Shown: piece after piece, positions 1 through 42,912 of the stretch | Numbering within the stretch: the stretch's first letter is position 1 | How the letters are laid out: each line of letters begins with the position of its first letter | Virus record (IMG/VR): IMGVR_UViG_3300036444_000026 | Coordinates: 1-42,912 of that record | Length of the DNA: 42,912 bases | Strand: one strand, 5' to 3' | Source: a virus | Made by a program: the position numbers and the translations under genes | The notes under the pieces: model-generated | What the model saw: only the letters and a program-made list of their open reading frames with translations | Databases searched by the model: none | What the model was told of the DNA's origin: nothing

Positions 1-189
1 ATGCTGAACCACGCGCTCAAGGCCGCATTCGTTTTGGGCCTCGGTCTCGACGATGACGGGATGTGCTCAGAACACGGCGGGTTCGGGTGCAAGCGATGCG
101 TAGCTGAGTTGAAAGATTTCGTACTCGAATATTCCGGCGCCCAATCGATGGCGGAGGTTGATGCATTTTTTGAGGAGATCGCAGAATGA
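1..189 (+). CDS. Small Cys-containing hypothetical protein, possibly 5'-truncated
   Basis: A 62-residue reading frame whose start codon is the first base of the window, so its ribosome binding site is not visible and the true start may lie further upstream. It contains Cys22, Cys30 and Cys33 (a CxxC pair preceded by one more Cys), which could bind a metal, but no family is recognised. Its stop overlaps the next start (ATGA), so it is translationally coupled to the Lar-like gene and is the first visible gene of the plus-strand accessory array. Confidence 0.6.
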   Translation: MLNHALKAAFVLGLGLDDDGMCSEHGGFGCKRCVAELKDFVLEYSGAQSMAEVDAFFEEIAE

Positions 190-638
190 GCAAGCAGCTA
201 TTGCCGTGCGCGTTTTGCGGCGGGAAGCCGATTCTTCGCAACGCTGGCCCAGGCAATTGGTGGGTGAGCTGTGAAAGTTGCAAGGCTGGTACGGACGACG
301 GCAGCAAAGAGCGGGCGGCCGGACTTTGGAACGCCCGCTCTAGCATCGAAATCAGCGACGAGGACATGCGCGACTTGCTGTCATCGAAGGATGTCGGCTC
401 TGGCAGGGCTAAACTGCGTCGTTTGCTACGGCTCAAATCGACCGCATGCCAGGGCGAAAAATGGGGCTATCAGCTAGACAACCTGATCAGTCTGGCCGGC
501 AGCAATGAGCTACTAAATTATCAGGAAAAAGACGGCACTCCATCTGTCGTGCGGAAAATGACGATTGATCGCCTCGAAGCGCTACGCACGAAGCTATTGA
601 AAGCCCTCTCCACCTCTTCGTCAGAGGTAGAGCCATGA
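186..638 (+). CDS. Lar-like zinc-ribbon protein (restriction alleviation family)
   Basis: 150 residues. The N-terminus has the layout of the Lar restriction-alleviation family: LLPCAFCGG, then WWVSCESC about 20 residues later, then AAGLWNAR. The four cysteines (8, 11, 29, 32) would form one zinc ribbon. Lar of the Rac prophage modulates type I restriction; many phage proteins carry only the fold, so an anti-restriction role here is inference. The C-terminal two thirds (about residues 55-150) is an extra region ending in a predicted helix, longer than the usual short family members. It is coupled by ATGA overlaps on both sides. Confidence 0.65.
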   Translation: MSKQLLPCAFCGGKPILRNAGPGNWWVSCESCKAGTDDGSKERAAGLWNARSSIEISDEDMRDLLSSKDVGSGRAKLRRLLRLKSTACQGEKWGYQLDNLISLAGSNELLNYQEKDGTPSVVRKMTIDRLEALRTKLLKALSTSSSEVEP

Positions 639-856
639 TCGAGACAGCATGTATGCTGGCCTCAGGTGCATTCCTGATGACGCTAGCTGCAGTGTGCATC
701 ACCGCGGGAATTATGGCCGCGCTGGCGCTCGTGTTCGCCGCCGGATGGGCTGTTTGCTGGTGGGCTCGTCAGATCCCATGGAATGAAGCTACACCCGAGA
801 GCGCGCAACCCACTACGGCCATCAGCTCCAAGGACGGTACCGGAGGTGCGGCATGA
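635..856 (+). CDS. Small predicted inner-membrane protein
   Basis: 73 residues. Residues about 5-43 are almost continuously hydrophobic and long enough for a helical hairpin (two passes) or one long helix, followed by WWARQIP and a polar tail. No family is recognised. The start ATG overlaps the previous stop and the stop overlaps the next start, so it sits in a coupled operon. The tail codons carry the GCGCAACCC repeat described at 801-811. Confidence 0.6.
   Translation: MIETACMLASGAFLMTLAAVCITAGIMAALALVFAAGWAVCWWARQIPWNEATPESAQPTTAISSKDGTGGAA
801..811 (+). repeat. Dispersed GCGCAACCC repeat near gene 3' ends
   Basis: The 9-mer GCGCAACCC (here preceded by GC) lies 45 bases before a stop codon. 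Identical copies lie at 1534-1542, 6448-6456 and 6691-6699, a one-mismatch copy (CACGCAACCC) at 3668-3677, and a minus-strand copy at 38498-38506 inside the minus-strand gene that ends at 38428. All lie 13-70 bases before a stop codon in gene orientation. Four encode (S/T)AQP or TQP; two are read in another frame as RNP. Confidence 0.6.
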
Positions 857-1596
857 CGGATCTCGTTGAACCGGATACCGCCACCAAGCTCAAGGCGTTC
901 GTCGTGCTCGAGGAGAACGAGAACACGGGCGGAATCGTCTTCGCCAGCACGGCTTCAAAAGCCAGACGCCTGGGAGCGAACGAGTACAACGATTCTGAGC
1001 TGCAGGGCCTGTCGTGCCGGCGCGCGCCGTGGGCCGACAAATGGGCCTCCACAAAAGAAGACGTCCCAGTGCAGGTGATGATCTCGCACGGCTGGCGATT
1101 CGAATGCTGCGGTTGTGGCGAGACCATCTGCGAGGATTGGCTGTACGACGAAGATCTGCCGCTTGAGGGCGTCATCGGGACGCAGCGGAGCATGGTTTAC
1201 TGCTCCGAGATCTGTGAGTGCCAGGAAAAGCTCCGTCGCGCGCGGGCAAAAGACTATCAGCGGCGAATGATCGAGAAGCTGAGCAAACTGCTTCTGAAGC
1301 GGTTCCCTGAAGCCAAAATCACGAAGACGCATGCTTACGCGACTGAGCGGAACGGGTCTTGGCAAGTCACTCAGTGCGTCGTGCACTTCAAGTTTCCCGG
1401 CATGAAGATCGGGCCAGCGAGCCTGCGTTTTGATCTCGACAGCTACAGGGTTGGCCCTGTCCGCCCTGAGTTCAATTGCTGCTTCGGCGACAAGGAAGCT
1501 TTCGAAGCTTGGGCCGCCGAAACAAAGAAGAGCGCGCAACCCCAGTCACACGATGAACCCGCATCCCCGCTGAACCAGGAGAATGATCGTGGCTGA
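853..1596 (+). CDS. Hypothetical protein with a Cys-rich zinc-finger-like centre
   Basis: 247 residues, unrecognised. The N-terminal 70 residues look globular (AFVVLEENENTGGIVFA and an Ala-Arg helix). Residues 85-123 contain Cys85, Cys86, Cys88, Cys93 and then Cys117, Cys121 and Cys123, compatible with a zinc site resembling those that read MVYCSEICE. A basic helix follows (about 126-150), then a mixed domain and a disordered polar tail. Start overlaps the previous stop (ATGA). The 3' end carries a copy of the GCGCAACCC repeat. Confidence 0.6.
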   Translation: MTDLVEPDTATKLKAFVVLEENENTGGIVFASTASKARRLGANEYNDSELQGLSCRRAPWADKWASTKEDVPVQVMISHGWRFECCGCGETICEDWLYDEDLPLEGVIGTQRSMVYCSEICECQEKLRRARAKDYQRRMIEKLSKLLLKRFPEAKITKTHAYATERNGSWQVTQCVVHFKFPGMKIGPASLRFDLDSYRVGPVRPEFNCCFGDKEAFEAWAAETKKSAQPQSHDEPASPLNQENDRG

Positions 1597-1897
1597 CCAT
1601 ACCAACGCGCCTTGGAAGTCCGAAGGTCCCGACCAGTTCGGTGACTACAACATCGTCAACGGCGAAGCCAAGCTCGCCATCGCCGCTGTGGTGTCAAACC
1701 TGCGCCCTGCGGCGGAGGTGGCGGCCAATGCTCGGCTTGTTGCTGCCGCACCGAGCCTCGCATCGGCACTCCGAGAATGTCTGACCACGCTCATATTTGA
1801 CGAGCGCATCAAGAACCCGGCATTCGATCCGCGCACTCAGCCGACCGACTCTCCCATTGGCATGGCCGTCGCCGCCCTCCAGGAGGCAGGCCGATGA
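1589..1897 (+). CDS. Small conserved phage protein, GTG start
   Basis: 102 residues from the GTG at 1589. An ATG lies in frame at 1583, but the AGGAG at 1577-1581 is one base from it and seven bases from the GTG, so the GTG is preferred (product begins MADHTNAPWK). Residues around 45-62 (AAEVAANARLVAAAPSLASAL) match a motif widespread in small phage proteins of unknown function that read ANARLIAAAPELLEAL. It overlaps the previous gene and the next start. Confidence 0.65.
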   Translation: MADHTNAPWKSEGPDQFGDYNIVNGEAKLAIAAVVSNLRPAAEVAANARLVAAAPSLASALRECLTTLIFDERIKNPAFDPRTQPTDSPIGMAVAALQEAGR

Positions 1898-2046
1898 GAG
1901 CGATCAACTGGACCGTTTCGATGGGCATGGCTGCCGACAAGCAAAGCGGCACGATCGAGGTCGAAGACGACGCGACCGATGAAGAAATCGAAGAAGCCGT
2001 GCGCGAAGAAGTCTTCAACGTCGTGTCGTGGGGATGGTCGGAATGA
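1894..2046 (+). CDS. 50-residue acidic phage protein
   Basis: Begins MRAINWTVSMGM and ends VVSWGWSE, with a strongly acidic middle (IEVEDDATDEEIEEAVREE) predicted as strand then helix. This resembles a family of short phage proteins that pair an acidic helix with a C-terminal W-x-W; the family name cannot be fixed without a search. The start overlaps the previous stop by ATGA and the stop overlaps the next start, so it is a fully coupled cistron. AGGAGG lies about eight bases before the ATG. Confidence 0.6.
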   Translation: MRAINWTVSMGMAADKQSGTIEVEDDATDEEIEEAVREEVFNVVSWGWSE

Positions 2047-2189
2047 TCGGCGCCCTTGTCTTCTCCGCGGCGACGCTGGGCATCTTCGCCTGCGCTGCCA
2101 TTCGCATGAACAATCGCAATGATACCAGCATTGGCCCGATCGCTACGAGCATCGCGCTGATGGCTGCTGGCTGGGGGATGTTGGGATGA
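2043..2189 (+). CDS. 48-residue predicted membrane protein
   Basis: A very small open frame, coupled by ATGA overlaps at both ends. Hydrophobic stretches at about residues 2-20 and 30-47 are separated by a short polar loop (RMNNRND), suggesting a helical hairpin in the inner membrane. No family is recognised. Its reality rests on the perfect overlaps with both neighbours. Confidence 0.5.
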   Translation: MIGALVFSAATLGIFACAAIRMNNRNDTSIGPIATSIALMAAGWGMLG

Positions 2190-2986
2190 AGAACAGGCAT
2201 GAATTGAAGTGGTCGATCAGCGACGTGAAGACGACCGAAGGCGAGACGATGATCGTCGGCGGCGAAGGTCAGGAGTTCGGGCTGATCGCTGCCGTCACCG
2301 ACGAGGCCGACGCCAAGCAGATCATCGCCGATCGGGAGGCCCGCGCAGGTGCCCCATCATCGCCGGCGCCCGTCGTCGGCCCTGAGTTTCGCGTCGTTCC
2401 GCTTTGGGCGATCAAGGACGCAGAGGCATTCATCCGCGCCCATCACGATGGAAAAACGCCGCTTTTGCCGATCGGTCTTGCCAATTTCTTCGCAAGCCTG
2501 ACCACCGCACCACCTCCGCAGTCGGCTGCAAGCACCGTCGAACAGGGAAACTTCATGACGCTAGTTCACAGGTACGGCGCAAATCCAACGCAAGAAGGTT
2601 ATGACGCGATTTATAAGCGGTACCTTGGTGATTGCGGTGCCGCCCCCACCACCTCGCCCGAGTCGGATGTGACCGATAGCTGCGGGGACGTGTTTGCGGA
2701 CCTTGGTGTCTCGCCCGAGCCGGATGCGGTGAGGGAGGCGCTGAAGCCCTTCGCCGATCTGGCTGATGCCATGTACGTGTCGGGCCATTGCGGCGGTGCG
2801 TCGCCGGAGGACTGGCCGGACAAGTGGTCGATCTCGACGACCGGCGGCAAAGACCATCACATGCCACAGGCGCACGGCGGCGTGCTGACCGTTGCGGATT
2901 TCCGGAAGCTCGCCCGCCACTACCATTCGCTGGCTCGCAATGACCGCGTGACCTCCCAGCCCGTTACCGATGGAGCACCCAAATGA
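2186..2986 (+). CDS. Hypothetical phage protein with two modules
   Basis: 266 residues. Residues 1-55 form a small alpha/beta-looking unit (IVGGEGQEFGLIAAV, then a helix). A Pro/Ala-rich linker follows. Residues about 175-250 resemble a module common in small phage proteins: REALKPFADLADAM, then a variable part, then LTVADFRKLARHYHSLA. No enzymatic motif is seen. It is coupled to both neighbours by ATGA overlaps. The C-terminal TSQPVTDGAP resembles the TQP-type tails found at other junctions in this array. Confidence 0.55.
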   Translation: MKNRHELKWSISDVKTTEGETMIVGGEGQEFGLIAAVTDEADAKQIIADREARAGAPSSPAPVVGPEFRVVPLWAIKDAEAFIRAHHDGKTPLLPIGLANFFASLTTAPPPQSAASTVEQGNFMTLVHRYGANPTQEGYDAIYKRYLGDCGAAPTTSPESDVTDSCGDVFADLGVSPEPDAVREALKPFADLADAMYVSGHCGGASPEDWPDKWSISTTGGKDHHMPQAHGGVLTVADFRKLARHYHSLARNDRVTSQPVTDGAPK

Positions 2987-3426
2987 CACCAGAACAGGTG
3001 ATGTCCCGCTGCTACGAAAACGGCCAGCCTGACTTTGTGCTTGCTGGCGACACGATCAAAGATCTGCTCCAGAAAAAGGACATCGAAGCCGCTATCGACC
3101 GCATGGGGTGGCCTGAGATCAACGCATTTCAAGCTGAATTGAAGCGCGGCCAGGACATCCGGGAAGATGCTGGCGGCTTCATGATGCGCGCTATTCGCCG
3201 CCTATTTGGCTTTCCTCCGCCACTGACCGAGGTCGAGACTTACCAAGGGGCCGCGCGCAAAATGGTGGCCGTTCAGATCGCCCGCGAGACCGCAGATTAT
3301 GTCATTCAATATTTAGAGGATGAGGCCGGCTTGATCGGCGGCGATGTGTCGAATGCCACCCGATCCAATATTGCCAACGCGATATTGAATGGAAGGGCTT
3401 CCGCTCTCACAGGAGATAAGACATGA
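2983..3426 (+). CDS. Hypothetical protein
   Basis: 147 residues, mostly helical by composition, with no recognised motif. Starts on an ATGA overlap and ends ASALTGDKT. The codons for that tail are also the strong ribosome binding site (CAGGAG, seven bases before the start) of the following gene. The following gene ends in the same residues, so the junction sequence appears duplicated. Confidence 0.55.
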   Translation: MTPEQVMSRCYENGQPDFVLAGDTIKDLLQKKDIEAAIDRMGWPEINAFQAELKRGQDIREDAGGFMMRAIRRLFGFPPPLTEVETYQGAARKMVAVQIARETADYVIQYLEDEAGLIGGDVSNATRSNIANAILNGRASALTGDKT

Positions 3427-3707
3427 CTGCGATTGAGGAAATTGCTGCAGAGCGCCTGCGCCAGATCGCCAAGGGTTACGACGCCGCACACGACGATGAG
3501 CACGATAAACACGAAATCGCCAATGCAGCGGCGGCACTCGCGCTGAATTGGCCGGGCAACTGGCCGTGGAGCATGCATTCGTGGCCGGACAGCGATCGTC
3601 GGACCCAGCTTGTGATGTCGGCCGCGATGTTGGTTGCCGAGATCGAGCGGCTGGACCGCAAAACCAGCACGCAACCCGTTCTCGCACTTACGGGAGACAA
3701 GACATGA
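3423..3707 (+). CDS. Conserved phage protein of the ERLRQI...WPW family
   Basis: 94 residues. The layout IAAERLRQIAKGYDAAHDDEH, a helix with LANAAAALAL-like repeats, WPGNWPWSMHSW, RRTQLVMSAAMLVAEIERLDR is that of a very widespread phage protein of unknown role; the family is recognised, the function is not. The acidic His/Asp run (about 20-32) could bind a metal. It ends LALTGDKT, overlapping the next start by ATGA with GGGAG as binding site. Confidence 0.75.
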   Translation: MTAIEEIAAERLRQIAKGYDAAHDDEHDKHEIANAAAALALNWPGNWPWSMHSWPDSDRRTQLVMSAAMLVAEIERLDRKTSTQPVLALTGDKT

Positions 3708-4006
3708 GCCGCGTTCGCCAACTTCTACCGGTGCCGCCTGTGCCGGACACCTCGCGGCTGATTGACGCCGCGGGCCTGCGCTGGTGGCTTTCGGAGCATC
3801 ACGTCTATCAGCACATGACCGACGCGCAGCTTGGCGAGCGGCTTGGCCTGTCAGCCGGATTCGTCGGCATGGTGCGGAGTGGGACACGCGCGCCGTCGCA
3901 GGCGTTTCTCGACGCGATCGGCTGGGAAGCGACCACGTTGTATCGCATGAAAACCAGCGCGGGAGCCTCTGTCACGCTGTCGGGCAAGGATGGCATCAAT
4001 GGCTGA
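3704..4006 (+). CDS. Helix-turn-helix DNA-binding protein
   Basis: 100 residues from the ATG at 3704, chosen because it overlaps the previous stop (ATGA) and follows GGGAG by seven bases; the frame is open further upstream. Residues about 39-75 read as a helix-turn-helix: MTDAQLGERLGLS as the first helices, AGFVGMVRSGTRAPS as the recognition helix and turn, FLDAIG after. This is the XRE-like pattern, with the common Q-L-x-x-R-L-G-L-S. It may be an auxiliary regulator of this array; its target is unknown. Confidence 0.65.
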   Translation: MSRVRQLLPVPPVPDTSRLIDAAGLRWWLSEHHVYQHMTDAQLGERLGLSAGFVGMVRSGTRAPSQAFLDAIGWEATTLYRMKTSAGASVTLSGKDGING

Positions 4007-4547
4007 TATCAATCGTCGTCAAGCGCTCGCCATGGGCATCGGAGCCGTTGCAGCGGCGGCGATGCCCACTTCACTGGCCGCGGCGCCGATAACCGAAGCT
4101 GCGAAGCCAGAGCTAGTCGCATGGATGGTCGGCACGCCCGGCGAATTCGACTGGCAGATGATCCGCGCGCGAACCTACCAGGAAGCCATCCGCGAATTCG
4201 CTTGCGAAGCGGTTGGCGGCGAAGGCTGCGAGGATGATGAGGCCGGGCCAGACGGCTGCGGTGATTGCGAATTTTGCTATGCCATGGGCGCCGAGGCCGA
4301 ACGACAGCCAGCGTGGGATGGCAAAGACCACGTCACCAGTGCGGACTGGCTCCGCGCCGGCATGGGAACGATATGCGCCCGATGCCGAGACGAAGTCTAT
4401 GTCGAAGATAACGGGCTGATCGTTGGCGACAGCGGCATTCACGAAGGCTGCATGACACTGGCCGACTGGGATATTGCGGATCCAGCTAAGGCCGCAGCTA
4501 TTCGCGCGAAGCAGGCTCCCGCGATGGTTGGGGAACAGGGACAATGA
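3999..4547 (+). CDS. Predicted Tat-exported cysteine-rich protein
   Basis: 182 residues from the ATG at 3999; an in-frame ATG at 3990 is too close to the AAGG at 3985-3988. The N-terminus MADINRRQALAMGIGA has twin arginines (6-7), a hydrophobic stretch (about 10-22) and an Ala-rich cleavage region (SLAAAP, about 25-30), which is the layout of a Tat signal. The mature part holds eight Cys: 69, 77, 87, 90, 93, 126, 129 and 151, including GCGDCEFC and CARC, which suggest metal sites folded before export. A Tat substrate in a phage early array is odd. Function unknown; the signal could be fortuitous, since the family was not recognised. Confidence 0.55.
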   Translation: MADINRRQALAMGIGAVAAAAMPTSLAAAPITEAAKPELVAWMVGTPGEFDWQMIRARTYQEAIREFACEAVGGEGCEDDEAGPDGCGDCEFCYAMGAEAERQPAWDGKDHVTSADWLRAGMGTICARCRDEVYVEDNGLIVGDSGIHEGCMTLADWDIADPAKAAAIRAKQAPAMVGEQGQ

Positions 4548-4840
4548 CATTGAGCACCGACATCATCGACAGGCTGGCTCGATCCCTGAAACCGTTCTGG
4601 CATTATACGCAGCACGACGTGATCGGCGACGCTATGGCCGAGATCACCAAGCTCCGCGCCGAACGCGACGCCGCCGCGCGGGACATGGTGACCGTCCCGC
4701 GAGCGTTCCTTGATGAGGTGGCCGCGATACCATTTTTCAAGAACCGCAAGATCGAGGCCATCGTCAGAGAAGCAAATGCGCTTCGCGCCCTGCCCGACAC
4801 GCCAGCGGTGATTGCGACTGATGAAAAGGATGCGACATGA
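4544..4840 (+). CDS. Hypothetical protein
   Basis: 98 residues, largely helical, with an Arg/Ala-rich central helix (ITKLRAERDAAARD) that could form a short coiled coil. No family is recognised. It is coupled by ATGA to the upstream Cys-rich gene and to the downstream zinc ribbon gene. The residues DEKDAT at its end overlap the binding site of the next gene. Confidence 0.55.
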   Translation: MTLSTDIIDRLARSLKPFWHYTQHDVIGDAMAEITKLRAERDAAARDMVTVPRAFLDEVAAIPFFKNRKIEAIVREANALRALPDTPAVIATDEKDAT

Positions 4841-5058
4841 TCGTTCGGCCGCCATCGCACTCCGAATTGCGCGACATTTTGCGGCGCCAGGAGCAGCTTC
4901 ACAAGCACCAGCCCACATGTCCGTCGTGCGCGACCAATCAGGTTCAGCTCGTCGGGCGAGAACCTCCGGCGCGCTGGCGATGCCGCCGATGCAAGCACTG
5001 GTTCACATCGGAGCCTACCGCACTCACCTCTCAACACGAAACCGGAGGCGGCAAGTGA
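4837..5058 (+). CDS. Small zinc-ribbon protein
   Basis: 73 residues. Cys28-x-x-Cys31 and Cys49-x-x-Cys52 (CPSC and CRRC) are spaced as a zinc ribbon, with Trp/Arg residues before the second pair (RWRCRRCKHWF), as in nucleic-acid-binding ribbons. The N-terminal helix is basic. A longer frame in another phase crosses the same bases but belongs to the following gene, which starts at 5055. Coupled at both ends. Confidence 0.6.
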   Translation: MIVRPPSHSELRDILRRQEQLHKHQPTCPSCATNQVQLVGREPPARWRCRRCKHWFTSEPTALTSQHETGGGK

Positions 5059-5348
5059 TCCACGATCTCAAGATCTGGCCCGAGTTCTTCGACGACTTGT
5101 TGGTGGGCTTCAAGCCATTCGAGCTGCGGAAAGACGATCGTCCGTATGCGGTCGGAGATACGCTGCGGCTGCGTGAGTGGAATCCGGATAGCCAGCGTTA
5201 CACGGGCCGATGCGCAGATCGGAATGTCACCTATCTGCTTCGTCACCGTCCAGGCGCAGGTTGCGCCGCGAATTTTGGCCTCTCCCCGGGATACGTGATC
5301 CTCGGGGTGGCTCCCGCGCCTATTCCGCAACACGGAGAGAAGCCATGA
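5055..5348 (+). CDS. DUF3850 / ASCH-like protein
   Basis: 97 residues from the GTG at 5055, which overlaps the upstream stop (GTGA) and has GGAGG at 5044-5048. The sequence follows the DUF3850 pattern closely: HDLKIWPEFFDDLLVGFKPFELRKDDR, VGDTLRLREW, YTGR, VTYLL, then GYVILGV. The family belongs to the ASCH/PUA-like superfamily, thought to bind RNA. It is frequent in phage accessory regions. The frame is open upstream, but those codons are shared with the zinc-ribbon gene, so the GTG is the better start. Confidence 0.8.
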   Translation: MIHDLKIWPEFFDDLLVGFKPFELRKDDRPYAVGDTLRLREWNPDSQRYTGRCADRNVTYLLRHRPGAGCAANFGLSPGYVILGVAPAPIPQHGEKP

Positions 5349-5551
5349 AACGTGCTCGATCCAAAGCGCTGTCGCGCGACACTATCATCGACGAGTGCGC
5401 CAAGCTGGTGCCGACCAACTGGTGCGACCACCTTCTCACGGGCCCCGGTGCGCCGCGCGTCCCGCTCGACTGCCGGGGCGTCGAGCAACTGCTGCGCGGC
5501 ATTCAGGATCGGATTCGCGCACTCAAGAACACCACCCAGGAGAAGACGTGA
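5345..5551 (+). CDS. Conserved small phage protein (DECAKL...WCDHLLTGPGAP)
   Basis: 68 residues from the ATG at 5345 (ATGA overlap, GGAGAG upstream). The core IDECAKLVPTNWCDHLLTGPG followed by PLDCRGVEQLLRGIQDRI matches a recurring small phage protein of unknown function. Three conserved Cys and one His could form a metal site. The stop at 5549-5551 shares its last base with the next start. Confidence 0.65.
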   Translation: MKRARSKALSRDTIIDECAKLVPTNWCDHLLTGPGAPRVPLDCRGVEQLLRGIQDRIRALKNTTQEKT

Positions 5552-5742
5552 TGGCCAACAAGCGAGACCTTCTGAAGAAGATCAAGATGGAGCTTTGGGT
5601 GATGGAAACGGTCGGAATATCGAAGGACAGGCGATTATCGAGCCCTGAGGTCCAGGCCGTCAAAGTGCCTGTTTATTTCACGATCGGCGAACTTCGCGCG
5701 ATTCAGCGCGCGCTTATTCCTGCCCGCCGAGATCATCAGTAA
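5551..5742 (+). CDS. Small basic hypothetical protein
   Basis: 63 residues, with a basic N-terminal helix (ANKRDLLKKIKMELWVMET) and a C-terminal part beginning VPVYFTIGELRAIQRAL. The ATG at 5551 shares its A with the upstream TGA; AGGAG lies about ten bases before. An in-frame GTG at 5548 is an alternative. Function unknown. Confidence 0.5.
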   Translation: MANKRDLLKKIKMELWVMETVGISKDRRLSSPEVQAVKVPVYFTIGELRAIQRALIPARRDHQ

Positions 5743-5757
5743 GGAGCGCGAGAGCTC

Positions 5758-5961
5758 ATGGACAAAGCAGCAAAAGCCCGTCAGCGCACCCACCAGACGC
5801 GCCGGAAGAACGAGAAGCGAAAGCAGCGAATCAAGGAGGCAAGCGAGGCATACCATTACAAGGTGCCACAGCCGCAATATCGCAGCTTCATCCCGCCAAT
5901 GGGCGGCGCTGAACTATCGATCGCCGCAGCGGGATTGCTGTTCCCGCGTATCTTACGCTGA
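5758..5961 (+). CDS. Small, highly basic hypothetical protein
   Basis: 67 residues. The first 30 are almost all Lys, Arg, Gln and Glu (KARQRTHQTRRKNEKRKQRI), a likely nucleic-acid-binding or disordered segment. A Pro-rich part and a short hydrophobic end (AELSIAAAGLLFP) follow. AAGGAG at 5742-5747 gives an acceptable binding site. No family recognised. Confidence 0.45.
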   Translation: MDKAAKARQRTHQTRRKNEKRKQRIKEASEAYHYKVPQPQYRSFIPPMGGAELSIAAAGLLFPRILR

Positions 5962-5986
5962 CCCACAAAGAGCTCTGGAGCCCAAC

Positions 5987-6205
5987 ATGACCATTGTTGA
6001 ACTTGAAAAGGCGCTGAAGGCACGACTGGAGCCGGTTGCAAATACGGATGCCGGCCTTGAACGGATGATTCAAGCATCCATCGCGGTGAGCCTGAAACGC
6101 ATAGCCGACGCGCTGGAGAAGCCGCAAATCGTAGTGCAACAGGGCGTACCAAATGTCTGGACCGATAGTGGATACACGTCCCACCAGGCCCACGGCCAGG
6201 ACTGA
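5987..6205 (+). CDS. Small helical hypothetical protein
   Basis: 72 residues. The first 50 form one or two amphipathic helices (IVELEKALKARLEPV, then ERMIQASIAVSLKRIADALEK), a pattern typical of small phage proteins with an ISLKRIADALE core. The tail is polar. Function unknown. It is the first gene of the array not overlapped by its neighbours. Confidence 0.5.
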   Translation: MTIVELEKALKARLEPVANTDAGLERMIQASIAVSLKRIADALEKPQIVVQQGVPNVWTDSGYTSHQAHGQD

Positions 6206-6268
6206 CGCGATCAGCCCCCCAAAATCGCGCAGCCTGTGCTAGGATGCAGGCAGATGGAGAGATGACGG

Positions 6269-6469
6269 ATGGGACTGCAGCTATCCGACTTCGCGGAAGT
6301 CATCGAATGCAAGCTGAAGAAGATCGCGACTGTCGGCCACGATCGACAAGACATGTATTTCTGCAGCAATTGCAAGGCTATGGCTTTCGCGAAACGGAGC
6401 AGCCCTAAGCCATTATGCAAGGTGGCCGAAGCGATGAACCCGCCACCGCGCAACCCACGCCAGCCGTGA
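6269..6469 (+). CDS. Small Cys-containing hypothetical protein
   Basis: 66 residues. FCSNCKAM near residue 32 gives a CxxC, and a further Cys lies in KPLCKV, so a partial metal site is possible. GGAG at 6256-6259 is nine bases before the chosen ATG; an alternative ATG at 6262 in another frame gives a shorter product and a worse spacing. The 3' end carries a GCGCAACCC copy, read here as RNPRQP. Confidence 0.45.
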   Translation: MGLQLSDFAEVIECKLKKIATVGHDRQDMYFCSNCKAMAFAKRSSPKPLCKVAEAMNPPPRNPRQP

Positions 6470-6483
6470 TGGAGTGACAGCAA

Positions 6484-6720
6484 ATGGACCTACCCGATTG
6501 GGCAGTTGCCGGTGTTTCGTTCGACGAGAAGTATGGCAACGAATTTGATGCGCTCTGGCACATCCGCGGCATCGTCGACGGGATGGCCGTCTGCCGCCGA
6601 TGGCGTCAGGCCAGGCGGCGCTGGCACTACGAGGTGCTCGATCCGATCTGGTTCTACACCCTCAGGGAACGGCTGCACCCGCGCGCCACCGCGCAACCCG
6701 CCGCCCCGGTCTTGGAATAA
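6484..6720 (+). CDS. Small hypothetical protein
   Basis: 78 residues with many Trp and Arg (VCRRWRQARRRWHYEVLDPIWFYTL). GGAG lies 12 bases before the ATG. The 3' end has the GCGCAACCC repeat, read as TAQPAAP. No family recognised. The next gene starts 69 bases downstream in a lower-GC stretch. Confidence 0.5.
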   Translation: MDLPDWAVAGVSFDEKYGNEFDALWHIRGIVDGMAVCRRWRQARRRWHYEVLDPIWFYTLRERLHPRATAQPAAPVLE

Positions 6721-6788
6721 CACCAGACGCCCAGCCGACAGCCTGTTATGTTGCGCGTTTAAATTGGAGAGCCTTAGGGGGGCGGGCG

Positions 6789-7436
6789 TTGTCAAAAGTC
6801 AGGATCGAGCCAAGCTATACTTCTAAATATGAGTCCGTCGAATTATGGTGGGACGATATCACTGAGATTTTCGAAATCCTCCAGCGCCATGCAACGAGCG
6901 TCGAGATCGAAACTTCGACCTACAAATATAGCACACTGGATGCTGCGAAAGAGCACTTGGCGCCAGGCGCTAACACCGGGGTCCGAATATCCTCATCCTC
7001 ACCTTATGTGAGCCTGTCAGATGCGCGCCTACACGTGGGCGCTGGACCAGTGTCAGCTGAAGTATTTCTTGAACTCGACGCCATCCTAAAGAAGCGGTCT
7101 CGGGGGCCGAGATGGCTTTATTCCGGCTATCTGGCAATCCCCGCGCTGACACTCGGTGTTGTGCCTCTGTCATCCATTGATCAAAACGCAAAGACCATCG
7201 CCCTGATCGTGCAGGCGACATTTTGCGTCCTGTTCTTGCGCGCTGTTTATTACACGACGAGGAAAAGCTTTGTCGTCCATACTGTAAAAAGATCAGATTC
7301 GGCCGGCTTCTTTCGCCGAAACCGAGACCAGATTTTCATGTACTTGATCACTTTTGTTCTCGGCGGAATCCTCACGTTCGCCGGATTACAGATTAAGGAA
7401 TACGTTTTGCCATCGGCAACACAGACACAAAAATAG
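6789..7436 (+). CDS. Predicted three-helix membrane protein, TTG start
   Basis: 215 residues from the TTG at 6789; the frame is open upstream but those codons lie inside the preceding gene, and AGGGGGG about six bases before the TTG is a good binding site. The first ~110 residues are a soluble domain with no recognised motif. Hydrophobic segments follow: one near WLYSGYLAIPALTLGVV, one near TIALIVQATFCVLFLRAVYY and one near IFMYLITFVLGGILTFAGL. Base composition looks less GC-rich than the neighbours, as in a late arrival. A membrane moron or exclusion protein is possible but unproven. Confidence 0.55.
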   Translation: MSKVRIEPSYTSKYESVELWWDDITEIFEILQRHATSVEIETSTYKYSTLDAAKEHLAPGANTGVRISSSSPYVSLSDARLHVGAGPVSAEVFLELDAILKKRSRGPRWLYSGYLAIPALTLGVVPLSSIDQNAKTIALIVQATFCVLFLRAVYYTTRKSFVVHTVKRSDSAGFFRRNRDQIFMYLITFVLGGILTFAGLQIKEYVLPSATQTQK

Positions 7437-7461
7437 ATGACGCGTCAAAAGCCGTGACACG

Positions 7462-7785
7462 ATGAGCCAAGATCACCTTTCTCTGCGAAAAATGGCCTTC
7501 GAAGACATCGAATATGATGACGACTGGCTGGTGATCTGGCGGGGATTGGCCGTGGGCCGGATATTGAAGCAGTCCGGCATCGCCTACGGAAAGCCTAACT
7601 GGTTCTGGACTATCACGTACAGCGGCACCGTGAAGCCCGCTCGCGGCAGCGGCGTGGCGACCGACTTGGAGGATGGCAAAGCCGGCTTCAAGGCGGCATG
7701 GGCCGAGCTGCAGGCCCGGCTGACGGACGAGGAAATCGAGCGGTTTCGGCGCCACGAAGCGGACCTTGAACGCCGGGCCCGATAG
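7462..7785 (+). CDS. Conserved hypothetical phage protein
   Basis: 107 residues. The central part (WLVIWRGLAVGRIL, then WFWTITYSGT, then an Ala/Glu helix GFKAAWAELQARLTDEEIERF) matches my recollection of small prophage proteins common in Bradyrhizobium-like genomes, of unknown function. The start ATG has no strong binding site. It follows the membrane protein by 25 bases. Confidence 0.6.
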   Translation: MSQDHLSLRKMAFEDIEYDDDWLVIWRGLAVGRILKQSGIAYGKPNWFWTITYSGTVKPARGSGVATDLEDGKAGFKAAWAELQARLTDEEIERFRRHEADLERRAR

Positions 7786-7841
7786 ACTCTCGGAACCCCC
7801 GCCCCCATATTAAGCTGGTAGCGTTGCGTTCGGAGTTGCGT

Positions 7842-8129
7842 ATGTCGTGGGACAGCCTGTTGTCGACCCCTATTCCCGTGCCCGGTAGCAAGCCGCTGGT
7901 GACCCTTCGGGATGTCGGAAACCTCATACAGAAACTGCCGAAGTCTCAGGCCAACCTGCCAGCGTGGCGGACCGCGACCGAGGCTCTGATACTAGCAGCC
8001 GAAGATCGCGGACCGCTGATGCATGCCGAGGTCGGCTTGAGGAAGGCTCTTCATCCGCGCGAGCCGGTCTACGACCCCAACCGCAAAGATCCGCACTGGG
8101 GGCGCCGCAAGCTGGCGCGCGACCAATGA
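7842..8129 (+). CDS. Small hypothetical phage protein
   Basis: 95 residues from the ATG at 7842, chosen because CGGAG lies six bases before it; a TTG at 7824 is in frame. Contains TLRDVGNLIQKLPK, AWRTATEALILAAEDRGPLMHAEVGLRKAL, a helical pattern seen in prophages of this group. Function unknown. Coupled to the next gene by ATGA. Confidence 0.6.
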   Translation: MSWDSLLSTPIPVPGSKPLVTLRDVGNLIQKLPKSQANLPAWRTATEALILAAEDRGPLMHAEVGLRKALHPREPVYDPNRKDPHWGRRKLARDQ

Positions 8130-8350
8130 CGCCCCGCCGCCTCGCCGAGCGAATGCGGACCCGACATAGGGTCAACGATGGGTTTGTTCGGGAAACGTTC
8201 ACGCTCCCCCGCGACGCCGCGCGCGCCAAGGCCCGCGAGATCCTGCAGCGCTATCCAGCCGGCGGCTATTCGACCACGGTCGAGTTCTGGCGCAAGCTCG
8301 ATGACGGCCAGATTGAATTCACAATGCGGCGCTTGCCAACAGCGGATTAA
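8126..8350 (+). CDS. Small hypothetical phage protein
   Basis: 74 residues from an ATG overlapping the previous stop. A basic start, then FTLPRDAARAKAREILQRYPAGGY and VEFWRKLDDGQIEFTMRRL, an alpha-beta layout common in small phage proteins of this host group. The frame is open upstream, but the overlap argues for this start. It is the last coupled gene before the oppositely oriented HTH gene. Confidence 0.6.
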   Translation: MTPRRLAERMRTRHRVNDGFVRETFTLPRDAARAKAREILQRYPAGGYSTTVEFWRKLDDGQIEFTMRRLPTAD

Positions 8351-8357
8351 AACGCGG

Positions 8358-8576
8358 TCAGCCCGCACGCTTTCCGTTACGCTTCTCTCTCAGTGTCAGA
8401 TTTCCGGCGGCCGACACGCTATGCATGGTCGCCTGCAAGCGAACCGCCGGCACGGTTCGACCAAGCGCCTTGGCGACTTTCTCGATGGGCTCGCCCTGCC
8501 TAAGGAGCGCGACCATCTTCTCAATGTCGGCGCCCGTCCACTTCCGGCGCGGCCGCATGGTAAGTTTCTTCGCCAT
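8358..8576 (-). CDS. Small HTH protein, oriented against the array
   Basis: 72 residues on the minus strand. After a basic start (MAKKLTMRPRRKWT), residues about 14-46 read as a Myb-like or GcrA-like tri-helical unit: WTGADIEKMVALLRQGEPI, then EKVAKALGRTVPAVRLQ. The same unit occurs twice in the minus-strand gene at 36125-36586. It reads out of a short divergent region shared with the plus-strand gene at 8723. A role as local repressor is inference. Confidence 0.6.
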   Translation of the reverse strand: MAKKLTMRPRRKWTGADIEKMVALLRQGEPIEKVAKALGRTVPAVRLQATMHSVSAAGNLTLREKRNGKRAG

Positions 8577-8692
8577 TCTCGCGATTTAGCAAAGGGCACC
8601 TTTCACGAGCAAGGCCTCCGCGCTTAGGGCGCAGGACCGTTAGCAGCGACCCGGTGCGTTGTTCGGAGCATCGGCGTAGCAGACCTTCCGAC

Positions 8693-8706
8693 TGCCAATT
8701 CTGGCA
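8693..8706. promoter_or_regulatory. Short inverted repeat in the divergent region
   Basis: TGCCA-ATTC-TGGCA, 17 bases before the ATG at 8723 and 117 bases upstream of the divergent HTH gene. It could be an operator for that HTH protein, but arms of five bases are weak evidence. Confidence 0.3.
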
Positions 8707-8722
8707 AATCGAAGGAGCGACC

Positions 8723-8866
8723 ATGTTCACGATCCTCAAATGCGAGACGTGCGACGGTAGAGGATACCTCGTCTGCGCCACCCCTGCCCGTTACCACGGG
8801 AAAATTGCCGACCAGCCAGTGTGCCCCACCTGCAAGGGCGCCCGGACCATAACCAAGCCGGCGTGA
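8723..8866 (+). CDS. DnaJ-type mini zinc-finger protein
   Basis: 47 residues from the ATG at 8723 (AAGGAG eight bases before). It has CETCDGRGY and CPTCKGA, one complete pair of CxxCxGx(G) motifs as in the DnaJ central zinc domain, and nothing else. Such free-standing mini zinc fingers occur in phages; the partner is unknown. It is the last gene of the plus-strand array, directly before the hairpin at 8875-8901. Confidence 0.6.
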   Translation: MFTILKCETCDGRGYLVCATPARYHGKIADQPVCPTCKGARTITKPA

Positions 8867-8874
8867 CAAAAAAA

Positions 8875-8901
8875 GCCCGGTCGCCATCGCTGGCGCCGGG
8901 C
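8875..8901. terminator. Hairpin terminator between converging operons
   Basis: GCCCGG-t-CGCC-atcgct-GGCG-CCGGGC: a ten-pair GC stem with a single bulged base. Seven A residues (8868-8874) precede it on the plus strand, so a minus-strand transcript would read the stem then seven U. It therefore fits an intrinsic terminator for the late operon. A short TTT follows on the plus strand, so weak action on the opposing transcript is possible. Confidence 0.75.
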
Positions 8902-8972
8902 AGTTTCGTTGAGGCGCCAGAAACGAGGAACGGATCTCGTCACCAGCTATCCGGGCTCATTCCCGGATCAGG

Positions 8973-9485
8973 TCATCCGGCGCCATGAGGATTCACGATC
9001 GAGAAGCCGGCGATTGAACGTACATGCAGCCGTGTTCGCCGGCCGCCTGAGTTGGCGTCGTAGGCGAGCCAGGTTGAGCCGCTGATATGCTGGCGCAGCA
9101 CGAAGACGTGCCCTCGCCTCGCCGCGACCATGCCAGGGGCTGGCGCCGCGCGCGGGAAGCGCAGCCAGTTGGCCGCGAGGAACAGACTGCGCACTGGGCG
9201 GCCGAAGACCTCCACGGACGCGCCGCAGCCGCAGAACGCGCGCCGCGGGCAGCCCGACGGGTGGGAAAGGACCTGCGCCGCCAGCCCGATCGCCGCGGCG
9301 GCGCCGCGGTCAAGGCGGGTCCGGTGCGCCGGCGTCGAGTGGCCAGGTTGATCAAGCTGGAAAATTCCGCACGGCCGCATGATATCGGCTGGATCGCAGC
9401 TGGCAGGTTTGGCCCTGCGTGCTTCGGCAGAAGTGGTATAGAGCGTAAACAGCAGCGCACAGGCCGCCGAGATCAATCGGAGCAT
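8973..9485 (-). CDS. Exported protein with CHAP/NlpC-like Cys-His-Asn pattern
   Basis: 170 residues from the ATG at 9485 (GAGGAA upstream). The start MLRLISAACALLFTLYTTSAEARRA is a clear Sec signal. The mature part carries RAFCGCGASVEVFGRPVRSL, FLAANWLRFP, then GHVFVLR and YDANSGGRRTR. The order Cys, then Gly-His-hydrophobic, then Asn resembles CHAP/NlpC-P60 peptidases that cut peptidoglycan; this assignment is inference from spacing and local motif shape. The protein is common near prophage lysis genes of this host group, I believe. Last gene of the late operon, so possibly a lysis accessory. Confidence 0.6.
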   Translation of the reverse strand: MLRLISAACALLFTLYTTSAEARRAKPASCDPADIMRPCGIFQLDQPGHSTPAHRTRLDRGAAAAIGLAAQVLSHPSGCPRRAFCGCGASVEVFGRPVRSLFLAANWLRFPRAAPAPGMVAARRGHVFVLRQHISGSTWLAYDANSGGRRTRLHVRSIAGFSIVNPHGAG

Positions 9486-9588
9486 AGGCAGTTCCTCGAT
9501 ACGTGATGCAGGATTGGCGCACTGAGGATTGCCCCTCGACATCGCAGCACAGCCGGGCGCGTCAGGACAGGTAGCGCGTCGGGCTAGT

Positions 9589-10032
9589 TCATTTGACCAG
9601 GAAGGCGATATCCCGCGTTCCGCCGGCGATCGGCCAGAGTTTCTGCAGAGGGTTGCAGGTGTAGGTCGATGAGGTGCGGTATTTCGCCGGCCCCGCCTCC
9701 ACGCCCTGCGGCACCCTCACCGGCTGAACGAATCTGTCCTCGCCCAAAGGCAGGCCGGCGTTTACGTTCAGGTCGTCGAGCTCGTAGCGGGTGTTGAAGC
9801 GATCGATTATGAAGCGGTCGACAGTGACAGCGCACGAGCGATGCCTGCGCACGACGTAGTCGACCCTCAGTTCGCCGCCCGGTGAGACCACAGGCGTAAG
9901 AGGATCGGCCGACATGATAACCGTCGGCAATTCCCGGTCGATGATCCAAACCCCGGCCCCGCCGCCTATGACGGCCGAGAACAGGATCGCGAAGAAGAAC
10001 ACGAGGCGATACGTCACCGTGCCTTGAGCCAT
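9589..10032 (-). CDS. Membrane-anchored periplasmic protein of the lysis region
   Basis: 147 residues from the ATG at 10032. Residues 7-32 (YRLVFFFAILFSAVIGGGAGVWII) form one membrane segment; about 115 residues follow on the outer side, with a beta-like pattern (ELRVDYVVRRH) and two Cys that might pair. Its start overlaps the end of the upstream membrane protein by 19 bases. A spanin-like role is conceivable by position, but no partner lipoprotein is seen, so function stays unknown. Confidence 0.55.
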   Translation of the reverse strand: MAQGTVTYRLVFFFAILFSAVIGGGAGVWIIDRELPTVIMSADPLTPVVSPGGELRVDYVVRRHRSCAVTVDRFIIDRFNTRYELDDLNVNAGLPLGEDRFVQPVRVPQGVEAGPAKYRTSSTYTCNPLQKLWPIAGGTRDIAFLVK

Positions 10033-10400
10033 GCCGTCACCTTTTCCCAGATGAGAATGGAGCCCACCAGCGCTCCGAATAGCGTCACCACGCTCCATTT
10101 CCCGACCCTGCCGAGCAGCTGCACCGCGACGACCAGCCGAATTCCATCTTTCAGCGTCCCAACCTCCTCTTCGCGGAGGTCGCCGAGAAACTTGAAAGTA
10201 TCGGTGTCGGCGTGAAGCAAGAACTCGGTGAGGTCGTCGTGGCTGGGGTCGCCGAGGCGCCGGAGAAATTCCAGGCCGCGCGGCGTCATGTCGCCGATCA
10301 GGTCAGCGAGCTGCAGAAGGTTGAGACCCCGCTGCTCCGTAAGCATTGTCAGCGCAGCGAACTGGGCCTCGGTCATTTCGACTGGCTTGTGGCCCGGCAT
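10014..10400 (-). CDS. C-terminally anchored membrane protein of the lysis region
   Basis: 128 residues. The first 95 are soluble and mainly helical (AALTMLTEQRGLNLLQLADL, FLRRLGDPSHDDL). The end has one hydrophobic helix (VVTLFGALVGSILIWEKVTAWL) that would anchor the protein. GAGAGG precedes the ATG. Position next to the holin suggests a lysis role such as an antiholin, but this is only context. Confidence 0.55.
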   Translation of the reverse strand: MPGHKPVEMTEAQFAALTMLTEQRGLNLLQLADLIGDMTPRGLEFLRRLGDPSHDDLTEFLLHADTDTFKFLGDLREEEVGTLKDGIRLVVAVQLLGRVGKWSVVTLFGALVGSILIWEKVTAWLKAR

Positions 10401-10412
10401 CCCGACCTCTCG

Positions 10413-11054
10413 TCATTTCTTCTTCGCCGCTAGAGCAGCCACAACCGAGGGAGCCGGGTTAGGCTTCTGTGCGATCGTCGATGCCAAATCCGCGAAACGG
10501 TCAGCGTTGTTCTTCGATCCCGCCGACGAGCCGAAGAAATAATTCACGATCTGCTGCTGACCGGCAGTCAAGGTGCCGAGCAGCAAAAGCAGGATCGGGT
10601 TCTCCTTGATGATGTCGGTGTTGGCGATCACCACTGCGAGGATGACAAAGAACGCGACCGTGTAGACGGTCGATAGAGCGGCCACGCCCACCGCCATCGA
10701 AAAGAACTGACCGCCGGCGACACGCGCGTTCTGCGTATCGTCTGCCTGGATGCGAAACTGCTCAGTCTGCTGCTTCAGCTCTTCGATTTTGACTTGCGCT
10801 TGGGCGAGGATTTCCTGCCCGCGCTCGGCTTCGAGTTGCTGGAGCTTGCCCGCCGCGTCTGGATCTTGGGCAATGGCTTTGCCGACTGCTTCCGGCGTCG
10901 GCTCGGTGTTGAAGATGTTGGCGAGAGCGTCGCCGGCGATTCCGCCGATGGCAGCTCCAACTGGGCCGAAGCCAGCGCCAAGGACGCGGCCGATGGTTGG
11001 GGCGTAAGGAGCAACGGTTCCGGCGATTGATTTCCAGTCGAGATTGAGCTCCAT
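10413..11054 (-). CDS. Holin of the GTA three-TM type
   Basis: 213 residues from the ATG at 11054, with AAAGGA 11 bases before. The N-terminus has an amphipathic Gly/Ala segment (about 18-48, GFGPVGAAIGGIAGDALANIF), then TPEAVGKAIAQDPDAAGKLQQLE and a coiled-coil region to about 105. Two membrane helices follow (about 118-145 and 152-174), and the end GTLTAGQQQIVNYFFGSS matches the GTA-holin (3TM) family I recall. It would make the inner-membrane lesions that release the endolysin. The first 280 bases are also read in another frame by the endolysin gene. Confidence 0.75.
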   Translation of the reverse strand: MELNLDWKSIAGTVAPYAPTIGRVLGAGFGPVGAAIGGIAGDALANIFNTEPTPEAVGKAIAQDPDAAGKLQQLEAERGQEILAQAQVKIEELKQQTEQFRIQADDTQNARVAGGQFFSMAVGVAALSTVYTVAFFVILAVVIANTDIIKENPILLLLLGTLTAGQQQIVNYFFGSSAGSKNNADRFADLASTIAQKPNPAPSVVAALAAKKK

Positions 11055-11749
11055 GGCCAGCGTCCTTTGGTGATGCGATAAACAATGAGGATGGCTGCGG
11101 CGGCGAGCACGGTCAGGCCGCCGATCCACGCCACAATCGTCAGGGATGAGATGCCGTTCTGGACCGCGGCGGCCGAGCCACCCGCGACGGCGGTCGTCGC
11201 GACGGCCGCAAGGGCCGCCGCCGGCTTAGCTGAAGGCTTCGCGCCGGCGACAGCATAGGCTTCAGCGATCTTGCCTTGGAACAGGAGCCCCTCAGCCTTT
11301 CGGCGCCGCATCAGGCCCGCCAGCGCCACCTTCTTCCCCTTCACCGTACCCTTGTCCCACTCGGCCAGTTTGGCCGGGATCTGCGATTTCTTGCCGGCGT
11401 TCAGCGTCGCCCATAGGCTCGCCGTCGCGGGCCCGCCGGTGTTGAAGGCCCACGAGACCAGCGCATCGAATTCGTGCTGATCGAGCGGCACCTTGGCCAA
11501 CCGGTTCACGTGGGCTTCAAAAGTAGCCATATCGCCGGCCAACGCCTGGTCGCACTGCCCCTGCGTCCAGATCGTGCTGCTGGTGAATTTCGGCAGGTGA
11601 TCGTTGGTGTGGCCCCAGCCGATCGTCAGAACGCCGACGGGGTCGACATAGGCCGCGAAATGGCCCGGCTGGCCTTTCACCGCCTTCATGCAGCTTTCGA
11701 AGGCCTTCACGATCGCGAGGCCGTCGCCTCCCATTTTCATTGCAGGCAT
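10775..11749 (-). CDS. Endolysin (T4-type lysozyme, GH24) with C-terminal TM and long overlapping tail
   Basis: 324 residues from the ATG at 11749 (GGAG nine bases before); 11764 is the alternative start. The catalytic signature is intact: Glu18 in AFESCMK, Asp36 in AAYVDPVG, Thr42 in LTIGWGHT. NTGGPATASLW and GLMRRRKAEGLLF follow as in phage lysozymes, which cleave the peptidoglycan glycan chain. Residues about 201-225 form a membrane helix after an Ala-rich linker, unusual for a lysozyme. The frame then runs 280 bases over the holin gene, adding a Ser/Pro/Lys/Arg-rich tail of about 90 residues that looks like a shadow of the holin frame; a lost stop codon is likely. Confidence 0.85.
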   Translation of the reverse strand: MPAMKMGGDGLAIVKAFESCMKAVKGQPGHFAAYVDPVGVLTIGWGHTNDHLPKFTSSTIWTQGQCDQALAGDMATFEAHVNRLAKVPLDQHEFDALVSWAFNTGGPATASLWATLNAGKKSQIPAKLAEWDKGTVKGKKVALAGLMRRRKAEGLLFQGKIAEAYAVAGAKPSAKPAAALAAVATTAVAGGSAAAVQNGISSLTIVAWIGGLTVLAAAAILIVYRITKGRWPWSSISTGNQSPEPLLLTPQPSAASLALASAQLELPSAESPATLSPTSSTPSRRRKQSAKPLPKIQTRRASSSNSKPSAGRKSSPKRKSKSKS

Positions 11750-11874
11750 GTCCGCTGTCTCCATAGGGAAGCGCCCGCGCGGCCGGTGCCGGGCGGGTCT
11801 GGTGGCTTGATTTCAGATTTCGCTATTGGGTGGCGGGGCTTCCGCGCTCACTCATCACCACGGAGCGCGCGGGC

Positions 11875-11922
11875 TGCACGACAGTGCAACCAGTTTACAA
11901 CTTGTACGCGCTCCGATATTTT
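11875..11922 (+). promoter_or_regulatory. Moron promoter with adjacent inverted repeat
   Basis: TTTACA (11894-11899), 17 bases, then TATTTT (11917-11922) make a good sigma-70-like promoter reading toward the plus-strand gene at 11930. Only seven bases separate the -10 from the ATG, so the transcript would be leaderless or nearly so. TGCAC-GACA-GTGCA (11875-11888) ends five bases before the -35 and could be an operator. Confidence 0.55.
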
Positions 11923-11929
11923 TCAGGCC

Positions 11930-12136
11930 ATGAACAACATCGAAATGACCTGCTTGTTCGCTGTGCTCGCCATCCCCTACATCAGGCTGCACAGCCGGAA
12001 CAGAGATGGCGGGTGGCATCCGCATTGGTGGACAAACAAGATGCGCCGCAAAGCCATGGATGGCAGCTGGCAATATCGAGCAAGAACTAGCGCCGACGCC
12101 GACCATTACGGGGACGTCGGCGCCAGTTCTTGGTAG
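11930..12136 (+). CDS. 68-residue membrane protein, moron copy 1
   Basis: Starts at the ATG at 11930; the frame is open far upstream, but that part is antisense to the endolysin gene. One hydrophobic helix (about 5-18, MTCLFAVLAIPYIRL), then a basic, Trp-rich part: GGWHPHWWTN, MRRKAMDGSWQYRA. Length, order and the W-x-x-RR-x-x-x-G-x-W pattern match the downstream gene at 12207, so the two look like diverged duplicates. It lies against the late operon, with its own promoter, the hallmark of a moron. An 18-base inverted repeat overlaps its 3' end. Confidence 0.55.
   Translation: MNNIEMTCLFAVLAIPYIRLHSRNRDGGWHPHWWTNKMRRKAMDGSWQYRARTSADADHYGDVGASSW
12081..12132. repeat. Large inverted repeat at the end of moron copy 1
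   Basis: Arms CAAGAACTAGCGCCGACG (12081-12098) and its complement (12115-12132) pair in 17 of 18 positions, around a 16-base loop. No T run follows on the plus strand. It could be a Rho-resistant 3' end, a mRNA stabiliser or a terminator against antisense reading. It lies within codons, so both arms are also constrained by the protein. Confidence 0.65.
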
Positions 12137-12139
12137 CTA

Positions 12140-12154
12140 GTCGCAAATTGCGAC
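12140..12154. promoter_or_regulatory. 15-base palindrome between the moron genes
   Basis: GTCGCAA-A-TTGCGAC, perfect seven-base arms around one base, in the 70-base gap between the two moron genes and eight bases after the large inverted repeat. The form is that of a dimeric repressor operator. No second copy was noticed. Confidence 0.4.
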
Positions 12155-12206
12155 CCAGTGCGCCCCGACACCAACGGCAGTTGCCGGAGAATGGAGACGA
12201 GACATA

Positions 12207-12413
12207 ATGGAAGCATTCCTGCCAGTTTTGCTGATTATAGCTGTCTTATCCGCCCTTCTTTGGCGCAAACATAGGCGCATTAGAAATGGCGATTGGCACT
12301 ATGTGTATGTTGGATCTGATTTGGTAGCGAGGCGTTCAGTGCAAGGAAAGTGGGTATCAAGGCCTTTGACTGAAGAAGAATTGAAAGATTTTGAAAGGCA
12401 AGATGCTTGGTAG
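12207..12413 (+). CDS. 68-residue membrane protein, moron copy 2
   Basis: Begins MEAFLPVLLIIAVLSALLW, a clear membrane helix, then RRIRNGDWHYVYVG, VARRSVQGKWVSR and an acidic end (LTEEELKDFERQDAW). It has the same length as the gene at 11930 and aligns with it in the D/G-x-W, RR and G-x-W positions. GGAGACGAGAC gives a binding site. Its last base abuts the last base of the oppositely oriented esterase gene. Probably expressed from the prophage; possible roles include superinfection exclusion, unproven. Confidence 0.6.
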   Translation: MEAFLPVLLIIAVLSALLWRKHRRIRNGDWHYVYVGSDLVARRSVQGKWVSRPLTEEELKDFERQDAW

Positions 12414-13214
12414 TCAGAGGACGGCAGCCACTGCGTTTCGCCACAGCGTGGCAGCCGCGGAAGCACCTGTCGTGCTGTTGAAATGGCCATTATCATAACG
12501 ATAGGCCGCCGTGAGCGTGTCGGTATCAGCACCCGCGAAGATATCGATCCCATTAACGACGGCCGCTTGCGCGGCGCGAACGGCGGGGGTTGTAACCCCC
12601 AGGAAATAGGTGCACTTGCCGACGAACCATGGCGCGTTGAAGCCTTGCGCCCGCGGCTTCGCGATCACTGAAAGCAAGTCAGCCTGATATGCAGCTTGCG
12701 AGTTTGCGGAATCCGCCTCCCCTTGCATCCAGAGCACCGCCGTCACGTTCAAACCGACTGCTTGCGCGCGCTTGAAGGCCACCATCAAGCGATCGCCGAA
12801 TGGCGTTGTCCAGAGATTGACCGGCGTACCGCCGATCCCGATCGGGATCAGGATGACGCGCTGATATTTCCCGGCAGATATGAGCTGATCCGCAAATTGC
12901 GTGAAAATGTTTCCACGCATCTGGTCCCCACCGTAAGTCTCACAGCCCAGCAGCGGTTCAGTCGCTGCGTAGGTGCCGCCATCATAAATACTAAGAACGT
13001 CGATCTTACCGGGATTTGCCTGAACGTAAGCAGCGCCTTGAGTGTAATTGGAAGCATTCGATTGGCCGGCAACAATGAACACCCCCGTTGATTCACCGGG
13101 CACCAATCGAGGATCGCGGATAGCCTTGCCGGTCGTGCGCGTGTTGCCGCCAGGCGGGTTCCCAGCAGTCCACTCTTTGAAAAGAAATGGATCAGGAGCA
13201 CCAGCGATCCTCAA
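12414..13214 (-). CDS. SGNH-family carbohydrate esterase (SASA/CE6-like)
   Basis: 266 residues. The SGNH-type blocks of the sialate O-acetylesterase-like family are all visible: GVFIVAGQSN with the nucleophile Ser52, GIGGTPVNLW, WMQGEADS (about 162-169) and DNGHFN with Asp241 and His244. Such enzymes remove acetyl groups from cell-surface polysaccharides. No signal peptide is seen. It overlaps the tail fibre gene by ATGA and would be made with it, so it is probably a virion enzyme that deacetylates capsule or O-antigen during adsorption; that role is inference. Confidence 0.8.
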   Translation of the reverse strand: MRIAGAPDPFLFKEWTAGNPPGGNTRTTGKAIRDPRLVPGESTGVFIVAGQSNASNYTQGAAYVQANPGKIDVLSIYDGGTYAATEPLLGCETYGGDQMRGNIFTQFADQLISAGKYQRVILIPIGIGGTPVNLWTTPFGDRLMVAFKRAQAVGLNVTAVLWMQGEADSANSQAAYQADLLSVIAKPRAQGFNAPWFVGKCTYFLGVTTPAVRAAQAAVVNGIDIFAGADTDTLTAAYRYDNGHFNSTTGASAAATLWRNAVAAVL

Positions 13215-15340
13215 AGCATTGCCCTTCCAATCATTCGAGCCGTCGACTCATAGACAAAATTCTGATTGGCGCCATCGCCCGCGGCAGCCTCAAACGGAAC
13301 AAAATAGTGAAAACCCTGCCCTACATAGTCTTCAAAGAACGCCGTGGCTGGGTTGTAGTATCCGACACCAGCCAAAAAGGTCGCAGTGGCTTGCGATGTT
13401 GGCGCTGCGCCGTCGACTGAAACTCCGATTCTCACCGTGGGGACGCCGCTTCCCGTTGTCGCGGATGCGCCTTTCAATCGAATCTTGACCAGTTCCCCTG
13501 GGAAAGCCTGCATTAGAAATGCAAGAGTATCGCCGTTGTTGTTGGCGTAACGCCAATCACTGCTGGAATACACAGAAGATGTGTAGGCCGGGTCAGGAAC
13601 TTCGTTAAAGCGACGCTCCACCAGATTGAAAACGTTGGCGAGCAGACGACGTGTCTTGCTGTCTGAGGCCTGGCCTGCGGCAGGTGCCCAAAAGGACCCG
13701 ACGACTGTAGCCCGGTTGGCCGGAATAGAGACAAGATCGCCAACAAGTGCTCCTGTGCGCAACTGTATCGCGTTCTTGTTAGTAGGAATGCCATTGATCC
13801 ACTGGACCTCCGCAGTGTTAGCCGCGCCTCCGCCACGCGCGTTTGTGTTGCCACCCGTCCCAGCAGACCACGAAGGGCCGCTCCCAAAAATGACCGCGCC
13901 ACCGCTATAGGCCATATAAAGGTCGTACACATTTCCCTCGGCTTGATACTGAGCAAATCCAGTATTGTTACACAGCGCCAACGCTCGCTCGCTAAATGAG
14001 CGCGAAACAAACTTCGATCCGTCCCAAATCGGAACTTGGTTCCCGCCGACTGGCGTAGCGTAAATCGTTGTCGCACCGGTAACATCTGATACGGGTACCG
14101 CCACGCCGGAAACAAGTGTCACACGGACTTGCGGAGAAGGTAGAACGCCGATGTTCCCGCGCGCCTCGCCGGCATTGCCCGACAATTCCGACAGCGCATT
14201 CGCCGACGAAAGATCACCAGCGCCTGGTTGTCCAGCCGGATTGAAATTCCAGTCCGCGAAAGTCCCGCTGCCGCTGGTCTTATCGACATTGATCGACAGC
14301 ATTGCGCCACCATAGGTGACGACCCCTTCCATCCAATTCGACGTGTTTGCCGCAGAGGAGGCACGAACGCGTGCGCCACTTAGGTAAGCGAGATCAGCCT
14401 GCGTAGTGAATACCTTGGCCCCGGCGCCGATCGCGATGGAGGTTGTTGACGCCCCCCCGAACTCCTTAGCCGGCTGACCGGCGAGACTGATCGTCCAGTC
14501 GTTGTTAGTTCCGGCGCCATGCGTTTTATCTACAGCGAGCGAGAGGGTCGTCCCGCTGTAGGCCGTAACCACGCCCTCCATCCAAAAGTCGGCAGAGTTG
14601 TAGGCAAGCGAAACTCTTAATCGCGTCCCGGCGACATAAGCGCGCCCTTCCTGGGTCGTTATCGTCTTGTTGCCAGTTCCAATCGTCAGATTTGTCGATG
14701 TGGTTCCGGCATAGCTCGGGCCCGTTGCGCCCTGCTCTCCTTTGGCAGCCAGCACCTCCCAATAGGTCGCGTTCGGCGGCGCATGCCCCACTCCAGGTGT
14801 CGGATTGATCCAGACGTAGGACGAGCCATCGGACGTCGCGACCTCGTTCAACGAGTAGGTTTTGTCGTTATCATACGGCGCAGGCGCTCCGAAGGCTTTG
14901 AAGACGCCGTCAAAAACCCAGGCGCCGCCCTCCTTATGCCACTGCTTGCCGGTGCCAGGCTGAAACGCAACCTGTCCTTCGTCGCCCCAAGACGGATCAG
15001 GCTCACTACGATCTGCCGGAACGATCCAGGGGAAGCCGTTCGCGTTGATCGCCGCAACGATAGTCCCGACGTCCCGCGCAATCGCATCGCTGTCCGACCG
15101 CGCCGAATAGTTCTGATAGATCGCGTACTCGACGTTGGTCTTCGCACCGAATTGCCATTCGGGAATGACGAGATGGTCGTCATCCGTCACGGCAAGCACC
15201 ATCGTGATCGCGGCGCCGTCGATGACGATCCAGTCGCCTTCGCGGACGTTGTTGCCCCAGATCGTGGTACCGCCACCAGACACGACAGCGCCGCTCGCCG
15301 CCACGGAGACCGTGCCGGTGTTGTAGACTGGAATGGTCAT
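13211..15340 (-). CDS. Tail fibre / receptor-binding protein with tandem repeats
   Basis: 709 residues. The first ~200 residues look like a virion-attachment part rich in short strands (PVYNTGTVSVAASGAVVSG). A collagen-like stub (AAKGEQGATGPS) precedes two tandem repeats of about 80 residues, each with the order S-x-x-IG-x-G-x-K, then RVRxS, WMEGVVT, VDKT, GSGT-type turn, W. The rest is a fibre shaft and a C-terminal domain (about 600-709) with VPTVRIGVSVDG. This makeup is typical of a phage side or tip fibre. The SGNH esterase follows directly. Confidence 0.75.
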   Translation of the reverse strand: MTIPVYNTGTVSVAASGAVVSGGGTTIWGNNVREGDWIVIDGAAITMVLAVTDDDHLVIPEWQFGAKTNVEYAIYQNYSARSDSDAIARDVGTIVAAINANGFPWIVPADRSEPDPSWGDEGQVAFQPGTGKQWHKEGGAWVFDGVFKAFGAPAPYDNDKTYSLNEVATSDGSSYVWINPTPGVGHAPPNATYWEVLAAKGEQGATGPSYAGTTSTNLTIGTGNKTITTQEGRAYVAGTRLRVSLAYNSADFWMEGVVTAYSGTTLSLAVDKTHGAGTNNDWTISLAGQPAKEFGGASTTSIAIGAGAKVFTTQADLAYLSGARVRASSAANTSNWMEGVVTYGGAMLSINVDKTSGSGTFADWNFNPAGQPGAGDLSSANALSELSGNAGEARGNIGVLPSPQVRVTLVSGVAVPVSDVTGATTIYATPVGGNQVPIWDGSKFVSRSFSERALALCNNTGFAQYQAEGNVYDLYMAYSGGAVIFGSGPSWSAGTGGNTNARGGGAANTAEVQWINGIPTNKNAIQLRTGALVGDLVSIPANRATVVGSFWAPAAGQASDSKTRRLLANVFNLVERRFNEVPDPAYTSSVYSSSDWRYANNNGDTLAFLMQAFPGELVKIRLKGASATTGSGVPTVRIGVSVDGAAPTSQATATFLAGVGYYNPATAFFEDYVGQGFHYFVPFEAAAGDGANQNFVYESTARMIGRAML

Positions 15341-15343
15341 GAA

Positions 15344-15670
15344 TTATCCCTGCGGGAGTTGATCAGGTCGGGTGGCCGTCGCGATGGCCAGCATTTCGGT
15401 TTGCCGCGCGAGTTCGCGCTGTGCGGCCTCGTTCGGGCGGGACGCGATGTCTTGTGCGAGTGCGAGCGGAGAGACGTTGCGAAGCGCTGCCTCATCGGCG
15501 AATTCAATCGGCGGCGCAACGCCAGCGATAACCGCAGCCGCGACTGTCCGCTTATGTGCGTGTGCGGCGTCGCGATGAATGTTCTGCGTAGCGAGGTAAT
15601 TGTAGCGTTCGTTGACCTTGGCGACCGCAGCTACGCGGAGAGCCGGCATCGGATCGACAGAAATCCTCAT
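15344..15670 (-). CDS. Small tail-region protein
   Basis: 108 residues from the ATG at 15670, which overlaps the upstream stop. MRISVDPMPALRVAAVAKVNERYNYLATQ at the start, then two helices (AALRNVSPLALAQDI, RELARQTEMLAIATATRP). Position directly before the fibre gene suggests a fibre-related or assembly protein. No family is recognised. Confidence 0.55.
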   Translation of the reverse strand: MRISVDPMPALRVAAVAKVNERYNYLATQNIHRDAAHAHKRTVAAAVIAGVAPPIEFADEAALRNVSPLALAQDIASRPNEAAQRELARQTEMLAIATATRPDQLPQG

Positions 15671-16110
15671 GCGTGCACCTCGACGGTCGCCGTATGTGTG
15701 CGATATGGCCATTTGTCGATGACCACCGTGCAGGTGCATGGGACAGGAACCGACAGATCAATTTCGGTCCCATCGGGGTCCAGTTGACCGGACAGATACT
15801 CAGTCGCACCAGCCATGATGCGATACTTCGCACCCTGCGGGATTCCGGTCAGACGCATAAAATCATCCGAGCCAGCGCGCATGTGATCTTTCGATTGTTC
15901 AATCGGCATCACCGGCCGCTCGATCAGTTCTTCAGCCGTGACATTGACGAACCAGTTGTCAGGAGACAGGACGTAGGGCGTTTCCTTCTTGACGAAGCAC
16001 TGACCGAGATCACGAATACCGTCTTCGAATTTCTTGTCCGCGTCGCTGGCGTGCCATACCTTGTTCGATTGGTAGATGCTGCCGTCGGGTTTGTAGATCG
16101 CATAGAGCAT
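15667..16110 (-). CDS. Tail-region hypothetical protein
   Basis: 147 residues. A beta-rich protein (LYAIYKPDGSIYQSNKVW at the start, CTCTVVIDKWPYRTHTATVEV at the end), with a KKETPYVLSPDNWFVNVT middle. It resembles tail-tip accessory proteins in prophages of this group. Start lies three bases after the previous stop. Function unknown. Confidence 0.6.
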   Translation of the reverse strand: MLYAIYKPDGSIYQSNKVWHASDADKKFEDGIRDLGQCFVKKETPYVLSPDNWFVNVTAEELIERPVMPIEQSKDHMRAGSDDFMRLTGIPQGAKYRIMAGATEYLSGQLDPDGTEIDLSVPVPCTCTVVIDKWPYRTHTATVEVHA

Positions 16111-16113
16111 CGG

Positions 16114-16542
16114 TCACCGGTAGTTTCGGAAGATGCAGAAGTTCACGTAGACGGTCGTTGCGATTGCATTCGACATCTGCTGCCACGCGACGAACTGGCC
16201 CCACGGCGTCATGAGGCCCCCAAGGCCGCCCGCGATGCCGATGTTCCGATATGGCGTAAGAAGCGGCGGTCCCGCCGCCTGCCGACCCATCACCATAAAC
16301 AGCGGGAACGTGCCGCCGGGTGTCGCATACCCGCTCGGTCCTGCCACCGGATAGGGGATCGGAACAGCGCCGGGAGCGGCCGGTTTGTAGGCTTCGACAT
16401 AGCCGGTGCCCCAGACACGAAGCGTCTGAGTATTGGCATTGAATACCTGGTTGAGATAGTTCGCACCGTTCACGTCTACGGACGCGACAGAGACGATGAG
16501 CGGAGAACCGAGACCGGGCCCCAACCTAAGACGCTGAACCAT
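16114..16542 (-). CDS. Tail-region hypothetical protein, possibly third member of a family
   Basis: 142 residues, Gly/Pro/Ala-rich. The opening MVQRLRLGPGLGSPLIVSVASVDV is similar in layout to the M-x-RRV-x-IG openings of the two genes upstream of it in the operon, and it also ends in an aromatic stretch (TTVYVNFCIFRNY). It may be a more diverged relative of those two. Likely a minor virion or tail-tip component. Confidence 0.55.
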   Translation of the reverse strand: MVQRLRLGPGLGSPLIVSVASVDVNGANYLNQVFNANTQTLRVWGTGYVEAYKPAAPGAVPIPYPVAGPSGYATPGGTFPLFMVMGRQAAGPPLLTPYRNIGIAGGLGGLMTPWGQFVAWQQMSNAIATTVYVNFCIFRNYR

Positions 16543-16931
16543 CAGAACTGCCTATTGTAGACGGCGTAGATTGTGCGAGCGGCACAGGTCACGAACATTG
16601 ACGATCCATCGCTTGCGATGTCGGCGCCAGCCCCATAGTCACTTCCATACAATGGAGCAGGTCGTGCAACGCCTGACACGCCCGGATAGCCCGGCAATTC
16701 ACCACCCTGGTTTCCGGTGCCAAAAATCAGCACAACAGGCCGGACCGAGAGGCCGAGATATACGCCGCCAGAGGACCCCAGCACCCCGATCTGCAGCATC
16801 TGCGTGACGCGATCCGAAGCGCTCAAATTTAATTGAGCGTCGGGAGCGGTGAATGCATCCACGCCGGGCGGGGAGCAGAAGATTCCATAGTCGCCGTTGG
16901 CACGCCGACCAATCACAACGCGCCGGGTCAT
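16542..16931 (-). CDS. Tail-region protein, duplicated family, copy B
   Basis: 129 residues. The start MTRRVVIGRRANGDYGIFCSPPG aligns with the neighbouring gene (MVRRVCIGRLPDGNYGMWC), the next residues PGVDAFT match PGVDVMT, and both end in an IYxxY stretch. The middle parts differ. The pair therefore arose by tandem duplication. Role unknown; position between the tail hub and the fibre points to the tail tip. Confidence 0.6.
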   Translation of the reverse strand: MTRRVVIGRRANGDYGIFCSPPGVDAFTAPDAQLNLSASDRVTQMLQIGVLGSSGGVYLGLSVRPVVLIFGTGNQGGELPGYPGVSGVARPAPLYGSDYGAGADIASDGSSMFVTCAARTIYAVYNRQF

Positions 16932-17338
16932 CCTGTCGGCACCGGAATTTTATAAGCGACATAAATGTATTGGAAAACTTCCTTCATCCCAGGATAGATA
17001 CGACCGCTCGTAGGACGAAGACCGTCCGAGAAAGATTCCGAAGCGGACCCGATGTCCGCACCATTGAAGCTGTCGTCATAGACGCGCCCACCTTCAACGA
17101 GACGCACTTCCATGAACGGCTTGTACCCAAGATCCGGCCAGAAGACCTTGGGATTGGTCGCGTCACTGTTGGCTACACCGCTTTGATGAACTTTGGCGAT
17201 GTCTGTCCAATTGCTGTTGAATGTTAGCAGGTTTCCGTCGAGCGGGTTCGACACCGTCATGACGTCCACGCCCGGCGCCGAACACCACATTCCGTAATTG
17301 CCGTCGGGCAGGCGACCGATGCAGACACGGCGAACCAT
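16928..17338 (-). CDS. Tail-region protein, duplicated family, copy A
   Basis: 136 residues, paralogous to the next gene in the operon over the first ~30 residues and at the C-terminus. Contains a V-RLVEGGRVYDDSFNGADIG segment and ends IYVAYKIPVPTG. Overlaps copy B by ATGA. Function unknown. Confidence 0.6.
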   Translation of the reverse strand: MVRRVCIGRLPDGNYGMWCSAPGVDVMTVSNPLDGNLLTFNSNWTDIAKVHQSGVANSDATNPKVFWPDLGYKPFMEVRLVEGGRVYDDSFNGADIGSASESFSDGLRPTSGRIYPGMKEVFQYIYVAYKIPVPTG

Positions 17339-17341
17339 CGG

Positions 17342-19939
17342 TCAATCCGAAATGATGAGATAGGGGCCGCTCAGATCGAGATAGAAGCGGTTGTCCAAGC
17401 TGCGAATGATGCCTGCGATAATCTCGCCGATGTTGCCAGTGATCGCACTCAGCGCGCCAACGCTGAGCTTGCCGGCCGTGATCGATCCGTCTGCGTAGAC
17501 ATCGGCGCGCAGCGCGATCTTGGGAACGCCGCCAACCAGTGCCGTCTGGAAAATCGGCACAGCACCGCCACCAGGGCCGAGGGCCGCGATCTGGAAATTA
17601 GTCGTGATGAACGTGGTCGACGAAACGCCGCCGCCAGCGTTGATGAGCGTGAACCCGGTCGCATATCCGTTGACGTCAAGCGTCACGCTGTATTTCGACG
17701 CAGCATAGCCTTCCAGCGTGGCGATAGCATTCGAGTTGACGGTGATGTTCGAATAGACTTCACCGAACTGGGCGCTGACCGTGGTCGTGAGGTCTGCGAG
17801 CGCCAGAATGTCATCAGCGACCACAATGCCTAGTTCTTCGATCGCCGCTTTGGCGCCGCCGGCGGTCGCATAAAGTTGGGTGCGCAGTTCCTTCTTGTCG
17901 ATTCCGGTTCGAGCGAGAGCCTGCTGAAGCAGTAGCGAGTTCTGCTTCACCACAGCCGTCAGCTGCTCAACCTGATTACCGAACACCTTGTTGGTTTCGT
18001 TCTTCAGCGCCTCGTTGAAATCCTTAATGCTGAGATCGACCTTGCGCGTTGTAACCGACCGCCAGTCTGTCCAGATCATGTCACGCGGCGCACTCGGCAC
18101 GTATTGCATGCGCACCTGATATGTGGTGCTCGGCAAGATGGATTGCTGGATCAACATCGCGCCGACCGAGAATGTGCCCGGCGGGGACAGCCCGCTCGCT
18201 ACAACGACATATCCGCCAACCTGGCTGTCAAACGTCCGCGCCTCATAAGAAATGCCCGTGACGCCAGGCAAGCTACCGTCCCAACCAATGCGAATAGCTG
18301 GCCGCCGCTCAAAGCCTTCGTTGTCCTTCATCACGGCCGCTTCGACGAACCAGTCGACAATTCCCTGCGGCTCCGGCCGCGGAAACGTTGTCGGCCCACT
18401 GAAGACCGGCGAGTAATCCTGATCGGGATCCCAGCTATAATCGCCCGGATCGACCTCGGTCAGGTTAAGGCTGACGTCGAGGCTAGGCTCATCAACGACA
18501 CCATCGACGCGAAACAGCTTGCCACCATATCCATTGCGGATCGATGTCCACTCGCCGACATCGCCAGGCTCGACCAGCCAAAACGCCGGAGGCATCACCA
18601 TCGCATGCCGCCGCGCGCGCTGAGCTTCCTCCAGCGCGGATTTCATCAGCTGCTGGACCTGCTCCGGGTCCCACACCGCGTCGAACGATGGATTGGCGAG
18701 AAGCCGCCGTCCGCCGTCCCTCGCCTCCAGATCCGACCGATATAGCGGAGGCGCCGCTTTCTGATTCCAGCCCTCGGCCGGGTTTGGATAGGTCGCCGTG
18801 ATGCCGTTGATGCTGTCTGCCAACGGGAAGAACGGCGCGAAGTTCTGGGCTTCGGTCGACAGGATATCGGCGTCGGTAAATGCAAACGTCGGGCTGCCCG
18901 GCGCACCGAGATGGATTTTATAGAAGCCACCGATCTCCGAAACGCGCCCTTGACACGCCGTCAGGAAGACCTCGATAGCATTGCCCGGCTGTGTATTGAC
19001 GTTGACCTGCAGGCCAGACCGATAAGTCGGACGAACCCCGCCAACAGCGGTCGGAATCGGGTCTCGGCACTTTGCAATCTGCAAGATCCAATTGACTGTC
19101 GGCAGTCGCGCCGCTGTCATGCTCTGCAGGCCGTAGAACCACTGGCCGTTGTAAGTGATGCCTCTCTTGATGTTGTAGATCTGCACAGCCGGCAAATCGT
19201 CACCATCACCGCCCCACGTAGACGGGTCAGACCATCGATGCGACCCCGAGCCTCCTACAGTCGAATCTCTTGACGGGTCGTATAGCGGGATGCCAGAGAG
19301 CGCGAACTTGTAGGTGGGAAATCCAGTAAAAAGCGTGTCTTCGACGAGAGCCGTGCAAACGGCGTAACAAATGCCATAACCCACGCGAGTTGCCGGGTAT
19401 GGCCGGTCCGCCGAAGCGACAAAGGTCGTCAAAAAGGGATCAGCGGCAACTTGAGTGCCACCGAAGTATTTCACCCACAGATGGTCAACACCATCCTTCC
19501 GATATTCCAGGACCGGCCACCCGAACGTCGAGTGCACAGCGGGGTCCAGCGTGCAACGCTCACCATTCACCCAGACTTCGCGCAATGCTGCGCCCGGCAG
19601 ATCGGCCAAGGCAATAACCTGGGTGAAGTAGGCGTTCGGCGTCTCTCCTGCATTGCCCCAGGTGTTTGCATAGACCAGCGACCCTGCGGTCATGCTGTAG
19701 CCGAGATTGAACGAGCGCGGGACGTCGCCGCCGGCTTGCAAAGTGCCCTGCGCCGAGAACCCGTCCGCTTTCGCTGCGGCCGGCTCTTCCTTGTTTCCGG
19801 CCAGCGCCTTGGCTGCATAACTCAGAGCGACAGACGCGCCGATCTGCAGTCCAAAGGCCAGCGCACCGACAGCGAATGTGCTGGTGGCAAGCGCCGTTCC
19901 CGCGAGAAGCGCGGTTGCTGCAGCCGTGAATATTGCCAT
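17342..19939 (-). CDS. Central tail hub / tip attachment protein (J-like)
   Basis: 865 residues, the largest gene of the window. The N-terminal 50 residues are hydrophobic and Ala-rich (ALLAGTALATSTFAVGALAFGLQ, AKALAG), as in Phage-tail_3-type hub proteins. GDVPRSFNLGYSMTAGSLVY, REVWVNGERC and NIKRGITYNGQWFYG lie in the N-terminal third. The middle holds domains typical of receptor-binding tail tip proteins (NGITATYPNPAEGWN, VDGVVDEPSLDVSLNLTEV), and the last 200 residues are helical then beta-rich. It likely forms the tail tip that contacts the cell. Confidence 0.8.
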   Translation of the reverse strand: MAIFTAAATALLAGTALATSTFAVGALAFGLQIGASVALSYAAKALAGNKEEPAAAKADGFSAQGTLQAGGDVPRSFNLGYSMTAGSLVYANTWGNAGETPNAYFTQVIALADLPGAALREVWVNGERCTLDPAVHSTFGWPVLEYRKDGVDHLWVKYFGGTQVAADPFLTTFVASADRPYPATRVGYGICYAVCTALVEDTLFTGFPTYKFALSGIPLYDPSRDSTVGGSGSHRWSDPSTWGGDGDDLPAVQIYNIKRGITYNGQWFYGLQSMTAARLPTVNWILQIAKCRDPIPTAVGGVRPTYRSGLQVNVNTQPGNAIEVFLTACQGRVSEIGGFYKIHLGAPGSPTFAFTDADILSTEAQNFAPFFPLADSINGITATYPNPAEGWNQKAAPPLYRSDLEARDGGRRLLANPSFDAVWDPEQVQQLMKSALEEAQRARRHAMVMPPAFWLVEPGDVGEWTSIRNGYGGKLFRVDGVVDEPSLDVSLNLTEVDPGDYSWDPDQDYSPVFSGPTTFPRPEPQGIVDWFVEAAVMKDNEGFERRPAIRIGWDGSLPGVTGISYEARTFDSQVGGYVVVASGLSPPGTFSVGAMLIQQSILPSTTYQVRMQYVPSAPRDMIWTDWRSVTTRKVDLSIKDFNEALKNETNKVFGNQVEQLTAVVKQNSLLLQQALARTGIDKKELRTQLYATAGGAKAAIEELGIVVADDILALADLTTTVSAQFGEVYSNITVNSNAIATLEGYAASKYSVTLDVNGYATGFTLINAGGGVSSTTFITTNFQIAALGPGGGAVPIFQTALVGGVPKIALRADVYADGSITAGKLSVGALSAITGNIGEIIAGIIRSLDNRFYLDLSGPYLIISD

Positions 19940-19942
19940 TGA

Positions 19943-20404
19943 TCAGCGGGCTTTCAGAAAATGAAGCTCTGCGGCGCGATAGCCGCGGCGCTCGTAGAGC
20001 ACACGCACGTCCGGGTCTTCGCCCATGCCGGCCATGCCACCGAACTGGCAGCCCTCGGCCGCCCACCAGGCGTCATAGGCATCGAGCATCTGGAGCGCCG
20101 CACGCCCCCGATGGGCCGGGTCGATCCACCAGACCGTCTCCTTGGCCACCCACACCGGACCGAACGGATGCTGATAGGCGAAGGCCATCAGGATACCCTG
20201 CGCGCGCCCTTCGACATCGTGGACAAGGCAACAGGCGTGCGGGCCGCTCAGGTGAGCAAGGAATAAACGCTCGGCAAAAGCAGGGTCGAATGGGAATACG
20301 AACCCGGTCGCTCCGTCCGGCCGATCAAACCCGGCACCGGCCCGCGAGTCCCGCAAGAGCAGGATCACACGCTCTTTGTCGGAAAGCGTTGCAGGCCTGA
20401 TCAT
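19943..20404 (-). CDS. GNAT-family acetyltransferase in the tail module
   Basis: 153 residues. IRPATLSDKERVILLL at the start, WVAKETVWWIDPAHRGRA with the R-G-x-A acetyl-CoA loop, LQMLDAYDAWWAAEGC, and VLYERRGYRAAELHFLK at the end are GNAT motifs in the right order. The stop is three bases before the hub gene and the start overlaps the upstream gene, so it is part of the tail operon. Similar enzymes sit here in other alphaproteobacterial prophages, as I recall. The substrate is unknown; modification of a tail or host protein is inference. Confidence 0.75.
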   Translation of the reverse strand: MIRPATLSDKERVILLLRDSRAGAGFDRPDGATGFVFPFDPAFAERLFLAHLSGPHACCLVHDVEGRAQGILMAFAYQHPFGPVWVAKETVWWIDPAHRGRAALQMLDAYDAWWAAEGCQFGGMAGMGEDPDVRVLYERRGYRAAELHFLKAR

Positions 20405-21081
20405 CTGAAAAGGATCCTGGTTGCGTCAGCCACGCTCGGCGCCGGGGCGCCGGTCGCCGTTCCGCTTGCGCGCCCCCAAAAGAACTGCCAGCCGCCAACC
20501 ACGGCCGTGTCCGCATAGAAATCGTCGCCCGGGGCACGCGCCTGCTGCGAGGCGTCAGAGCGCGTTTCGGTGTTGGTGCGCGTCAGTTCCTGCGTGTGCG
20601 AGTTGCAGGTGAGGACGACGGAGCCCTCGCCGCCCTCTTCCGGCGTCTTGATCTGGATGTCGTCGATGAAACCGACGAAGCGCGGCGCGGCCGGCGCAAC
20701 GAGCTGCCGGGTCTCCGGGTCAAACAGGCCACGGAATATCTCAACCCGGCCCTGCTTGCACTCATAGGTCCGGACGAGATCATTCACGCGGTCGGCCACC
20801 TGGGACAGCGTCACAGTGACGTTCTGCACCGTCAGGTTCGAGACCAGCGGAATGGCCGAGATCGAGATCAGCGCACCGACGCCGAACCATTGCCGCGAGG
20901 TGGCGCCGCCGGTGTTGGGATCGATCACGGATGCGGTGATCGTGCCGACGTCTGACCAATAGCCGTCATAGACCGGATCGCCGTTGTTGCGGTTCTTGAC
21001 CTGGAACCAGATGAAGTCGCGCGCGAGCAGCTTGCGCTGCTGCAGCGCGGTGTAGTTTTCAGCGGAAAGCGAGCGCGTCAC
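20401..21081 (-). CDS. Minor tail protein (DUF2163-like)
   Basis: 226 residues. SAENYTALQQRKLLARDFIWFQVKN, a GYWSDVGTI strand, WFGVGALISISAIPLVSNL, VRTYECKQGRVEIFRGLFD and GFIDDIQIKTPEEGGEGSVVLTC with SHTQELTRTNTETRSDASQ follow the plan of GTA-like minor tail proteins between the tape measure and the hub. The DUF2163 name is tentative. No catalytic residues are expected. Confidence 0.7.
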   Translation of the reverse strand: MTRSLSAENYTALQQRKLLARDFIWFQVKNRNNGDPVYDGYWSDVGTITASVIDPNTGGATSRQWFGVGALISISAIPLVSNLTVQNVTVTLSQVADRVNDLVRTYECKQGRVEIFRGLFDPETRQLVAPAAPRFVGFIDDIQIKTPEEGGEGSVVLTCNSHTQELTRTNTETRSDASQQARAPGDDFYADTAVVGGWQFFWGRASGTATGAPAPSVADATRILFR

Positions 21082-21716
21082 AGCCGGGCCTCGATTGCCT
21101 GAAACGCCACACTGCCCCAGCCGTTTAGACCCGCATCCGCCGAGACAGAGCCCGGCACGATCGCCATAAGGCAGGCTGGACGATAGACGGAGACGGCCGC
21201 GCCGGCTGTGCGAGACGGCCAGAGGTGCGGGCGAACCTCGAATTCGGGCGTCAACCCGCCGACAGCGGCCGTCGCAGGCTCCATAATCTGGTGCAAGTCG
21301 CCAGCGATCGACAGGAAGTCACCGACCGAGAATTTGAAGCCGACGGGAAGGTCATCAATGCGGATGGCCTTGCGGTTCGCGTTGATCGACGAAAGCTCAG
21401 CTGAGACGCCGTCAAACGCGCCTCCCGTCGGCCAGGAGCCCTTTGGATGAGCGATCGGATAGGTCCGGGCCAACGGATAGCCCCAGAACGTTTTGAGGCC
21501 ATTCTCCAGCGCCACCAGTCGAGCGCGCCAGTAATCGAGAACGTTCGGACGCAATACCTTGGTCTGCGCCGCCATCTGCCACAGCGGCGAGCCCATGTCC
21601 TTGACGATGGTTCGGCCGCCAGCGGTGCGGGATTGCTCCTGCCGATATCGCAGTTCGAATTTTGTGACCCAGCCTGGAAATTCCGGCAGCAGGTCGAACG
21701 GTTCATTCAAAGCCAT
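21078..21716 (-). CDS. Distal tail protein candidate
   Basis: 212 residues. Position directly after the tape measure gene fits the distal tail protein. It has FELRYRQEQSRTAGGRTIVKDMGSPLWQ, YWRARLVALENGLKTFWGYPLAR and FKFSVGDFLSIAG, beta-rich segments common to DUF2460-like GTA tail proteins. The family name is not certain. Coupled by overlaps on both sides. Confidence 0.65.
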   Translation of the reverse strand: MALNEPFDLLPEFPGWVTKFELRYRQEQSRTAGGRTIVKDMGSPLWQMAAQTKVLRPNVLDYWRARLVALENGLKTFWGYPLARTYPIAHPKGSWPTGGAFDGVSAELSSINANRKAIRIDDLPVGFKFSVGDFLSIAGDLHQIMEPATAAVGGLTPEFEVRPHLWPSRTAGAAVSVYRPACLMAIVPGSVSADAGLNGWGSVAFQAIEARL

Positions 21717-23776
21717 CAGCCCACCCCGGCTACACGGCTGCGGCGAGCATTCTGGACGGCCCTCACCGTTCGCATCTCAAAGCTGGCACGATCTTGCGCC
21801 ATGATCTGCTCCAGTCGAGCTACGGCCTCCACGGAGGCGCCTCGCGCGTCAATCTGCGGCGCATAGGTGATCGCGCCACTGCCGCTGCTCGCGCTGGACA
21901 TCAGATGGTTCGGGATCACCATCCCCGATCGGTTGGGAACGACCATTTCGGGCCCACGCTCACCGACGAGATAGGCCTTCCCAGCATCAACCGGACCACC
22001 GCTCGCGCGAGCACCGCCAAAGAAATTGGAGATGTCGCCCCCGCCGAGATTGCCTAGCGCGGACGCCAGCGGCCCCGTGATTGCCCTGCGGATTGCGATC
22101 CGAGCGAGGTCCGCCGCGATAGCACTGGCCATCTGACTGAACGCATCCTTGACGCTCTTTGTGCCGGTGACGATGTCAGCAAGGCTATCTTCCAGCGACC
22201 TGAGACCATCGAGAGCGAACGTCTGGAATTGCAGGTTGCTGTCCGCTGCGCTCCGCGCGAACTGCTTGAGCGGGGAATTGGCCTTCTCTGCCGCTTCGGC
22301 CGCCTTGAGATAGGCGTCTGCGAGCGCCGTAATCTTCGCGCGCTGCGCCTCGGTGACGGCAGTGTTCTTCAGTCCCGCGTCTTCGTTTGCCTTCTTGGCA
22401 GCCGTTTCAAGTTCCGTCTGTACACGCGCGCGCTGCTGCGCTGCCGCGCCGAGATCAATCGCCGCCGTCTCGGCGTTCAGTACCGCAGTGCGCTTTTCAA
22501 TCTGAGCGACCGCGCGATCAAACGAGTTGGTATCGGCGCCCTCTTTCTTTTTGTCGGCAGGATAGTCTGCCGCCCTGATCGGCTTCCCGCCGAACTGCGA
22601 GAACGCATCGTCGAAACGATTTGGACCGGCCGACGCCCCGGCATTCTTGAGCTTGTTGAGACCTTCCTGCCGAAGGGCCTCCGCATCCTTCATTGCCTTG
22701 CCGAGCTGTTGAAGTCCGTCGATGCGCGATTGCACCGAGCGATCTTCAACCGTGCCGAAGAGCAGCTTTTCTGCGCCAGGCTCAAGAAACTTGACGAGAT
22801 TGCTCCAAGATGGGTTCTTCCACAAATCGTCGGCGGCCGTACCGAGTGATGCGACGCCCTTGCCGACATCGGTCGACGCCACATACTGGGCGAGCATCTT
22901 GTAGGCTGTGGTGAGCCGATCGACCGCCAGAGCGAGGTTCGTAATGCCATTGACCGCGGCATTGGAGATCTTGGAAACCTGATCGACTTCCCGCGCGGCA
23001 TTGATGGCTGCGTTTTTGAGGTTGGTGAATGCCTGCGAGATGGTCATGTCCATCGACGCGGCTTTGCTCCGCAGCCCTTCAGCACCAGCCTGGAAACCAA
23101 GGAAGAAGGCTTTCGATGAGATTTCGCCGTCGTTGACAAGCTGCCGGAGCTTCGCGACAGAGCCGCCCGCTTCCTGGATGCCCGCCGCCGCTGCTTGCGC
23201 AATCGCTGGGGCACCTTCGAGGATCGAATTGAACTCTTCCGCGCGCACAACGCCGGCGCCCATAGCCTGCGAGAGCTGCAGGAGAGCTCCGCTCGACTCC
23301 GCGGCGGTCTTTCCGGAAACGCGGAGCGCGAGCGCCACATTATCGGTGAACTTCGCCAGCTGCAGGCTGCCAATTCCCAGCTCTTTCTGGGAAAGCGCGA
23401 CTTTGCCATACAGATCGGCGAGCTCGACCAATGGTGCGCCATTCTTCTGCGCCGACTGGTATAGCTTCTCGTAGACGCTATTGAGCTGCTCTCCGGACAG
23501 GCCGGCGACCTTGAGCGCGTTGTCGATCTTCGTCGCGGAATCGAGAAACTCTTTCGCCGCCGCGACAGAGAGGACGCCGCCGGCGAGCTTTCCGACAGAG
23601 CTGAGCGACGATCCGAAGTCAAACGACTTCGAGATATTCTTGTTCATGGTCGCAAAGCGCTTCTCGATTCCGCTCGCCTGCGAATTCGTCTGCGCCATCG
23701 CCTTGGCGAGCGACCGCTCATAGCTTTTGATGTTCGCCTCGAGGCTCACCACGAGGCGTTCAAGGTCAGTCGCCAA
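21716..23776 (-). CDS. Tape measure protein
   Basis: 686 residues. The start is a long helix (LERLVVSLEANIKSYERSLAKAMAQ). Residues about 75-270 form the tape-measure core domain: TKIDNALKVAGLSGEQLNSVY, LYGKVALSQKELGI, LRVSGKTAAESSGALLQLSQAM, GVVRAEEFNSILEGAPAIAQA, FLGFQAGAEGL. The C-terminus has ASGGPVDAGKAYLVGERGPE with MVVPNRSG, usual in this family. At roughly 1.5 angstrom per residue the tail would be near 100 nm; this is a rule of thumb. It fixes tail length and passes into the cell with DNA. Confidence 0.9.
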   Translation of the reverse strand: MATDLERLVVSLEANIKSYERSLAKAMAQTNSQASGIEKRFATMNKNISKSFDFGSSLSSVGKLAGGVLSVAAAKEFLDSATKIDNALKVAGLSGEQLNSVYEKLYQSAQKNGAPLVELADLYGKVALSQKELGIGSLQLAKFTDNVALALRVSGKTAAESSGALLQLSQAMGAGVVRAEEFNSILEGAPAIAQAAAAGIQEAGGSVAKLRQLVNDGEISSKAFFLGFQAGAEGLRSKAASMDMTISQAFTNLKNAAINAAREVDQVSKISNAAVNGITNLALAVDRLTTAYKMLAQYVASTDVGKGVASLGTAADDLWKNPSWSNLVKFLEPGAEKLLFGTVEDRSVQSRIDGLQQLGKAMKDAEALRQEGLNKLKNAGASAGPNRFDDAFSQFGGKPIRAADYPADKKKEGADTNSFDRAVAQIEKRTAVLNAETAAIDLGAAAQQRARVQTELETAAKKANEDAGLKNTAVTEAQRAKITALADAYLKAAEAAEKANSPLKQFARSAADSNLQFQTFALDGLRSLEDSLADIVTGTKSVKDAFSQMASAIAADLARIAIRRAITGPLASALGNLGGGDISNFFGGARASGGPVDAGKAYLVGERGPEMVVPNRSGMVIPNHLMSSASSGSGAITYAPQIDARGASVEAVARLEQIMAQDRASFEMRTVRAVQNARRSRVAGVG

Positions 23777-23780
23777 AGCT

Positions 23781-24005
23781 TTATTCCTTGGATTTCAGGT
23801 ATTCCCAGAGATCGTCAGCTTCTGCTGAGCTGAGGCCCTCGGACTGCGCCTGCTCTGACAGCAGCGCGAAGAACTGCCACATCGACATGGCGCCCACTTG
23901 CTGAGGCGTCATGTTCAGCTTTCCGCCAGCTCCGTAGATGGCTCCGAACCTGATCTTTCCGTTGGGGAGATCGTCGATCCGTTTTCCTGATCCGGAGCCC
24001 CGGAT
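23781..24005 (-). CDS. Tail assembly chaperone frameshift extension (T part of GT)
   Basis: This frame is open from about 24041 and has no good start of its own. Read after a -1 slip on the A run at 24005-24012 it continues the upstream chaperone with KKIRGSGSGKRIDDLPNGKI, then MTPQQVGAMSMWQFFALLSEQ and a helix ending DDLWEYLKSK. The fusion would be 184 residues (110 from the upstream frame plus 74). In lambda the GT fusion recruits the tail tube protein to the tape measure; position directly before the tape measure gene fits. An internal ATG (MTPQQVGAM) could give a separate product. Confidence 0.8.
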   Translation of the reverse strand: MRGSGSGKRIDDLPNGKIRFGAIYGAGGKLNMTPQQVGAMSMWQFFALLSEQAQSEGLSSAEADDLWEYLKSKE

Positions 24006-24334
24006 TTTTTTTCGATTTCTTCCTCGGGGGCGCCGTAACACCCAGCCGACATCACCGCGATCGCATACAAGCGGTTCTCTGCCGGCGGCCGGTCCTCCAC
24101 ATAAGACCGAACCTTGCGCAAGGCATCAACCGGGGGCATGCCGCCGCCGATCAGGCCGAGCCGAAGGACGTGGCTGATGTCGCCAATCTTGTTTGTGCCG
24201 CCCTGGAGCCGATCGAGAATAACGAAGGGGCCGGCATCGAGCGCTTCCTGAAGCTTCTCAATTTCAGCCCAACCAAGGCGGAAGTGGAACGTGCCATCCG
24301 CCCAGTCCAGCGTCAGAGACGCGTCACGGCTCAA
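23915..24334 (-). CDS. Tail assembly chaperone, GTA gp10-like (G part)
   Basis: 139 residues from the TTG at 24334, whose last two bases overlap the upstream stop (TTGA); the frame is open upstream but that part is shared with the tail tube gene. LTLDWADGTFHFRLGWAEIEKLQEALDAG, ILDRLQGG, VLRLGLIGGG and RLYAIAVMSAGCYG match the GTA gp10 / tail chaperone family as I remember it. The unshifted end is a Ser/Pro-rich tail. The gene sits between tail tube and tape measure, as expected for G. Confidence 0.8.
   Translation of the reverse strand: MSRDASLTLDWADGTFHFRLGWAEIEKLQEALDAGPFVILDRLQGGTNKIGDISHVLRLGLIGGGMPPVDALRKVRSYVEDRPPAENRLYAIAVMSAGCYGAPEEEIEKKSGAPDQENGSTISPTERSGSEPSTELAES
23990..24011 (-). 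promoter_or_regulatory. Minus-one frameshift signal: A_AAA_AAA plus hairpin
   Basis: On the minus strand, GAA AAA AAA TCC gives the heptamer A_AAA_AAA (24011-24005) in frame. Immediately after lies ATCCGG-GGCT-CCGGAT (24005-23990), a perfect six-pair hairpin. Slipping back one base joins the two chaperone frames exactly. The reading frames differ by one base in the direction needed for -1. Confidence 0.8.
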
Positions 24335-24771
24335 GGCGCCACCGTCCGCACGAGCTCGCCGTCGGACTGCATCTCGATATTGGCCGTAACCCGGCCTCCG
24401 TCCTCGGCGCCCGCGGTGAAAGTCGAGACATGCATGAAGCCGGTCCACGTAATGGTCTTCGCCGGGAATTCGACTTCGAGTTTGACCGGAACGCTCTCGA
24501 CGTTTTCCCAAGCATCAAGCCAGGTTTCGACCGATTGCGCGGCCATTACCCCTTCGCCTGAGACAGAAGCGGAGAGGCTAGCGGCATCGCGGCCGACCCA
24601 GGAGACAGCGTCCGGGTCTTCGCAATCCGGCAGGTTGACGTCGGTCAGCTCCTTCGTCAGCGTCAGCGACTTTGAAGTGAGGCCGCAGGGCGCTGCATAG
24701 ACCATCGGACTGGCACCATCGCCAAGCAGGATGCGAAATTTACCAAAGCGGGCAGTGACTGGCTTGGCCAT
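24331..24771 (-). CDS. Major tail protein (tail tube)
   Basis: 146 residues. The layout fits tube proteins: FGKFRILLGDGASPM, TSKSLTLTKELTDVNLPDCEDPDAVSW, an Ala-rich helix-turn region, VKLEVEFPAKTITWTGFMHVSTFT and VTANIEMQSDGELV. Polymerised rings of this protein form the tube through which DNA leaves. It lies just upstream of the chaperone pair. Similar to GTA gp9-type proteins. Confidence 0.75.
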   Translation of the reverse strand: MAKPVTARFGKFRILLGDGASPMVYAAPCGLTSKSLTLTKELTDVNLPDCEDPDAVSWVGRDAASLSASVSGEGVMAAQSVETWLDAWENVESVPVKLEVEFPAKTITWTGFMHVSTFTAGAEDGGRVTANIEMQSDGELVRTVAP

Positions 24772-24789
24772 AGCGGCCTCCTGTTGAGG

Positions 24790-25194
24790 TTAGGGCTGTT
24801 CGATGAACGAGGTGAATTCGATGGCAGCGTGGTTCGCGCCACTATCCGGATCGCGCAGGAAGCGCGTTTGGCGGTGCTCCATGGAAACAAGAGCGTTGTC
24901 AGTGAGAGGAAGCTCAAAGCCGTCGAGCGCGGCTCGGATGGCTTCGGCGATGCGCTTTACTTCAGGGAGACCAAGCGCGGTCGACCACGCATCGATCTGG
25001 GTAAACGCCTCGAAGCCCTTGATACACTCGGCGTTGGCGGCGACGAATTGCTCGGGCCCGAGGGAGACATACGGCGCGACGGTGTTGGCCGGCACATTGT
25101 CGAAGATCTTCTGACCGACGAGCGCCGTCAGCGGCCCGTAAGCCCTCAATCGGGTGACAATGGCGCCTTGCAGCTCCAGAGACGGGCTCGTCAC
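24790..25194 (-). CDS. Tail terminator / completion protein (DUF3168)
   Basis: 134 residues. LQGAIVTRLRAYGPLTALVGQKIFD, VPANTVAPYVSLG, FEAFTQIDAWST, GLPEVKRIAEAIRAALDG are the DUF3168 pattern, in the usual slot between the HK97 gp10-like gene and the tail tube. It caps the tail tube at the head-proximal end. Start overlaps the gp10-like stop. Confidence 0.85.
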   Translation of the reverse strand: MTSPSLELQGAIVTRLRAYGPLTALVGQKIFDNVPANTVAPYVSLGPEQFVAANAECIKGFEAFTQIDAWSTALGLPEVKRIAEAIRAALDGFELPLTDNALVSMEHRQTRFLRDPDSGANHAAIEFTSFIEQP

Positions 25195-25655
25195 TTACCT
25201 GCCACCTTCTTTGCCGCCTTCGTGGTTGCGCGGGTGATCCGCGACTTCACCCGCTTCCGAAGCGCGCGATACGGCGGGTAAAAGAACGGCTGCGCTTTCG
25301 TGCCAGGATGCTGGCTCCCGGCAAACTTGCCGCCGTTGATATGCGGCGCCGTTCCGAACTCGATCAAATGCGCGTATCGGACCTTGCCGTTACCTGCAGA
25401 GAGCCGCACCGTCAGGTCCGGGTCGCCAGCGCCGGCCGCTGCACTCAGGGAGGAGTAGCGCACGCGCGCCCCGCCCCAGGTCTGGACGATGCTGTTGCGC
25501 AGATCGCCGGTCTTCACCGGAGCAAGACGCTTCTGCATATCGGTGATTTCGTCGGCGCCCTCAGCCAGCGCCTGCTTGATCGCCGACCGAACTTCCGCCG
25601 GCAGCGCCGCCATCTTGGCCAACAGCCGCTTTCGGCCTTCCAGTTTTGTCGCCAT
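25191..25655 (-). CDS. HK97 gp10-like head-tail connector protein
   Basis: 154 residues from the ATG at 25655 (the frame is open further upstream, within the small gene before). EGRKRLLAKMAALPAEVRSAIKQALAEGADEITDMQKRLAPVKTGDLRNSI, YAHLIEFGTAPH and HPGTKAQPFFYPPYRA are the strong signatures of the gp10-like family that joins tail to head. Basic end (RVKSRITRATTKAAKKV). Confidence 0.9.
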   Translation of the reverse strand: MATKLEGRKRLLAKMAALPAEVRSAIKQALAEGADEITDMQKRLAPVKTGDLRNSIVQTWGGARVRYSSLSAAAGAGDPDLTVRLSAGNGKVRYAHLIEFGTAPHINGGKFAGSQHPGTKAQPFFYPPYRALRKRVKSRITRATTKAAKKVAGK

Positions 25656-25797
25656 GGATGGTTCCGGCCTTGGCTTTCTTGATTGCGGCCACGGCCGCCT
25701 CGGGCACCCGCGGATAGGTCCGCCCGCCGACATAAGCGATGATGACGCCGGCCTTGGGCCGATAGTCGAAGTCGCGGGACATGGTGACGGTCTTCAC
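25561..25797 (-). CDS. Small connector-region protein
   Basis: 78 residues. MSRDFDYRPKAGVIIAYVGGRTYPRVPEAAVAAIKKAKAGTI looks like a small protein repeatedly found between the head closure and gp10-like genes. It begins on an ATGA overlap and its last 95 bases are shared with the next gene in another frame, so its C-terminal GGAAGGSS tail may be incidental. Function unknown. Confidence 0.55.
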   Translation of the reverse strand: MKTVTMSRDFDYRPKAGVIIAYVGGRTYPRVPEAAVAAIKKAKAGTIHGDKTGRPKAAVGQDGGAAGGSSVGDQAGAG

Positions 25798-26135
25798 GCA
25801 GCGGCTCCGGTCTGGCAGAGCAACTCGAGCCAGGCGCCGCCATCGTCGGGATCCACGATGGATTTGATGGCGTATTCGACACCTTCCGGCAGGTCCCGCG
25901 CTCTCCAGTCCTCACGGATGAGGCGGGTCTTGCTGCTGGCGCGCACGGTGATGTTGACCGTGTTCTGGGATTGCAGGCGCGCCGCGGTGACGGCCTCGCC
26001 GCCCAGCTTGGCCTTCACCTCAGCCCACACCGTGAACTGCTCGGCCCAGCCGGCCTGCGTGTTGCCGTAGCCGTCATCGACCTCTGCCCGCTTATCGAAC
26101 GTGATGCGATGACGCAGGCTGCCAGCGGTCGCCAT
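25794..26135 (-). CDS. Head-tail joining (head closure) protein
   Basis: 113 residues from the ATG at 26135. LRHRITFDKRAEVDDGYGNTQAGWAEQFTVWAEVKA, GGEAVTAARLQSQNTVNITVR, RLIREDWRARDLPEGVEYAIKSIVDPDD follow the Phage_H_T_join family (SPP1 gp16-like), which closes the portal channel after packaging. The frame is open upstream, but those codons read antisense-like to the decoration gene. Confidence 0.85.
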   Translation of the reverse strand: MATAGSLRHRITFDKRAEVDDGYGNTQAGWAEQFTVWAEVKAKLGGEAVTAARLQSQNTVNITVRASSKTRLIREDWRARDLPEGVEYAIKSIVDPDDGGAWLELLCQTGAAA

Positions 26136-26137
26136 GG

Positions 26138-26548
26138 CTACTTGGTAACGCCCGGATTCTGAATTGCGACGTTGAGCACCGATGCGGAGATCGCTAGGCC
26201 CAGCTGGCAGACATTCTCGCCGGCGCCGAGATCGGCAGCAGGCTGGATGCCGCCCGGCGTCTCGCTGAGATAATAGGGATCGCCTGGGACGAGCGTCGCG
26301 CCAATGGTGACGGGGCCGCCGGTGCACACGACGAGCGGTTGGTTTAGCGCCGCGCCGTTAAGAGCGATACCCCCTGCTTTCTTGGCTTCGGCCGTAGCCG
26401 AATTGCTGTCGGCCAGCATCCACTTCTTGTTGATGGAGGAAAGGTAGACCGCCTTGCCGGCGGTGATGGCCTCACCGGCCTGGCCGGAGACCCGGGCAGC
26501 GTTGGGATCGGCGACGACGGATGCGGCGGTAATGACGAGATCGGCCAT
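26138..26548 (-). CDS. Capsid decoration protein candidate (DUF2190-like)
   Basis: 136 residues. Beta-rich: GEAITAGKAVYLSSINKKWMLAD, AKKAGGIALNGAALNQPLVVCTGGPVTIGATL, GDPYYLSETPGGIQPAADLG, VCQLGLAISASVLNVAI. This is the pattern of DUF2190-type cement or decoration proteins that bind capsid surfaces. It is placed among the head-tail genes. Two bases separate it from the next gene. Confidence 0.65.
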   Translation of the reverse strand: MADLVITAASVVADPNAARVSGQAGEAITAGKAVYLSSINKKWMLADSNSATAEAKKAGGIALNGAALNQPLVVCTGGPVTIGATLVPGDPYYLSETPGGIQPAADLGAGENVCQLGLAISASVLNVAIQNPGVTK

Positions 26549-26556
26549 GGTGGCTC

Positions 26557-27111
26557 CTAGAATTGGCGGAAGCGATAGGCGCTGAGAAGCGCGTTGATGC
26601 TCGTTCGGTAGCGGGCAGCGTCATCCACATCGTCGTAATTCATTTCGACGTGCAGCTTGATGGCGCTTTGAAAGTTGCCAATGCGCGGATCGTCGCTCGC
26701 AAACCCCGCCCAGCAACGAACACGAAATGAGCCGGCAGGGCGCGGCCAGGAGTAACCAGAATTGAGGATTAGTCGCGGCTGCCAGGTGAGCGGACCGCTC
26801 ACACGATAGGCAACCGGGGGGTACTCCACGTCGGCGCCGTACAGCACGGTCAGAGCGTGCTCGTCGTCGAGGAACACAGGACCAGGCAGCGTCACCTCTC
26901 GCAACGGAACCGGGTCGTAGAAGAATTCGACCTCCTGACGTGCGACCGGCCGCCGGAGCCACCCGATATCGGGGTCCTCGAAGCCAGCTTGTGCGCCGGC
27001 AACGAGAGCCTCGATACGGTCATCGTCTTCGTCGTGATCGACCCGCAGGTGCGCCTTCATCTCTTCAAGTGAGACTGCCTGATCGGGGGGCGTGATGACG
27101 ACGAAAGGCAT
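26557..27111 (-). CDS. Head-tail connector (HK97 gp6-like)
   Basis: 184 residues. ISLEEMKAHLRVDHDEDDDRIEALVAGAQAGFED near the start and IKLHVEMNYDDVDDAARYRTSINALLSAYR at the end mark the gp6-like connector that binds below the portal. The middle holds a beta insertion. It lies in the expected place after the capsid gene. Confidence 0.85.
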   Translation of the reverse strand: MPFVVITPPDQAVSLEEMKAHLRVDHDEDDDRIEALVAGAQAGFEDPDIGWLRRPVARQEVEFFYDPVPLREVTLPGPVFLDDEHALTVLYGADVEYPPVAYRVSGPLTWQPRLILNSGYSWPRPAGSFRVRCWAGFASDDPRIGNFQSAIKLHVEMNYDDVDDAARYRTSINALLSAYRFRQF

Positions 27112-27120
27112 AGGGCCAGA

Positions 27121-27393
27121 TCAGTCCTTGGAGGTCTTGGAAGCTTGACCCTGCTCCGCAAGGTGGCGGGCGACAGCCTCAGCGCCGGAGATCGTCGGAT
27201 CGTTGAAATCGATCCGATTCTGATCTTCGGTCGTCTGCTCGCGCGGGTTGGCATCCACCGCCGGATGGCCGAGATCGACATCCGTCACCTGATCCGGGGC
27301 GCCCGAAGGCTCGACTGTCTTCGCCGCCGGGATGTCGGCGGGCGCAGATTTCTGTTTTACGGTCTTCTGAGCGGTCTTGCTCTTGTTAGCCAT
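27121..27393 (-). CDS. Small polar protein after the capsid gene
   Basis: 90 residues from the ATG at 27393 (GGAGG five bases before). Mostly Lys/Ala/Pro/Asp-rich and probably disordered for the first 50, then NRIDFNDPTISGAEAVARHLAEQGQ. Small proteins of this kind often lie next to the capsid gene and may contact the capsid. No family recognised. Confidence 0.55.
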   Translation of the reverse strand: MANKSKTAQKTVKQKSAPADIPAAKTVEPSGAPDQVTDVDLGHPAVDANPREQTTEDQNRIDFNDPTISGAEAVARHLAEQGQASKTSKD

Positions 27394-27453
27394 ACCGGCC
27401 TCCATCAGTTGTGGAAGGGAACGAGCGGCGCTGGACGCGCCGCCCGGCAGTCG

Positions 27454-28716
27454 TTAGGTGGCGGACACCTTGATGGCGACCATGGCCTGCGGGTTTTTGA
27501 TGCCGCCGCCGACGCGCTTGGTGGTGTAGAACTGCACGTACGGCTTGTTGGTGTAGGGATCGCGCAGAACGCGGACACCGATACGGTCGATCACGATGTA
27601 CGTTTCCGCCATGTCGCCGTAGAGAGCGGCAATTGCATCGGCCGCGACGTTCGCCATGTCTGGCACGTCGACAATCGGAACGCCGGCCAAGGTCGACGGC
27701 TGGCCCTGCTGGAAGCTCGGCTGCCACAGATAGTTGCCCTGTCCGTCCTTCAGCTTGCGCATGGCCGCAACCGACAGACGGTTGGTGTAGAGCTTGGCGT
27801 TGGCCGAATATGCCTGCGGCAACGCATAGATCGCGGTGATGAAGCCATCCCCCGTAAATTTCGTGGCATCGCCACTCGGAGAGATGGGAATTGCGCCCCA
27901 GGGATGCGCAGCGGCATTCGCACCGCCCGTGACATATGTGAGCAGACCGTTCGGCTTGTTGGTGCCGTTGCCCGACAGGAACGCGATATTCTCCTGGCGC
28001 GCAAATTCGGTCTTGGTCTCTTCGGTCAACCAGTTCTCGACGTTAAAATACGCATCGTCGAGCAGCTGCTGGGTCACCGCCGGATTCGCATAGATTTCAC
28101 CAAGCGCGTAGTTCAGCGAGCCGATCTGCGGAGTGGAGGTGGCTGGACGCGACGCAGTCTCACCTACCCAGCCGGAGCCAACAGCGCGATCCGTAAAGAG
28201 CTTGGAGAACCCGGGACCGGAGATCGAGATGACCGTGGCATTCTCTCGGATGGGCGAAATCAGCTTGAGCTTTTCGCCGAGAGTACGGTCCCATTCGACC
28301 GGCGCCATATAGCCGCCGTCAGCGGCGCTGCCGACCGACATCGCGGCCTGCACTTCGCCCTTTCGAAAGAACTGCGGGAACGCCTTGGCATAAGCGACTT
28401 GCTCAGCCGTCGGCTCAACGCCATAGGCCGGGCCGGAGTTGCCGGCCTTCGCGGCGGCGATCTGGACAGCCTGCTCGTCCAGCAGCTTTTGCAGGTCGCC
28501 AAGCGAAACGTTGATACGATCAAGCTTTTCGTCGCGAACGACGTCAGCCTTCCCCTTCTCGTCTGCCGTAGCCTTGAACTCAGTCCAAGCCTTCTGCAGC
28601 TGCTCGATCACAGCCTGCGGATTGCTTCCGTCGGCACGGATGCCGGCTCCCACGATGGCACGCGGCACATACGCCGAGGCGGACTGCAGAATGCTTTTCT
28701 TCGAAAAATGGCGCAT
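27454..28716 (-). CDS. Major capsid protein (HK97 fold)
   Basis: 420 residues. A helical N-terminal scaffold-like part (about 35-95: PQAVIEQLQKAWTEFKATADEKG, coiled coil to LLDEQAVQIAAAK) precedes the mature fold starting near VGSAADGGYMAPVEW. ISPIRENATVISISG, VGETASRPATSTPQIG, QQLLDDAYFNVENWL, FLSGNGTNKPNGLL and the ending VRVLRDPYTNKPYVQFYTTKRVGGGI fit the Phage_capsid family. The scaffold part would be removed by the protease encoded just upstream. Five bases separate the two genes. Confidence 0.93.
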   Translation of the reverse strand: MRHFSKKSILQSASAYVPRAIVGAGIRADGSNPQAVIEQLQKAWTEFKATADEKGKADVVRDEKLDRINVSLGDLQKLLDEQAVQIAAAKAGNSGPAYGVEPTAEQVAYAKAFPQFFRKGEVQAAMSVGSAADGGYMAPVEWDRTLGEKLKLISPIRENATVISISGPGFSKLFTDRAVGSGWVGETASRPATSTPQIGSLNYALGEIYANPAVTQQLLDDAYFNVENWLTEETKTEFARQENIAFLSGNGTNKPNGLLTYVTGGANAAAHPWGAIPISPSGDATKFTGDGFITAIYALPQAYSANAKLYTNRLSVAAMRKLKDGQGNYLWQPSFQQGQPSTLAGVPIVDVPDMANVAADAIAALYGDMAETYIVIDRIGVRVLRDPYTNKPYVQFYTTKRVGGGIKNPQAMVAIKVSAT

Positions 28717-28720
28717 TGGT

Positions 28721-29659
28721 TTAACCTTTGAGGTTCTGAAGCGACGAAAGAAGCCCGATCATGTCGAGCGGCGTGTCACCAGCTTTTGGCTTGGTGTGAC
28801 CGTCTTTCGACGGGTCGAGGGCAGCGCCTGGCGTACCCTCTGCGCGGGCAGCGCCTGGCGTGCCCGAGATCTTATTGATACGCGCGCGGGCTTCGCTTCG
28901 GGACTGCCCAGCAGCCACCAGTGAAAGCTCCATCGCGCGCAGATCGTTGATTTGGCGATCCCGCGCTTGCGTATCACCGTCAGTCGTAACCTTGTCCGCC
29001 GACAGCAGTGCATCGGCGAAGCCGCGATCAATAGCCTGCGAGCCCGACATGTATGTCTCGGAGTCCATCCATTTCGCGATCTGCTTGGCATCCTGCCCGG
29101 TACGCGAGGCGTAGAGGTCGACCATTGCCTGGTCGAACGGCTCAAGATACTCGGCCGTCTCCTGCAGGTCGTGACGATTTCCGACCGCAATGACCCAGCA
29201 ATTGTGGATCATCATAAACGACGCAGCGCCGATCTCGATGCTGTCGCCGGCCATCGCAACAATCGATGCGGCCGAGGCTGCCATGCCCATGATCTTTACG
29301 GTGATCGGCTGCGGATGTTCGCGCAACACGTTGTAAATGGCGATTCCTTCGAACATGTCGCCGCCGGGCGAATTGATCTGAACCTCAATGGGGCGGTCAC
29401 CGATCGCGCGGAGCTGGGAAGCGACGCCCTTCGCCGTGACACCGCCACCGGACCAAAAATCTTCGCCGATCACATCGAACATGGTGATGACATTGTCACC
29501 CTTCTCGAGCGCGCGAATACCGGCAGCGTCCTCAGACCACCGATCAAGCACCTTTCGGTCCGTCAAGGCCTGAACGTCACGCGTCGCCGGCACCGGCATG
29601 GCGCCGGGCCGCGATTTTGCGAGTACCTTAAGGCTGCGCATCGACATTGGCGGGCTCAT
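28721..29659 (-). CDS. ClpP-like prohead protease
   Basis: 312 residues. PIEVQINSPGGDMFEGIAIYNVL is the ClpP-type Gly-rich loop. The likely triad is Ser129 (GMAASAAS), His152 (MMIHNCW) and Asp199 (WMDSETYMS), with DRGFAD after. It matures the capsid. The first 32 bases overlap the portal gene; later ATGs at 29647 and 29641 are alternatives. The last 60 residues are a disordered Gly/Pro/Ala tail with a nine-residue repeat (GTPGAA twice). Gene order portal, protease, capsid is classic. Confidence 0.9.
   Translation of the reverse strand: MSPPMSMRSLKVLAKSRPGAMPVPATRDVQALTDRKVLDRWSEDAAGIRALEKGDNVITMFDVIGEDFWSGGGVTAKGVASQLRAIGDRPIEVQINSPGGDMFEGIAIYNVLREHPQPITVKIMGMAASAASIVAMAGDSIEIGAASFMMIHNCWVIAVGNRHDLQETAEYLEPFDQAMVDLYASRTGQDAKQIAKWMDSETYMSGSQAIDRGFADALLSADKVTTDGDTQARDRQINDLRAMELSLVAAGQSRSEARARINKISGTPGAARAEGTPGAALDPSKDGHTKPKAGDTPLDMIGLLSSLQNLKG
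28819..28861. repeat. 16-base direct repeat in the protease gene
   Basis: GGGCAGCGCCTGGCGT at 28819-28834 and again at 28846-28861, 27 bases apart, so in frame. It encodes the GTPGAA duplication in the disordered protease tail. Probably a slippage duplication. Confidence 0.75.
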
Positions 29660-30917
29660 TCGCTTGTTCGGCCGGCGGCGTGCCGGGCTGGGTCATGGGA
29701 TTGGTGAGTTCGTTGCCGTCTGGGTGCGCCGGCATATCAAGAAAGTCGCGAGCTTCGTTCTGCGTAAACACCTGTCGCTGCCCCCCGGCCCCCATCATCT
29801 TCGCGAGGAACTCGCCCTGTTGGGCCATCGATCCGCGCAACAAGGCCCCGGGATTGAATTTGACCGAATATTTGTCCTGCTCTGCATCCGTCAGCAGCGT
29901 TCGCTCCACAGCCTGCTGCCAAGCCTCGAACCAGGGATTGAGCCCGTAGCGCACAAAGAATTGACCGAGGACGTCAACGCCGGAGCCCCAGCTCGTCTCA
30001 TCGACCATAAGCAGCGGCCTAGGAACACCAAAAACGCGCGCCACCTCTTCAACTTGACGGCCACGCGTCTCGTTGGTCTGCGCGTCACGGGCCGAGGAAG
30101 CCACCTGCTTGTACTCGACGCCCTCTTCGAGAAATGGGGTTTTCCCTGCATTCCCCGCGCCGCTGTATCGCTCTTCCCAAGAACGCTTCATCCGCTCGAG
30201 AGCCGGCTCGCTGATCTGCGAGTCCTTCGGAGCGTTAAGCGTCCCGTCGATGAAACTTCCTTGACGATAGTATTTGGCAATAGCCAGATCTGCCGCGAGC
30301 GCCAGACCAATGGCCTCACGCGCTTGGTCGACGAGACAGATGCCGTTGATGCCATCATGCGTCAGGCCACGAAGGTGCAGGACCTCGCTCGGCTTGTAAT
30401 CAATAGTTCCGCCCTTCGGACGGCTGTATCGATAGGTTACAGTCCAATCGTCGTTCTGGATTATATCCATTCGCGACGACATCAGGGGCACAAGAGCAAC
30501 GACCCTTGCGCCTGCCCGGATGACAAGTGCGAAGCCGCCCCGCTTTTGCGTCAAGGCCTGCATCTGCAGGAAGCTGCGGAAGTCGAATGCAGATTGAAAC
30601 CCGTTCGGCCGCCGGTGCAGCAGCTTGAACAGAGGATGAGAAGTCGCCTTCTCCTTCGTGTCAGAGTCGATCAGATGCAGCGGCAGCATGCCGATCGAGT
30701 TGGAGATCAACGAGACCGACCGCAGGACCGCTGTATTGAGCAACGCGTCGCGATCGCTGACGCTCACACCCGCATTCGTGCCAGCTCCATTACGCATGAA
30801 GGTCGCAAGATACGGATCATCCAACGAGTCGAAAGTGAAGCTGCCCATATCGGCCCGAGGCTCGATTCTGGACGCTGGCTTTGACTGCCGTCCCGCGAAC
30901 AAATCGAGCAGACGCAT
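29628..30917 (-). CDS. Portal protein (HK97 family)
   Basis: 429 residues. NTAVLRSVSLISNSIGMLPLHL, HPLFKLLHRRPNGFQSAFDFRSFLQ, GFALVIRAGARVVALVPL, DYKPSEVLHLRGLTHDGING, VDQAREAIGLALAADLAIAKYY, RQVEEVARVFGVPRPLL and FNPGALLRGSMAQQGEFLAKMM with TQNEARDFL are the ordered motifs of the family. The dodecameric ring is the DNA gate and packaging motor dock. Nine bases separate it from the terminase. Confidence 0.93.
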   Translation of the reverse strand: MRLLDLFAGRQSKPASRIEPRADMGSFTFDSLDDPYLATFMRNGAGTNAGVSVSDRDALLNTAVLRSVSLISNSIGMLPLHLIDSDTKEKATSHPLFKLLHRRPNGFQSAFDFRSFLQMQALTQKRGGFALVIRAGARVVALVPLMSSRMDIIQNDDWTVTYRYSRPKGGTIDYKPSEVLHLRGLTHDGINGICLVDQAREAIGLALAADLAIAKYYRQGSFIDGTLNAPKDSQISEPALERMKRSWEERYSGAGNAGKTPFLEEGVEYKQVASSARDAQTNETRGRQVEEVARVFGVPRPLLMVDETSWGSGVDVLGQFFVRYGLNPWFEAWQQAVERTLLTDAEQDKYSVKFNPGALLRGSMAQQGEFLAKMMGAGGQRQVFTQNEARDFLDMPAHPDGNELTNPMTQPGTPPAEQANEPANVDAQP

Positions 30918-30925
30918 CCGTTCTC

Positions 30926-32644
30926 CTAGAACATGATGATGCCGCGCTTCTCATAGACCGACACGCCGCGGCTGGCAGGGTTCCAGCTCATCAGGATTGC
31001 CGCTTCAAAGAGCGCGATCAGAGGATCAATTTTCGCGGTGCCAGCCAGCTGCTTAGTGACCATCGTCGCATTGCCGCGCCGCTCAGCCTTGGCATTCCCA
31101 ACCACCCAAGACATCAACGCCTGATCAGCATGCCAGAACGTCTCGTCGGCCAGTTTCATATCGATGCCGTAGACGGCCGGCGCGAGAGCCGGCCCCTGCA
31201 GCAGACGACGGATCATTTCGTCGGTTACATTTACTGCAAGCAGCGCCTCAATCACGGCGGCCGCTTGGTTTGGATCAATGCCGATCGCGTTCTTCGTCGG
31301 CAGCAATCCCGTGGAGAGGATTCGGGCGACGATCGCTGCCATCTCGTTGATGGCATCCGCCATCGGGACAATGTTCAGCGAGCCCTCTTCCGCACATTCC
31401 TCGAGCTTCGGCGCGATATCCTTGCGCCGTTCGAGCACGATCGGATCAGCCCAGGCAAAACCAACCGAAAGCCAGTGCCGCGTCTCACGCTCACGACCGA
31501 TCACCGCGAGCCCGATCAGATCGTCACGGCCGCCGCTGTCGACGCCGATCGTGACAACCTCGCAGCGCTCCAGCAGGCCTTCGAGGTCCAGGCGCTCATC
31601 GATCTGGTTGTCCCAGTTGTCGGCGCCCGCCCACCCCTCTTCGCCAACTCCGGTACCCATCTCTACGTTGAGATGCTGCGAAGCCCAGATCCGGACGGCG
31701 TCCTCGCCCTTCTCGACCTCGCTCTGATAATCGGCCAGCATCGACTGGACGGTGATCGGCCGGCCGATATTTGGCATGACCATCGGCCAGTTGCTGGGAT
31801 CGCGCCAGCGCTCAATCTCCCCACTTTGGCGCTCTTCGCGTGTCAACGTCGCGATCTCGCGGGGAAACTCATAGAGCAGTGGCAGCGTGGGGCGGATGAT
31901 CTTCCCGCGGTATTTCCCATCCCGAACGTTGCGGGCGAACTTCAGCTCGGTTTTGAACGCGCCAGTCGGAGCGTCGTCGCTTTGAGTGGTCGTGATGACC
32001 AGAACGCCTTCGGGCGTCTTGTCCAAGCCACCCCGGATCTGCCTCAAGATGCGCCCAGTCTGCGCCATCTTGCCAAGCACATGCAGCTCGTCGACCAACG
32101 CAAATATGAGCGCCATCGCGCCGGTGAGGATTTTGAGGTCAAAGGTCGCAACCTTCGCCTCTGATTTCGTTACGAGGTCCTCGATGGTCTTGACGTGATC
32201 GCGCGGCCGGAACCGCCTGCGAAGGTCCGGCGACTCCTCGATCATACCAACCGCTTGCTCATATGCACGGTCGGCAATCGCTTGGGTCGGCCCGAGGAAC
32301 AGTGCGGTCGCTCTTGGCCGGAAGTTCATCAGCATTGCGACCAACAGCAGCGCAGCTGAATAGGTCGTCTTCGATGACCCTTTCGGAACGAGAGCCACAA
32401 AGTCCCGGATCATCCGGACCTGATTGTTCGGATCCCACGATCCGAACATCGCACGGACCAGATCGCGGAACCACTGACCGGACGCATCGCCCAGTCGCGG
32501 GTTGCCAGGAACGTCTGGCAGCCTAATCTCGTCATAGAACGCAAGCCCGATGTCCGCTTCATCGGCAAACAGAGGAAGGTTCGGCATGAGGGAGTGCCCC
32601 TGCCTGATACGCTCCTCCCAGTCCGGGCAGGACATGTCCCACAT
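30926..32644 (-). CDS. Terminase large subunit
   Basis: 572 residues. ATPase part: deviant Walker A VPKGSSKTT (Lys88, Lys92), Walker B ALIFALVDELH (Asp185-Glu186) and coupling motif ITTTQS (about 217-222). Nuclease part: IGVDSGGRDDLIGLA (Asp369) with NAIGIDPNQAAAV and the final GIDMKLADETFWH. This is the Terminase_1 / HK97-like type; it cuts concatemers and pumps DNA through the portal. Companion small subunit lies four bases upstream. Confidence 0.93.
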   Translation of the reverse strand: MWDMSCPDWEERIRQGHSLMPNLPLFADEADIGLAFYDEIRLPDVPGNPRLGDASGQWFRDLVRAMFGSWDPNNQVRMIRDFVALVPKGSSKTTYSAALLLVAMLMNFRPRATALFLGPTQAIADRAYEQAVGMIEESPDLRRRFRPRDHVKTIEDLVTKSEAKVATFDLKILTGAMALIFALVDELHVLGKMAQTGRILRQIRGGLDKTPEGVLVITTTQSDDAPTGAFKTELKFARNVRDGKYRGKIIRPTLPLLYEFPREIATLTREERQSGEIERWRDPSNWPMVMPNIGRPITVQSMLADYQSEVEKGEDAVRIWASQHLNVEMGTGVGEEGWAGADNWDNQIDERLDLEGLLERCEVVTIGVDSGGRDDLIGLAVIGRERETRHWLSVGFAWADPIVLERRKDIAPKLEECAEEGSLNIVPMADAINEMAAIVARILSTGLLPTKNAIGIDPNQAAAVIEALLAVNVTDEMIRRLLQGPALAPAVYGIDMKLADETFWHADQALMSWVVGNAKAERRGNATMVTKQLAGTAKIDPLIALFEAAILMSWNPASRGVSVYEKRGIIMF

Positions 32645-32648
32645 GGGG

Positions 32649-33137
32649 TCAGTTCATTCGCTGCTGCCGACGAGCCATCAGGTCGCCCATGGGCGTGCCG
32701 CGGTCAGGCTTCTGCGCCGCTGCGAGCGCCTCTTCCTTCTTTCCGAGCTTGGGCTGCTTCACCGGCTTCTCGCCTGCAGGCTTCGCAGGGCGATGGGTCT
32801 GCCCAAAGTTCATCAGATCATTCCGCTCGATGTACTTCACGAACTCACGGATCGCCGAGATGTTACCGGCGTTCACGCCCTCGAGCAGCTTGACGCCCAC
32901 CTGGGCAACGAGGCGATCCCGAGCCACATCACGAAACTTCAGCTCTGAAAAATAATGCTTCCGCAGCGTTGGCTGGGTCACGTAAAGCGCGGCCGCGATG
33001 CGCTCGTTGCTCCAGCCCATCGCAACTAAGAGACTGACTCGATTCCGGTTTTGCTGAGTCGCCACATGTTCGGGTCGACCGCGTCCACCCCAGTTGGCAG
33101 GAACCGGATCGCCAAACAGGTCAAAAACTTCGGCCAT
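32649..33137 (-). CDS. Terminase small subunit
   Basis: 162 residues. After a short start, QQNRNRVSLLVAMGWSNERIAAALYVTQPTLRKHYFSEL is a helix-turn-helix of the kind seen in small terminases, which bind the packaging site. A helical oligomerisation part and a Lys/Pro/Ala-rich tail follow. Position directly before the large subunit supports the call. Confidence 0.8.
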   Translation of the reverse strand: MAEVFDLFGDPVPANWGGRGRPEHVATQQNRNRVSLLVAMGWSNERIAAALYVTQPTLRKHYFSELKFRDVARDRLVAQVGVKLLEGVNAGNISAIREFVKYIERNDLMNFGQTHRPAKPAGEKPVKQPKLGKKEEALAAAQKPDRGTPMGDLMARRQQRMN

Positions 33138-33224
33138 CGTGAAAATAAAACCTGTGACTGAGAGAGGCGCCGGTCCGGGCGATCGAGCCTTGGAGACTTT
33201 CGACCGCCCCCCACCCGGCCTGGC

Positions 33225-33533
33225 CTAGTGCCAGACGCCTCGTTGATGCAGCGTCGATTGCTCTTCACGCTGCTTGTCGCTGTCGTGGCATGGCTTGCAG
33301 AGCGTCTGCAGGTTGCCCTCGTCCCAGAACAGCCGCTCATCACCTCGATGAGGCTTGATATGGTCACACACGAGCAGCGATGTGTTGCCTTCCAGCTTTC
33401 CGCAGCCAGTCCGCTGGCATCGATACAGGTCGCGAAGGAAGACGGTGAGCCTGAGCTTCTGCCATCTCGCAGTCTTGTACCAGGAGCGCCATGGTGGCGA
33501 GGCAGGCCGGCTATGCTTTGTGTTCGTTCTCAC
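33225..33533 (-). CDS. HNH endonuclease next to terminase
   Basis: 102 residues. CQRTGCGK, then LLVCDHIKPHRGDERLFWDEGNL and LCKPCHDSDKQREE form a complete HNH motif: Cys pair, catalytic D-H with the second His in KPH, Asn of GNLQTLC, zinc Cys pair, and final His in CHDSD. Such proteins (HK97 gp74) help terminase cut at cos. It suggests cos-type packaging here. Confidence 0.85.
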   Translation of the reverse strand: MRTNTKHSRPASPPWRSWYKTARWQKLRLTVFLRDLYRCQRTGCGKLEGNTSLLVCDHIKPHRGDERLFWDEGNLQTLCKPCHDSDKQREEQSTLHQRGVWH

Positions 33534-33582
33534 TATCCGCCTAAAGGGGGCCGCTCACCGGCTAAGTAGCAAGCGGCCCAAG

Positions 33583-33643
33583 TCTAGGGAGGAAACGCCC
33601 AAGGAGGGCAGCGATAGCGCAAGGCGCTACCGCACACCCTAGA
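33583..33643. ncRNA. Branched inverted-repeat element (candidate structured RNA or cos-region structure)
   Basis: Three nested elements: TCTAGGG (33583-33589) pairs with CCCTAGA (33637-33643); inside, GCCC-AAGGA-GGGC (33597-33609) and GCG-a-TAGCGC-aag-GCGCTA-c-CGC (33611-33633). Together they make a three-way junction. On the minus strand it would lie in the leader of the late mRNA, about 50 bases before the HNH gene. Being nearly symmetric it could also act as DNA. Confidence 0.5.
33625..33633 (-). promoter_or_regulatory. ops-like 9-mer GCGGTAGCG
   Basis: The minus strand reads TGTGCGGTAGCGCC. The 9-mer GCGGTAGCG matches the core of the E. coli ops element (GGCGGTAGCGTG) that recruits the NusG paralogue RfaH. 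It lies 238 bases after the phage NusG-like gene and ahead of the late genes. The E. coli element need not be read by an alphaproteobacterial phage protein. Confidence 0.45.
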
Positions 33644-33650
33644 ACGCAGA

Positions 33651-33674
33651 AAGCCCAGCTCTGGGGCTGGGCTT
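33651..33674. terminator. Terminator-like hairpin 2 before the late genes
   Basis: AAGCCCAGC-tctggg-GCTGGGCTT, nine pairs. The minus strand then reads TTTCTGC, a modest U tract. Lies between the NusG-like gene and the branched element. Confidence 0.5.
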
Positions 33675-33747
33675 GTTACACGCTGGACGCTGAGGGCGGA
33701 TCACATGGCAGGCTCCTGTTCGAGCAATTGCTTCTATCCACCAAAGC

Positions 33748-33776
33748 AAAAGCCCCATGCGTTACCGCCGGGGCTT
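33748..33776 (-). terminator. Terminator-like hairpin 1 after the early left operon
   Basis: AAGCCCC-(13 bases)-GGGGCTT, seven pairs. On the minus strand it is followed by TTTTGCTTT, as for an intrinsic terminator. It lies 95 bases after the stop of the NusG-like gene, the last gene of the early left operon. Confidence 0.6.
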
Positions 33777-33870
33777 GATGTCGTGGAGTCGGCTCCGCCA
33801 TTGCCCGCTGTTTCAGCTGGCTGCGCGACCGGACTTATCGGCCATCGCACCATTCGAGCGGCAGGTTCCG

Positions 33871-34500
33871 CTATACTGGTGCGATCTGGTTCACTGTGGC
33901 TTGCACGCGAACCTCACGCTTCAATAGTTCGACGAGTATGGTGATTCTACCCTTCTCGTCTACATCGGAAACACGGCCTGTCATGTTGTCAGTGATTGCG
34001 CTCAACAGGATTCTGACCTCATCCCCAACAGCAGGCTGGTACCCCGCGATCTTCCGCCCCTTATCTCGATAGAACAACTCACGCTCACCGGCCTCGATGT
34101 ACTGGATCGCCTGCATGGCAACTGGCCTCACCACAGCCACGTCCTCACCGAACCGCCACAGCGGCCGAGACGATACACCCGGGCATCTTGCGATAACATC
34201 GTATCGGCTCGACACCACGCTCTCTGCCACAAACAGCAACCCCGGGAACAGCGGGCGCATGACGTCCTCATGGGTTTCCCCGGCTAAGTGACGCGCCTTT
34301 GGCAACGGCGCCGTCCGCAGCATGGTCGGCATGTAGAACGGCACCTTGCGCAACACCAAACCGGCCTGCGCAGCCATCTCGCGGTTCGGCTCCGTCTGGA
34401 CCACATACCAGCGGCAGCCCGGCGCTGGTGTCAAATCCACTGGCGGCTCGCGATCGACATAGCCGACAATGTCGCCAATCTTGTAGCTGGTGGCCGTCAT
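33871..34500 (-). CDS. Phage-encoded NusG/RfaH-family transcription factor
   Basis: 209 residues. The NGN domain spans about 29-125: CRWYVVQTEPNREMAAQ, KVPFYMPTM, MRPLFPGLLFV, IARCPGVS, and FGEDVAVV. A KOW domain follows (about 158-205: VGDEVRILLSAITDN, GRVSDVDEKGRITILVELL). NusG paralogues bind RNA polymerase clamp and make it processive. It is coupled by ATGA to the replication gene and is the last gene of the early left operon, directly before terminator-like hairpins and the late operon, as expected for a late-gene processivity factor. That role is inference. Confidence 0.85.
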   Translation of the reverse strand: MTATSYKIGDIVGYVDREPPVDLTPAPGCRWYVVQTEPNREMAAQAGLVLRKVPFYMPTMLRTAPLPKARHLAGETHEDVMRPLFPGLLFVAESVVSSRYDVIARCPGVSSRPLWRFGEDVAVVRPVAMQAIQYIEAGERELFYRDKGRKIAGYQPAVGDEVRILLSAITDNMTGRVSDVDEKGRITILVELLKREVRVQATVNQIAPV

Positions 34501-35594
34501 GCTGTTTCCTCGTCGGGATTATAGATTGAACCATCTTTTTTGGGCGGCCACGGCCACGGAGCTTGGGAGCCCTCAACGAGCCTGCGCCGGGTTGCAAGCA
34601 CGAGGTTCTCGCCAACGAACGCCTCCCATGCGCCTGCCTGTTGGCGATCCAGCACCACCCACTGATCGCGCGGCGGGGCGTGCGCCAAAGCCAACAGCCG
34701 TGGCGTCACTGGTCGGAGATGGCGCACAGCACCATCGGGCGATCGCATGACGGTGCGCAGGAACTCGTGCGTACCGACAAGCCCATGCAACGCCGTGACC
34801 GCCGACGCCTCAACCGTGTCAGGTGCAAAGCTCGCATTTACCGGCTTTTCGGCCTCAGCCTTCGCAGCCAGCAGCGTCCAGCGCTTCTGCTCAAGATACC
34901 GCCACCCAGCAGGCACGCGATCACGCTTCAACCGTTTCAGGTCAGCGAGGAAGGGCGCAATTCCCTCCAGCGCAGCAGCGCGCTCTTCGTCGCTCAGCGC
35001 TGCCGCTGCATACCCCGTGCGTTGACGGTCATCGGACGCCGCCGTCGGCCAACGCTGCTCGAAAGCCGAAATGAACTTGGCCACTTCGTCGTGCGCGCGC
35101 GCGTCTCTCTCACGTTCAAGATGGGGACGTTGTAAGGGGACGTTCTTGGTGCCCACGTATGTATGGGCACCCCGTGCCCGCTCTGGGTGGGCACCCGGGT
35201 GCCCATCTATGGGCAGGGGTGCCCGCTGGTGGGCACCCCCCTCCCCGGATTCCGATAAGGAATCGCTATCGTCCGCAGACGCCGAAACACCGCTTTCGTC
35301 GCGATCGAGAATGACACGATATGCAAAGGATTGACTTGGCTGCGTGCCCTCGTCTGCGTCAGCCTCACGGCGACGCATCTGCACCCATCCAGCTTCGTAA
35401 AGCCGCTCCAACGAACGCTGCAGCGTCGCGCGGCCGCACTTGATCTCTCGCGCCATCTTGACCTGACTGCGCCGACACCAGCCGAGATCGTCAATGTGAC
35501 GGCCAAGCAAGCAAAGCACTTGGAGATCGCGGGGCTCCAGCGTGTCGTCGGTGACTGCGCCGGCCGGGATGATTGAATAGCGGGGGCCGCTCAT
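34497..35594 (-). CDS. O-like replication initiator with N-terminal helix-turn-helix
   Basis: 365 residues from the ATG at 35594 (the frame extends to 35636 with only weak starts). Residues 1-85 are a winged helix-turn-helix: EPRDLQVLCLLGRHIDDLGW, CRRSQVKMAREIKCGRATLQRSLERLYEAGWVQ. A Gly/Ala/His-rich low-complexity region (about 118-145) is encoded by the iteron-like cluster. The C-terminal part has helical segments (FISAFEQRWP, FLADLKRLKRDRVPAGWRYLEQKRW), seen in phage primosome-type proteins. No ATPase motif is visible, so a host helicase is presumably loaded. Confidence 0.7.
   Translation of the reverse strand: MSGPRYSIIPAGAVTDDTLEPRDLQVLCLLGRHIDDLGWCRRSQVKMAREIKCGRATLQRSLERLYEAGWVQMRRREADADEGTQPSQSFAYRVILDRDESGVSASADDSDSLSESGEGGAHQRAPLPIDGHPGAHPERARGAHTYVGTKNVPLQRPHLERERDARAHDEVAKFISAFEQRWPTAASDDRQRTGYAAAALSDEERAAALEGIAPFLADLKRLKRDRVPAGWRYLEQKRWTLLAAKAEAEKPVNASFAPDTVEASAVTALHGLVGTHEFLRTVMRSPDGAVRHLRPVTPRLLALAHAPPRDQWVVLDRQQAGAWEAFVGENLVLATRRRLVEGSQAPWPWPPKKDGSIYNPDEETA
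35148..35238. repeat. Iteron-like GGGCACC/GGTGCCC cluster (candidate origin)
   Basis: Six half-sites in 91 bases, inside the initiator gene: GGTGCCCA (35148-35155), TGGGCACC (35164-35171), GGGCACCC (35189-35196), GGGTGCCC (35197-35204), GGGTGCCC (35217-35224) and GGGCACCC (35231-35238). The third and fourth fuse into an 18-base perfect palindrome (35188-35205). Lambda likewise keeps its origin iterons in gene O. The repeats encode repeated GAH, so a coding cause is possible. Confidence 0.55.
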
Positions 35595-35649
35595 GGTGGT
35601 CTCGATGTGATGCTGGGAAACTGGACGCACACGCAACTAACAGTTTGGG

Positions 35650-35847
35650 CTATGCCGGCTCGCAGGCCGGCGTGGCGTCGCAGATGATCTGCTCGCCATC
35701 TCGATAGAACTCGGTCCAATGCCGAGCACGCGGACCCTCGACCTCATGCCGCCCGACCTTGGTGATGCCGCAACCGTTGAGGCAGGTTCGCTCGCTCTTG
35801 TGCGGGAAGCGCGCAGGCTCACCCCAACGATGACGCGGGCCGCTCAT
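35650..35847 (-). CDS. Small Cys-containing phage protein
   Basis: 65 residues. Four Cys in two pairs (RTCLNGCG and ICDATPAC) with basic residues between; a small metal-binding fold is possible. Start overlaps the previous stop by ATGA. The opening MSGPRHRW resembles the MSGPRYS opening of the initiator gene that follows. Function unknown. Confidence 0.6.
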
Positions 35848-36125
35848 GCTGGCACCGGCGGCGAGAGCAAGCGCTCCACGATGCGATCTTCGGCCATCCG
35901 CTCGAATGCACCGCGCTCTGCGGCTAGGACCAGGCGATCAACCCAATGTTCTGGCATGACGATGATGGGTCGCTCCACACCATCGACCACGATCACGTCC
36001 GATCTGATCTCGCCCAGTTCCGCACCGTCCTTCACCAGCCGGCAGACGACGCGCGAGATCGCGAGGCTACGCTCGTCATCGCTCGCAATCATCTGCAACA
36101 AGGTCAACGCCGAGCCACCGATCAT
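35844..36125 (-). CDS. Early-operon hypothetical protein
   Basis: 93 residues. [35 protein letters not shown], then [25 protein letters not shown]. Alpha-beta layout, no recognised motif. Shares one base with the upstream stop (TGATG) and is coupled to the next gene. Confidence 0.55.
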
Positions 36126-36586
36126 CAGACGCGACCTCGCAGATCGAGTGCGCTGTAGCCTGGCAACGGATCACCGAAGAGCGCCGATGTCAGCGAGCGA
36201 TGCTCGATTGACCTGCGCACATCGCGATCTGCAATTGCCACAGCATCGGCGATCTGCCGGACCGGATCGCGTGGCGGCGACTTTCGTTGCAGATCGTAAT
36301 ACTTGGCCGAGCAAGCGTAGCCGCGTCTCCCTAGCCTCAGGCCGATCTGAACGAAGGACACACCGCCCGCGCACAACCGCAACAGGTCGGCCACCTCTTC
36401 GTCCGTCCAAGGGCGGTTCGGCACCGTCTCGTCACGCGGAGCGAGCATGTCGCGTATCTTGGTACGTATCGAAGCAGGCTTCCTGTCGATGCGTTGCGAG
36501 ATTTCTGCAAATGTCGCACCGCTGTCGAGAAGCGCGCGTAACTGCGCGCACTGATCTGCCGTCCAAGGCGTGCCGCCATTAGCCAT
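36125..36586 (-). CDS. Tandem Myb/GcrA-like HTH protein
   Basis: 153 residues from the ATG at 36586 (GAGG seven bases before; a GTG at 36589 is in frame). Two helical units: TPWTADQCAQLRALLDSGATFAEIS with QRIDRKPASIRTKIRDM, then RPWTDEEVADLLRLCAGGVSFVQIG with LRLGRRGYACSAKYYDLQ. Each starts at W-T, as in the single unit of the gene at 8358. A C-terminal helix-rich part follows. It may bind DNA as a regulator or replication accessory. Confidence 0.65.
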   Translation of the reverse strand: MANGGTPWTADQCAQLRALLDSGATFAEISQRIDRKPASIRTKIRDMLAPRDETVPNRPWTDEEVADLLRLCAGGVSFVQIGLRLGRRGYACSAKYYDLQRKSPPRDPVRQIADAVAIADRDVRRSIEHRSLTSALFGDPLPGYSALDLRGRV

Positions 36587-36948
36587 CACGTGACCTCGAC
36601 GTAAGGCAACACACGAAGACTAAGGGCCCGGGCAGTCGCAACTTCGGCTTGAGCACCGAGGCTTTTTTCCCATCCAGGCAAAACAACGACTGCATCCGCG
36701 TGGAGGCAGACGAACTCAAGATCGTCTTTCAACGCCTCGCGAAGATTGAATCCGTGCTTCACCTCCGCAATGGCGTTGTCGCCAGTCTCGTTTCCTTTCG
36801 AGATATCGACACCGGTTGCGATAATGTCCCGCTCAGCGGGATTGAAGACCTCATGGCCCTTGCCGCGCAGATCCGCCGCGGCCGCGTGGAAAGCAGGGAA
36901 ATTGAATTCGGCAATGCCCCTCATTGGGCCAGCGATGTAAATTTTCAT
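36586..36948 (-). CDS. DUF4406 protein (nucleoside deoxyribosyltransferase-like)
   Basis: 120 residues. MKIYIAGPMRGIAEFNFPAF, HEVFNPAERD, DLEFVCLHADAVVVLPGWEKSLGAQAEVATARAL are the DUF4406 motifs, distant relatives of deoxyribosyltransferases. The Asp and the S-x-G-A-x-x-E of the family core are present. Common in phage early operons; a nucleotide-salvage or modification role is unproven. Confidence 0.85.
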   Translation of the reverse strand: MKIYIAGPMRGIAEFNFPAFHAAAADLRGKGHEVFNPAERDIIATGVDISKGNETGDNAIAEVKHGFNLREALKDDLEFVCLHADAVVVLPGWEKSLGAQAEVATARALSLRVLPYVEVT

Positions 36949-38111
36949 GCGGCGTCGCTCGTTGTCTTCGGTTGAAGGAAGCTGGGGAGATCAATCGGCG
37001 CCGCGTCATCTTCGATGACCTCTCCTGTTTCAGGATCATGCGGCGGCATCGCCGGCATCTCGAACTTCAGCTCGTTGCCCCAGCTGGTCCAGCCGGCCCG
37101 GGGCCTGCGCGCATAAAGTTCGAGATACGGCCCGTCGACGAGGCGCTCGATCCGCTCGTAGGCGTCGTCGGGCTTGCGTGAGTGCTCCATGATCGGCGCG
37201 ACAATGAGCTGCCGGACGTCTGCATGTAGCCGCTTCGGGGATCCCCGCGTCGCGAGCCAGCAAGCCTCAGGATTGGCGCGAGTCCAATAGCCCTGCGTCA
37301 TCGCCCACCCATCGCCACTGGCAAGCTGCTTCGCCCAGGTGAAGGCCGTCGTCTTGTGCGTAAAGTCGAGCGCGGCGATCAGATCGAGCGCTGCCTGCGG
37401 GCACCAATCGACCATCCACATGAACATGACGCAGTCGTCGGCCACGCAATCCTTGACCGGCGCCAGATCTTCCATGATCCGCTCGATAGCACCGGTCGTG
37501 TAATGCAGGTTGGCCGACCGCCCCTCGCCGGCATCAGAACGCGCCTTGAAATGCCAAGGTGGATCGAGATAGAGCGCCTTCGCCTTGTAGCCGCTCGCCG
37601 CCAACGCGCGCAGATCAGCAACTGTGCCGCCATCAATCGTCCGCGCCGCATGATCGCTGCGCCGCTGCGCATCGCGCGCGACTTTATCAGCAGCGGAGAC
37701 AGGATCGACCAGCACCGCGCGGCCAGCGGCAATCTTGCGCCGGGTGCTTTCGACAAGCGCCTCGAATGCGATCTCTGAGATTTTGGCGCTGCGATTTGCC
37801 GTTTTCGCGAGGTTCTTGTCGACGCCGACCTCCGCTAAAGTCACCCGCGGAAATGGGGTTTCTTCAACCCCATTTTTCTTCGGGCGGCCCTGGACGATCT
37901 GCCCCGCTTTGCGCGCCTCTTCGAGCACAAACCCGAGCCGACGCTCCGCCCGCATCTGGAACTCAGTCGCCTCGGCAAGCAGCTCGCGATCCTGAATCTG
38001 GCGAGCATGAAGCTTCACATGCTCCATCTCGTCCCTGATGGAGAGAACCTGATCCACGCGAGTTGCTTCTGCCAGCGCCCGCCTGACGACCGAATACTGA
38101 GCCAGATTCAC
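36945..38111 (-). CDS. MT-A70-family DNA adenine methyltransferase
   Basis: 388 residues. DPPW at 183-186 in ALYLDPPWHFKA is the catalytic motif of MT-A70-type N6-adenine methyltransferases; CVADDCVMFMWMVDW, ALDFTHKTTAFTWAKQ and YWTRANPEACWLATRG follow the family order. The N-terminal 130 residues (LGFVLEEARKAGQIVQGRPKKN, VGVDKNLAKTANRSAKISEIAFEALV) form a helical DNA-binding-like module often fused in phages. No cognate endonuclease is visible, so it is an orphan methyltransferase, perhaps protecting phage DNA. Confidence 0.85.
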   Translation of the reverse strand: MNLAQYSVVRRALAEATRVDQVLSIRDEMEHVKLHARQIQDRELLAEATEFQMRAERRLGFVLEEARKAGQIVQGRPKKNGVEETPFPRVTLAEVGVDKNLAKTANRSAKISEIAFEALVESTRRKIAAGRAVLVDPVSAADKVARDAQRRSDHAARTIDGGTVADLRALAASGYKAKALYLDPPWHFKARSDAGEGRSANLHYTTGAIERIMEDLAPVKDCVADDCVMFMWMVDWCPQAALDLIAALDFTHKTTAFTWAKQLASGDGWAMTQGYWTRANPEACWLATRGSPKRLHADVRQLIVAPIMEHSRKPDDAYERIERLVDGPYLELYARRPRAGWTSWGNELKFEMPAMPPHDPETGEVIEDDAAPIDLPSFLQPKTTSDAA

Positions 38112-38431
38112 GCCTGCCCCCTATCGGTAGTGGTTGGCGGAGCCGCGATGGCGTTGTCGATCGTCTCATCGACCACCTGCGCACGCAGCGCCGGGTTCAC
38201 GCGCAAGCCCGCGCGGATGAAGGCAGCGCCTATGCGAAGCGCACGCTCAGGCGACACACCAAGGCGCACGGCATTACCCGACTTGTCAGACCCGAAGATC
38301 CGCACGACCGCCATATCTGCGCTGGCCGTCAAAAGCATTTCGCGCGTCAGCAGCGTCACCTCTTCGCGCACAACGACGCTCTCGTCCGCCGCCGGCCATT
38401 CCGCGACCGCATCACTCACGCCATCGGTCAT
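38108..38431 (-). CDS. Early-operon hypothetical protein
   Basis: 107 residues. A middle helix-strand pattern (REMLLTASADMAVVRIFGSDKSGNAVRLGVSPERALRIGAAFIRAG) with no recognised motif. Coupled on both sides by ATGA. Confidence 0.55.
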   Translation of the reverse strand: MTDGVSDAVAEWPAADESVVVREEVTLLTREMLLTASADMAVVRIFGSDKSGNAVRLGVSPERALRIGAAFIRAGLRVNPALRAQVVDETIDNAIAAPPTTTDRGQA

Positions 38432-38592
38432 GCGCAGTCACCGCGATCGAGAGATCCGCCCGGCAAGCGCGGCAGTTCGCCAAACGGCGCCGCGTACGGG
38501 TTGCGCGGCTGGTCGAAGGGCCACAGGATGGTGACGATCACCCCCGCCAGCCCAAGCACGGCAAAGCCGGCCATCAGAAGCCACTCGAACAT
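38428..38592 (-). CDS. 54-residue predicted membrane protein
   Basis: Starts at the ATG at 38592, which shares its A with the upstream TGA and has GAGGGCG upstream. MFEWLLMAGFAVLGLAGVIVTILWPFD is one membrane helix; the rest is Pro/Arg-rich. The 3' part carries a GCGCAACCC copy (minus strand 38506-38498). The frame is open upstream but that would overlap the small gene before it. Confidence 0.5.
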   Translation of the reverse strand: MFEWLLMAGFAVLGLAGVIVTILWPFDQPRNPYAAPFGELPRLPGGSLDRGDCA

Positions 38593-38765
38593 CACATCGC
38601 CCTCGCTAAGCGGAGAAAATCGTCGCGCTGCTCGCGCGCAGAACGGTTCGAACCGGACGGACGCTCCTTGGAGGGCAACCGCCCGCCCGGCTCGGTCGTC
38701 GACGGCCGTGACCCCGCCGACGAAGCTGAATTCGATGATGTCGCAGGAGTGCGGGAGCCCGTCAT
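38592..38765 (-). CDS. 57-residue Ser-rich hypothetical protein
   Basis: Read MTGSRTPATSSNSASSAG, then Pro/Arg/Ser-rich, ending REQRDDFLRLARAM. It starts on an ATGA overlap with the upstream gene and ends on a TGATG junction with the next, which is the main reason to believe it. Low complexity; function unknown. Confidence 0.4.
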   Translation of the reverse strand: MTGSRTPATSSNSASSAGSRPSTTEPGGRLPSKERPSGSNRSAREQRDDFLRLARAM

Positions 38766-39163
38766 TGCGACGCCTCCACCTGCAGAGCCTCAAGTGCACG
38801 CTGGGTTTCAACCAACTTGCGGCGCGCATCGTTGATGTCGAGCTGCTTGCGATAGCGCGAGAACCAGTCCGGACTGGCGTCGCCCATCACGACCAGGAGC
38901 ACATCCCGGCCGAATTCTGAGCGCAGCAACTTCGAGAGAATCGCACCGTTTTCGTGACGTTCACCACAGAGCAGTTTTTGACACTGCCCGAGCGGCTCAT
39001 CGATCAAAATTGCTAGGTGCCACGCGGCTTTATGAGCCGGCAGCAAGCTACGCACTTTCTGCATGACTGGCGAAATCTGATTCCCTTTTTGGGGAATTTG
39101 ATTCCCGTCGTGGGAATCGCTCGATTTGGGAGAAACGCGCAGCTTCGCTACGTTGCGTGGCAT
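38762..39163 (-). CDS. Early-operon hypothetical protein
   Basis: 133 residues. A polar N-terminus with a short internal repeat (GNQIPQKGNQIS), then VRSLLPAHKAAWHLAILIDEPLGQCQKLLCGERHENGAILSKLL and a C-terminal helix (ARRKLVETQRALEALQVE). No family recognised. Starts one base after the previous gene's stop begins (TGATG). Confidence 0.55.
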   Translation of the reverse strand: MPRNVAKLRVSPKSSDSHDGNQIPQKGNQISPVMQKVRSLLPAHKAAWHLAILIDEPLGQCQKLLCGERHENGAILSKLLRSEFGRDVLLVVMGDASPDWFSRYRKQLDINDARRKLVETQRALEALQVEASQ

Positions 39164-39432
39164 CAGTTCACCTGTTCGGAAAGCTTAGCGGTGCCAGAAT
39201 CGACTACAGGACGAGGAACATCGGAGGGCCAGTCACACCCTTCGGGCCAATGCGCGGAGAACCAGCGCATGGCATTCTCGAAACGGCCGGTCGCGAGATC
39301 GGCCCCGCGGGACGCGATGGCCTCCAATTTTTTGCCCTCGTTGAAGACCAGCGTCGACACGCGCGCGAGCGACAAGCCACGCGCATGACAGTAGCAACGA
39401 GCGACCGTGAGCAATTGATCAGTGAGAATCAT
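39163..39432 (-). CDS. First gene of the early left operon
   Basis: 89 residues. ILTDQLLTVARCYCHARGLSLARVSTLVFNEGKKLEAI, then TGRFENAMRWFSAHWPEGCDWP. The layout matches small proteins common at this place in prophages of Rhizobiales. A helix-turn-helix-like stretch (about 5-30) could make it a Cro-like regulator, but this is not certain. Its start codon is embedded in a 13-base palindrome and lies 12 bases from the first operator. Confidence 0.6.
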   Translation of the reverse strand: MILTDQLLTVARCYCHARGLSLARVSTLVFNEGKKLEAIASRGADLATGRFENAMRWFSAHWPEGCDWPSDVPRPVVDSGTAKLSEQVN

Positions 39433-39442
39433 TTGCCAAATG
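39430..39442. promoter_or_regulatory. 13-base palindrome over the start codon
   Basis: CATTTG-C-CAAATG, perfect six-base arms. The first three bases are the start codon of the minus-strand gene at 39432. One base separates it from the operator at 39444. It may be an operator for a second regulator. Confidence 0.45.
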
Positions 39443-39443
39443 T

Positions 39444-39459
39444 GCGGTTAAATAACCGC
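39444..39459. promoter_or_regulatory. Operator 1, GCGGTTA-AA-TAACCGC
   Basis: Perfect seven-base arms around AA, in the region between the early left operon and the repressor. Identical in sequence to operator 3, and to operator 2 but for its TT centre. Likely bound by the repressor at 39529 or a Cro-like partner. TTGACG lies close by on the minus strand (39468-39463) as a possible -35 for leftward transcription, but no clear -10 follows. Confidence 0.75.
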
Positions 39460-39509
39460 TTTCGTCAACTGGAGCGCGGGCAATTGTCCGCTTTCAGACA
39501 CACCGATGT

Positions 39510-39527
39510 TGCGGGCATTCTCCCGCA
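39510..39527 (+). promoter_or_regulatory. Hairpin abutting the repressor start
   Basis: TGCGGG-CATTCT-CCCGCA ends one base before the ATG at 39529. There is no good Shine-Dalgarno sequence, so the repressor mRNA may be leaderless, or its translation may be held by this hairpin. Confidence 0.4.
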
Positions 39528-39528
39528 C

Positions 39529-40221
39529 ATGAAAAAGGCCCCATCTGCAAAATCGATATTGAACCGCATCGACAAGCGCTTAGCCGCCCTCAAGAGGGAT
39601 GGGCGACCCATGTCAGACCGAGCGCTGAGCCTCGCTGCTACGGGGTCTCCTGACACCGTTCGCAGCATCCGGCGCAACATGGAGTCCGGCAGCCAGCGCG
39701 GGATATCCACCGAAACAATCATCAAGCTGGCGCCAAAACTGGAGACATCAGTCGAATGGCTGATCAACGGAACAGGCGCCGAGACGATAAGAGACCACCA
39801 CATCGACAGCAGCGACGTCTTGAGCGACGACAGCCAGCCGAAGAGGCGGACTCGCGTGGTGGGCTACGTTGGCGCGGGAAGCGAGGCGCATTTTTACGCT
39901 GTCGCCGATGAGGATTTTGAAACCGTGGAAGCGCCTAATGGCGCCTCCGACGAAACTGTAGCCGTCGAAATTCGTGGCAAGAGCTGGGGTCCATTGATGG
40001 ACTCCTGGATCGTATTTTACGAGGACGTCCGTTCGCCCATCACCGAGGATCTGTATAACGAGACCTGCGTCGTAGGTCTCGCAGATGACAGGATACTGAT
40101 CAAACAGATCAAGCGCGAGAGAGACGGAACCTTCACGCTACTGTCTAACTCGGCCGAGCCACCTATTCCGAACGCGAAGATCGAATGGGCCGCGAAGGTG
40201 ACGGGGATGCGCCCCCGGTAA
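39529..40221 (+). CDS. Phage repressor, HTH plus S24/LexA-like autocleavage domain
   Basis: 230 residues from the ATG at 39529; the frame is open upstream, but that part is antisense to the early left gene. Residues about 25-82 form a DNA-binding domain: MSDRALSLAATGSPDTVRSI, TETIIKLAPKLETSVEWLING. The C-terminal part is S24-like: VVGYVGAGSEAHFY with the Ala116-Gly117 cleavage bond, AVEIRGKSWGPL with Ser152, and RILIKQIKRE with Lys192. The usual Met after the Ser is Trp. It should keep lysogeny and be cut after RecA activation. Confidence 0.9.
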   Translation: MKKAPSAKSILNRIDKRLAALKRDGRPMSDRALSLAATGSPDTVRSIRRNMESGSQRGISTETIIKLAPKLETSVEWLINGTGAETIRDHHIDSSDVLSDDSQPKRRTRVVGYVGAGSEAHFYAVADEDFETVEAPNGASDETVAVEIRGKSWGPLMDSWIVFYEDVRSPITEDLYNETCVVGLADDRILIKQIKRERDGTFTLLSNSAEPPIPNAKIEWAAKVTGMRPR

Positions 40222-40390
40222 CGATTGGCTTGGCTCGCGACAACGCTGCATCGATCAAACTTGCGAGAAAGCCCAACTGGCTGCGCATCCAACTTTTGTT
40301 AAGGCGAAGCGCTACTAAAACGTAGCGATCATCCTCAACAATCACACTTGCAGCACGAGACATAAGCGAGCGGACGTCGGCTTCAGTCAT
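40163..40390 (-). CDS. Small protein antiparallel to the repressor end
   Basis: 75 residues. MTEADVRSLMSRAASVIVEDDRYVLVALRLNKSWMRSQLGFLASLIDAAL, then a Ser/Pro/Arg tail. AGGAG six bases before the ATG is a strong binding site. Its last 59 bases overlap the repressor 3' end on the opposite strand, so transcripts would be complementary there. TATAGA upstream on the minus strand could be its -10. Function unknown. Confidence 0.6.
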   Translation of the reverse strand: MTEADVRSLMSRAASVIVEDDRYVLVALRLNKSWMRSQLGFLASLIDAALSRAKPIVTGGASPSPSRPIRSSRSE

Positions 40391-40653
40391 GAACCACTCC
40401 TAATTTTTTTGTTTCTATACCGATAACCTCATCCCGCTCAGCCGGAGTTGCCAGAGGTATTTATTGACAAGACAGCATTGCCAAGACGGTGTTGTTCGTG
40501 TCGGAAGCCCAAGGGCGCGCGAAAAGCCACGAGAAGGACCTATCGCAGGTTGAAAAGCGGTAATTTCTTCCATCTCAGGAAACATCAACCCAAGAACGTC
40601 ATGCGACAAAATGACTCCTCAGAGGTGCATTCATCCGCACGCGGGCAATAATC

Positions 40654-40669
40654 GCGGTTATTTAACCGC
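40654..40669. promoter_or_regulatory. Operator 2, GCGGTTA-TT-TAACCGC
   Basis: Same seven-base arms as operators 1 and 3, with TT in the centre. Centre-to-centre distance to operator 3 is 27 bases, upstream of the early right promoter. Confidence 0.75.
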
Positions 40670-40675
40670 TTTTTC

Positions 40676-40703
40676 TTGACGCGGTTAAATAACCGCGTAT
40701 TGT
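40676..40703 (+). promoter_or_regulatory. Early right promoter overlapping operator 3
   Basis: TTGACG (40676-40681), 16 bases, TATTGT (40698-40703). Operator 3 (GCGGTTA-AA-TAACCGC, 40681-40696) fills the spacer, so bound repressor would exclude RNA polymerase. First gene starts at 40735. Confidence 0.75.
40681..40696. promoter_or_regulatory. Operator 3, GCGGTTA-AA-TAACCGC
   Basis: Lies between the -35 and -10 of the early right promoter. Same arms as operators 1 and 2. Confidence 0.75.
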
Positions 40704-40734
40704 TTCACGTGAAAGCAATCACGGGAGACACCCA

Positions 40735-41022
40735 ATGAAGCGCCCCTATCGCTGCAATCGCCTGCCCGGCGTCACCTCCGCCCCTCCTCGCTCAATCACC
40801 ATCAGCGCGATCATCGAGAGCTCGATCGCCAAACCTCGCTCTGAGCTGACCGATTTCGCTGCCGTCGGCCAGCTGGCCGAAGACATGCGTACTGCCTACC
40901 AGCGAGAAGGCGGCATCAGCCGCGACGAATTGCGCGGCCTCGGCTGGACCGACGCCCAGCTCGATAACCTCGCAGAACGCGCTCGCTCGCGCGCTCAGCA
41001 GCTGGCCGGCGCCGGAGTCTGA
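40735..41022 (+). CDS. First gene of the early right operon
   Basis: 95 residues, with GGGAG as binding site. The start is basic and Pro-rich (KRPYRCNRLPG). The second half (LAEDMRTAYQREGGISRDELRGLGWTDAQLDNLAERARSRAQQL) could be a helix-turn-helix-like fold. Position matches cro of lambda, but the resemblance in sequence is too weak to say so. Confidence 0.6.
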   Translation: MKRPYRCNRLPGVTSAPPRSITISAIIESSIAKPRSELTDFAAVGQLAEDMRTAYQREGGISRDELRGLGWTDAQLDNLAERARSRAQQLAGAGV

Positions 41023-41023
41023 C

Positions 41024-41212
41024 ATGACCACGCAGCAGAACGCCGACCGGCTTCTGATTGCTTGGCAGGCCAGCCGGCACCTGCCCGCCACCTTGCGTGC
41101 CCGCGAGATCGACGAGGCGATCCTCGTTGCAGCGAACAGCAACGCCACCCCCATCGAGGCACTGTACCTCGCTCAGCTTGACGCCGTTGGCGCCGAAATG
41201 GCTGCGCGATGA
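41024..41212 (+). CDS. Small helical protein
   Basis: 62 residues, all-helical in appearance: QNADRLLIAWQASRHLPATLRAREIDEAILVAA, then TPIEALYLAQLDAVG. Starts one base after the previous stop and overlaps the next start by ATGA. Function unknown. Confidence 0.55.
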   Translation: MTTQQNADRLLIAWQASRHLPATLRAREIDEAILVAANSNATPIEALYLAQLDAVGAEMAAR

Positions 41213-41301
41213 TCAGGCTGATGGTGGAAGAGGTTAGCGCCCTGATTTCGATTGCCCTGTTCTGCGGGATGATCGCCGTTTGGGCAGCGGTGCTGGCATG
41301 A
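41209..41301 (+). CDS. 30-residue membrane peptide
   Basis: MIRLMVEEVSALISIALFC then GMIAVWAAVLA: one membrane helix. Coupled at both ends by ATGA overlaps, the main evidence that it is real. Function unknown. Confidence 0.5.
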   Translation: MIRLMVEEVSALISIALFCGMIAVWAAVLA

Positions 41302-41480
41302 AAATGGCCCCAGGCAAGGTGCGGGTCGCCGTCGCCATGCCGGGCGACCTACTGCAGATCGCGTCGCAGAAGGCGCGGGAGCAGTCGATCACCATGAGCG
41401 AATTTTGCTGCCGCGGCCTGCGGCAGCTGCTCGAGTCCGAGAATAGCCGCGTAGAACCCGACAGGAACACCGGTTCATGA
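41298..41480 (+). CDS. Ribbon-helix-helix DNA-binding protein
   Basis: 60 residues from the ATG at 41298. VRVAVAMPGDLLQIASQKAREQSITMSEFCCRGLRQLLE has a strand, a helix (about 13-27), a turn and a second helix (about 30-44) as in Arc/CopG regulators. It lies just upstream of the excisionase-like gene, so it might regulate integration. Coupled on both sides. Confidence 0.7.
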   Translation: MKMAPGKVRVAVAMPGDLLQIASQKAREQSITMSEFCCRGLRQLLESENSRVEPDRNTGS

Positions 41481-41902
41481 CGCACTTCGCCAAATCCGAG
41501 CTTCCTACGGCCCTCGCGGACGCGTTTGCTGCGTCGGCAACGCTGGGGATGCCGGAACTTGCTCGCCTTTTACCGATGGACGAGAAGACGCTGCGGAAGC
41601 ATCGTGACGCCGGCAACCTGACCGGCCGGATCAAGGGCTTCGGCCGGGCTAAGCCCCGCTGGGTCTATACCGCCCAGGAAGTCGGCCAGTTCCTCGCAAC
41701 GCTCGCAGAGATGTCGCCATGTCGATCTACCGCATCAAGGACTCCCGGTATTGGCAGTTCGACTTCCAACTCGACGGTTATCGCTTTTCCGGGTCCACAA
41801 AGTGCACGAACAAACGTGAAGCGCAGGCCTACGAAGACACGGAGAAAGCCAAAGCCCGCGACCTGGTTGCAATCGCCCGGCGCGCTTCCGGAGAGCCGCT
41901 GA
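41477..41902 (+). CDS. Excisionase-like MerR-type HTH protein, overlapping int
   Basis: 141 residues. Residues about 23-73 form a MerR/Xis-like winged helix: LGMPELARLLPMDEKTLRKHRDAGNLTGRIKG, RAKPRWVYTAQEVGQFLATL. Such proteins bend DNA for excision and bias integrase toward leaving. From about residue 81 the frame overlaps the integrase gene for 184 bases and becomes Ser/Arg/Pro-rich. The functional part is probably the first ~80 residues. Confidence 0.65.
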   Translation: MTHFAKSELPTALADAFAASATLGMPELARLLPMDEKTLRKHRDAGNLTGRIKGFGRAKPRWVYTAQEVGQFLATLAEMSPCRSTASRTPGIGSSTSNSTVIAFPGPQSARTNVKRRPTKTRRKPKPATWLQSPGALPESR

Positions 41903-42912
41903 GGCTTGGCGACGCCTGTGATCGCTGGTGGAACGAGGTCGGAGCGCACGGAAGCGAGCGCGACCTGTTCCTGTCGCTTCAGCGACTGAAAGACATTCTC
42001 GGCCCCCGCACCTTCCTGCACGAGATCAAGGACAACGATCTGTCGCGCCTCGTCGCCGAGCGGCGGCAAGACCGCATTCGCGCCGGCCGTGACGACAAGG
42101 GCGCGCAGCTCTGGCGCCCGATCACCAACCGGACCGTCAACAAGACCGCGACCGGCCTGCTGCAGCGCATCTTTGCGCGCGCCGTCGAGAACTGGGACGC
42201 CGTGATACCGAAGCAGCCAAAGTGGAAAAACCATCGGTTGCCGACGACGAAGCGCCCCATCCGCGAGATCAAGCACGCCGAGGAAGCGCTGATCGATGCG
42301 CAGCAGGATGAGGACTACGCCGCGCTGCGCCGCTTCGCCATCATCACCGGCCTGCGCAAACGAAATCTCCTGCTGACATGGATGCAGGTGGACTTCGAGC
42401 AGGCCACGGTGACAGTGATCGCCAAGGGCGGCATCCCACGCATCGTGCCTCTCACAAAAGAGGCCTACGCGATCCTATGGTCGCGCCGAGGCCACCACAG
42501 CACCCACGTCTTCACGTTCAAAGCGCAGCGGACGAAGACCGATCCGAAGACGAAGGCAAAGTTCATCCGCGGGCAGCGCTACCCCGTGACCTATTACGGC
42601 CTGACCTCCCACTGGCGCCGAGCAGTCAAGCGCGCCGACGTCAAGGCACGCTTCCACGACATCCGCCACACCACAGGCACCCGGCTGCTGCGGGCGACCG
42701 GAAATCTGAAACTCGCGCAGAAGCTGCTCGGCCATTCCGACATCAAGACGACCGCTGAATTCTATGCGGACGTGCTGGTTGAGGACATCCGCGCCGGGAT
42801 GGAAGCGACCGACGCCGCCACGCAGCGACACATCGCCGACCAAAAGTCCCAGGGAAATCCCCAAGGTTCGGTCGCGAACGCCGACAAGCCTTTGAAGGGC
42901 AACATCAAATGA
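41719..42912 (+). CDS. int: Tyrosine recombinase (integrase)
   Basis: 397 residues. The N-terminal arm part (MSIYRIKDSRYWQFDFQLDG, STKCTNKREAQAYE) is typical of phage integrases. The catalytic set is complete: Arg213 (GLRKRNLL), Lys236 (VIAKGG), His313 and Arg316 (FHDIRHT), His339 (LLGHSD) and Tyr349 (AEFYADV). It joins phage and host attachment sites. The window stops on its last codon, so attP is not seen. The first 184 bases are shared with the excisionase-like gene. Confidence 0.93.
   Translation: MSIYRIKDSRYWQFDFQLDGYRFSGSTKCTNKREAQAYEDTEKAKARDLVAIARRASGEPLRLGDACDRWWNEVGAHGSERDLFLSLQRLKDILGPRTFLHEIKDNDLSRLVAERRQDRIRAGRDDKGAQLWRPITNRTVNKTATGLLQRIFARAVENWDAVIPKQPKWKNHRLPTTKRPIREIKHAEEALIDAQQDEDYAALRRFAIITGLRKRNLLLTWMQVDFEQATVTVIAKGGIPRIVPLTKEAYAILWSRRGHHSTHVFTFKAQRTKTDPKTKAKFIRGQRYPVTYYGLTSHWRRAVKRADVKARFHDIRHTTGTRLLRATGNLKLAQKLLGHSDIKTTAEFYADVLVEDIRAGMEATDAATQRHIADQKSQGNPQGSVANADKPLKGNIK

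What the first reader, a model, noticed from the sequence alone, without database searches (positions are those of the whole stretch)
35148..35238. Candidate replication origin inside the initiator gene
Six GGGCACC/GGTGCCC half-sites lie in 91 bases, with an 18-base palindrome in the middle. The gene is an O-like initiator with an HTH domain, and lambda places its origin iterons within O. The encoded segment is low complexity, which fits DNA-level constraint.
Basis: partly seen in the sequence, partly recalled or inferred. Interest (0 to 1): 0.65.

Follow-up and report, generated by a model that had tools for sequence, protein, structure and literature searches.

The report
Phage replication origin inside initiator gene
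The middle of this phage's replication gene carries eight copies of a short DNA word that the gene's own protein very probably binds to start copying the phage; the same layout, with matching changes in protein and DNA, recurs in more than a hundred related phages and prophages, almost all of rhizobia-like bacteria.

Summary
The gene at 34497-35594(-) encodes a 365-aa protein: winged helix-turn-helix (residues 10-100), disordered linker (101-156), C-terminal domain. The linker codons carry four dyads of GGTGCCC...GGGCACC (six exact plus two degenerate half-sites). Homologues at 49-60% identity keep the half-sites while the linker peptide drifts. The half-sites lie in all three reading frames and vanish on synonymous codon shuffling. 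In 107 homologues the outer base of the half-site follows recognition-helix residue 60: Arg60 goes with GGGCACC (38 of 38), Asn60 with TGGCACC (3 of 3), and no non-Arg protein has G. Initiators with other DNA-binding domains carry other dyad arrays at the same place. Two related phage-plasmids with partition genes have no other annotated replication protein. This is a lambda-O/pSK41-like intragenic iteron origin in a family for which I found no published iterons. It is a new variant of a known kind. Binding and replication are inferred, not shown.

The parts
34497..35594 (-). Initiator gene, 365 aa: N-terminal wHTH, linker, C-terminal domain
   Evidence: HTH_36 sub-threshold E 7e-4; phrog_270 'replication initiation protein' E 3.2e-13; AF2 model
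35295..35567 (-). Codons of the winged HTH domain (residues 10-100); recognition helix residues 55-68 at 35391-35432, Arg60 at 35415-35417
   Evidence: AF2 pLDDT mostly 80-97; residue 60 has the highest mutual information with the half-site base of 97 N-terminal columns
35127..35294 (-). Codons of the disordered linker (residues 101-156) that contain the array
   Evidence: pLDDT below 50 in residues 101-156
35216..35239 (-). Dyad 1 GGGGTGCCCACCAGCGGGCACCCC (half-site distance 11)
35200..35215 (-). Dyad 2 TGCCCATAGATGGGCA (distance 11; left half-site degenerate)
35188..35205 (.). 18-bp perfect palindrome formed by the outward-facing half-sites of dyads 2 and 3
35174..35195 (-). Dyad 3 GGTGCCCACCCAGAGCGGGCAC (distance 14)
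35148..35171 (-). Dyad 4 GGTGCCCATACATACGTGGGCACC (distance 15)
35113..35147 (-). Relatively AT-rich segment with three AACG repeats 13 and 15 nt apart; proposed DNA unwinding element
35104..35111 (-). GAGAGAGA element of the constant module
35093..35103 (-). Alternating CG run of the constant module
34515..35126 (-). Codons of the C-terminal domain (residues 157-360), proposed replisome-recruiting part
   Evidence: AF2 pLDDT 82-97; the same domain is found behind unrelated N-terminal domains; the recruiting function is inference

Best explanation
The segment is the replication origin of this temperate phage, lying inside the gene of its own initiator. [quoted passage not shown] The bound array strains the flanking segment with three AAC[GC] repeats, which opens. 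The C-terminal domain, held by the flexible linker that the array encodes, brings host replication proteins to the opened DNA next to the GAGAGAGA/CG element. Shown here: the array, its DNA-level conservation, its covariation with the recognition helix, the constant module, and its presence on phage-plasmids without another annotated Rep. Inferred: binding, opening, recruitment and origin activity.
For: DNA-level constraint: six half-sites observed against 0.26 (maximum 3) in 5000 synonymous-codon resamplings of WIN, and the same excess in every homologue tested. In 139 initiator ORFs, 72% carry at least 4 copies of an inverted 7-mer in 130 nt, against 10% of 426 neighbouring ORFs and 12% of codon-shuffled copies. 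Covariation: Arg60 with G 38/38, Asn60 with T 3/3, 0 of 69 non-Arg with G; residue 60 ranks first of 97 columns, 1.11 of 1.31 bits. Further loci agree. Divergent HTH sequences have other dyads: ETVNR with TGTGA/TCACA, QAVND with CTGTC, ARVSQ with GTAAG. Architecture: four dyads, half-site distances 11, 11, 14-15, 14-15, steps 20, 20-22, 24; lambda iterons at O gene nt 349-433, steps 20, 24, 23, against 356-447 here. Constant 3' module in 88/148 genes against 0.2 expected, its repeats in three reading frames. Foldseek top PDB hits include RepA_N initiator N-terminal domains (4pql, 5kbj, 4pt7; E 0.02-0.04, weak). Phage-plasmids with ParA/ParB and no other annotated Rep, no RepA_N, RP-C or Rep_3 hit.
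Against: No direct binding or replication data. The residue-60 correlation is phylogenetically structured: only 3-4 independent contrasts, all concordant, sign test p 0.25. Domain and array are adjacent, so they could travel together. L195 (Gly54, Ala60) has TGGCACC and L194 is mixed, so residue 60 is not the whole code. AT enrichment 3' of the array is modest, about 0.5-0.6 against 0.35. No GC-skew switch. No DnaA box.
Confidence: 0.9

Rival explanations
1. The array is an operator or transcriptional roadblock through which the HTH protein represses its own gene or the downstream NusG-like and terminase genes, rather than an origin.
For: An HTH protein with dyads in its own gene fits autoregulation; the covariation shows binding specificity, not the outcome of binding.
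Against: The array sits more than 350 nt inside the gene; there is no second array elsewhere in the window. The constant AT-leaning module and CG run, the lambda-like placement and the Rep-less phage-plasmids are unexplained.
Confidence: 0.06
2. The dyads act as hairpins in the mRNA or in single-stranded DNA (attenuation, priming), not as protein sites.
For: Each dyad can fold with a 4-10 nt loop.
Against: All eight half-sites share one sequence and change together with residue 60; independent stems would be free to differ and compensate. Inner loops vary in length by position.
Confidence: 0.02
3. A repetitive low-complexity linker peptide explains the repeats; the DNA pattern is a by-product of codon bias.
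For: The encoded segment is disordered and rich in Gly, Ala, His and Pro.
Against: Half-sites lie on both strands and in three frames; codon resampling with the same peptide gives 0.2-0.8 sites instead of 4-8 in the GGGCACC genes.
Confidence: 0.01

Closest known systems
Phage lambda gene O / ori-lambda (and Stx-phage O genes)
   Same: Origin in the middle of the initiator gene, four dyad iterons at the same gene position with 20-24 bp steps, a melting region on the 3' side (PMC7466680).
   Different: No detectable direct homology to lambda O; other iteron sequence; dyads of two spacing classes (11 and 14-15); a weakly AT-rich 3' segment followed by GAGAGAGA and a CG run; the next gene is a NusG-like antiterminator, not a P helicase loader.
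RepA_N plasmid initiators (pSK41 Rep)
   Same: wHTH N-terminal domain binds four Rep boxes in the middle of rep; a central linker is encoded by the origin; a C-terminal domain contacts the host primase (PMC5703833). Best solved-structure neighbours of the model include RepA_N N-terminal domains, weakly.
   Different: No Pfam RepA_N hit; phages of alphaproteobacteria instead of Firmicute plasmids; no similarity reported between the C-terminal domains.
repABC plasmids (RepC)
   Same: Alphaproteobacterial origin located inside the initiator gene (PMC3155836).
   Different: repC has no iterons and a large A+T-rich region instead; no RP-C family hit in related phage-plasmids.
phi2LM21_p26 and relatives (phrog_270)
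   Same: True homologues (33% identity to WIN), already called putative replication initiation proteins (PMC5537653; phrog_270).
   Different: The paper mentions neither iterons nor an origin; their dyads are TGCCGG...CCGGCA.

Membership tests
phrog_270 (phage replication initiation protein) | Profile similarity over N-terminal domain and start of C-terminal domain | tested here: met
   E 3.2e-13, residues 5-258
Lambda O family / ori-lambda | Sequence homology to lambda O | tested here: not met
   hhalign probability 0.2%; only an indirect weak link through O-like PHROG profiles (phrog_391 E 0.0017 for WIN; stronger for L011 and L141)
Lambda O family / ori-lambda | Four dyad iterons in the middle of the initiator gene | tested here: met
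   Gene nt 356-447 against lambda 349-433
Lambda O family / ori-lambda | AT-rich unwinding region next to the iterons, 3' side | tested here: inconclusive
   AT 0.5-0.6 in most of 40 nt against about 0.35 background; three AAC[GC] repeats
Lambda O family / ori-lambda | P-type helicase loader encoded next to it | tested here: not met
   Downstream gene is NusG-like; no loader among the genes scanned
Lambda O family / ori-lambda | Initiator binds the iterons and initiates replication | not testable with these tools
   Needs EMSA, footprinting and a replicon assay
RepA_N plasmid initiators | RepA_N domain (PF06970) | tested here: not met
   Not among the Pfam hits at E up to 1
RepA_N plasmid initiators | wHTH N-terminal domain of RepA_N fold | tested here: inconclusive
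   4pql, 5kbj, 4pt7 among the best Foldseek matches, E 0.02-0.04, TMt about 0.5; many other wHTH score alike
repABC RepC | RP-C domain; no iterons | tested here: not met
   No RP-C among Pfam hits of the window protein; iterons present

The most novel reading that the evidence does not exclude
These initiator genes are two-part exchangeable origins: an N-terminal half in which DNA-binding domain and iterons change together under a readable recognition code, and a C-terminal half whose protein domain is coupled to its own constant DNA module (three AAC[GC] repeats, GAGAGAGA, CG run) acting as a sequence-specific unwinding and helicase-loading site of a type not described before. The GAGAGAGA part is missing in members with another C-terminal domain.
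Probability: 0.35. Interest if true: 0.72.

Novelty: new variant of a known kind. Interest (0 to 1): 0.57.

Why it matters
It gives an origin and an initiator-origin recognition rule for a widespread family of temperate phages and phage-plasmids of Hyphomicrobiales, for which I found no described origin. Because each gene carries its own target, the sequence record is a natural experiment on how a DNA-binding domain and its site co-evolve; Arg60/G, Asn60/T and the Gly54 exceptions can be tested directly. The conserved module 3' of the array makes the question of how such phages, which lack a recognisable helicase loader next to the initiator, open DNA and load the host helicase testable.

Tried and rejected
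Lambda O homology by direct profile comparison: none. GC-skew switch at the array: none. DnaA boxes: none exact in the window. Residue 60 as the only determinant of the half-site: rejected by L194/L195. A first control for the array statistic was contaminated by duplicate loci and was redone with homologues removed. Pattern scan for GGTGGTGATGCGCGCG to find more members with the second type of C-terminal domain: 53 hits, none an initiator. The first genome-contig scan with the single protein found nothing; the scan with an alignment worked. Pfam and NCBIfam give no assignment above cut-off for the initiator. The PDB sequence search gave mostly generic wHTH regulators. A column analysis failed on a filter and was redone.

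Full report
WHAT IS THERE. The window is a 42,912-base IMG/VR virus record: a temperate phage with terminase, portal and capsid-type genes, an S24-type repressor and an integrase. The finding lies in the minus-strand gene 34497-35594. Six exact GGGCACC/GGTGCCC half-sites lie in 35148-35238. The shuffled expectation for the whole window is 6.57, or about 0.014 for 91 bases. Together with two degenerate copies they form four inward-facing dyads, and the 18-base palindrome is made by the facing halves of dyads 2 and 3.

THE GENE. The protein matches phrog_270, 'replication initiation protein', at E 3.2e-13 and has a sub-threshold HTH_36 match. An AlphaFold2 model from 76 homologues has two confident parts, a winged HTH (about 10-100) and a C-terminal domain (157-360), joined by a segment with pLDDT about 40 at residues 101-156. 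The array and most of the three-repeat segment 3' of it are the codons of that disordered linker.

IT IS A DNA-LEVEL FEATURE. In WIN the half-sites lie in frames 0, 1 and 2; resampling synonymous codons 5000 times with the gene's own usage gives 0.26 half-sites on average and at most 3, against 6 observed. Nineteen other Arg60 genes, three Asn60 genes and eight genes with CGGCAC sites behave the same way. Relatives at 49-60% protein identity keep the half-sites while the linker peptide changes from GGAHQRAPLPIDGHPGAHPERARGAH to, for example, GGCPPAGTPRARLDGHGGARPERAPGAH or GVPAGGQGCPPVGTGAHAYAGTGAH. Over 139 initiator ORFs, 72% have at least four copies of an inverted 7-mer within 130 nt, against 10% of 426 unrelated ORFs from the same loci and 12% of codon-shuffled initiators.

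THE HALF-SITE FOLLOWS THE RECOGNITION HELIX. In 107 homologues whose half-site has the form NGGCA, N was tabulated against the wHTH sequence. Arg60: G in 38 of 38. Asn60: T in 3 of 3. Of 69 proteins without Arg60 none has G. Position 60 has the highest mutual information with N among 97 N-terminal columns (1.11 of 1.31 bits; first seen). Only columns 60, 79 and 88 separate the Asn60 proteins from all Arg60 proteins. In a tree built without the recognition helix and linker, Asn60/T and Arg60/G members are interleaved in one clade; 5 changes of base and 6 of residue class are needed. The number of independent contrasts is small (3-4, all concordant, sign test p 0.25), so the case rests on consistency, not on many independent events. 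Exceptions to a one-residue code: L195 (CGRSTVQA) has T and L194 a mixture, so residue 54 matters; a Ser60 subclade mixes C and A. Further loci agree: L169, L200, L223, L224, L228 and L229 (Arg, G) and L196, L230, L231 and L232 (not Arg, C). More distant HTH sequences have other dyads in the same place: ETVNR in two different proteins (L011, L156) with TGTGA/TCACA, QAVND (L141) with CTGTC, ARVSQ (L142) with GTAAG. Many Rhizobiaceae initiators share only the C-terminal domain and carry other DNA-binding domains, with their own dyads.

ARCHITECTURE. In Arg60 genes the usual number of dyads is four, in the others three to four, with half-site distances 11, 11, 14-15, 14-15 and steps of 20, 20-22 and 24. 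Lambda's annotated iterons are at O gene nt 349-433 with steps 20, 24, 23; here the dyads are at 356-447. The two-class spacing is unexplained; the outward-facing half-sites are 9-11 bp apart, close to one helical turn.

A SECOND, CONSTANT MODULE. Directly 3' of the array lie three AAC[GC] repeats 12-15 nt apart, GAGAGAGA, and an alternating CG run. The combination of three repeats and GAGAGA is found in 88 of 148 distinct initiator genes, against 0.2 after codon shuffling. The three repeats usually lie in different reading frames and GAGAGA itself occurs in all three frames, so this too is DNA-level. It occurs behind unrelated iterons and DNA-binding domains (L201, L204, L207, L210). In members with a different C-terminal domain but the same GGGCACC array (L128, L136, L169, L223) the GAGAGAGA is missing, GGTGGT-type sequence stands there and the CG run stays; L224 has neither, only the CG run. 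I propose that the repeat segment is the unwinding element; this is inference. AT content there is only moderately raised.

REPLICON CONTEXT. Four circular plasmid records of 41-50 kb carry relatives: Devosia sp. SL43, Agrobacterium salinitolerans, Rhizobium rhizoryzae and Sinorhizobium medicae. The Agrobacterium and Rhizobium ones have ParA and ParB-type genes and no other annotated replication initiator; none of the four has a RepA_N, RP-C or Rep_3 hit (the RepA_N search rang in no control genome and the RP-C search only once below cut-off, so those two negatives are weak; the PLSDB gene tables are incomplete). The Agrobacterium initiator gene shows dyads, three repeats and a CG-rich run in the same order; the Rhizobium one has clear repeats but weak dyads.

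HOW IT PROBABLY WORKS. The wHTH binds the half-sites as an ordered assembly, as lambda O binds its four iterons (PMC7466680) and pSK41 Rep its four Rep boxes (PMC5703833). The neighbouring repeats open. The C-terminal domain, on the flexible linker, brings in host proteins. pSK41 Rep is the closest mechanistic precedent: its origin encodes a linker that is dispensable for replication and its C-terminal domain binds the host primase. Which host protein is contacted here is unknown.

KNOWN OR NEW. Origins inside initiator genes are known (lambda, RepA_N plasmids, repABC). For this family, phi2LM21_p26 was called a putative replication initiation protein without mention of an origin, and nine literature searches found no report of its iterons. 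The library covers open-licence papers only. I file it as a new variant of a known kind.

Noticed in passing
33871-34500 (-): A NusG-like antiterminator gene follows the initiator; the same pair is found in phi2LM21, Nostoc phage Nsp-JY10, phi3LM21, Agrobacterium phage Rivra and three phage-plasmids.
   Followed up: partly
L195 and L194 initiator genes: CGRSTVQA recognition helices have TGGCACC (L195) or mixed AGGCA/GGGCA (L194) half-sites, unlike C[AS]RSTVQA proteins (CGGCA): residue 54 also influences the site.
   Followed up: partly
35148-35239 and homologues: Half-site distance within dyads is 11 for the two 5' dyads and 14-15 for the two 3' dyads in families with different site sequences. 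Unexplained.
   Followed up: partly
L128, L136, L169, L223, L224: Initiators with an Arg60 DNA-binding domain and GGGCACC array but a different C-terminal domain lack GAGAGAGA; four of the five have GGTGGT-type sequence before the CG run.
   Followed up: partly
8380-8391 (-): A second GAGAGAGA-N-GCG in the window, outside the initiator gene; probably chance (0.1 expected for both together).
   Followed up: no
36948-38111 (-): MT-A70-type DNA methyltransferase gene upstream of the initiator; methyltransferase genes sit near the initiator in several related phages and plasmids.
   Followed up: no
186-635 (+): Lar-type restriction alleviation protein (PF14354).
   Followed up: no
L164 and L185 (genomes G001 and G066): A second ORF that contains only the initiator's C-terminal domain lies about 6 kb from the full initiator.
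   Followed up: no
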